Below are positions 1 to 35,767 of a stretch of 35,767 bases of DNA, in pieces. The position numbers and the translations under genes were made by a program. The stretch is from the IMG/VR virus record IMGVR_UViG_3300027759_000227, positions 1 to 35,767 of that record; one strand, 5' to 3'. The stretch is from a virus. The notes below the pieces were generated by a model. That model did no database searches. It was not told the DNA's origin and saw nothing but the letters and a program-made list of their open reading frames with translations. Positions within the stretch are counted from its first letter, which is position 1, and every line of letters begins with the position of its first letter.

Positions 1-137
1 CCACCATCAATGGGAGAGAAGGACGGTTTGAGCTATTGCCTAATGAACAAATTGCTGAACACTATTGGCAATTCTTAGGCGCACCAGTCAGAGGCATCTT
101 TAGACTGGTTGGTAAAGGAAGCGTACAAAACGTTTGA
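1..137 (+). CDS. C-terminal end of an upstream virion gene (partial)
   Basis: An open frame enters from the left edge and stops at TGA 135-137, leaving 44 residues (reading from base 3) and no start in the window. The visible tail contains 'QIAEHYWQFLGAPVRGIF' and ends 'KGSVQNV'. No domain is recognisable. Its place just before the tail tube candidate suggests a head-completion, neck or tail-completion protein, but that is positional inference only. A 40-base gap separates it from the next gene. Confidence 0.5.
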   Translation, partial: TINGREGRFELLPNEQIAEHYWQFLGAPVRGIFRLVGKGSVQNV

Positions 138-177
138 CGCTTAACCACTTTCTCTTTCCCATTGCTGAGGCAATCTC

Positions 178-753
178 ATGCTCTACCACCCCACAGAACT
201 GGTTAAGAGCCAAGACGTAATTGTACGTGTTGGTTCTATCGCTGGTGCTGCCCGTCCAGTTATTTCTCAAAGTGGCGCCACCTTTACGGTGAGCGGCGCT
301 CCTACTCTTTATACGCTGCAAGCAGCCACCACGGCTTCTGTAGCTTTCAACGATGGCAACACAGAATTCTACCTGCTTGGCGGCGGTGGCTTCTCTGACA
401 GCGTGATCGTCACCAGCGCAGCCACTGCTTCCGTTACTTCATACTTCCAAAAGGATGTTGATGGCACGGTGTTTGTTCCTAACAGTTTTGACGAAGCTTT
501 CCAAGTGATTGCTGAGGCCCGTTACAACAAGAGCGCTGAAATCTACGTTGAAATCAACAAGCAGCTTGGCGTGAGCGGTACTACGTTCTACTATGACCGC
601 GTGGCTTATGTGGCTTGCGTTATGAACTATAACGAAAGCTATCCTGCTGATAACCTCGTTGAATGCACCTTCGACCTTATGAGCCGTGGTCGCATTGGTA
701 TCCACCAGAATGCTACCAACACTGGCAGCATCATCCCGACTGCTCCTAACTGA
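178..753 (+). CDS. Probable major tail (tube) protein
   Basis: This 191-residue protein is rich in small and beta-forming residues (Ala, Ser, Thr, Val, Gly), with no membrane segment or catalytic motif. The middle holds a GGGG turn and a 'VTSAATASVTSYF' strand, and the C-terminus is a flexible Thr/Asn/Pro tail. Size and composition fit a siphovirus tail tube subunit. The position fits too: a strong terminator follows at once, and the chaperone-tape measure pair lies downstream. The ATG at 178 is the first in frame after the preceding stop. A terminator straight after it would suit a very highly expressed structural gene. It could instead be another abundant virion protein, since no family signature was read directly. 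Confidence 0.6.
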   Translation: MLYHPTELVKSQDVIVRVGSIAGAARPVISQSGATFTVSGAPTLYTLQAATTASVAFNDGNTEFYLLGGGGFSDSVIVTSAATASVTSYFQKDVDGTVFVPNSFDEAFQVIAEARYNKSAEIYVEINKQLGVSGTTFYYDRVAYVACVMNYNESYPADNLVECTFDLMSRGRIGIHQNATNTGSIIPTAPN

Positions 754-778
754 ACCTTCGTTTCATTGTTTTCTGTTA

Positions 779-806
779 GCCTCTCCTTACGGGGAGGCTT
801 TTTATT
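779..806 (+). terminator. Rho-independent terminator behind the tail tube gene
   Basis: GCCTCTCC (779-786) pairs with GGGGAGGC (791-798), 8 pairs with one G-U, around a TTAC loop, followed by five T (799-803). It begins 26 bases after the tail tube stop. The 3' arm GGGGAGG is also the only Shine-Dalgarno-like sequence for the GTG start at 807. Confidence 0.85.
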
Positions 807-1217
807 GTGAACATTACTCAGCTTCGGGAAGCCATTGTTGAATTACTTTCAGCGTCGCCTGATCTAATAGGCTCTTATACGTTTCCAAATGGCACGAGCA
901 TTCCTGCCGTGTATGTGGTGGGCCAGAAAAGCGTGCCAACAGAGTGGAAGGCGACGGGCTTGGAGGTGACAATGCGGCAGTATCCTGAGTTGGTGACAGG
1001 GGCTGGCGTGGGCATTGCCAAAGTGCTCCAGCAATGGGAAGTGATGATTGTTCAATACAGCCCTGATGGAAAGGAAATCTCACAGGCAATGGACAGAATG
1101 GTAAGGCGCTTTCCTGATGCTGCTTTACGATTTACGCCTGGTGATGACATTGCTTACGAACGCTGCAGATTTATTATTCCTGATATGACCATTCGTCGTC
1201 TTTACCCTGGCCCGTAA
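807..1217 (+). CDS. Unknown tail-completion or connector candidate
   Basis: A 136-residue protein starting at GTG 807, immediately after the terminator. The Shine-Dalgarno-like GGGGAGG lies at 791-797, about 9 bases upstream and inside the hairpin arm. It opens with an amphipathic helix (ITQLREAIVELL) and continues with mixed beta segments such as 'WEVMIVQYSP', ending 'IRRLYPGP'. No catalytic motif or membrane segment is visible. Size and place, between the tail tube candidate and an HK97-gp10-like protein, suggest a tail terminator or completion protein. That function is inferred from gene order alone. Confidence 0.5.
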   Translation: MNITQLREAIVELLSASPDLIGSYTFPNGTSIPAVYVVGQKSVPTEWKATGLEVTMRQYPELVTGAGVGIAKVLQQWEVMIVQYSPDGKEISQAMDRMVRRFPDAALRFTPGDDIAYERCRFIIPDMTIRRLYPGP

Positions 1218-1219
1218 CC

Positions 1220-1684
1220 ATGGCAACCACTGGTGCTCGTATTATTGGTGGAGATGGCATTGAGAAGGCATTGACAAGAGCCTTCCAGAAATGGACAAAA
1301 GAGGACATAAATGATGCCTTTTGGGACGATCAGTTTAAGGACGAAAAGTGGAAACATAGTCCTTTGACAGTAAGAAAAAATGGAGAAACAGTGGGAAGCC
1401 CTCGTGACATTTACGATTTAGGGAAGCTTTATCAAAGCGGCGTTGATAGTTACAAGTATGAATCGTCTTCACAAGCAGCAGAAGCTCGCTGGCGCTGGGA
1501 TGCTAAAAACAGCTCAGGAGAGGAATACGCTATTTATGTTCACGAAGGCTGGGGCACAAACGATCCCCATGATCGTCGATTCACTGACGATGTTTCGGAC
1601 ATGGCTTTTTCCTTTAGGAAACCCATCGGAAAGGCTTTATTGTCAAGAGTGCAAACAGCGTTAAATGCTCTCAATGCAAATTGA
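1220..1684 (+). CDS. HK97 gp10-like neck or minor tail protein (tentative)
   Basis: A 154-residue protein. An N-terminal helical part (GIEKALTRAFQKW) is followed by 'DLGKLYQSGVDSY' and then 'EEYAIYVHEGWGTNDPH' near residues 102-118. A leading helix, a 'G.L..S' segment and a 'YA.YVE.GT'-like motif form the pattern of HK97 gp10-like neck proteins that link head and tail. The match is by eye and partial. The gene starts two bases after the previous stop, and its 3' end overlaps the next frame, so it belongs to the same transcription unit. Confidence 0.45.
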   Translation: MATTGARIIGGDGIEKALTRAFQKWTKEDINDAFWDDQFKDEKWKHSPLTVRKNGETVGSPRDIYDLGKLYQSGVDSYKYESSSQAAEARWRWDAKNSSGEEYAIYVHEGWGTNDPHDRRFTDDVSDMAFSFRKPIGKALLSRVQTALNALNAN

Positions 1685-1913
1685 TTATCTATGGAGCAAG
1701 GACGGGCGATGCCATGCTATCAATTGCCACTATCAAGGCGCCAGTGTCGAAGCCGGCATTCTCTGCCTTATGGCATTCCCAGAAGAGACTATTAGAATTG
1801 CGAACGAAGATCACTCTTTCCTTGTTGAAGTGCCTAAGGAATTTCGTTCTCAAAGCGAAAGGGTGAAGGTATTCAACGCCATCTTGAACGTTCTCGATCA
1901 TGAGCAAGTATAG
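1665..1913 (+). CDS. Small unknown protein ahead of the tail chaperones
   Basis: An 82-residue frame that overlaps the preceding gene by 20 bases and the following gene by 14. Two in-frame starts exist, ATG 1665 and ATG 1674; neither has a clear ribosome-binding site, and 1674 is equally likely. The sequence includes 'CHYQGASVEAGILCLMAFPEE' split by beta-like stretches and ends 'FNAILNVLDHEQV'. No family recognised. A shorter frame (1681-1866) crosses the same bases but looks less protein-like. Coding status rests on the tight packing and sensible composition. Confidence 0.5.
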   Translation: MLSMQIDYLWSKDGRCHAINCHYQGASVEAGILCLMAFPEETIRIANEDHSFLVEVPKEFRSQSERVKVFNAILNVLDHEQV

Positions 1914-2445
1914 TTTCCTCCTTCAAAGCGAAGAGCCAGAGTTTTTTGAACTCACGCCTAAAGTGCGTTTGCGTAAGCATGGCGGCTGGCTTGTTGCAGA
2001 AGGCATTGAACAAGAAGAACTAAGCAAGGCTCAAAGTCAAGCCACCATTCGCGCAGTGCAACTAGCTAAGCGCATCGCTACGGCTAAGGACATTCCCCTT
2101 GATGAAGCATTTGCCTTGCTGCAAGGTGGCGCTGACATGAGTGAGATGGAGCTTCTCAGTGACTTCACTGAAGAAACGCTTGGCATGATCAACAGCGGCG
2201 GCAGCGTTGAAACTGGTAATGCACGCATGGTTACTGTATTCATTCGTTGCCGTGGCGAAGGGCTTATTGGCGAAGAATGGTTACCCCTTGATGACTGGTC
2301 CATTGAAGACACTAAAACTATGGGGCGGCGAGTAATTGCCAAAGGCATGGAATTCATCATGAGCGAACAGGAAGCTGAGGCAAAGGATGCAGGACAAGCA
2401 AAAAAAGCACCCCGCCGGACGAAGGAAGCGTTGCCGAACGACTAG
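1900..2445 (+). CDS. Tail assembly chaperone, short form (lambda G-like)
   Basis: A 181-residue acidic, helical protein lying two genes before the tape measure gene. In many siphophages this position is held by the G/GT chaperones that coat the tape measure protein before the tube polymerises. The frame ends at TAG 2443-2445. Near its end, codons gcA AAA AAA (2398-2406) form a -1 slippery heptamer. A ribosome slipping there reads straight into the next frame, which is open without interruption to 2876. The C-terminal tail is Lys/Ala-rich, as expected near such a site. Chaperone identity follows from position and the frameshift arrangement, not from a sequence motif. Confidence 0.75.
   Translation: MSKYSFLLQSEEPEFFELTPKVRLRKHGGWLVAEGIEQEELSKAQSQATIRAVQLAKRIATAKDIPLDEAFALLQGGADMSEMELLSDFTEETLGMINSGGSVETGNARMVTVFIRCRGEGLIGEEWLPLDDWSIEDTKTMGRRVIAKGMEFIMSEQEAEAKDAGQAKKAPRRTKEALPND
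2400..2406 (+). promoter_or_regulatory. -1 programmed ribosomal frameshift slippery site
   Basis: Seven A (2400-2406) are phased as gcA AAA AAA gca in the chaperone frame, the X XXY YYZ arrangement for -1 slippage. GCCGG at 2414-2418 can pair with CCGGC at 2456-2460, and a small CGTT-GCCG-AACG hairpin lies between them; either could act as a downstream stimulator. The 0-frame stop lies about 40 bases further on. Confidence 0.75.
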
Positions 2446-2876
2446 AGAAACAAGCCCGGCAGTTTCTTAAAAGCTTGACAAAATGGGATGAGATTTATTT
2501 TCGCCTGAATGCGTCGGACTTAAAAGATAGACGATGGGAAGCAAATAATTTTGGCAAGCAGCGTGTGCAAGATGTGGTTACTGCATTGAAGTGGCTGGAA
2601 AAGCACGATATTACAAAATACAATATCAACAGCATTTCCACTGCAAAACTTGGAACTGTAGTAGTGGGAGCACTTGGCGGAAAGAAAGCTAGGGTTTCCA
2701 TTGATGATTTTCTGCCGTTTGACACTAAGAAAATAAAGAAAGAGAATGGCTTGTCTGATGAAAGCTTGGCAGTACTGAAGCGTTTAATGCGCTCTAGAAA
2801 GATGGACGGACGAGTTATTGCTTTGCTTGTTGATGAACTAAAGACTGCCTCCTCGCGTGAACAATCTAGTGAGTAG
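2406..2876 (+). CDS. Tail assembly chaperone -1 frame extension (T part of the GT fusion)
   Basis: This frame is -1 relative to the short chaperone and open from the slip site at 2406 to TAG 2874-2876. After slippage the fusion would be about 325 residues (169 before the slip plus 156 after). Read alone, the frame has only a weak TTG start at 2475 with no ribosome-binding site, which supports it being made mainly as an extension. It is basic and helical, with 'DVVTALKWLEKHDI' and 'LKRLMRSRKMDGRVIALLVDEL', ending 34 bases before the tape measure start. Position and length agree with the GT proteins of lambda-like siphophages. Confidence 0.75.
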   Translation, partial: STPPDEGSVAERLEKQARQFLKSLTKWDEIYFRLNASDLKDRRWEANNFGKQRVQDVVTALKWLEKHDITKYNINSISTAKLGTVVVGALGGKKARVSIDDFLPFDTKKIKKENGLSDESLAVLKRLMRSRKMDGRVIALLVDELKTASSREQSSE

Positions 2877-2909
2877 CTACACTACGAACAATAGGAATAT
2901 TGTGCGAAT

Positions 2910-5900
2910 ATGGCTCAGCTTGAACTTTCAGTAGTCCTAAACCTTGCGAACTTTCGCACGCAGTTGGGCAAACTGGCGCAAGCTTCTGCTGCATATCATT
3001 ACCCTGTCAATTTAACTATTGACAAACAAGCTTTTAAGAAGCAACTTGCGGCGCTTGGTAATATCAAGCCAGTCATTAAAATCAATGATAGTCAGCTTGA
3101 CGGAGCAAGGGCACGGATTGCCACGTTAAATAAAAGTCTTGCGACTCTGCGCAGAGCCACGTCTACCCCCATTGAAATCAAACTTAAATATGTAGAAGTT
3201 GGAAAGCCTTCGTCGGCGGCGGCAGGCCAAATCGGGAAAACTGTATCTGGGAGGATTAGGGCAGACCAGGCAGTGGCAGAATTGAATCGGGAGCAAGCGA
3301 TGGCTGCTCGCAATATGCTGAAAGCGGCCAACGTACCTGTGGGCGGGCTGGGTACAGGTAGATCGCTGGAGGCCTATCGAAAGTCCATCGTCGAGGGAAT
3401 GACGAAGGCTGGAGAGCAATCCATCGCCGGTCTGACTGCAGGGTTCAAGGATGGGGAATCCAAGGTTGCACAAGCTGCCAAAGGCGTGGGAGAAGGTGGC
3501 CTGCGTGCCCTAAAAGACTTCTGGGGCATTGCTTCGCCCTCTCGCGTGTTTAAGCAGATTGGTGAATTTGCTGTTGATGGATTGGAGATTGGCTTCCTCA
3601 ATGGACTGAAAGATTTTAAAAATAAGTCCGTAGATGAAATCAGAAAAATTACGGCGTTATTGAAGTTTGAACTAGCAAAAGTTTCAAACATTGCCATGGC
3701 GCCCGGAATGTCTCGTTCCGTAGGGTCGCGTGGATCTGATCAATTTATGTCGCCTATCGGTCCCCTCCCTGAAGGCAGCCGAGAACCATGGGCTTTCAGC
3801 CAATACAGGTATCAACCTTTCATGGCGCAGCCGGGTCAGACACGCGGGGCCAACGTGCCGCCCATGAGGGCACGATTCCCATTTGCGGAGGCTCCGTCAA
3901 TCATGGGGACGACTACCTCCCCAAGCATGTTTGGCGCAAGCTTCCCCGCGCTACCTTCCGCTGGAATGACCGGAGGAAATGCAGTACGACAGGCGCAATT
4001 ACAGTCGCGGATGGCTGCTGCATACGCAAGATCTGCAGCGCGAGAGGCTAGCGTTCTTGGCGAAAGTCAAATGTATGCAAGTGTTTCTGGACAGGTACCC
4101 CTCGGCAATGCCGCTCCACGTCTTCCCGCTGGAAACAGAGGCGGTGCGCTTGCGCTAAGGGACGCAGGCGCACAGACACCATTAAGCCTGGATTACTACA
4201 AGAATGCATTTAAGTATTCCGAAGCGTTGAAAGTAGCTGACGCTTCGGCGCGAAACTTTAGTGCATCACAGCTTCCATTGATTGGAGGAATTAAGGGCTT
4301 AGCTGGAGAATTTGGACAGGCAGCAAAGCAAGTACTACTTTACGGCGCCGCATACAAAGGATTAGCTTTTCTGACAAGCCTTCCAGGACAAATTCTTGAT
4401 GCTGCAAAGAGTCAGCAGCAATTTGTAAATGGACTGAAAGTTGCCACTCAAGATACGGGCACATTTGCCAAGGAACTTTTGTACGTGGACAACGTGCAAC
4501 GAGCCTTTGGCTTGAACCTTGAAACTACTCGCACGGGATTTACCAGGCTTTATGCTTCAATGGCTCCAACGGGCTTTGATTCTGGCTCCATTGAAAAACT
4601 TTTTACTGGCATCAGTGCAGCCACTGCAGCGCTGCAACTAACACCGGACAAAGCTGAGCGCGTCATCTATGCCTTCGGGCAGATGGCAAGCAAGGGCCAG
4701 ATCATGAGCGAAGAGCTTAAGGGGCAGTTGGGAGACGTTCTACCTGGCGCTCTGGCAATTTTTGCTAAGTCCGCTGGAATGTCTGTGAAGGAATTCAGCA
4801 AAGCGATGGAAGACGGAGAATTTGTTGGCAATCGTTTCAGGGAGGTTTTTGCAAAGGTAAGCGACGAGCTTATGAACCGCTTCGGCACTGGCGCTCAAGC
4901 GGCTGGCAAGTCGTTACAAGGCTTAATTAATACCGTGGGCGGCGACTTTAAACGAGTTCTAGAAAGCTTCTCCCCATTGGCGAATTCTGCCGCTCAAGCC
5001 GTTCTTGGACCGTTGGGAGGCTCCCTGAAACAATTGGCATTATCAGCGCAGATCGCCACAGGCGAGATTGAGCGTGTCTTTATGCAATTGAAGGAGTCCC
5101 AACAAGAATTGAAAGACTTGCAAGATTCTGCTGGCACTGATGGAATCATTACTGCAGATGAGGCTAGACAAATTAAAGCAGCGGAGCAGAACGTAGCAGC
5201 TTTGACGACCAAGTACAAGAGCTTGCAGAAAACCGCAAGTGATCCTGCTATTGCAAAACAAGCTCAAGAAATTACAAAGTTTACGGAAGAGCTGGGAAAG
5301 GCTGGCACATTCGTTATGAACGTAGCCAAGTCGATTGGGGGCGTGTTGTCGCCTGTATTAAATTTCTTGGGCACTAATTTAACCACTGTAATTAGCCTAA
5401 TCACTTCTTTTTACATTGGTTTTCAAACTGCACGATTGGCGGCCATGGCGCTTATGGGAGTGCTGTTGCTATATAGAACGATTAGCACTGCACTTGGATT
5501 GAGCGCTGCGGCACAACAGACAACTGCTCTGGCTGGCGCTTTTAATGTTTTAGGCGTTAATGCTACACGCGCAAATGTTGCGTTAATTGGCACCAGAGTG
5601 GCAATGACGGCATTGGTTTCTGCCACCGTCATCGGCGCAGTCGTTGCTGGCATTATTGCCATTGCATCTGCATTTACCACCATGAAAGACCGCGCCAAAG
5701 AGGCTGCGGAAGAATCCAGGCGAGCAGTAGAAGAAGGTGGACGCGCTGCAAGTATGGGAATGACAATGGGTGTTACGACCCAACTTAACCAGGAATTGGC
5801 CAAGAATAGGGCAGTCGCGAAAGGCATCGAGACCCTTCAAAAAGTTTATGACAGAAACAAAGGCAAAATGATGGGCACCAAGCCGATCATTTCGGTTGAA

Positions 5901-8087
5901 GAGATGGCAAGGCTTAAGGCAGCGGCTGAATATTCCAATGAAATTGCTGGTATTATTTCTGGCAATCAATTCAAGGACGATGGTTTTCAAATCAGTGCGT
6001 TTCAAGCTCCCGATCTGTCGAGAGCAAAGCAACAGGCCGGACAGATTAGCGCTGAAGTTAGAAAAAGTAGCACAATCTTAAAGGCGCAGCAAAAGCAATC
6101 TCAAGCAGCAGAGAAAGAACTTGGCTTGAACAAACCCACGCCAGGAGTCACCCCGCCCGAAACTCCCGAAGAAGACAAAAAGAAAACAAGTCTTGAAAGC
6201 TACTACAGCCTCCAGGATACATTGGCAAAAAATGCTGCCGACTTTGCAGCAGCGCAAACTGAAGAAGAATTTCGCCACAAAATAGAACTTCTTGAAATGT
6301 ATTATGACATTCAAGAGACACGCGCTAATGCCTATCAGAGAGATGCTATAAAGTTTGAACGTGAAATGGTAATGATTGAAGCAAGGCGCCAGGAGGCGCG
6401 ACTGAAGGCGCAACTAGACGTGCAACGGGCGCAGGCAAGTGTTGCAGGCGGCGTAGATGGAGGCTTGTCCACTACGGGGGCCACCGGCCTGCTGCAAGGC
6501 AACACAGGTATATCAGGCGGGGCGCACTTTCATATCAGTAGAGCAGATGGAAGCCCCATTAGCGCAGATCAGGCGCGTGCGATGCTTGACCCTTCAGTTC
6601 GACGCCAAGTAACTAAGACCAGTGACTATGGCCCCCGTCGGGCTCCAGTACCAGGAGCGAGCACCTTCCACCGAGGAGTTGATCTTGCGGGACCAGCCAA
6701 TACGCCATTGAATCTGGCGCCTGGTTATTCGATGGTTGGCCAAGGGGAAGCAGGCGGACTTGGCTACGCTGCCTCAATACAAGGCCCTCAAGGGGAAATG
6801 TATAAAGTCGGACACTTGCAACGTCCTGCTGCAGGGGCTGGAGCCGCTCGCAAAGTGCCAAGCAGCGAAAAAAGAGATGCCGTTGCGGAACAAAAAACAC
6901 TTCAAGCTTCCATCGCTAAAACAGCTACAGAGCGAATGGCCGATGCAAAGGCAGTTCAGGAGCAAATTGTAGCCCTGGAAAAATATCGAGCCAGTGCATT
7001 TCCGACTATTGAACAAGAAACCCAAAATAAACTTCTTGCTAAGCGCAACGAACTTTTTAAGAGCGGAATGACCGATGAACGGATTGACCAAGAGATTAAG
7101 CTTTACGAGAATCAACAGCGAGGCGCGGCAGCACTAGCTGTTGTGCAAAAATTATACGATGGCAACATAATAAAGTTAGATAAATACAATGAATTAATGG
7201 CAGTATTGAATAACGATATTGCCACTCAGAACGTCTTACTGGGACAGAATGCATCTTTAATGGCGCAAGCAAAATTTGACCAGACCATGAAAGGCATACG
7301 AGACCAAATTGACATGGCAAGAGCTTTGACGCCCGAGCAGGAGATGCGCACGCAAATTGCGCAAGAAGGTTATACGGGCACAGAGGCAGAATCCATTTTC
7401 CAAGGGCGAAAAACCCTGCAAAGCGCTGAAAAACTTAAGGCAGATATGCAAGGAATTGCAGGCGCCATAGGAGACTCTTTTGGCGAAGCATTCAAGGGCA
7501 TTGTCACTGGCAGCATGACGGCGCAAGAGGCCCTGGCAGGCTTCTTCCAAAGTGTTGGCAATTACTTTGCTGATATGGTTGCGCAAATGATCACTGAATG
7601 GCTAAAGGCTCAGTTGATCAAAGGATTCATGAGCCTATTCCCTGGTGGCAGTGCGCTAGCAAGTGGATTTAGCGGCTCAGCGGCTGGCTTTGGTGGGTCG
7701 TTTGACGCTGGCATTCCAGCCATAGGAAATACAACTGACTTTAGCGGCGCCTTCAAATTCGCCAACGGAGGCATTGCTCTTGGCGGCTTCACTGCATTCG
7801 CTAACGGAGGCATCGTCACAGGCCCCACGCTAGGCCTCGTAGGCGAAGGGAAATACAACGAGGCAGTCATTCCCCTTCCAGACGGCAAGAGCGTCCCCGT
7901 GCGGCTCTCGGGGGGCGATGGCGGTAATCAAATCAATAGCAACATCACAGTCAACGTAAGCAACGGTCAAGCGCAAAGCAATGCCACAGGCTCTAACTCT
8001 TCAGAATTAGGGCGTAAAATTGAAGGAGCAGTAAAACAAGTCATTGTTGGTGAACTTCGTCCTGGCGGGCTTCTTGCTTCTCGCTAA
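2910..8087 (+). CDS. Tail tape measure protein with embedded permuted M23-like peptidase domain
   Basis: This 1725-residue protein is the largest in the window. It sets tail length and is expelled during DNA entry. The N-terminal third has helices and an 'IASPSRVFKQIGEFAVDGL' segment near residue 208. Residues about 490-650 match the tape-measure core ('LFTGISAATAALQL', 'ASKGQIMSEELKGQLGDVLP'). Hydrophobic segments lie near 820-860 and 890-925. Residues about 1190-1306 hold M23 metallopeptidase motifs in permuted order: H1206-F-H1208, then H1254-x3-D1258, then H1302. The C-terminus has the usual 'GFFQSVGNYFADMVAQM' and 'GEGKYNEAVIPL' segments. By the usual rule of about 0.15 nm per residue the tail would be near 250 nm. 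Identity is very secure; peptidase activity is inferred. Confidence 0.95.
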   Translation: MAQLELSVVLNLANFRTQLGKLAQASAAYHYPVNLTIDKQAFKKQLAALGNIKPVIKINDSQLDGARARIATLNKSLATLRRATSTPIEIKLKYVEVGKPSSAAAGQIGKTVSGRIRADQAVAELNREQAMAARNMLKAANVPVGGLGTGRSLEAYRKSIVEGMTKAGEQSIAGLTAGFKDGESKVAQAAKGVGEGGLRALKDFWGIASPSRVFKQIGEFAVDGLEIGFLNGLKDFKNKSVDEIRKITALLKFELAKVSNIAMAPGMSRSVGSRGSDQFMSPIGPLPEGSREPWAFSQYRYQPFMAQPGQTRGANVPPMRARFPFAEAPSIMGTTTSPSMFGASFPALPSAGMTGGNAVRQAQLQSRMAAAYARSAAREASVLGESQMYASVSGQVPLGNAAPRLPAGNRGGALALRDAGAQTPLSLDYYKNAFKYSEALKVADASARNFSASQLPLIGGIKGLAGEFGQAAKQVLLYGAAYKGLAFLTSLPGQILDAAKSQQQFVNGLKVATQDTGTFAKELLYVDNVQRAFGLNLETTRTGFTRLYASMAPTGFDSGSIEKLFTGISAATAALQLTPDKAERVIYAFGQMASKGQIMSEELKGQLGDVLPGALAIFAKSAGMSVKEFSKAMEDGEFVGNRFREVFAKVSDELMNRFGTGAQAAGKSLQGLINTVGGDFKRVLESFSPLANSAAQAVLGPLGGSLKQLALSAQIATGEIERVFMQLKESQQELKDLQDSAGTDGIITADEARQIKAAEQNVAALTTKYKSLQKTASDPAIAKQAQEITKFTEELGKAGTFVMNVAKSIGGVLSPVLNFLGTNLTTVISLITSFYIGFQTARLAAMALMGVLLLYRTISTALGLSAAAQQTTALAGAFNVLGVNATRANVALIGTRVAMTALVSATVIGAVVAGIIAIASAFTTMKDRAKEAAEESRRAVEEGGRAASMGMTMGVTTQLNQELAKNRAVAKGIETLQKVYDRNKGKMMGTKPIISVEEMARLKAAAEYSNEIAGIISGNQFKDDGFQISAFQAPDLSRAKQQAGQISAEVRKSSTILKAQQKQSQAAEKELGLNKPTPGVTPPETPEEDKKKTSLESYYSLQDTLAKNAADFAAAQTEEEFRHKIELLEMYYDIQETRANAYQRDAIKFEREMVMIEARRQEARLKAQLDVQRAQASVAGGVDGGLSTTGATGLLQGNTGISGGAHFHISRADGSPISADQARAMLDPSVRRQVTKTSDYGPRRAPVPGASTFHRGVDLAGPANTPLNLAPGYSMVGQGEAGGLGYAASIQGPQGEMYKVGHLQRPAAGAGAARKVPSSEKRDAVAEQKTLQASIAKTATERMADAKAVQEQIVALEKYRASAFPTIEQETQNKLLAKRNELFKSGMTDERIDQEIKLYENQQRGAAALAVVQKLYDGNIIKLDKYNELMAVLNNDIATQNVLLGQNASLMAQAKFDQTMKGIRDQIDMARALTPEQEMRTQIAQEGYTGTEAESIFQGRKTLQSAEKLKADMQGIAGAIGDSFGEAFKGIVTGSMTAQEALAGFFQSVGNYFADMVAQMITEWLKAQLIKGFMSLFPGGSALASGFSGSAAGFGGSFDAGIPAIGNTTDFSGAFKFANGGIALGGFTAFANGGIVTGPTLGLVGEGKYNEAVIPLPDGKSVPVRLSGGDGGNQINSNITVNVSNGQAQSNATGSNSSELGRKIEGAVKQVIVGELRPGGLLASR

Positions 8088-8093
8088 TTCCTT

Positions 8094-8447
8094 ATGACTC
8101 AGCCCACGTTTGCCATACCTTGTGAATACGGACTAACTGTCCAGCGTGGATCACGCATTGAAAAAGTGCAGTTTGGCGATGGCTACGAGCAGACTCGTCC
8201 TGATGGCATTAACAATGACATTCGGCAGTATTCCATTGAGACAGTACCCATCCCTGATTCCACTGCCATTGCTCTTGACAATCAACTAGCAGCGCTCAAT
8301 GGAGACTTCTTTTATAGTCAGTTCTTCATGGACAATGCAATGTATAAATATCGTCTAGATCCAAATCAATGGCAATGGCGAACAGTGGGGCCAAACAGTA
8401 ATATTTTTAGCTTCACCGTGAGGAGGATTTATGACAATAGAAGCTGA
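8094..8447 (+). CDS. Lambda gpM-like minor tail protein
   Basis: A 117-residue protein with the hallmark 'VQFGDGYEQTRPDGIN' near residues 25-40, typical of the gpM family, which helps close the tail tip over the tape measure. It starts seven bases after the tape measure stop and overlaps the next gene by 17 bases. The length agrees with lambda gpM. The order M, L, K, I, J that follows supports the call. Confidence 0.9.
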   Translation: MTQPTFAIPCEYGLTVQRGSRIEKVQFGDGYEQTRPDGINNDIRQYSIETVPIPDSTAIALDNQLAALNGDFFYSQFFMDNAMYKYRLDPNQWQWRTVGPNSNIFSFTVRRIYDNRS

Positions 8448-9564
8448 CGTTCAACAAGGCTGGCATGATGCCATTGTAGAGCTAATTGACCTAGACCTTT
8501 CTCCTATTACGAACGACCCTGCAGATATCTTTTATTTCACGAATCAGCTAAAGCCTAATGATACAAAGATTCAATGGAAAGGGAATATTTACGAGCCCAT
8601 TCCTATTGCTGCAGCAGGTTACGAAAAAAGCACCACTGGACAAATTGCGCAGCCCACTTTGACAGTGGCCAATGTGCTTGGCACCTTCACGCAAGTTATC
8701 AATGAACTTGACGACTTGGTGGGCGCTAAGGTAACTCGTCGGCGCACTCTTGGTAAATATTTAGACGGCGAGCCTGGCGCTGATCCATTGCAGGAATTTC
8801 CCATTGATATTTTCTATATCGAGCGCAAAACGCAAGAGAATTCAATGGTTATCTCTTGGCAACTCTCCAGCGTGCTTGACCTTGAAGGCTTAAAACTACC
8901 GCGTAGAATTATCACGCAAAACTATTGTCAATGGCGATACAGAGGGAGTGAATGTGGCTTTACGGGGCCTGCACTTTATGGAAGCAACGACCGTTACATT
9001 GACACCACTGGACTTTCCGCTTTTGCTATTGCCGTGATAAATGCAGGCAGGCTTGTCGAGCAAAGACAACAAGAACAAATTATTGCGTTAAATGTTAGAA
9101 ATGCTGCGATAAATACAAAAAACCAGCAATGTGAAACTTTTGTACTTTTGGAGACAAGGTATAATTTGTACGGTAATTATGTTGGTGGCGGGACGGCTAT
9201 TTGGGACAATGTTTTTGTGGGTCTTAGCTCTACGTTTAGGCAGGGCAGACAGAGGGCTCGTACATCAATAAACCGTAGCCTGTCAGTTGCGTTCTATGAA
9301 ATTGAGAGATGGGGAATTAACGCCACCGCTTGTAGCATTGCCACTGCAGAATTAGCCACCGCTGAAGCCAATTTAACTACTGCCATCAATAATTTAGTGG
9401 CAGCGCAAAATGCTTTGGCAGCCGCAAATGCAGCGCTTCCTCTTGCAGACTCGCTGCGCCTTCTAGACGTTTGCGGTAAGCGCGTGAATAGCTGCAAGCT
9501 GCGTTTTCCTTATTCTTCTCTGCCTTATGGTGGATTCCCTGGAGCCAATACGGTTCGCCAATGA
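8431..9564 (+). CDS. Lambda gpL-like tail tip protein with large insertion
   Basis: A 377-residue tail-tip protein. The N-terminal part (1-165) is gpL-like. Cysteines C166 and C175 sit in 'CQWRYRGSECGFTGP', and C348 and C355 in 'CGKRVNSCKLRF', followed by 'LPYGGFPG'. In the gpL family these four cysteines hold an iron-sulfur cluster. The protein is much longer than lambda gpL (about 232 residues), because roughly 150 extra residues lie between the two cysteine pairs. The insert carries an Ala/Asn-rich heptad-like stretch near 302-337 and two more cysteines (C234, C301). Cluster binding is inferred from the conserved cysteines. Confidence 0.9.
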   Translation: MTIEADVQQGWHDAIVELIDLDLSPITNDPADIFYFTNQLKPNDTKIQWKGNIYEPIPIAAAGYEKSTTGQIAQPTLTVANVLGTFTQVINELDDLVGAKVTRRRTLGKYLDGEPGADPLQEFPIDIFYIERKTQENSMVISWQLSSVLDLEGLKLPRRIITQNYCQWRYRGSECGFTGPALYGSNDRYIDTTGLSAFAIAVINAGRLVEQRQQEQIIALNVRNAAINTKNQQCETFVLLETRYNLYGNYVGGGTAIWDNVFVGLSSTFRQGRQRARTSINRSLSVAFYEIERWGINATACSIATAELATAEANLTTAINNLVAAQNALAAANAALPLADSLRLLDVCGKRVNSCKLRFPYSSLPYGGFPGANTVRQ

Positions 9565-10271
9565 CGCCTTTCCCTCTCCTTGAGCCAATTATTCGCGCAC
9601 ATGCTTTTGAAAAGCCTGCGGAGGAAGCCTGTGGGCTTATCGTTGATGGCAAATATATTCCTTGTAAAAACCTGCACTCTTCGCCATCGTCTAATTTTGC
9701 TATTGCGGCAAAGGACTATGCCAAAGCAGAAAAGAAAGGAGCCATTCAAGCAGTGGTGCATTCACACCCTGAAGGTTTTGGCGGGTTCAGCAAGCATGAC
9801 ATTATTAGCTGCAAGCAAAGCAATGTGCCATGGTTGCTATATTGCACGCAATCTAATGAATGGCACTACGCTGACCCCACAGGCAATGCGCCCCTTATCG
9901 GCAGAGAGTGGGTGTATGGCATTTACGATTGCTATGGCATTCTGAAAGATTATTTTTATCAGACTTTTGCCATTGAGCTTGATGACTTTCCGAGAGGAGA
10001 AGAAGGTGAATGGGAAAGCCCTGAATGGCGCATGTTTGAAAAGAATTTTGCAGACCAAGGCTTCATCCCAGTAGACAAGCTAGAAAAAGCAGGCGACTTT
10101 ATTTTGATGCAGCTACAGGCTCCCTTCCCTAATCATGCAGGCGTATTGTCGAAGCCAGAGCAGAATCTGTTCTATCATCATTTAATGGGCAGGCTTTCCG
10201 AGGAAAATGTATATGGCGGATATTGGCAGAAATGCACAAGTCAAGTGTTGCGTCATCGGGAGCTAATGTAA
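9561..10271 (+). CDS. Lambda gpK-like tail tip peptidase (JAMM plus NlpC/P60)
   Basis: A 236-residue protein with two hydrolase domains. The N-terminal JAMM/MPN metalloprotease motif is complete: Glu21 or Glu22, then H67-S-H69 and S77-x2-D80 in 'HSHPEGFGGFSKHD'. The C-terminal half resembles NlpC/P60, with the putative nucleophile C124 in 'YDCYGILKDYF' and the general base H192 in 'NHAGVL'. Proteins of this build sit in the tail tip and are thought to cut peptidoglycan peptides or process tip proteins. It overlaps the L gene by 4 bases and shares one base with the next gene (TAATG). Confidence 0.92.
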   Translation: MTPFPLLEPIIRAHAFEKPAEEACGLIVDGKYIPCKNLHSSPSSNFAIAAKDYAKAEKKGAIQAVVHSHPEGFGGFSKHDIISCKQSNVPWLLYCTQSNEWHYADPTGNAPLIGREWVYGIYDCYGILKDYFYQTFAIELDDFPRGEEGEWESPEWRMFEKNFADQGFIPVDKLEKAGDFILMQLQAPFPNHAGVLSKPEQNLFYHHLMGRLSEENVYGGYWQKCTSQVLRHRELM

Positions 10272-10870
10272 TGGAAACTCTTATTGAAGTGAAACTACTG
10301 GGAGAGTTGGGGCGTCGTTTTGGACGTTCGTATTCTTTCGTGGCATCGTCTCCCAAGGAAATTATTTCAGCCCTGTCCAATCAAATTGAAGGCTTTAAGG
10401 ATTACTTGCGCCAGGCTCATGAAAATGGCATTGGCTTTCGTTTAGTCGATGGCAATGCGGAAGGTATGAGCTACGAGGAAGTGGCAATGGGCTGCAAGCA
10501 ATTAATTATTGCCCCCATCGTCACTGGAGGCGGCTCTATTGGACGCATTCTGTTGGGAGTCGCTTTGGTGGCGCTTGCTTTCATTCCTTTTGGAGGTGCA
10601 TTTGCTGGTTTTGCCGCAGGTCAATTTGCCATAGGTAGTGGCATTTTATTCAGCCTCGGCACGAGCTTAGTGCTTACAGGCGTAGCATCATTGCTCACGC
10701 CGCCAGTAGAGCAACCAAAAGAAACAGAGCGGAAAGATAGTTTTCTCTTTGATCGTGCCACTGAATTGACCACGCAGGGACAGCCAGTGCCTTTGCTTTA
10801 TGGCAAATTCCTTGCTGCTTCGCCATTGATTATTTCATCTGCCATTACCACTCAACAGGTGCCAGTCTGA
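10271..10870 (+). CDS. Lambda gpI-like tail tip assembly protein
   Basis: A 199-residue protein using the ATG at 10271, which overlaps the previous stop by one base. A longer in-frame start at 10223 exists but would run into the K gene and adds no family sequence. The N-terminus ('VKLLGELGRRFGRSYSF') is a ubiquitin-like gpI domain. Two Gly/Ala-rich hydrophobic segments follow at about 91-115 and 117-142. The C-terminal 'QGQPVPLLYGKFLAAS' is the usual gpI ending. Hydrophobic segments in gpI are thought to matter for tip assembly or membrane contact during infection. Confidence 0.9.
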   Translation: METLIEVKLLGELGRRFGRSYSFVASSPKEIISALSNQIEGFKDYLRQAHENGIGFRLVDGNAEGMSYEEVAMGCKQLIIAPIVTGGGSIGRILLGVALVALAFIPFGGAFAGFAAGQFAIGSGILFSLGTSLVLTGVASLLTPPVEQPKETERKDSFLFDRATELTTQGQPVPLLYGKFLAASPLIISSAITTQQVPV

Positions 10871-12960
10871 TGTCAGACGATCTCAAGAAGCTTATTGCTA
10901 TACAGGGTGCTGGCGACAGCGGTGGCGGAAAGAAAGGTGGCAAAAAGCCCGTTGAAGATCCAGAATCTCTTCGCAGCAGATCAGACGCTGATATTGTTGC
11001 CGTGTTGTCAGAAGGCGAAATTCTTGGCTTTGAGCCTGGCGTTGATCCCCTCACTCGCCTGTATCTAGACGGCATTCCCATCAAGAACATTGATGGCAGT
11101 TTTAACTACACAATCACTAATTTTTACACTGGCTCTTCTTCGGCGGCCAATGGTAAAGGCGGGCTCATCCCTTCCATCAACGCCAGCATTCCAGGGTTAA
11201 TTCGCGGTAATGTCATCAGCCAAGTAAATTCAGTAGTTCTTGATTATCGCGTGGGTACGCAGAATCAAGATCCAATGCCAGGCTTTGACAATATCAAGGC
11301 AGAACAAAGTGTAAGCGTAAGAGTTACGCAAGCGCAAGGAACTGTTTCTCGCACGACCATCGCCAGTAATTGGAACCGTCTTCGCTTGCGAGTGGGCGTC
11401 GGAGCCCTGTTCTTTATTAATAAAGACACGGGAGACGTTAAAGGTACAAGCGTAGAATTCAACGTAAAAATTCGCCCAGAAGGTGGCGGACTTTTTATAA
11501 ATGAAAATAAAACAATTAGTGGTAAAAGCAGGGGGCCTGTAGATTTTGAATACGAATATGCGCTGCAAGGCACGGGGCCATGGGTGGTAAGCATTCAACG
11601 ATTAACAGGCGATCCAGCTACTACTTCTGTCACTGATGACTTCTATTTCAAGGCGCTTGTTGGCTACATAGACTCATCATTTCGCTACCCCAACACTGCA
11701 TTGATTGGTCTCAAAATTGGCGCAGAAAGTTTTATAAGGGTGCCCTCAATTGGAGCAGAACTGTTAGGCGTAAAGATTAAAGTGCCGACAAATTATGATT
11801 CATTTACGCGCACCTATCAAGGCATTTGGAACGGCACGTTCAAGACAGAATGGTCGAATAATCCTGCCTGGATTTTTTACGACTTGCTGACCAATACACG
11901 CTATGGGGCAGGAGAATTTATTGAAGAAGCACAAGTGGATAGATATAGTCTTTATTCCATGGCTCAATATTGTGACGAGCTAGTGCCAGACGGGAAAGGA
12001 GGGCGCGAGCCTCGCATGACTTTTAACGCCTACATCACCGACAGGGGCGAGGCTTATGAAGTGCTAAATAGCATGGCCGCTGCATTTCGTGGAATGCTTT
12101 ACTTTAGCGAGGGCACCATTGTCGGCATACAAGATAAGCCCAAGCCTGTCAGTAAAATCTTTTCGCCTGCCAATGTTATTCAACAAGTGGATGACAGCGG
12201 AGAAGTAAGTGAGCCATGCTTTAGTTATGAAGGAACGGCACGTAAGGCGCGTAAAACTGTAGCTCTTATTAGCTGGAATGACCCCGATGATTTATATTCT
12301 TCCAAGATCGAATATGTGGAGGATCGAGATGGTATTGAGCGCTATGGCTACAGGGAAGCTGAAATTCGTGCATTTGGCACCACTTCACAAGGGCAAGCGC
12401 AGCGAGTGGGGCGATGGCTACTGCTGACGGACCAGCTTGAATACGAAACAGTTACTTTCAAGGTGGCAACTGAAGGCTTCTTTATTCTTCCTGGTGAAAT
12501 CGTTGGCATTGCTGATCCAGCAAAAGGAGGCAAGCGCTTTGGTGGAAGAGTGACAAGCGCTACCACCACTTCCGTTTCCATTGACGCCCCTTTCACCATT
12601 GGAGCATTCTCTTATTTGCTTTACATCACGATGGAAGATGGCAGTATTTTGTCACGCACAATAATAAATGCTCCTGGCGAAACAACAACGCTTTTATTTT
12701 CTTCGCCATTGCCTTCTGCTCCCCTTGTGAATTCCCCTTGGATTCTGCAGGAAGGCAATGCAGGCGTCAGAAAGTTTAGAGTGATTTCAATGGTAGAGAA
12801 CGATGGCGTGGTAACTGTATTAGGCACGTTGTACGACGAAGCCAAATTTATTCAAACTGATAGTGAAACAATCTTGGGCACACCCCGCATTAAAGTGGCA
12901 TCAGTGCAAGCGCTGCCCACTGTTAATGGTGGCAACATTATCTTAGGAGTACCCTCGTAA
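10870..12960 (+). CDS. Lambda gpJ-like central tip / host-specificity protein (shortened)
   Basis: A 696-residue central tail-tip hub protein. The N-terminus has the J signature 'SDADIVAVLSEGEILGF'. Residues near 335-420 carry 'FYDLLTNTRYGAGEFI' and 'MTFNAYITDRGEAYEVLNSM', both typical of J hubs. It is clearly shorter than lambda J (about 1130 residues). The C-terminal FN3 and receptor-binding parts appear to be replaced by separate genes downstream, starting with an FN3-like protein at 12960. Both ends use one-base overlaps (TGATG, TAATG), indicating coupled translation with I and the next gene. Confidence 0.92.
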   Translation: MSDDLKKLIAIQGAGDSGGGKKGGKKPVEDPESLRSRSDADIVAVLSEGEILGFEPGVDPLTRLYLDGIPIKNIDGSFNYTITNFYTGSSSAANGKGGLIPSINASIPGLIRGNVISQVNSVVLDYRVGTQNQDPMPGFDNIKAEQSVSVRVTQAQGTVSRTTIASNWNRLRLRVGVGALFFINKDTGDVKGTSVEFNVKIRPEGGGLFINENKTISGKSRGPVDFEYEYALQGTGPWVVSIQRLTGDPATTSVTDDFYFKALVGYIDSSFRYPNTALIGLKIGAESFIRVPSIGAELLGVKIKVPTNYDSFTRTYQGIWNGTFKTEWSNNPAWIFYDLLTNTRYGAGEFIEEAQVDRYSLYSMAQYCDELVPDGKGGREPRMTFNAYITDRGEAYEVLNSMAAAFRGMLYFSEGTIVGIQDKPKPVSKIFSPANVIQQVDDSGEVSEPCFSYEGTARKARKTVALISWNDPDDLYSSKIEYVEDRDGIERYGYREAEIRAFGTTSQGQAQRVGRWLLLTDQLEYETVTFKVATEGFFILPGEIVGIADPAKGGKRFGGRVTSATTTSVSIDAPFTIGAFSYLLYITMEDGSILSRTIINAPGETTTLLFSSPLPSAPLVNSPWILQEGNAGVRKFRVISMVENDGVVTVLGTLYDEAKFIQTDSETILGTPRIKVASVQALPTVNGGNIILGVPS

Positions 12961-13358
12961 TGGCTCAATACGAAGTGGCATGGGAATTTCCTCAGTACTC
13001 GGGCTATTCCATTTTTAATGCAGGCATTAATCCTGCCATTTGCTGGAATGGTGTTCAGAACAATCCGTTCATTTCAGCTTTTGAAGTGGACTTCTTGGAT
13101 TTAGAAGACAATAGCTGGGTCAACATTGGCACCACCACTGCCAACTTCATTCGTTTCCCCTCTGACATTTACAACTCGCAGAGTGTTTATCAAATTAGAA
13201 TTGCTACAATTGGCACTGACGGCAGACGATCACCGTATGCTTATAGCCAAGCGACATTCTCAAGCCCATTGGTGTTTGATTTCATTGAGCCATTGACCAT
13301 TAAACTAATCAATGGTACTGACGTGGCGAACCAACGCTATCTTTTCTTAGTTCTTTAA
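12960..13358 (+). CDS. FN3-like tail tip protein, detached J segment (tentative)
   Basis: A 132-residue protein whose ATG overlaps the J stop by one base. The segment 'YQIRIATIGTDGRRSPYAYS' resembles the late strands of a fibronectin type III repeat, which in lambda-type J proteins follows the hub domain. The Trp-rich opening (VAWEFPQYSGYSIF) could be the first strands. The gene may be a piece of J that became a separate reading frame, or an added tip decoration. No catalytic motif. The J neighbourhood is certain; the fold is inferred. Confidence 0.6.
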   Translation: MAQYEVAWEFPQYSGYSIFNAGINPAICWNGVQNNPFISAFEVDFLDLEDNSWVNIGTTTANFIRFPSDIYNSQSVYQIRIATIGTDGRRSPYAYSQATFSSPLVFDFIEPLTIKLINGTDVANQRYLFLVL

Positions 13359-13359
13359 T

Positions 13360-13770
13360 ATGGCCAATCTTTACGGACTCGACGCTGCTGGCAATGCCGC
13401 TTATGTAAAGGCTACTGGCGCTGGCACTAACGGCGATCCATTCGTTGTCAACCACGACCTTATTTCGTCTGAGATAAAGAGTGCCTTTGTCTCGGCAAGT
13501 GGCAACGTAGACGTGGTGACTGCTGTGAGCGGCAGCAAGCTGCGTGTAACGGCAATGACCATCACTTCTCTGTCGGGCTGCACTGTAAAGATCCAGACGG
13601 GCGGCACAGCGGACAGGACACCTCCGTTCCATCTGGGAGCTAATGGCAACTTGACGCAAGCTAACCCCCTGGGCTTGTTTGAAAGTGTCACGAGCGAGAA
13701 GCTTAATGCCGTGGTGAGTGGCTCTACTGTTTACACCGTCATGCTTTCTTATCGCGAAGTTCTCACATGA
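13360..13770 (+). CDS. Unknown virion protein, beta-rich
   Basis: A 136-residue protein starting two bases after the preceding stop. It alternates short Val/Thr/Ser strands ('GNVDVVTAVSGSKLRVTAM', 'CTVKIQTGG') with turns, and has no membrane segment, signal peptide or catalytic motif. The composition suggests a jelly-roll or Ig-like structural domain, and the neighbours are tip and fibre genes. It overlaps the next gene by four bases (ATGA). Family not recognised. Confidence 0.6.
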   Translation: MANLYGLDAAGNAAYVKATGAGTNGDPFVVNHDLISSEIKSAFVSASGNVDVVTAVSGSKLRVTAMTITSLSGCTVKIQTGGTADRTPPFHLGANGNLTQANPLGLFESVTSEKLNAVVSGSTVYTVMLSYREVLT

Positions 13771-14477
13771 GCGTATTCCTTGCTACGAGCTTGGCTCCTC
13801 AAATTGACTTGCGGCTATTGCGCAGGGATTATTTTGATGGCGTTAGCTTGCTTCTACAGGATGCAGACGGCGTGCCATATGACTTAGCAAACGTGCAAGT
13901 TTGTGCGTCCATCTTCAAAAATACAATTTCTGGCACGGTAGAGCAAGTAACCAGTCTCAACATTGAAGAGCAGGAGCCACTGCGCAATGGTACGGTGAGG
14001 CTATGGCTTAGCTCAGCGCAAACGGCATTGGTTTGGGATGCAGCGGCTAGCGTTGGTCCCGCCAATATTAGTCAAGCATTTTTCCCTTCCGCCTATACCG
14101 CTGAAAACTCTAGTGATTTCCTGTCAAATTCTGCATTGGGCTGGGACTTGCGCATTGAAAGGAAAGAAGAAATTGCAGACCTCGTAAGCATTAGCACTGG
14201 CACATTTATCTCGCAAACTAATCATGGGCTTGGTGCTACGGAGCGCGTGATTTTTGAAGGCACTGCGCAGTCTTCCATTAACTACAATGGTACGGGCGCT
14301 CGTATTTACACCAATTTAACTAACATTACTTACGCACCACCATATTCTTTTACCATTGCTTCTCTTTCTGGTATTACCGATGCCGCACCTGGCGGTAGCG
14401 TTTATAGACTAAAGCAAGATACAGTGGTAGCTGGTAGCGTTTTTGTTGGCACCACTTTTTCCAATTGTTTTCCTTGA
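13767..14477 (+). CDS. Baseplate or fibre anchor protein (BppU-N-like, tentative)
   Basis: A 236-residue protein. Residues about 18-135 ('DYFDGVSLLLQDADGVPYDL', then 'GTVRLWLSSAQTALVW' and 'LGWDLRIERKEE') look like the Ig-like domain found at the start of baseplate upper and fibre-anchoring proteins, where a polymer-like 'quantity, limit, unit' pattern is common. A second part (about 140-215) has 'SQTNHGLGATERVIFEG', a small beta domain seen in phage structural proteins. It overlaps the previous gene by ATGA, and a GAGGA site precedes the next gene. The 113-residue gene at 26852 has a related domain. Function inferred. Confidence 0.55.
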   Translation: MSVFLATSLAPQIDLRLLRRDYFDGVSLLLQDADGVPYDLANVQVCASIFKNTISGTVEQVTSLNIEEQEPLRNGTVRLWLSSAQTALVWDAAASVGPANISQAFFPSAYTAENSSDFLSNSALGWDLRIERKEEIADLVSISTGTFISQTNHGLGATERVIFEGTAQSSINYNGTGARIYTNLTNITYAPPYSFTIASLSGITDAAPGGSVYRLKQDTVVAGSVFVGTTFSNCFP

Positions 14478-14483
14478 GGAATT

Positions 14484-16226
14484 ATGGCTGAGTTGAAAGA
14501 AGGCGTAAGTGTTGTAACAGTTGGTCGGACTGCGCCCATTCCCCCTGGCCCTCAGACTGCAGAAAAAAGCCTGCCAGTGGTCATTGCTTCTGACCAAGAG
14601 GCTGTACCAGTGGTAGTGCAGAACCAGCAGATTAGTGAAGTTAGCTTGAGCTTGTTGGGCATTCCTCGCGCAGAGACTGCACTTGGCATCTTTGCTGATG
14701 TTACGACTTACGATATCAACCCTAATGAATGGCAGAGTGAAGGAGGCGGTACTACTAGCCACATCGCTTCTGAAAGTGCAGCAAAGATTACCGTTGGCAC
14801 TGCCGTTACTAATAACTATCAAATTTTAAGCAGCAAGCGTTTCTTCCGTTATCAGCCAGGACGAGTGAGTGCTGCTACGTTTGGCACGAGGGTAAATATT
14901 ACTACGGACTACACTGACATTAAGAAGTTTGGTGCATTTGACAAGCGCGACGGCTATTACATTGAAGTGCAGGGCGGCGGACAGACTTCCATTACTGATA
15001 AGGAAACTAATTGCTATTGCGTAAGGCGCACAAGCGCATTGGAAAGCAACGAGCCTGGTATTCGCACGGCTAACCTTGCAGACGGCGACAGGGGCACGGC
15101 AGGAGTTGACCTTGTAATTGTTCGCGCTGGCCTCACCTACATTCATGCTGCATTGTTTGACAGGAGCCTTCAGGGGGCAGGAAATAACATTGGAGGAAAC
15201 GCTTCCAGTAATGGCGCAGCTACGGTGGCGGCTTCTTTCTTGACGGTGCCTAACGATTATCGTTATACCTACGAATATCGCGTGCCGCGTAAATTCTTTA
15301 GCCATGACCGTTTGGACGGCGAGAATCGCACTCAGTATTACTCTGACCGCACGCCTGGCCGTAGCAGCTTCACTGTAAGCATTAGCGGCACTACTGGCTC
15401 ACCCATTGTTTCTTATGGCAACAGCACGGCAGTAACCACGGAAGAAGGCGATATTGTTACGCGACAAAGCGTATGGAGTGGAGATTTTAGTAAAGTCACC
15501 ATGTTCAAGGTGGAATATAGCTGGTACGGCGCTGTTGGAGGTCACTTCTTGGCTTATGTGCCTGATGCCACCACTGCAGGAGAGGCACGATGGGTGAGAA
15601 TGCATCACATTCGCGCCTCTAACCAACTAACTAGTCCTAGTCTGGCCAACCCTACGCTGCCTATTTCGTACTTGGTACAAAAGTCAACAAGCGGCAATGA
15701 AAACTCTCTGTATAAATATGGCGCCTCGTATTACATTGACGGCGGAGATAAGGGCACTATTGTTGCACGATCACAAAGCAACACTGCAGACAGAAGCGTA
15801 ACCGCAAGCGGAACGATGCTGCTTGCTTTGCGCACTAAGAATACTATTAATTCAGTGCGTAATCGTATGCAAGTGTATCCCACTCGCCTAGGACTAGGAA
15901 GCGATGGCAGGGGAATTGTAAAGCTAATTAAAAATCCTACGAGCACCTCTGGCACTGCTACTTTCACTTCCGCCGATGCTCTTTCCCCCATTGAATTTAC
16001 CACTAGCTCAGGCGTGACTGTCATTACAGGCGGAATTACTGTTGCAACGTTCTTTGTTGGAGCAGGAGGCGTAGACCTTGACCTGGCTCCGTATTTTGGC
16101 TATAACAAAGACTATCTTTCCTACCCATTGACCGCCGCCGCTGGAGATACTTTGTATTTGTTTGCGCAGTCTGCTAGTGGCACCATCAACATGAGTGGTG
16201 CTCTTACTTGGGAAGAGCAAGTATAA
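14484..16226 (+). CDS. Large fibre/structural protein, 'YQPG' family copy 1
   Basis: A 580-residue protein, first of three related genes. Shared signatures are 'SEVSLSLLGIPRAETAL' (51-67), 'FRYQPGR' (121-127), a central 'VTMFKVEYSWYGAVGGHFLAY' split at its middle, 'YYIDGGDKGTI', and a C-terminal 'ALTWEEQV'. This family is widespread as large structural or fibre-like proteins in cyanophages and other marine phages; that is recalled family knowledge. The region around 'YQPGRV' shares 22 identical bases (14847-14868) with the next gene, pointing to duplication. No enzyme motif. The role is probably a fibre or tail-appendage subunit. Confidence 0.7.
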   Translation: MAELKEGVSVVTVGRTAPIPPGPQTAEKSLPVVIASDQEAVPVVVQNQQISEVSLSLLGIPRAETALGIFADVTTYDINPNEWQSEGGGTTSHIASESAAKITVGTAVTNNYQILSSKRFFRYQPGRVSAATFGTRVNITTDYTDIKKFGAFDKRDGYYIEVQGGGQTSITDKETNCYCVRRTSALESNEPGIRTANLADGDRGTAGVDLVIVRAGLTYIHAALFDRSLQGAGNNIGGNASSNGAATVAASFLTVPNDYRYTYEYRVPRKFFSHDRLDGENRTQYYSDRTPGRSSFTVSISGTTGSPIVSYGNSTAVTTEEGDIVTRQSVWSGDFSKVTMFKVEYSWYGAVGGHFLAYVPDATTAGEARWVRMHHIRASNQLTSPSLANPTLPISYLVQKSTSGNENSLYKYGASYYIDGGDKGTIVARSQSNTADRSVTASGTMLLALRTKNTINSVRNRMQVYPTRLGLGSDGRGIVKLIKNPTSTSGTATFTSADALSPIEFTTSSGVTVITGGITVATFFVGAGGVDLDLAPYFGYNKDYLSYPLTAAAGDTLYLFAQSASGTINMSGALTWEEQV

Positions 16227-16238
16227 AGAGACGAACTA

Positions 16239-18620
16239 ATGACAGCCTCTTATCGGGACGGCATTGAAAATTACTATCAGCTTCCAGATGATATTGCGCC
16301 TGCTGGCAGTGAGCTAGTAGAAAGTGAGCTAATTGATTTTGCCACTGGAGTGCCTCTTATTGAAGAGCTTTCTCTGGAGCCGCTAATTGGTGACACGGAG
16401 GAGACAGTAGTCTTTACTAACAGGGGAAATTGCACGCCAGTGCTTGTGACGAACGATGAAGTTCGTCCTGCGCCAGTCATTATTACAAACAGGGAGCAAA
16501 GTGAAGTGAGCACTAGCTTGCTTGGTATTCCCAAAGAAGAAACCGCATTGGTGCTTTTTGACACTGTAAATATTTATGGCGTGAATAGTAAAGAATGGTC
16601 GAGCGGTCCTAATGTCGCTGGCTACGCTTATTATTATGATCCCGCCGAATATACTTTTGCAGGAGATTTTGGTTACTACTGGCGGCACCTACCGGTAGAG
16701 AGTGCCATTCAAGCTTATGTCTTTCCTCGCCCAACAGGCTTCGTCTACCCCATTGATGACAACACTGGACGTTTTCCTGGTGGTTATACCAATGGAACAA
16801 TGACTGCATACTGGGAAAGCAAGAGAGCTTTTCGTTATCAGCCAGGACGAGTGACGGGCTTTACGCTAGGCGTGAGGATGTCCACGGAAAGTGGTTATGA
16901 CGGAGAAGTTATTCAATGGGGCTGCAGGAATGCTTATGGAGATGGTTATTTCTTTCAGCTAGAGAAAGGCACTGATTTATATATTGTTCGCACTTCTCCT
17001 GACCTTGGCACGCTGAAGGTGCCTAGGGAGGAATGGAACGGCGATAAGGTGCAAGTGGGGGAAGGTAGTACGCAATGGGGCCTGGATTTGTCTCGCGTGA
17101 CAATGTTCAAAATTGAATTTAGCTGGTATGGAGCCGTGGGCGCTAAGTTCTTAGCCTATGTGCCTGCTGGCAATGGAGAAGCACGATGGGTGGTGTTGCA
17201 TTACATTTCCGCTGAGAACCGCTTTGAATATCCCAGTCTGAGGAGTGCTTATCTTCGCTTGTTTACAAGTGCTGCTACCACTGCTGGCACTCAACAAGCT
17301 GCTTTTATTAATCTTTACGGCAGCAGCGTTTACATTGACGGCGGCGACAAAGGAACAGTCACGCTTGGCACGGCAGCTCTAGAGGCGCCTAAAGACATTA
17401 GCGCCACCAGTCGAAGCTTGCTGGGGCTAAATATCAAGGGCACCATCAATGGCGTGGATAATCAGAAGGCTGTCTATCCCGTTAGCTTGGCGGCATTTGC
17501 TTCTACGCCTGCCCGTTTCGATATCATCTTCAGGGGGAATAGCTGCGGCGGCGTGCAATATGGCTATGGCGAAGGCACAAGCTTATCTCGTGGACTTAGC
17601 ACTGCCATTACAGTGACGAAGATTGGCAATAATCAACTTGCCATTGCCAGTGGCACATTCCCTAATGTCAGCACCGAACTAACTGGTCCTACCACATATC
17701 TTTCAGGGAAGCGCGTGAGAGTGACTGGCGCTGGTATTTTCAATACGCACGTTACAACTATTAGCTCAGGACTTACAACTATCACTACTGATCGTCCCAT
17801 TCCTGATGGCACTACTTCCATTCGCTTGTCACGCTTTAATGCTTATGCTGTGGCGAATGCTGCCATTACTAGCGGCGTCACCTCTGGCAGCCTTCTAAGG
17901 CGCGACAACGACGGTTATTGGCGCGTAGGGCTATGGCCCCAGGCAAGTGGTGTTTACAACGGCACACAGCCCGTTGTATGGGCAGCAAGCTCGTATTCAG
18001 GATTGTCCTTTGACATTAATGGCAATGTAAATGGTGACCTGCGGCTTCCTATTGCTTTTGCTTGTAATGAAAGCTCGTCTTTTGCCATTGTCATTAATAG
18101 CGGTACACCTTCCTATAACATTTCAGCAGGCGGGAATAGTTTGACTGTTAGCGGCATTGCCAACCCTTGGCCTATTGCCATTGTTGCTGAACTAATGGAC
18201 AGCTCCAATATTAGTGACGTGACTGTTCTTGAAGGGACAAACTTAACTACTGTTGGCAGTGGACTGACTAGAGCCGTGACAGCATTTTCTGTTGTTAGCG
18301 GACTAACGGAAACAGCAGCTACAGGCGGTGCAAACTACACTGCGCATAAGTTTGAAAATGCTATTTCCGACCCATTGTCTGCAACTTTGGTAGACAGGCA
18401 GGGAACTAAAGCTATGCCAACTGACAATAGAGTGGCAACATTCTTTATTGGTAGTGGTGAAACAAAGCAATTTGACCTCTCTAATGTGTTCGGCCCTGAT
18501 AAAATGTTTATAGCAGGCGTACCTGGATCGCAATTTAACACTGGAGCATTGTTTGTAATGGCCACTGCACGAGTTGGAAGTGGCATTGCAAGCGCCATGC
18601 TTAACTGGGAGGAACAATGA
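16239..18620 (+). CDS. Large fibre/structural protein, 'YQPG' family copy 2
   Basis: A 793-residue paralogue of the preceding gene. It carries 'SEVSTSLLGIPKEETAL' (88-104), 'FRYQPGR' near 197, 'VTMFKIEFSWYGAVGAKFLAY', 'VYIDGGDKGTV' and the ending 'MLNWEEQ'. Compared with copy 1 it has a longer, Tyr- and Pro-rich insert before 'YQPG' and an extra Ser/Thr/Gly-rich beta section at about 430-700. Tandem paralogues with divergent inserts suggest two co-displayed or alternative appendages. The stop overlaps the next start (ATGA). Confidence 0.7.
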   Translation: MTASYRDGIENYYQLPDDIAPAGSELVESELIDFATGVPLIEELSLEPLIGDTEETVVFTNRGNCTPVLVTNDEVRPAPVIITNREQSEVSTSLLGIPKEETALVLFDTVNIYGVNSKEWSSGPNVAGYAYYYDPAEYTFAGDFGYYWRHLPVESAIQAYVFPRPTGFVYPIDDNTGRFPGGYTNGTMTAYWESKRAFRYQPGRVTGFTLGVRMSTESGYDGEVIQWGCRNAYGDGYFFQLEKGTDLYIVRTSPDLGTLKVPREEWNGDKVQVGEGSTQWGLDLSRVTMFKIEFSWYGAVGAKFLAYVPAGNGEARWVVLHYISAENRFEYPSLRSAYLRLFTSAATTAGTQQAAFINLYGSSVYIDGGDKGTVTLGTAALEAPKDISATSRSLLGLNIKGTINGVDNQKAVYPVSLAAFASTPARFDIIFRGNSCGGVQYGYGEGTSLSRGLSTAITVTKIGNNQLAIASGTFPNVSTELTGPTTYLSGKRVRVTGAGIFNTHVTTISSGLTTITTDRPIPDGTTSIRLSRFNAYAVANAAITSGVTSGSLLRRDNDGYWRVGLWPQASGVYNGTQPVVWAASSYSGLSFDINGNVNGDLRLPIAFACNESSSFAIVINSGTPSYNISAGGNSLTVSGIANPWPIAIVAELMDSSNISDVTVLEGTNLTTVGSGLTRAVTAFSVVSGLTETAATGGANYTAHKFENAISDPLSATLVDRQGTKAMPTDNRVATFFIGSGETKQFDLSNVFGPDKMFIAGVPGSQFNTGALFVMATARVGSGIASAMLNWEEQ

Positions 18621-20443
18621 CACTTCCAGGACTTGTTGCTGCGAATAATCTTTCGGATGTTGTTGACAGGGAAAGAGCTTGGGATAATTTGGGCAGTAGC
18701 GTTTCAACTGATATTCCCATTCCATCGCCATCTTTAGACTTAAATTTTGCAGCAAACAAGAGCCTTGTTGATGACATTAGCGGTAATAATTTAATCACTT
18801 TTTCAAGGGCTTCCACTGGCACTTTTGTTGGCAGCAATGGACTAATTCAGACCGCCACAAGTGGTGCGCCACGGTTCGATCACAACCCCGCGACGGGGGA
18901 AAGCCTTGGGCTGTTGGTGGAGGAGGCGAGGACGAATTTGTTGCTGCGGAGTGAGGAAATTAACAACATTGCATGGTCGGCTAGCCTAGTACCCACTCCA
19001 TCAGCCAATACAACCACGGCCCCTGACAATACAGTAACCGCTGAAACAATATCCGTGGCGGTTAGCGGCAACAACAGAGAAGTTGGTCAAGCATTTACAT
19101 CAATAGCAGGCACAACATATTCATTTAGTTTCTTTGTTAAAGCAGGCACCACCTCATGGTGCTACCTTATCTTTAGCGACCGAACTGCACATTCTAATGG
19201 CTGGTATTTTAACGTAACTAATGGAGCGGTAGGAGGAGTAAGCGGATTAAGTGCCGGTACAAACGTCACTCGGGTGTCTAGTACAATTTTGCCAGCCGCC
19301 AACGGTTTCTGGAGGTGCCAAGTCACTTTGACCGTTGCCGATTCTGCAATCTATTATGCAACGGTAGGTGTTGTTGCCGCAAACAATAATGCTGGCGCTG
19401 CAGCAGGAAACACAATTTTTGTCTGGGGCGCCCAACTAGAAGCCGGCGCCTTCCCCACCTCCTACATCCCCACCGTCGCATCTACTGTCACCCGCGCTGC
19501 TGATGTGGCGAGCATTACGGGGGCTAATTTTAGCAGTTGGTATAATCAAGGTGCTGGCACTTTGTTTTTAGATGTAAAAAGTGACCAAGGACTAATTTCT
19601 GTTTTTGCTCTTGCGCAGACAGCCGCTGGCCTAGATCCACGAGTTTTACAACTTGGGAATGGAGTTACTGCAGACAGAGCTGAGGCGTATTCCTCTGCAG
19701 GATATTCATTGATTTTTACGGGATATGGCGGATTAAACGTCAGAATGAAAATGGCGAATGCGCAGCAATTAAACGATGCAGGTTTTTCTGTTAATGGAGC
19801 AACTGCATTAACTGACACTTCTTTTGCTCCTCCATCTGTTAATCGTCTAAACATTGGCTTCATAACTGGAGTTAGCGCACCCACACGAAGAGCCACTTTT
19901 TCGCGCTTAACTTACTACCCTGTCCGCCTTTCCAACTTAACTCTTGAATATCTGACTTCAGCTTCTGGCTCCCCATCCTCCACCACATATCCATACACCT
20001 TCACCATCAAAGGCAAAGACACTCTTGCGCTCAATAGCGTAAGCAATGCCTCCACTCGTGATTTCGTCTTCATCAAGGGGCTTAGCGCTTCTGCACAGTC
20101 TCGTCTAACCACTGCAGCTCAGCAAGTTGCATCAGGCACGGTCTTTCAAGATGCGGCAATGCTCAAAGCATCGCCCACTACTAGCGGCAACTATCTCTTC
20201 TCCTCAGGAATTACGCTCAGCGGCGTCTCTACGCGCATCAACGGCACTCCTGCCTTATCCATCGCTACTTCCCCCTTTAGTGGCTCCACTGCCACTGCTA
20301 GCATCCTCTTAAGGGAACTACAACCACAGACCAACTGGCGCATCACGGAACCAATGCCTTCTGGCACCATTGCATCTCCTGAATTTGCCATTCCTTTTGA
20401 AACAAACGATTTCGTACTGTTTATGAAAGCAGGACAGAACTAA
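18617..20443 (+). CDS. Tail fibre protein with lectin-like module, copy A
   Basis: A 608-residue fibre protein. The N-terminus has the fibre linker motif 'NNLSDVVDRERAWDNLG' (about 10-26). A conserved block follows ('FSRASTGTFVGSNGLIQ', 'ESLGLLVEEARTNL'), then a carbohydrate-binding-like beta sandwich about 120-270, ending with 'VWGAQLEAGAFPTSYIPT' and 'VTRAADVASITG'. This arrangement is common in phage fibre and capsule-recognition proteins and is shared with the gene at 22526, partly as identical DNA. The last 150 residues are Ser/Thr-rich beta sequence unique to this copy. Receptor binding is inferred. Confidence 0.75.
   Translation: MTLPGLVAANNLSDVVDRERAWDNLGSSVSTDIPIPSPSLDLNFAANKSLVDDISGNNLITFSRASTGTFVGSNGLIQTATSGAPRFDHNPATGESLGLLVEEARTNLLLRSEEINNIAWSASLVPTPSANTTTAPDNTVTAETISVAVSGNNREVGQAFTSIAGTTYSFSFFVKAGTTSWCYLIFSDRTAHSNGWYFNVTNGAVGGVSGLSAGTNVTRVSSTILPAANGFWRCQVTLTVADSAIYYATVGVVAANNNAGAAAGNTIFVWGAQLEAGAFPTSYIPTVASTVTRAADVASITGANFSSWYNQGAGTLFLDVKSDQGLISVFALAQTAAGLDPRVLQLGNGVTADRAEAYSSAGYSLIFTGYGGLNVRMKMANAQQLNDAGFSVNGATALTDTSFAPPSVNRLNIGFITGVSAPTRRATFSRLTYYPVRLSNLTLEYLTSASGSPSSTTYPYTFTIKGKDTLALNSVSNASTRDFVFIKGLSASAQSRLTTAAQQVASGTVFQDAAMLKASPTTSGNYLFSSGITLSGVSTRINGTPALSIATSPFSGSTATASILLRELQPQTNWRITEPMPSGTIASPEFAIPFETNDFVLFMKAGQN
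18893..18933 (+). repeat. Direct repeat block 1, copy A
   Basis: 41 bases encoding 'GESLGLLVEEAR' and flanks are identical to 22706-22746 in the second fibre gene. The block is more GC-rich than its surroundings. Confidence 0.85.
19421..19522 (+). repeat. Direct repeat block 2, copy A
   Basis: This block matches 23195-23296 with few differences. It includes identical runs of 23 bases (from 19421), about 25 bases, and 39 bases (19484-19522). It encodes 'VWGAQLEAG...TSYIPT...VTRAADVASITG'. Confidence 0.85.
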
Positions 20444-21759
20444 TGACGCAGCAATACGGTTTTCGTACAACAAGCAATCTGTCAGAAGTGCTGGACAGGA
20501 ATGTCTGCCTGGATAATCTTGGCATTGATAGGCGCGACTTAGCTTTGCTTGTTGGCACGTCTGATTCAGGAGTGGTTGAAAGCGACTACCAGGCCATTAT
20601 TGGACTGTCCAGCAGCTTAGAGCAGCAAATTGTTGCACTTAGTAGTGGTGCGACTGTTTCACTGTCTGGCATTAGTGCAAGGGCCTCACGCTTTGGAGAT
20701 ACTTTTACTGGCGCCGTCTTTGCCAATATCATCAATAACGATCGTCCATATACCACGCAAAGCGGCGTAATTATTGGCCCCTCGACAGTCTCATACTTTT
20801 CGCCATCAGCAAGTGGCTTGTTCTCTTCTGGAGGAGAATACAAGCTAGGCCCCGTTACTGCCGCCACCATCCAGTCAAGCGGCATCAATTACACGGGCAC
20901 ACTGGCTCAATGGGGCAGTCAGTTTGTGCGCTATAAGAATTTTCTTCAACTACAAGAACAGCCATCATGGACTGTTCGGCGCGTACCATTGTTTCTTCCT
21001 CCGCCCACGGCAATTTCTGGTTGCGTAATGTGGCTGGATGCTGAATACAGCGAGGTTAATTTGGATGGAAGCAATGGCGTGATTCAATGGAAAGGCGTAG
21101 GGAGTGGGCCAGTAGCAGCGCAAACCACTAGCGGCAATCGTCCCATTTATACAACGAATGTAATGAATGGCAAGCCTGCCATTCGCTTTGATGGTACTAA
21201 TGACAGTTTAAGCATGGGGAATCTTGGCTACCTGGCACCTTCTGCAGCAACTATTGTCATGAAAGTGCGCGTGTTGGATGGTGATTACAACATCTTTAGC
21301 ACCTTAAATAATGCGGCATGTAGGTGGAACGATGGCGGGCGGAATATTGATCTAGGTGTGTTTACCACTACTGTGCAAGCCAATATGGCTCTAGGCTTGG
21401 CAGAGAATAATGGCACTTACACTTTCGCCGTAAGAGCAAGCGCTGCTTACGGCTTGGAGATTAGAGAAAATAGCGTGCGATTGGACTATAAAAGCACAGG
21501 CTTCACTTACACAGGAGGAGACACCTACATCCTCGGCAGTGCTCCTGGCGGCGGTGGTGCAATGAACGGTGACATTCATTCATTCGCTTTCTTTAATAGA
21601 GTGTTGAGTGACAAAGAACTACGCACCGTGGAAGAATACTTCGCTTGGCGCTATGATGGCGTATATGACCCTGACCGCATTCAAACTCTGCAGTTGGAAG
21701 ACTTTGCTTCCATTGAGCTTGAAGATAGCGTCGGCGGCAATAATCCGCTAGAGGCTTGA
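20443..21759 (+). CDS. Tail fibre protein with LamG/concanavalin-like domain
   Basis: A 438-residue protein. The N-terminal linker motif 'SNLSEVLDRNVCLDNLGI' is followed by a helix-rich segment to about 65. Ser/Gly-rich beta sequence follows to about 165, then 'ISGCVMWLDAEYSEVNLDG' and 'KPAIRFDGTNDSLSMGN', hallmarks of a LamG/ConA-like lectin domain, with the closing 'NGDIHSFAFFNRVLSDKEL'. Such domains bind sugars and are common in receptor-binding fibre tips. It overlaps the previous gene by one base (TAATG). Sugar specificity cannot be read. Confidence 0.8.
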   Translation: MTQQYGFRTTSNLSEVLDRNVCLDNLGIDRRDLALLVGTSDSGVVESDYQAIIGLSSSLEQQIVALSSGATVSLSGISARASRFGDTFTGAVFANIINNDRPYTTQSGVIIGPSTVSYFSPSASGLFSSGGEYKLGPVTAATIQSSGINYTGTLAQWGSQFVRYKNFLQLQEQPSWTVRRVPLFLPPPTAISGCVMWLDAEYSEVNLDGSNGVIQWKGVGSGPVAAQTTSGNRPIYTTNVMNGKPAIRFDGTNDSLSMGNLGYLAPSAATIVMKVRVLDGDYNIFSTLNNAACRWNDGGRNIDLGVFTTTVQANMALGLAENNGTYTFAVRASAAYGLEIRENSVRLDYKSTGFTYTGGDTYILGSAPGGGGAMNGDIHSFAFFNRVLSDKELRTVEEYFAWRYDGVYDPDRIQTLQLEDFASIELEDSVGGNNPLEA

Positions 21760-21764
21760 GCTAA

Positions 21765-22526
21765 ATGACAAAAATTTCTCAGCTTACTGATATTGGCGCT
21801 AACTTAGCGGCGGGCGACGAATTTATCATTCGTGACGTAAGTGATGCTTCCACGCCTAATAAGAAAGTAACGGCTAGTGGCTTCTTTAATGTGGCCACTG
21901 CTTTGGGCTTTACGGGCCTGGACACTATTGTTGCAGGCGTGTCTAATGAAGCCAAAGTACAAGTGTTTGCAAGTGGCGTATTGGGACGCGCTGACACTAC
22001 CATTAGCGGCGTCATCCCTGCTAGTACAACAATTTCAGGTTATTTTGAAAATGCTAGTGGCACTGTTGGAGGCACGCTCTTTCCCGTTGTAACGCAAACT
22101 GATATTGGCACTGCTCCTAATCAAGTGCCATTAAACGGTCAGTTGGGAGACATGGCTTTTGTCTCATATCCATTTTGGCGGGGCGGCACTGATACTACCA
22201 CTACTAGCGGCGTTGTCACCATTGATGCTTTGTCTTTTGAACGCTTTAACTATACGGCTTCAATGGCTACAGGCGTTACTGTGAATTTCAGTAATTTAAC
22301 GAATGGACGAGAAATAAAGCTTTACGTGCGCAATACTAATGCCACTGCACGCCCTATAAGCGTTGCTGCATCTACTAGTGGCACTGGTCATGTTGGCGTT
22401 AATTTAGCTCCTGGAAGCCCTCCAGGCGGCGCATCAGTTAGTGGCATTACGCTTTCTGGTTCCACTGGCACGGCTATGGTGTGGGTGGGAAATATTAATG
22501 GCACCATCGCTGGAGGCTTCTTCTAA
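21765..22526 (+). CDS. Short fibre or fibre-tip protein
   Basis: A 253-residue protein. The opening 'KISQLTDIGANLAAGDEF' with 'KKVTASGF' nearby is a recurrent N-terminal module of phage fibre proteins that attach to the tail or to other fibres. The middle has a 'GQLGDMAFVSYPFWRGG' turn, and the C-terminus is Gly/Ser/Thr-rich beta sequence ending 'NINGTIAGGFF'. No enzyme motif. It sits between two lectin-like fibre genes and shares one base with the next (TAATG). Confidence 0.7.
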   Translation: MTKISQLTDIGANLAAGDEFIIRDVSDASTPNKKVTASGFFNVATALGFTGLDTIVAGVSNEAKVQVFASGVLGRADTTISGVIPASTTISGYFENASGTVGGTLFPVVTQTDIGTAPNQVPLNGQLGDMAFVSYPFWRGGTDTTTTSGVVTIDALSFERFNYTASMATGVTVNFSNLTNGREIKLYVRNTNATARPISVAASTSGTGHVGVNLAPGSPPGGASVSGITLSGSTGTAMVWVGNINGTIAGGFF

Positions 22527-23752
22527 TGTCTATTAAGCGTTTTTTCCCTAATACTCGCCCCACGCTAGATCTTAATTTTGCTGCTACTAAGCGCTTAGAT
22601 CCTCGCATTACTTATACGAGGGCATCTACTGGCACTTTCGTGGGCTCAGATGGCCTCATTCAAGGTGCTGCTGTTAATCAGGCGCGGTTTGAACATAATC
22701 CGACAACGGGGGAAAGCCTTGGGCTGTTGGTGGAGGAGGCGAGGACTAACCTTGCGCTGTATAGCGAGCAGATTAACGATGCCAGTTGGGCGAAGCAGGA
22801 TGCCACGGTCACAGCAAACTCTGCGGTGAGTCCAGATGGCACAACAACTGCTGATTTAATCTATCCAAGCACAACTGGTTCAATTCGATATGTTAATAAA
22901 TCAGTTGGTATTTCAAGTAGTATTACCACTATGTCTTTCTTTGTAAAGGCGTCGGGATTTACTCGCTGTTATTTACTTGGTGGCACCACATCTCTTGGCG
23001 CATGGTTTGATCTTTCTGCTGGCACTGTTGGTACGGTTACAGCCAACTGTTCAGCAACCATTCAAGCTTTTGCAAATGGTTGGTTTCGCTGTTCTCTCAC
23101 TCAACCAGCTACAACCAATCCGTATATCAGCATTGGTCCATGTGACGCAAATAATAGTTTTGTTGCAACCGCTTCATCCACTAATGGAATCTTTGTCTGG
23201 GGCGCCCAACTAGAAGCAGGCTCCTTCCCCACCTCCTACATCCCCACTGTGGCGTCCACTGTCACCCGCGCTGCTGATGTGGCGAGCATTACGGGGACTA
23301 ACTTTTCGAGTTGGTATAACCAGAGTCAAGGGACGCTGTTTTGTTCCTTTCCAACGGCAAAACAAGATGCAAGTGGGTCTACTTTATCCATAGTTGCGTT
23401 AAATGACAATACCGATAATGAACATGTTGGCATATCTAGGAACTATGATCCTTTGCAGTTAAACGTTAACATTGTAACTGGATACATTGCGCAATCATCG
23501 TTTACTTTTTATCCCATACCATACGGTATCAAAAAAGTTGCATTGGGTTTAGCTGCAAATAATTCCATATGCGTCGTAGATGGAACCACGTCTGCTGTTG
23601 ACACATCTATTTCTATGCCTAGTCCGAATCAACTTTTGCTAGGCACGGACACTGGCTATACCAACTACGCCCTAAACGGCACCATCGCCTGCCTCGCTTT
23701 CTACCCCGTCCGTCTCCCCGACGCTCAACTCCAGGCCCTCACCGCCACCTAA
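22526..23752 (+). CDS. Tail fibre protein with lectin-like module, copy B
   Basis: A 408-residue paralogue of the gene at 18617. It lacks the N-terminal linker motif and begins directly with the 'TYTRASTGTFVGSDGLIQ' block. It shares 'ESLGLLVEEARTNL', 'VWGAQLEAGSFPTSYIPT' and 'VTRAADVASITG', partly as identical DNA. The residues between these blocks differ strongly, and the C-terminus ('AFYPVRLPDAQLQALTAT') is short. Conserved frames around variable middles look like a mosaic fibre in which the sugar-binding part is swapped. Receptor binding is inferred. Confidence 0.75.
   Translation: MSIKRFFPNTRPTLDLNFAATKRLDPRITYTRASTGTFVGSDGLIQGAAVNQARFEHNPTTGESLGLLVEEARTNLALYSEQINDASWAKQDATVTANSAVSPDGTTTADLIYPSTTGSIRYVNKSVGISSSITTMSFFVKASGFTRCYLLGGTTSLGAWFDLSAGTVGTVTANCSATIQAFANGWFRCSLTQPATTNPYISIGPCDANNSFVATASSTNGIFVWGAQLEAGSFPTSYIPTVASTVTRAADVASITGTNFSSWYNQSQGTLFCSFPTAKQDASGSTLSIVALNDNTDNEHVGISRNYDPLQLNVNIVTGYIAQSSFTFYPIPYGIKKVALGLAANNSICVVDGTTSAVDTSISMPSPNQLLLGTDTGYTNYALNGTIACLAFYPVRLPDAQLQALTAT
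22706..22746 (+). repeat. Direct repeat block 1, copy B
   Basis: 41 bases identical to 18893-18933, in the corresponding place of the paralogous fibre gene. Confidence 0.85.
23195..23296 (+). repeat. Direct repeat block 2, copy B
   Basis: Near-identical to 19421-19522, with a 39-base identical run at 23258-23296. Confidence 0.85.
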
Positions 23753-23757
23753 TTCCC

Positions 23758-24069
23758 ATGACTAACCGCCTCCGCTTTCCCGACGAGACTACGTTCCGTT
23801 CTGCCTCATATGTTGCTGGCTTCTATAACGAGCCAGAAGGCGATAATCCTGGCGGTTACATCCAGTACACGCATGACCACGCCATGGACATTGCTGGCAT
23901 TCTTTACAATGATGATGCCATTGTCGATCCTGAAACTGGAAAGATCACTTCTCCTGCCACTCCCATGGAAGGCTGGCATGTTAATTTTATTGGCACGCTT
24001 CCTGATGGTTGGGACGATTATCTAGTGGCGCCTCGTAATCCTCGTCATAAATTCGCAGGAGACAGCTAA
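23758..24069 (+). CDS. Small unknown protein in the fibre cluster
   Basis: A 103-residue acidic protein rich in aromatic residues, Pro and Gly ('FYNEPEGDNPGGYIQYTHDH', 'WHVNFIGTLPDGWDDYLV'). It starts six bases after the previous stop and overlaps the next gene by one base (TAATG). There is no membrane segment or catalytic motif. It could be a fibre accessory or chaperone, but nothing in the sequence proves it. Confidence 0.6.
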   Translation: MTNRLRFPDETTFRSASYVAGFYNEPEGDNPGGYIQYTHDHAMDIAGILYNDDAIVDPETGKITSPATPMEGWHVNFIGTLPDGWDDYLVAPRNPRHKFAGDS

Positions 24070-24593
24070 TGACAAGAGGGCTCGTTCGTAAGAATAATCT
24101 TTCCGACTTGCCCTCTGCAGAGCAAGCCAGAATTAATCTTGGATTAGCCACTGCTGATTACAATCGCATTCGTGGACTGTTTACCAGCGCAGGCGTGAGC
24201 AATGTAGACGTGCAGCGCATCGCTAGGTCCACAAGCAATTTCCAAGGGCAAATCAACGGGCTCACTGCTACGCTTTCTGGCATCATCCCATCGTTGTATG
24301 TTTCCCGTAGTGGGGACACTATTTCTGGCTCGTGGGCTAACACTGGTTACATTCAGTCAGGAAGCCTCGTGCAAAGCGGCGTAACGCTTAGCGGCTCTTC
24401 TGACAGTCTCTTTACGCTCACCGTCTCAGGACTGTCCTACGCGCTGTCTACAAGCACGTTAACGACGAATGCAGGCTTAACAGTACAGGGACTAAGGGAC
24501 AATGGGGGCGTAATATTTGCGAGTGGAGTAGTCGCCAATAAGCGGGTGCCAATAAATATTAATGGCAGACCGTATTTCTTGGAGGCAGGCTAA
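24069..24593 (+). CDS. Small fibre protein with linker motif
   Basis: A 174-residue protein opening with the fibre linker 'NNLSDLPSAEQARINLGL' (about 8-25), the same N-terminal module as the genes at 18617 and 20443. A helical stretch (about 26-75) is followed by Ser/Gly/Thr beta repeats such as 'SGSLVQSGVTLSGSSDSL', ending 'VPININGRPYFLEAG'. It fits a short fibre or a distal fibre segment. The start overlaps the previous stop by one base, and so does the next gene. Confidence 0.7.
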   Translation: MTRGLVRKNNLSDLPSAEQARINLGLATADYNRIRGLFTSAGVSNVDVQRIARSTSNFQGQINGLTATLSGIIPSLYVSRSGDTISGSWANTGYIQSGSLVQSGVTLSGSSDSLFTLTVSGLSYALSTSTLTTNAGLTVQGLRDNGGVIFASGVVANKRVPININGRPYFLEAG

Positions 24594-25090
24594 TGCAAAT
24601 CATTCTTCATCTTGGCGGCACTCCTGAAAGGGCTGAAACAGCAGCTCGATTAGCCGCATCAATGCCTGACAGCGTGGTGGTAGTGTCGTCTGAAGGGGAT
24701 GGTTTCTATCAATGGTATGACGCGGCTGGCATTGCTCGTGAGCGTATCATCGTAGACAACGCAGCGTGGGACACTGTTACTAATTTCACCCACACTTACA
24801 AGCTGCTAAAAAGCTTAAACTGTTCGCGCCTATATGTGGTGACCAGTTTCTTCCATTGCTATCGTTCAATGCTTATTGCACTAGCCTGTTGGGGCGGAAG
24901 AGTGCCTATTTACATGGTGCCTCACGGCACTGGCATTAATGAAGCGGACGAAGGTTTTGCCAAGGTAGATTTCTTTCGCGCATTATGCTGGCGACTGTTC
25001 GGCTTTGTTCTCTTCTATAAGAAAACCAGAGAGGAGCGTCAACCAGGATTTAAGACTAGCGACGAACATGGTCGTGAAATCGGCTTTTAG
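24593..25090 (+). CDS. DUF218 (YdcF/SanA-like) domain protein
   Basis: A 165-residue protein with a Rossmann-like opening 'IILHLGGTPERAETAARLA'. It continues with 'VVVVSSEGD', 'AWDTVTNFTHTYKLL' and 'LYVVTSFFHCYRSMLIALAC', the order seen in DUF218 proteins (glycine-rich first strand, Asn/Thr helix, 'VTS..H..R'). DUF218 members occur in cell-envelope contexts in bacteria, but their reaction is not well defined. It is the only enzyme-like gene inside the fibre cluster, joined by one-base overlap to the fibre gene upstream, so it is expressed with it. Function unknown; envelope or glycan modification is a guess. Confidence 0.75.
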   Translation: MQIILHLGGTPERAETAARLAASMPDSVVVVSSEGDGFYQWYDAAGIARERIIVDNAAWDTVTNFTHTYKLLKSLNCSRLYVVTSFFHCYRSMLIALACWGGRVPIYMVPHGTGINEADEGFAKVDFFRALCWRLFGFVLFYKKTREERQPGFKTSDEHGREIGF

Positions 25091-25122
25091 GTCTTAAGCT
25101 TTATAGGCATTTTCATTTGGCA

Positions 25123-25266
25123 ATGACAGTAAAGAGCAAAGGCGGTAGTGCAGCACTTAAGCGTGACCACCTCCCAGGAGCCCCTAAGCTGACTAGGCAG
25201 GGCAATGGAAAGCGGAGCAAGCCTTCGCATGGTAGGAAGCTTCGCAAAGGGCAGGGAAAGGGTTAG
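25123..25266 (+). CDS. Very small basic protein, 47 residues
   Basis: An ATG at 25123 opens a 47-residue frame ending TAG 25264-25266. It begins 'MTVKSKGGSAALKRDHLPG' and continues with 'LTRQGNGKRSKPSHGRK', ending 'KGQGKG'. It is extremely Lys/Arg/Gly-rich with almost no hydrophobic residues. Small proteins with this 'RQGNG+SK..HGRK..GQGK' pattern are, as I recall, common in cyanophages with unknown function. The charge suggests nucleic-acid or ribosome contact. It is more GC-rich than its neighbours and ends 23 bases before a terminator. Confidence 0.75.
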   Translation: MTVKSKGGSAALKRDHLPGAPKLTRQGNGKRSKPSHGRKLRKGQGKG

Positions 25267-25289
25267 GCGTTGACAAGCGCATCGTTCAT

Positions 25290-25313
25290 GGCTAGCCTGC
25301 GGGCTGGCCTTTT
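25290..25313 (+). terminator. Rho-independent terminator after the small basic gene
   Basis: GGCTAGCC (25290-25297) pairs with GGCTGGCC (25302-25309), 8 pairs with one G-U, loop TGCG, then TTTTCCTTT. It divides the fibre cluster into two blocks; the next ATG is at 25322. Confidence 0.75.
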
Positions 25314-25321
25314 CCTTTGCC

Positions 25322-25570
25322 ATGGCTTTCACTGATTCCTATTCCTTTTCCCATCGTTTCTCTTGTGATAGAGCAACAAGCGATACTGCTGGCTACCAAG
25401 AAATCATTCATCAATGTCAAGAAGTGAATGCCATCTCTTTAACGCGCCAGTTCTATCAATTCGCCTTGGGCTGTGGCTATGCGCCTCAAAGCATGGTAAC
25501 CGCTTTTGAAACGATGGCGGCAGAATATGGTGAAGCACATTGTGACTATGATATAAAGAAAGATAGTTAA
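25322..25570 (+). CDS. Small unknown protein
   Basis: An 82-residue protein beginning nine bases after the terminator, so it may need its own promoter or readthrough. It is helical ('AGYQEIIHQCQEVNAISL', 'FYQFALGCGYAPQSMVTAF') with four cysteines, and acidic at the C-terminus. No known motif and no membrane segment. Coding status is supported by the clean fit between terminator and next gene (stop 25570, next ATG 25577). Confidence 0.55.
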   Translation: MAFTDSYSFSHRFSCDRATSDTAGYQEIIHQCQEVNAISLTRQFYQFALGCGYAPQSMVTAFETMAAEYGEAHCDYDIKKDS

Positions 25571-25576
25571 ATAAAA

Positions 25577-26809
25577 ATGGGCCAAATAGTTCGTGGTGGA
25601 GAGCAGTTTGAAACTGCCATTCAAGCTGACCACCGTGGACAGTTGTTGCAGCAGGGGCCAGACAGCGGGGCTCTAGATGCTTTCGGCAGACAACGCTTTA
25701 GTGAGCCATTCACACTGTTTGATTCCATGCTGCGCTATTCAAAGCGCACAGACCTATGGGACGAAGCCGTAGTTGGCGGTGGTACTACTAATTATTTGAC
25801 AAACGAAAGCTCGCTAGAGCTTAAGACAACAGTGGCGTCAGGAGACACGGTGCTCCGTCGATCACGAAGGCATTTTCCTTACCAGCCAGGGAAGTCGTTG
25901 CTTGTCATGGCAAGCTTTGTTGGTAATGCTCCCATTGCTGGTCTTGTACAGGAGGTGGGGTATTTTGATGATGACAATGGCATTATTTTGCGAACTAATG
26001 GCACAAGCGTGCAGTTTGTGGTGAGGAGCAGTGCTACTGGCACCGTCCAAGAAAACGTTGTTAGTCAAGCGGAATGGAACATTGATTCTTTTGCGGCCCT
26101 TGATTTTACGAAAGCCAATATTTTTATCACTGACCTGGAATGGTTAGGCGTAGGAAGGGTGCGCTGTGGTTTTGTTATCGACGGTGAAATTCGTTATTGC
26201 CATGAATTTAAGCATTCCAACAATATCAATAAGGTGTATATGACCTCGGCTATTTTGCCAACGTCTTATCGCTTGCATAATTCTTCCGCCATTGCTTCTC
26301 CTGCCGTCTTAAAGCAAATTTGTACAAGCGTAGCAAGTGAAGGTGGCTATCAGCCAACTGGTCCTATTTACATAACGGGACGTGGCGCAGGTAGTTTCAG
26401 CGCAATTTCTTCTGAAACCATGGTGGCAGCCATCCGCATGGCAAGTGATCGCACTGACAATGTGATTATTCCCGCTCAAATTGACGCAAGCTTAGGGGGC
26501 AATCCGTCTGCCAACACCGTGGCACAATGGCGACTACGCCTTAATCCAACAGTTAGCGGCACTTGGCTTTCTGCAGACAATGGCAGGGGGAATGTGCAAG
26601 TGATGAGCACCGGCACTTTTTCTGGCGGCACCATCATTGGTGCTGGGCTAGTGGCATCTCGTTCTTCCATTGAATTTGATCCTCAAAGTGGTTTGGCATT
26701 GTCATTAGGACAAAGCATTACTGGTACAAGCGACATTATTATCTTGACGCTTCAATGTAGCTCTTCTGAAAATGCCACCGGCTTAATTGGTTGGAGGGAG
26801 GTAGTGTAG
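25577..26809 (+). CDS. Large fibre/structural protein, 'YQPG' family copy 3
   Basis: A 410-residue protein with the canonical form of this marine-phage family: 'GALDAFGRQRFSEPFTLFDS' (about 34-53), 'FPYQPGKSL' (from residue 100), 'VGYFDDDNGIILRTNG' and 'DLEWLGVGRVRCGFVIDGE', ending 'GLIGWREVV'. It resembles the genes at 14484 and 16239 in overall order but is shorter and closer to the common form. It is probably a structural appendage or fibre subunit. No enzyme motif. Confidence 0.75.
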   Translation: MGQIVRGGEQFETAIQADHRGQLLQQGPDSGALDAFGRQRFSEPFTLFDSMLRYSKRTDLWDEAVVGGGTTNYLTNESSLELKTTVASGDTVLRRSRRHFPYQPGKSLLVMASFVGNAPIAGLVQEVGYFDDDNGIILRTNGTSVQFVVRSSATGTVQENVVSQAEWNIDSFAALDFTKANIFITDLEWLGVGRVRCGFVIDGEIRYCHEFKHSNNINKVYMTSAILPTSYRLHNSSAIASPAVLKQICTSVASEGGYQPTGPIYITGRGAGSFSAISSETMVAAIRMASDRTDNVIIPAQIDASLGGNPSANTVAQWRLRLNPTVSGTWLSADNGRGNVQVMSTGTFSGGTIIGAGLVASRSSIEFDPQSGLALSLGQSITGTSDIIILTLQCSSSENATGLIGWREVV

Positions 26810-26851
26810 GTCATTTTTGTGTAGACTATTGATATTGTCAATGGTGCGGCA

Positions 26852-27193
26852 GTGGACCCAGCTCGTTACGACATAACCATCCACCAAGGCGCCACTTATC
26901 AGCTTGCCTTGCAATATAAGGACAGTGCTAGCGTGCCTGTCAATATGAGTGGTTATACGCTGGAAGCAGAACTATGGAACAGAACGGGCACGACAAAGCT
27001 TGCTAATTTTGACACGCCATGGACTGTTCAAGCTAGTGGCATGTTCAAGCTCAAACTGACTAGCGCTGTCACTTCTGGCATTACAGAGCAAGGGCAGTAT
27101 GATTTAATGATTACTGAGCCTGGCGGTGATAAATACTACCTGCTGCAAGGCACTGCTTATATTGATTTGGGACTTACTGGACGAGGGTTGTAA
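26852..27193 (+). CDS. Ig-like baseplate/fibre anchor domain protein
   Basis: A 113-residue protein with 'YDITIHQGATYQLALQYKD' then 'MSGYTLEAELWNRTGTTKL', the Ig-like domain often found in fibre anchors and related to part of the gene at 13767. The start is uncertain. GTG 26852 is given, but ATT codons at 26828 and 26834 are also in frame, with a stop just upstream at 26822. A small inverted repeat (ATTGA-TATTG-TCAAT) lies at 26828-26842. The stop shares a base with the next ATG. Confidence 0.65.
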   Translation: MDPARYDITIHQGATYQLALQYKDSASVPVNMSGYTLEAELWNRTGTTKLANFDTPWTVQASGMFKLKLTSAVTSGITEQGQYDLMITEPGGDKYYLLQGTAYIDLGLTGRGL

Positions 27194-27480
27194 TGGCTAG
27201 CAACATTGTCGTCACGCAAACAAATACGCAGCTTCTAATCACAGAGGAGAATGGCAACGAAGTGGCGGTTATTGCGCCTAGCTCTCCGTCCATCGCTCTA
27301 AGTTCAGACGGCCCTCAAGGCGCTGTTGGTCCTGCTGGCCCTGCTGGTCCCGCCGGCCTAGTGGTTAATGATGTGGCTAAAGTAAATAAAAGCGTCGTTT
27401 ATTATGACGCCAACACGGCTACGTTCAAGGCCGATAATACTTGGACTACTGACACCCTTGTTGACGGAGCTAACTTTTAG
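27193..27480 (+). CDS. Short collagen-like fibre protein
   Basis: A 95-residue protein with a central Gly-X-Y stretch 'GPQGAVGPAGPAGPAG' (about 39-54) between an N-terminal beta segment and a C-terminal 'YYDANTATFKADNTWT'. Phage collagen-like repeats form short trimeric fibres. The ending resembles the start of many fibre head domains, so this may be an adaptor that trimerises with the next gene's product. One-base overlap with both neighbours. Confidence 0.75.
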   Translation: MASNIVVTQTNTQLLITEENGNEVAVIAPSSPSIALSSDGPQGAVGPAGPAGPAGLVVNDVAKVNKSVVYYDANTATFKADNTWTTDTLVDGANF

Positions 27481-28931
27481 TGGCCAACACTATTCGCATC
27501 AAACGTCGCCTGGCTGGTGGTGCCGCAGGCGCTCCATCTACTCTTCAAAATGCTGAGTTGGCATTTAACGAGCAAGATTCAACTCTGTATTACGGCGTTG
27601 GTACTGGAGGGGGAGGTGGATCTGCCACTTCGATCCTATCCATTGCTGGTCCTGGAGCCTTTGCAACACTAGGCACCACGCAGACGATTACAGGAGACAA
27701 AACACTTAGCGGCATTATTTCGCTGACTGGCACTGGTGCAGGTAGTGCAATTGGCGTTACGCAAGCAGTGAATGACAATAGTACGCGCTTAGCCACTACT
27801 GCGTTTGTCTTGGGACAAGGAAACGCTACTGCTGGCACCATCGCAATGAATGGTACGCAGGCGGCTGGTACTAGCAATTTATATGCCCGCGCTGATCACA
27901 TCCACCCCATTGATACAAGTAGGGCGCCATTGGCATCACCGTCGCTTACGGGCACACCGTTATCAACGACTGCTGCCGTTGACACTAATACCACGCAAAT
28001 TGCCACCACGGCGTTTGTATTGGCTCAAGCCGCAGCAGCTACTCCCTCTGCACTGGGCGTGGCGGCAGTAGGCAGTAGTACGCGATATGCAAGGGCGGAT
28101 CACGTTCACGCTAATGCCACACTGAGTTCAGTTGGCGCAGCCACTGCTGATGTGGCATTTGGTGGCTTCAAGATCACCAACGTGGGAACGCCGACTGCGG
28201 ATAGCGACGCAGCGACAAAGGCTTATGTGGATGCCGCCCGTAGCGGCCTCGATGTAAAGCAAAGCGTCCGCGCTGCCTCAACCGCAACCGTCACTGTTAC
28301 GTATGCGGCAACAGGTGGCACTAGCGCACGAGGTCAGATCACAGCAGCGCCCAATACTCTTGACGGCGTAACGCTGGTAGCCAATGATCGTATCCTGCTC
28401 AAGAACCAAAGCACTGGCGCACAGAACGGTATATGGGTGGTTAGTACTGTCGGCACTGGTTCCAACGGTGTATGGGATCGTGCCACTGACTTCGACACTG
28501 ACGCAGAAGTAACGCCTGGTGCGTTTACTTTCATTGAAGAAGGCACGCAAGCCGATACTGGTTGGGTCTTGGCGACAAACGCACCAATTATTATTGGCGG
28601 CGCTAGCGGCACTGCACTGACATTTAACCAATTCAGCAGCGCTGGTAGTGGAGTTTCCACATTTTCGGCGGGCACCACTGGTTTCACTCCAAGCACGGCA
28701 ACAGGCGGCGCCATTACTCTGGCTGGCACTCTTGCCGCTGCTAATGGTGGCACAGGCGTGTCCAACTCCAGCACCATCACGATTGGCGGTAATATTTCCA
28801 CCGCTGGTGCATTGACGCTAAGCGGCGCCTTCGGAACAACATTGACTGTTACAGGAACGACTAGCATTACGCTTCCAACTAGTGGTACTGTATTAAGCGA
28901 TGCTTCCACCGTTGATGGCGGTACGTTCTAA
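27480..28931 (+). CDS. Long tail fibre protein
   Basis: A 483-residue protein starting at GTG 27480, sharing one base with the previous stop (TAGTG). The N-terminus 'NTIRIKRRLAGGAAGAPSTLQ' and 'ELAFNEQDSTLYYG' is similar to the Mtd-N-like gene at 28931. Two copies of 'A(T/S)...YARADH(I/V)H' with 'TTAFVL' (about 100-210) are fibre shaft repeats. 'NDRILLKNQSTGAQNGIWVV' (about 298-317) is a widespread phage fibre module. The C-terminus is Gly/Thr/Ser-rich and ends 'LSDASTVDGGTF'. Trimeric fibre function inferred. Confidence 0.8.
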   Translation: MANTIRIKRRLAGGAAGAPSTLQNAELAFNEQDSTLYYGVGTGGGGGSATSILSIAGPGAFATLGTTQTITGDKTLSGIISLTGTGAGSAIGVTQAVNDNSTRLATTAFVLGQGNATAGTIAMNGTQAAGTSNLYARADHIHPIDTSRAPLASPSLTGTPLSTTAAVDTNTTQIATTAFVLAQAAAATPSALGVAAVGSSTRYARADHVHANATLSSVGAATADVAFGGFKITNVGTPTADSDAATKAYVDAARSGLDVKQSVRAASTATVTVTYAATGGTSARGQITAAPNTLDGVTLVANDRILLKNQSTGAQNGIWVVSTVGTGSNGVWDRATDFDTDAEVTPGAFTFIEEGTQADTGWVLATNAPIIIGGASGTALTFNQFSSAGSGVSTFSAGTTGFTPSTATGGAITLAGTLAAANGGTGVSNSSTITIGGNISTAGALTLSGAFGTTLTVTGTTSITLPTSGTVLSDASTVDGGTF

Positions 28932-29137
28932 TGGCTAATACAATTCTTTTGCGGCGTGGTTCAACTGCTCCATCAGCGGGAAGTTTTGCCGTGGGCGAGC
29001 CCGCATGGGACTCCACTAATGGCATTCTCTACGTCAAGAACGCCGCTGGCGCGATGGTGCAAATCGGCACTGGCGGCGTGGCCGGTGTTAGCTATGGCAA
29101 ACTACTCGCTGTCGATTATGGTGCAGCAACACCGTAA
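28931..29137 (+). CDS. Mtd-N-like small fibre protein
   Basis: A 68-residue protein, 'TILLRRGSTAPSAGSF' then 'GEPAWDSTNGILYVKNAAG', matching the short N-terminal domain of major tropism determinant-type fibres ('RRG..P..G.L..GE.A.D...G.L..G'). Here it stands alone with no receptor-binding part, and the fibre just upstream begins with a related sequence. It may be a stand-alone anchor or a remnant of a longer fibre. One-base overlap with the previous gene. Confidence 0.65.
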   Translation: MANTILLRRGSTAPSAGSFAVGEPAWDSTNGILYVKNAAGAMVQIGTGGVAGVSYGKLLAVDYGAATP

Positions 29138-29155
29138 CGTTCGCTTTTATCTCTC

Positions 29156-29608
29156 ATGGCAGCTAACACTTCTCCCATCTGGACGCTGACGCCAAACGTC
29201 AGTCATGCAGACATCTTGACTACATCCACAAACGTAAATACCACTGCTCCTGGCACGATCGGGACCAACTGTTTCTTGGCATTTACGTCTGGCGTAGATG
29301 GCTCTTACATACAAAAATTCCGCTTCTCATTCGTTTCAACTACAAGTGTTATTAGCTCGGTTGCTACGACATTGCAAGTGTACACATCCACTGTCAATAC
29401 TGGTGCTACAACAACAGGCAACACCGACTTGATTGCGATAGTTCAAGCCGCAGCGCAAACTGTTTCAGCCGTAACGACTGCGCCCTATCAAATCGAGGTT
29501 CCGTTTAACTTTGCAATTCCAGCTAACAGGTTCTTGCTTGTGGCACAATCCGTTGCTCAAAACACTAACTCTAACTGGCAAGGATTGGCGATTGGAGGCA
29601 ACTACTAA
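29156..29608 (+). CDS. Beta-rich virion protein of unknown family
   Basis: A 150-residue protein rich in Thr, Ser, Val and Asn with alternating strands ('QKFRFSFVSTTSVISSVATTL', cut by turns; 'IPANRFLLVAQSVAQNT'). It looks like a small jelly-roll domain. No enzyme motif or membrane segment. It sits between an Mtd-N-like protein and the glycine-rich adhesin candidate, sharing one base with the latter (TAATG), so a fibre or tip role is likely by position. Confidence 0.55.
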   Translation: MAANTSPIWTLTPNVSHADILTTSTNVNTTAPGTIGTNCFLAFTSGVDGSYIQKFRFSFVSTTSVISSVATTLQVYTSTVNTGATTTGNTDLIAIVQAAAQTVSAVTTAPYQIEVPFNFAIPANRFLLVAQSVAQNTNSNWQGLAIGGNY

Positions 29609-30549
29609 TGCTTAATATATTTGACATTCCAAAACCACAAAACGGTTTTGTCAGCGTATTTCCTGGTTCCGCCAACGCTAACACACAGTGGGTGGCTTGG
29701 GAAAAGCCCGCAAACATCAATATGATCCGAATTGTCTGTATCGGCGGCGGTGCAGGCGGTGGTGGCGGCTTTCCAAGCGCAACAGCAACTGCCCGTGGCG
29801 GTGGTGGTGGCGGTGGTAGCAGTGGTTTTTCAACAGTGGAAATTCCTGCTGCTTTATTACCTGACATATTGTACGTATCAGCAGGTATTGGCGGTAGCGG
29901 CGGTGCTTCCTCAACTACTGTTGGTACTCTTGGGGCCAACGGTATTGGCTCTTATGTTTCAATTGCTCCAGCTACTGCCGCTATCTACACCGTCTGTTTT
30001 GCTAACCCTGGAACAGCAGGCGGTACGGCAGCTACAGCGACGGTTGTAGGATCGGCGGGTGGCGCTGGTGCGGTTGCAACAACTGCCAACTGTTTGCTTA
30101 GTGCACTGGGAACTAGCTTTTTTCTTGCAGGACAAGCCGGTGGTGCTGGCGGTGCAGTAGCCAACGGTGCAGGCGGTGCAATCACCTACCCCACAACTGG
30201 ATTACTGCTTTCTGGAGGAGCCGGCGGTGGCGGTGGTTCAACAGGTGCAGGCGGTAACGTCACAGCCCCTGCTTCGCAGACAGCCGTACTAAACCTTTTT
30301 CCAACTTTGGTGGGTGGTGCTGCTGGTGCAACTGCAGGCATTGGCTCTCCTGGAGTTGCGCTTCGTACTCCAATGCTCTTCACTGGAGGTTCAGGAGGTG
30401 GCTGCAATAGCGCCAACGCTCTTGGTGGACTTGGTGGTGATGGTGCCATTGGCTCAGGCGGTGCAGGCGGTGGTGCTGGCGGAACTACAGGCGGTAGTGG
30501 TGCTGGCGGTAACGGCGGTTCAGGATTAGTATTGATCTATTCGTGGTAG
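29608..30549 (+). CDS. Glycine-rich adhesin candidate
   Basis: A 313-residue protein, about one third glycine from residue 45 onward. It has many short Gly runs ('GGGAGGGGG', 'GGGGGGGSSG', 'GGAGGGGGST') spaced by 15-30 residues of small or beta-forming sequence. The N-terminal 40 residues are ordinary ('MLNIFDIPKPQNGFVSVF', 'WVAWEKPANINMIRIV'), and the end 'GNGGSGLVLIYSW' is the usual close of glycine-rich domains. Packed polyglycine-II bundles of this kind form the receptor-binding tip of S16-like gp38 adhesins. Being last of the fibre block fits a tip protein. Function inferred. Confidence 0.75.
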   Translation: MLNIFDIPKPQNGFVSVFPGSANANTQWVAWEKPANINMIRIVCIGGGAGGGGGFPSATATARGGGGGGGSSGFSTVEIPAALLPDILYVSAGIGGSGGASSTTVGTLGANGIGSYVSIAPATAAIYTVCFANPGTAGGTAATATVVGSAGGAGAVATTANCLLSALGTSFFLAGQAGGAGGAVANGAGGAITYPTTGLLLSGGAGGGGGSTGAGGNVTAPASQTAVLNLFPTLVGGAAGATAGIGSPGVALRTPMLFTGGSGGGCNSANALGGLGGDGAIGSGGAGGGAGGTTGGSGAGGNGGSGLVLIYSW

Positions 30550-30557
30550 TCACATTT

Positions 30558-30899
30558 ATGGAAGATTGGCTGAATTCTCCTGACCTACAGGCACTTCGGG
30601 AGGCATGGTGCGAAGCTGAAAAGCGTCAAAAAGCTGAAGACGATGCCTGGTGGGACAGCCTTGATTACGATGGCAAAGGCCAAGCATTTAGGCAAATTGT
30701 AAAACTAACGTACAGGGCAGAAGTAATAGATAGGGGGTCATATCGTCATGCGCTTTATGAAGTGTTTGGTCTTGAATATGGCGACGGCTTAACTTATTAC
30801 ATGCAGCTTCACAATCTTATTGTTCAGGGTCTCGCAGCGGAAGAGAAAGCTTGCGCGAAGGATGATAAGGATGAACGCAATGACAATACATGCGACTAG
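30558..30899 (+). CDS. Small acidic/Trp-rich unknown protein
   Basis: A 113-residue frame starting at ATG 30558. A GTG at 30543 is also in frame and would overlap the previous gene by seven bases. It is highly charged and helical ('LREAWCEAEKRQKAEDDAWW', 'FRQIVKLTYRAEVIDRGSYR'), ending in an Asp/Glu/Lys tail. There is no membrane segment. It is the last + strand gene before the convergent lysis cassette. No family recognised; it could be a fibre chaperone by position only. Confidence 0.6.
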   Translation: MEDWLNSPDLQALREAWCEAEKRQKAEDDAWWDSLDYDGKGQAFRQIVKLTYRAEVIDRGSYRHALYEVFGLEYGDGLTYYMQLHNLIVQGLAAEEKACAKDDKDERNDNTCD

Positions 30900-30967
30900 C
30901 CATTGTCATTCCCAAGGAAAATATTGCTAAACCAAGAATGATTTCCATGGCAACAAACTATCTCCCT

Positions 30968-31366
30968 TTATTTTAGGCCGTCCATGGTCCAAGTAATACG
31001 TAGCTCGCCGCCAAGAGCCTTTACGTCGTCGCTGGCGCTCTCAGGAGCCTCGTGAACGATCATCACGGAAGGGACGATGGCATTGGGCAAGGGAGTGATT
31101 GTGGCGGCTGGAAACAGCTCCTGGGCTTTGCTGGCAAGCTTGGTGGCAATGGTTTCACGCTCTTCCTTTTCCCATTGCTTCACGAGGGTAGAAGCTTGCT
31201 CGTCTACCCTCTTAATAGTTTGTTCCGTTTTCCATTCCGTCCAGTCTGGCTTGCACCAATTAATCAGCGCAATAAACCATGGTTTCAAACGCAATGAAGG
31301 CCGCTTATCAGCAGCCCACATAGCTAGTTCATAACAAAGCGCATTGAATATGGATTGCTGGGTCAC
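30968..31366 (-). CDS. Unknown protein downstream of the endolysin
   Basis: A 132-residue protein, last gene of the - strand lysis run. Its start overlaps the endolysin stop by four bases, so it is co-translated. It has a Trp-rich N-terminal part ('NALCYELAMWAADKRP', 'WFIALINWCKPDWTEW') with helical segments, followed by a charged stretch (about 45-70). No clear membrane segment or motif. Its place suggests a lysis accessory or an unrelated passenger; neither is supported directly. Confidence 0.55.
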   Translation of the reverse strand: MTQQSIFNALCYELAMWAADKRPSLRLKPWFIALINWCKPDWTEWKTEQTIKRVDEQASTLVKQWEKEERETIATKLASKAQELFPAATITPLPNAIVPSVMIVHEAPESASDDVKALGGELRITWTMDGLK

Positions 31367-32316
31367 GCTTCTTGATAAACAGAAACAAAGATGGAGCCAG
31401 TTTTTAGCAAGGGCACAACTTTGTCGCGAAGATCAATATTATGACAACGAACGCACCCATGAGTGGGAAATAGCGCTTGTTTTGGAGCCCATGCACCAGG
31501 CCATCCACAAGCAGATCCGCCGCCATGAATCATAATTCCTGCTCTGCCATGCTTTGCTTCTTGATTTTCTAGCTCAATCAAGTCAAGACTGTACCAACCG
31601 TATGACATCAAGGTGCGATCATAAGTTGGCTTGTCTCCTACTCTTTCGTGGTCACGATATACAGTGCCAATTTTATACATGCCAGGAGGTGTGTCGGAAT
31701 TAGTCACCTTCCATTCAGACTCGCTGCTTTGCCCACGAGCCAAACAGTCAACTTCCCAAAGAAGCTTTCCTTCAAAGGAAAACGCTTTCATCCTTTCAGA
31801 GGCATCATTCACAATCAAGTGAGAGTCGCCTGCTTTGAAGCCAAAGTCTTGCGGGCGTTTCTTCGGACCAATTAAAGCCATGGGAGGAGGGATAATGAGA
31901 GATTCAGGAGCATATTGCTTCATCAGCCGCGAAAGCTTGGCAGGGTAGTCAGGATCAGTGGCATAGCCTTGATCTTTGAGCATACGAGCAGCAGCATAGC
32001 GATTGTCGGCCCCATTGACGCCCTTGTAAGATTGCCAATCTTTATACCAATGGACCACTAAATATTCAATGCAAGCAGCAAGACTGGGAAAGTCAATAAA
32101 CCCCGCCTTAATGGTCACCCATTTGCCATCGTAAAACTCTTTAGTCTCACGAGAGCTGCCAATGCCTTTTAAGCCAAAATAATTATGCGTGCCAGAAGTG
32201 TGTTTGCCAAAATTGCTTTCTAGCGCCCATTGTGCTGCTACTAGCTCAGGGAATTTAGCCCCCATGCGCTTTGCATGGAGGCTTACGCCCTGCCAAGTAT
32301 TGGCAATATCAGGCAT
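31363..32316 (-). CDS. Endolysin: glucosaminidase-like domain fused to L,D-transpeptidase (YkuD) domain
   Basis: A 317-residue protein with two peptidoglycan-active parts. Residues about 1-140 look like a GH73-type glucosaminidase/muramidase, with candidate acid Glu33 in 'AAQWALESNFGKH' and 'YFGLKG' near 46. Residues about 160-315 have the YkuD fold: 'LIVNDASERMKAF', 'TPPGMYKIGTVY', H264-G265, and the active-site motif T285-H286-G287-C288 with R290 in 'PTHGCVRCHN'. No signal peptide is visible, so export would need a holin. It shares one base with the holin candidate upstream (TGATG). The fold calls are secure; the role of the YkuD part in lysis is inferred. Confidence 0.9.
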   Translation of the reverse strand: MPDIANTWQGVSLHAKRMGAKFPELVAAQWALESNFGKHTSGTHNYFGLKGIGSSRETKEFYDGKWVTIKAGFIDFPSLAACIEYLVVHWYKDWQSYKGVNGADNRYAAARMLKDQGYATDPDYPAKLSRLMKQYAPESLIIPPPMALIGPKKRPQDFGFKAGDSHLIVNDASERMKAFSFEGKLLWEVDCLARGQSSESEWKVTNSDTPPGMYKIGTVYRDHERVGDKPTYDRTLMSYGWYSLDLIELENQEAKHGRAGIMIHGGGSACGWPGAWAPKQALFPTHGCVRCHNIDLRDKVVPLLKTGSIFVSVYQEA

Positions 32317-32459
32317 CAGCCTTTAACGCGAAAGATTGCCTTAAGGCCAGTCAAGACCAGTTGAACAATGTTATTGCTCTTGTAGGGGGTGTGCTGAATC
32401 ACTTGATCCAGAGCTGCAATGGCAATACCGCCAATTACAAACCATTCAATGCCAGTCAT
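32316..32459 (-). CDS. Very small holin-like membrane protein
   Basis: A 47-residue frame on the - strand from ATG at 32459-32457 to TGA 32318-32316. It begins 'MTGIEWFVIGGIAIAALDQ' and continues 'VIQHTPYKSNNIVQLVLTG', ending 'FRVKG'. One hydrophobic segment (about 5-17) precedes an amphipathic helix with a basic C-terminus, a plausible pinholin or holin. Its stop overlaps the endolysin start by one base, so the two are translationally coupled. It could also be an accessory membrane protein. Confidence 0.7.
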   Translation of the reverse strand: MTGIEWFVIGGIAIAALDQVIQHTPYKSNNIVQLVLTGLKAIFRVKG

Positions 32460-32482
32460 AATAGAAAAGCGTTTTGTAAAGC

Positions 32483-32692
32483 CTAGCGTCTAATCTCCAA
32501 AGAGCGCACCCGCTCTTCCAGCCCTTTAAGGTTTTCCGTGAGCGTGTCAAGCTTTTCTGCAATATTTTCTACTTGCGCAGTGATCTTTACTTGCTGATGA
32601 CCAATACTCATCATCATGGCGCCAGTAGCCAAGAGCATACCAGCAGTGATTGAAACAGCCAAGTCGGCCAGCTTTTCCTGCCAGCTTTTCAT
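32483..32692 (-). CDS. Small membrane protein with coiled coil (holin or spanin-like)
   Basis: A 69-residue protein with a short basic/acidic start (MKSWQEKLAD), one hydrophobic segment of about 20 residues (11-30, 'LAVSITAGMLLATGAMMM'), then a heptad-like charged coil ('IAEKLDTLTENLKGLEERV'). A single N-terminal membrane segment plus periplasmic or cytoplasmic coil is the shape of an inner-membrane spanin or a class III holin. No partner lipoprotein was seen. It is first in the lysis cassette, 23 bases before the holin-like gene. Confidence 0.7.
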   Translation of the reverse strand: MKSWQEKLADLAVSITAGMLLATGAMMMSIGHQQVKITAQVENIAEKLDTLTENLKGLEERVRSLEIRR

Positions 32693-32782
32693 GCTCGTAA
32701 AGAATTTCTTTTGTTCATTCTAAGCTATTCCCCGAGGCGTAGTTTTGGCTTTAAGCTAGGGAGAAGACCGTCAAAAATCATC
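32693..32782 (+). promoter_or_regulatory. Divergent intergenic region between lysis cassette and HNH gene
   Basis: About 90 bases separate the - strand lysis start (32692) and the + strand HNH start (32783). Promoters for both must lie in or near it unless transcription reads through. The A/T-rich half near 32700-32730 has TAGAAT-like words on the - strand, but I could not find a well-spaced -35/-10 pair. Confidence 0.3.
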
Positions 32783-33262
32783 ATGAGGATGAGCAATGGA
32801 CCGGAAGAACTTCTCCATTCGCTTTCTGAATTACGTCCTGGTGATGCAAAACGACGTTATCGCAAAAGTATTTTTGAAGACTATTCTGTAAGGGGACCAT
32901 TTGGTCATTGCGCTTGTGCTTATTGCGGCAAGTGGACCGAAAAGCTTACGATTGATCATCTTGTACCAAAGAGCAAAGGCGGTCCGCACTTTGCAAAATG
33001 GAACAATATTCCTTCCTGTCTGAGTTGCAACGCCGGGAAGGGAAGTCTGCCAGTTTTTGAATGGTGGCGGCCTCAGCGATTTTGGACAGAACATCGTGAG
33101 CAGGCTTTGCTTGAGTGGGTACATTTCCATAGCTTTGTAAGTGCTCACACTGATTTGTCTGACTGGGAAGCATGGTGCGAGGCTACTCAGCGTATTTTGC
33201 CATTGCATGAAAAAGGGACCGTTTACGGCCCCTTCCCTTTGAACGGGTTGTGCGCTGCTTAA
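32783..33262 (+). CDS. HNH endonuclease
   Basis: Starting at ATG 32783 this is 159 residues; an upstream extension to about 32711 and a later ATG at 32789 are alternatives. The core has a zinc pair C45-x2-C48 ('CAYCGKW'), the catalytic D58-H59 ('TIDHLVPKSKGG'), N74/N75, and a second pair C79-x2-C82 ('CLSCNAGKG'), a complete HNH/McrA-type site. The C-terminal half is Trp-rich and helical. It is the only + strand gene between two - strand blocks, which suits a mobile homing endonuclease, though a packaging role is also known for phage HNH proteins. A - strand terminator lies within its last codons. Confidence 0.88.
   Translation: MRMSNGPEELLHSLSELRPGDAKRRYRKSIFEDYSVRGPFGHCACAYCGKWTEKLTIDHLVPKSKGGPHFAKWNNIPSCLSCNAGKGSLPVFEWWRPQRFWTEHREQALLEWVHFHSFVSAHTDLSDWEAWCEATQRILPLHEKGTVYGPFPLNGLCAA
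33209..33234 (-). terminator. Rho-independent terminator for the - strand ThyX block
   Basis: Read on the - strand, AAGGGGCCG pairs with CGGTCCCTT (33213-33234; 9 positions, one mismatch) around a TAAA loop and runs into TTTTT. It begins about 25 bases after the DUF3310 gene's stop. It lies inside the 3' end of the HNH frame on the opposite strand. Confidence 0.75.
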
Positions 33263-33636
33263 TGGTCGCGAATGGGAGGGAACATGCCCTCTGAGGGGCC
33301 TTGACGCACGTTTGGCAATGGACAGAAGCCATCGGGACATCCGCTTGGTAGCTGATAATCGTCAGGATCGTAATTGACAGACAAAGCTTCGCTTATGGTT
33401 TGTGTAATTTTATCCTCAAAAGCAACTTCATTTTCTCTGGTTGCAATCAAGCGAAGCAAGTACCACTCAGCCTTCTTTAGGTCTTCAATGCCATTCTTGT
33501 TTTCGTAGCGATACAAATACTTAATGCAATTACCTTTTAGGAAGCCTTTGAAGGCTTCGGCAGTCATTGATGCTTCAATGGCTTCAATGCATTCCACTCC
33601 TCCTTTTTGGTAGTGGGCGGGGTTAATGGCGTTCAT
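33259..33636 (-). CDS. DUF3310 protein (nucleotide metabolism)
   Basis: A 125-residue protein. Residues 4-65 match DUF3310 ('NPAHYQKGGVECIEAIEAS', 'GNCIKYLYRYENKNGIEDL', 'KAEWYLLRL'), a phage domain found alone or joined to nucleotide kinases such as the T7 gp1.7 type. It probably acts in nucleotide handling, in keeping with ThyX and dCTP deaminase nearby. The C-terminal part is Pro/Gly-rich with two cysteines ('SGCPDGFCPLPN'). It ends four bases inside the HNH gene's stop, and a - strand terminator follows. Confidence 0.88.
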   Translation of the reverse strand: MNAINPAHYQKGGVECIEAIEASMTAEAFKGFLKGNCIKYLYRYENKNGIEDLKKAEWYLLRLIATRENEVAFEDKITQTISEALSVNYDPDDYQLPSGCPDGFCPLPNVRQGPSEGMFPPIRDH

Positions 33637-33638
33637 GC

Positions 33639-34346
33639 TCAGAATTGGTAGTTGTTTTCAGCGAAGGCATCAAAGGCTTCTGGAGCCACTGGCCTTCCTA
33701 GTTCAAGGAGCGCCTTAGCGTAAGACACAATTTCTCCTTGAGCACCTTTGCCAATGCGCAGGGAGATGAAATGGAACAGAGCCTGTAAAGAACAAGTCCA
33801 GACGAAACTGGTATAAAGCGCTGAGGGCAGGATGGCTCTAGACTGCTCCTTGCTCACCCCTGTCAGTAGAAGCCCCTCGTAGGCATTTTGGCAAGCGTGC
33901 AAGGCACGAACGTACTGCATAAGGGCTAATCCTTGCTTGTCGGCAGGAAGGGCTCCTGCAGAGGCCTGGCGGTTGTCCTCGCTTTGCTGGAGGAACTCAA
34001 TGGGAATGTAAAATTCAGCACTTTCTGCCGCACAGTAACGAAAGCTTTTTTCGTTCCAGCCAAGTTGATCATCAACAAACGTAGAAGCGACTGTGTGCTT
34101 CCACCATTGTCTGGCGATGAACAACGGAGCCTTCACTGACCACTTAAATACCACACCCCTAAAAGGAGAAGTGTGATGATGCTTTGCGAGGTAGCGAAGA
34201 AGCTTACCGTCGCGTTCTGTCCATTCTGCGCTTTCTGCATCAAAAGACTGGCGAGCATCATTGACAACAGAAAGGCTATTCCCCATGGAATCAAGTAGGC
34301 GAAGAGAGCTTTTACCATCGCCTAGAGGATCAAGCGAAGTCGTCAT
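33639..34346 (-). CDS. thyX: Flavin-dependent thymidylate synthase ThyX (variant motif)
   Basis: A 235-residue enzyme that makes dTMP from dUMP using folate and FAD. It shows the ThyX order: 'HHHTSPFRGVVFKWSVKAP' near 56-74, 'FIARQWWKHTVAS' (76-88), 'NEKSFRY' (98-104), 'SRAILP' (169-174), and 'LRIGKGAQGEIVSYA' near the end. The canonical Q-W-x-R-H-R-x7-S signature is altered: Lys and Thr replace the two Arg, and about nine residues (TFVDDQLGW) separate it from the NE-x-S motif. Its stop is three bases before the DUF3310 start, and its start overlaps the upstream gene by four bases. Identity is secure; activity of the variant site is inferred. Confidence 0.92.
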   Translation of the reverse strand: MTTSLDPLGDGKSSLRLLDSMGNSLSVVNDARQSFDAESAEWTERDGKLLRYLAKHHHTSPFRGVVFKWSVKAPLFIARQWWKHTVASTFVDDQLGWNEKSFRYCAAESAEFYIPIEFLQQSEDNRQASAGALPADKQGLALMQYVRALHACQNAYEGLLLTGVSKEQSRAILPSALYTSFVWTCSLQALFHFISLRIGKGAQGEIVSYAKALLELGRPVAPEAFDAFAENNYQF

Positions 34347-34696
34347 TTAGAAAGGCAGGCGATGGGGCGGATGCGTTGAATTGCCACTGTACCAGAGATA
34401 AAAGGATGCTTCTGCTCCCACTGGACCATTGCAGCTTTTCTTCCATTGCTCCCCTTTGTGAAGCCTTGGAAGACGCCGTAAGTAGACGTTGGCACCACGC
34501 CAGCCCCCGTGAGGGTGACCAATACCACGCGCTCCCCTGGTGTCCAGTCATGGTCCGTTGGTGACCGTCTCAGTGTATATCGTCGGGAAACCGAATGCAA
34601 CACTTCGGCACTTTCACCATCATCCACCTTCCTGGCAAACTGCTTGCGACCATCGTTCGCTTGTAGCCTAGTAACAAAAGAATGCTTGTTAACCAT
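34343..34696 (-). CDS. Small unknown basic protein upstream of thyX
   Basis: A 117-residue basic protein with an SH3-like look: 'WTPGERVVLVTLTGAGVVPT' then 'YGVFQGFTKGSNGRKAAMVQW', short strands joined by Gly-rich turns. No membrane segment or known motif. It overlaps thyX by four bases (ATGA) and is thus translated with it. Its start codon (34696-34694) overlaps the start codon of the divergent + strand gene in one CATG. A role in nucleotide or nucleic-acid binding is possible but unproven. Confidence 0.65.
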   Translation of the reverse strand: MVNKHSFVTRLQANDGRKQFARKVDDGESAEVLHSVSRRYTLRRSPTDHDWTPGERVVLVTLTGAGVVPTSTYGVFQGFTKGSNGRKAAMVQWEQKHPFISGTVAIQRIRPIACLSK

Positions 34697-35060
34697 GGCT
34701 CAATATTCCATACCAGTACAGTTTGATTACAATGGACGAAAGCATGTGCGCATGATGGGGCCGTTTGATCGTTCAACGGAGCGTGAGTTTGCGCTGACGG
34801 TTAACCGTAGAGCCATTGATGATTGCTCAAACTTAGAACAGTTAAAGCCTGTAGCCAAAAATCTCTTGGAAGGATGGTCGTCCATGCAAACAGCTTTTCA
34901 AAGTCTCATGCTGGAAAACATTCAACTGCGTCAAGCCCTGTCAATGCGTGATGATTCATTGAAGGCTGCTGATGAAATGCTTAACGAAGCAGTGGTGGCG
35001 ATGCAGCAATATGAGCAGAAATTAAAGCGTGCCAATAAGCGTCCTTGGCCATTTGGCTAG
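34695..35060 (+). CDS. Unknown coiled-coil protein on the opposite strand
   Basis: Using ATG 34695 this is 121 residues; an upstream open frame to 34509 exists but is antisense to the previous gene and looks non-coding. The first 40 residues are beta-like ('YSIPVQFDYNGRKHVRMMG'). The rest is a long helix with heptads ('LLEGWSSMQTAFQSLMLEN', 'EMLNEAVVAMQQYEQKLKR') ending 'RPWPFG'. No catalytic motif. Its 3' end overlaps the - strand endonuclease gene by 80 bases, so the two transcripts would be complementary there. Confidence 0.65.
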   Translation: MAQYSIPVQFDYNGRKHVRMMGPFDRSTEREFALTVNRRAIDDCSNLEQLKPVAKNLLEGWSSMQTAFQSLMLENIQLRQALSMRDDSLKAADEMLNEAVVAMQQYEQKLKRANKRPWPFG

Positions 35061-35358
35061 TCAAGAGGAAGATGGTCCACCCGCTCGTATATGCGAGATT
35101 ATATTTTCGACAATCGCGCTCATAGCCACTACCAGTGACGTGGCGACCACGATTGTAAACACCACCCTGGATTTCGATGCCAGTGCAACTGTCGGGATGA
35201 GCAAAGTCAAGGCGATACCTTTTAGAGCGTTTACTTTTTGCATAGCGCTCTTGGTAATCAGCTTCCCACGCTGCAATATCAGAAAATTCTCTTTCAAAAA
35301 TTAACTGAGGATAATGCGCTTGCCACAAGCTAAGAAACTGATCCTCAAGAGCGCTCAT
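34981..35358 (-). CDS. PD-(D/E)XK-like endonuclease
   Basis: A 125-residue protein from the ATG at 35358-35356; an upstream extension to 35451 lacks family sequence. The core 'RLDFAHPDSCTGIEIQGG' holds Asp51 and Glu62-x-Gln64, followed by 'GRHVTGSGYERDCRKYNLA' and 'GWTIFLLT', the arrangement of a small phage PD-(D/E)XK nuclease related to VSR or DUF559 types. The usual E-x-K/E Lys is replaced by Gln, as happens in some lineages. It may act in phage recombination or host DNA breakdown. It is convergent with, and overlaps, the + strand coiled-coil gene. Confidence 0.8.
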   Translation of the reverse strand: MSALEDQFLSLWQAHYPQLIFEREFSDIAAWEADYQERYAKSKRSKRYRLDFAHPDSCTGIEIQGGVYNRGRHVTGSGYERDCRKYNLAYTSGWTIFLLTSQMAKDAYWHALISAHIAASPPLLR

Positions 35359-35451
35359 TACTTGGACAGTAGTTAAGCGTAGCCTAACCCTATCTGTCTC
35401 TAAAGAAAGCAGCAGAGAGCATCTTTCGATGCTCCGTGCTGCCGTCTGCAA

Positions 35452-35524
35452 CTATTGCCGCACCCTACCAAACCGCGCCTAGCCACGCCGCACCGCGCCG
35501 AAGCTCGCCACGACAGACACATCT
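35452..35524. other. GC-rich spacer with repeated CCGCGCC words
   Basis: Between the endonuclease ORF and the dcd gene the + strand is strongly C-rich and T-poor (about 35459-35513). CCGCGCC occurs at 35473-35479 and 35493-35499, with related CCGCACC words around. I found no gene, promoter or simple hairpin in it. Confidence 0.5.
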
Positions 35525-35545
35525 TAGCTGCTTAGACAGCAGCTA
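35525..35545. other. Perfect hairpin over the dcd stop codon
   Basis: TAGCTGCT (35525-35532) and AGCAGCTA (35538-35545) form an 8-pair stem with a 5-base loop. It covers the last codons and stop of the - strand dcd gene. No T run follows on either strand, so it is not a classical terminator; it may stabilise the mRNA 3' end. Confidence 0.6.
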
Positions 35546-35767
35546 GTTGTACCCTAGCGCCTTGGTTCTGATAGGCGCCTGAATACGCTTCTCCTACTTC
35601 CTCAATGCCGAAGAGCACTAGCTGTGCAATGCCTTCATTGGCATAGAGGCGAATAGGAAAGTCCGTAGGGTTGATCATGCACATGGTCAAGTAACCAGTC
35701 CATCCAGGTTCAATGGGAAGGATGTTGGCAATGAGCCCGCAACGTCCGTAAGTGCTCTTGCCTTCAC
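35532..35767 (-). CDS. dcd: dCTP deaminase (Dcd/dUTPase family), 3' part
   Basis: A - strand frame enters from the right edge and stops at TAA (35534-35532), giving 77 C-terminal residues. 'EGKSTYGRCGLIANILPIEP' opens the visible part, followed by 'GWTGYLTMCMINPTDFPIRL' and 'NEGIAQLVLF', the conserved end of the dCTP deaminase family, where the Glu in 'IEPGW' lies in the active-site strand. The usual tyrosine-rich 'Y.G.YQ.Q' tail is present ('YSGAYQNQGA'). It deaminates dCTP to dUTP, feeding dUMP for ThyX. The N-terminus is outside the window. Confidence 0.85.
   Translation of the reverse strand, partial: EGKSTYGRCGLIANILPIEPGWTGYLTMCMINPTDFPIRLYANEGIAQLVLFGIEEVGEAYSGAYQNQGARVQLAAV

Follow-up and report, generated by a model that had tools for sequence, protein, structure and literature searches.

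A putative circularly permuted M23 peptidase domain in an exchangeable slot of a phage tape measure protein

M23 peptidases (PF01551; e.g., LytM, lysostaphin, MepM, 3slu and ShyA) share with the domain analysed here the five motif residues, the GxTGxSxGxHxH, HxGxD and HL signatures and the strand order inside each half. In this family, the second His of the HxH motif is a zinc ligand, and LytM His260 is a further catalytic His located about 30 residues before HxH (PMC9662197). The permuted group described below differs from these peptidases in that its two halves are rotated, the VxxGQxVxxGQ strand of canonical M23 is mostly missing, the listed Pfam scores fall below the cut-off and HxD mostly replaces HxH. 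M23 belongs to the LAS metallopeptidases together with M15 and hedgehog; the domain studied here matches M23, and neither M15 nor hedgehog, while 18 related tape measure proteins carry a hedgehog-like domain in the same slot. Hydrolase-like domains embedded in a tape measure rod are also known. In mycobacteriophage TM4, a motif of the tape measure protein (mt3) is reported to have a peptidoglycan-hydrolysing activity that aids infection of stationary cells (PMC1796659), and the abstract of that study does not describe the motif as M23. Two tape measure proteins related to ours (L010 and L008) likewise embed such a domain, which is an M23 in canonical order, unlike the one reported here. Moreover, permutation is established in a cell-wall hydrolase superfamily, that of the permuted NlpC/P60 families (YaeF/poxvirus G6R, LRAT-like; cited in PMC6403190); NlpC/P60 is a cysteine peptidase fold, whereas M23 is an unrelated metallopeptidase fold. 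A full-text literature search, with most subscription papers outside its reach, returned no description of a permuted M23, and a prior description is possible; the M23 family review (PMC9662197) does not mention permutation.

The window, i.e., the whole stretch of DNA that we analysed, is an IMG/VR virus record of 35,767 bases. Its tape measure gene was identified both by conserved domain and by tail gene context. Indeed, the encoded 1,725-aa protein matches Pfam TMP_3 (78.7 bits), several PHROG families of tail length tape measure proteins (phrog_2335 being the best, E 3.6e-60) and the NCBIfam model tape_meas_nterm, and its downstream neighbours are minor tail genes of the lambda type and a homologue of the central tail fiber J. 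The best named relative comes from Synechococcus phage S-CBS4 and is likewise a tail length tape measure protein (31% of the query aligned, at 44% identity), and therefore the host of the virus is likely a cyanobacterium. The window also encodes, opposite to the tail genes, an endolysin homologue as a separate gene (31363-32316, minus strand; phrog_10051, 196.7 bits), and a thymidylate synthase homologue (33639-34346, minus strand; phrog_85, 178.9 bits). The features of the tape measure gene are as follows.

2910..8087, plus strand: tape measure protein, 1,725 aa, host of the permuted domain (TMP_3, PHROG, NCBIfam, S-CBS4 relative)
6471..6839, plus strand: putative circularly permuted M23 domain, residues about 1188-1310
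6477..6545, plus strand: half B, counterpart of the canonical C-terminal half, GATGLLQGNTGISGGAHFHISRA, residues 1190-1212; carries HxH and aligns with the HxH-containing C-terminal part of solved M23 proteases, e.g., 3slu_A 308-336
6525..6533, plus strand: H1206-F-H1208, the HxH equivalent
6546..6608, plus strand: new connector, residues 1213-1233, leading from the former C-terminus to the former N-terminus; the AF2 model predicts two short helices here (H37-42 and H46-49)
6609..6818, plus strand: half A, counterpart of the canonical N-terminal half, VTKTSDYGPRRAPVPGASTFHRGVDLAGP...MYKVGHL, residues 1234-1303; partial Pfam Peptidase_M23 match, 3slu_A 210-296
6669..6683, plus strand: H1254-x3-D1258, zinc motif of the predicted site, invariant in 63 domains
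6813..6815, plus strand: H1302 ('KVGHL'), corresponding to LytM His260 and identical in all 63 domains

A preliminary description of this DNA had proposed that the HxH motif comes first, followed by HxxxD and by a YxHL-type His, with the residues numbered H1206, H1208, H1254, D1258 and H1302. Translation of ORF 2910-8087 returned exactly these numbers in this rotated order, with GNTGISGGAHFHIS starting at residue 1197. The same description had regarded a second HxH after H1302 as evidence against permutation, and none occurs in the whole protein. Indeed, HFH at 1206 is the sole HxH among the 1,725 residues, H1254 is the sole start of an HxxxD, and four of the six His of the protein (30, 1123, 1206, 1208, 1254 and 1302) belong to the motif. 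Canonical M23 domains carry HxxxD, the further catalytic His and HxH in this order in one chain; here, the order is HxH-HxxxD-His, and owing to the rotation the counterpart of the further His (H1302) stands after HxH instead of before it. The spacing from HxH to HxxxD is 48 residues in the window and 40-65 residues in relatives.

Sequence comparison identifies this region as an M23 domain of the LytM type in circularly permuted form, and the permuted reading of the preliminary description gained support from swapped matches to solved structures, from profile rotation, from the order kept across phages and from the AF2 strand order. Pfam Peptidase_M23 matches half A only (profile positions 2-55 of 96) with 16.5 bits for a cut-off of 28.7, and two relatives score 15.9 bits (L061) and 14.4 bits (L059), also below this cut-off. 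More generally, 25 of 28 members match Pfam M23 at E up to 10, and all permuted domains with a listed Pfam score fall below the cut-off, because only half of the M23 profile aligns. When a profile of eight permuted domains was compared with solved M23 peptidases, it matched (E 1.4e-12) in two pieces and in swapped order, query 27-115 aligning to 3slu_A 210-296 and the start of the query (1-28) aligning further along the same chain, to 308-336. A profile of 28 sequences (E 3.7e-13) gave the swapped order again in 3slu, 6muk, 5kqb, 6ue4 and 6u2a. Note that ubiquitin matches of the eight-domain profile covered one segment only (21-57) and were taken as chance, and that PDB 9k2v ('Internal protein') was rejected as a solved example, as it matched half A only and was absent from the search with the L059 domain.

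The rotation scan, in which the columns of a canonical profile built from 22 M23 domains were rotated while the test sequences were left untouched, located the cut point. The window domain scored 45.1 bits without rotation and 62.0 bits at cut column 88, within a best-fitting range of columns 84-92; in the canonical consensus, column 88 immediately precedes GQVIAYVGNTG. Of ten diverse permuted domains, nine (window, L015, L020, L051, L077, L157, L002, L158 and L059) peaked at cut columns 76-92; the tenth, the stand-alone protein L061, gave a nearly flat curve with its maximum at column 64. The canonical controls (L010 and L215), in contrast, scored best with no rotation or almost none.

The searches yielded at least 63 distinct permuted domains, carried by tape measure proteins (of cyanophage-like, Moraxella and Acinetobacter phages), by a cyanomyovirus virion protein and by small stand-alone proteins. 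Close and distant tape measure relatives share the permuted order, which is the same in Cyanophage S-TIM54 (with HAH), Moraxella phage Mcat23 and Acinetobacter phage R3177 (with HLD), and Acinetobacter genomes carry it as well. In addition, both halves are present in stand-alone proteins of about 222 aa (e.g., L061), the domain forms the C-terminal end of the L059 protein, and it occurs in a tape-measure-like protein of more than 3,000 residues on a Leptolyngbya PCC 7375 contig. A search of viral contigs with the S-TIM54 domain as query returned no relative. Among 63 domains aligned end to end, H1206, H1254, D1258, H1302, G1256 and G1295 are invariant, this invariance being partly a product of how the set was chosen, namely by profile coverage. 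Position 1208 is Asp in 60 of the 63 and His in the remaining three (window, S-TIM54 and L059). The dN/dS ratio ranged from 0.076 to 0.096 in the four window pairs with estimable dS, these values being rough as dS was 1.3-3.0, near or beyond saturation, and undefined in the other pairs. Together with the profile matches and the invariant residues, they place the arrangement above chance expectation.

A divergent C-terminal version is found in gp33 of P60, a Synechococcus podovirus virion protein (L287:2778-5780), in which HLD comes first and the His of HxxxD is displaced. As a separate observation, this His has seemingly moved upstream in L006, L230-L239 and P60 gp33 (HQRRGSHGWDY, HRNRGSFGVDF), which look like divergent permuted M23-like domains.

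The AF2 model built from 28 sequences was confident (pLDDT 87.3, pTM 0.81), and in our own comparison its predicted strands fit the places that they would have in a rotated M23 sheet. Searched with Foldseek against viral models, it gave top five matches with E up to 4.2e-03, four of which span 143-153 columns and one 68; the 143-153-column matches, of about full length, are to other virion proteins and include those of S-TIM5 and P60 as well as an uncultured tape measure protein. Alignments to the ACG-2014f lysozyme and to a viral Peptidase M23 model covered 68-69 columns (E 0.24 and 0.76, not significant alone), which is the extent that a single half would give when aligned in sequence order. 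In the PDB, Foldseek gave no M23 among the matches listed and nothing at E<=0.001, and the M23 fold of the domain is thus supported mainly by sequence.

The slot that holds the domain in the tape measure rod is a cassette, as homologous tape measure proteins hold different domains there. After removal of copies, 61 proteins (window included) were surveyed, 11 of which were truncated. The 50 others were classed as permuted M23 (10), L006 type (8), hedgehog-like (18), L007 type (3), canonical M23 (2) and none (9), although these counts are biased because the loci were fetched using some of the same domains as queries. The canonical M23 cassettes, those of L010 and L008, score 47.9 and 47.6 bits. 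Among the nine proteins classed as none, three (L024, L026 and L036) have an NlpC/P60-like segment, which reaches 32 bits in L026 and L036 for a cut-off of 23, and two (L019 and L025) have no obvious domain in the slot. Glycan hydrolase-like domains also neighbour the permuted domain, with an adjoining SLT transglycosylase in L051 (84.8 bits), a weak, sub-threshold transglycosylase/lysozyme-like segment in the Leptolyngbya protein (17.5 bits) and, in P60 gp33, a tail-lysozyme match that also stays under its threshold (24.3 vs 28.2 bits).

Two other cassettes deserve mention in their own right. The one of L007, L013 and L014 reads 'GWVHGHFQ...GVGAIDVFMPKGTQ...LMHLDP' and resembles a permuted M23 relative in which Val stands for the His of HxxxD; the single member scanned had no Pfam match. 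The hedgehog-like cassette (L021, L240-L286), found in the slot of the 18 related tape measure proteins, shows NYHEHLAF and then SxHYxGxAxDVP. Its hedgehog matches cover residues 48-82 only (E 0.0035), and the one member that was scanned matched nothing in Pfam. Since an HxH-like motif precedes HxxGxAxD, this cassette may be a permuted hedgehog/M15-like domain; its AF2 model (pLDDT 92.4) matched fragments of PLP enzymes in the PDB, at non-significant level, which leaves the permutation unconfirmed.

Taken as a whole, these data are best explained by a permuted M23 zinc peptidase that sits in an exchangeable slot and cuts peptidoglycan at DNA entry, an explanation that we consider probable. The motif order, the M23 homology, the cut point, the conservation and the use of the slot by other peptidase families are its directly supported parts. 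Residues about 1188-1310 would form one complete M23/LytM-fold zinc peptidase with a circularly permuted chain, in which a connector of roughly 20 residues would join the old termini and the new termini would open just before the GxxIAYVGNTG strand, so that the HxH motif comes ahead of both HxxxD and the YxHL His. The fold would close within a single chain and the site would bind zinc. The domain would occupy a rod slot that phages exchange for other cell-wall peptidases, and the tape measure protein, when leaving the tail, would clip peptidoglycan peptides and let the DNA pass. Indeed, the interchangeable peptidase cassettes and the adjacent glycan hydrolases make it likely that the domain cuts peptidoglycan peptides during DNA entry.

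As position 1208 corresponds to an M23 zinc ligand, the Asp found there would give most relatives a His/Asp/Asp site, and HxD is also found in canonical-order domains (L053, L184, L215 and L228). The replacement of the second His in 60 of the 63 permuted domains, together with the existence of inactive LytM domains (PMC9662197), could instead indicate a non-catalytic, perhaps peptidoglycan-binding, module of M23-like fold, as in the LytM domains of EnvC and NlpD. We regard such a module as unlikely, because the other four motif residues are invariant over a large divergence, the canonical-order domains with HxD keep their other motifs intact, the window domain itself retains HxH, and both the alternatives in the slot and the neighbouring domains are enzyme families.

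The rotated order also leaves two other arrangements to be weighed. Several copies of the tape measure protein are present per virion, and the motif order alone is silent on which chains pair, so that half B of one copy might complete half A of a neighbouring copy by domain swap. This assembly in trans appears quite improbable given the near-constant length of the connector (40-65 residues from HxH to HxxxD), the confident single-chain AF2 model and the stand-alone proteins that contain both halves. Alternatively, the remnants of two M23 domains, the first broken and the second truncated, could mimic the arrangement and leave no functional permuted domain, and a canonical tandem does exist (L064) whose central junction is like the permuted one. 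Purifying selection, invariant residues in both halves and similar spacing across the 63 domains nevertheless speak against decay, and neither the outer halves nor any further motif His have left a trace in the window protein. A non-functional tandem remnant is thus hardly credible, and it was rejected on conservation grounds.

With the permuted M23 peptidase retained as the preferred reading, its origin can be considered. In a tree of 45 domains computed on shared columns, 18 of 19 permuted rows formed a group within which one canonical row (L215) also fell, and the S-TIM54 domain stood elsewhere on a long branch. The permuted label needs three changes on this tree, and a single permuted clade was neither shown nor rejected (p-AU 0.29). 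In L064, a 396-aa ORF encodes two canonical M23 domains in tandem, and the B1-A2 junction aligns to the permuted profile; duplication followed by trimming is thereby illustrated as a possible route to permutation. More broadly, these domains might belong to a virus-associated branch of LAS metallopeptidases in which M23 (and perhaps, separately, a hedgehog/M15-like domain) was permuted, with termini that allow splicing into ejected rod or internal virion proteins and mostly a His/Asp/Asp zinc site, an extension that we hold as tentative and rather doubtful.

Altogether, the permuted form is built into virion proteins by siphoviruses as well as by a cyanomyovirus and a podovirus, and it was missed by standard domain searches where tested; its sub-threshold scores suggest that cell-wall-entry enzymes of phages are under-annotated. 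The domain would provide a natural case of permutation in an enzyme built into the tape measure rod, and homologous rods with interchangeable peptidase cassettes constitute material for direct tests of their role in DNA entry.
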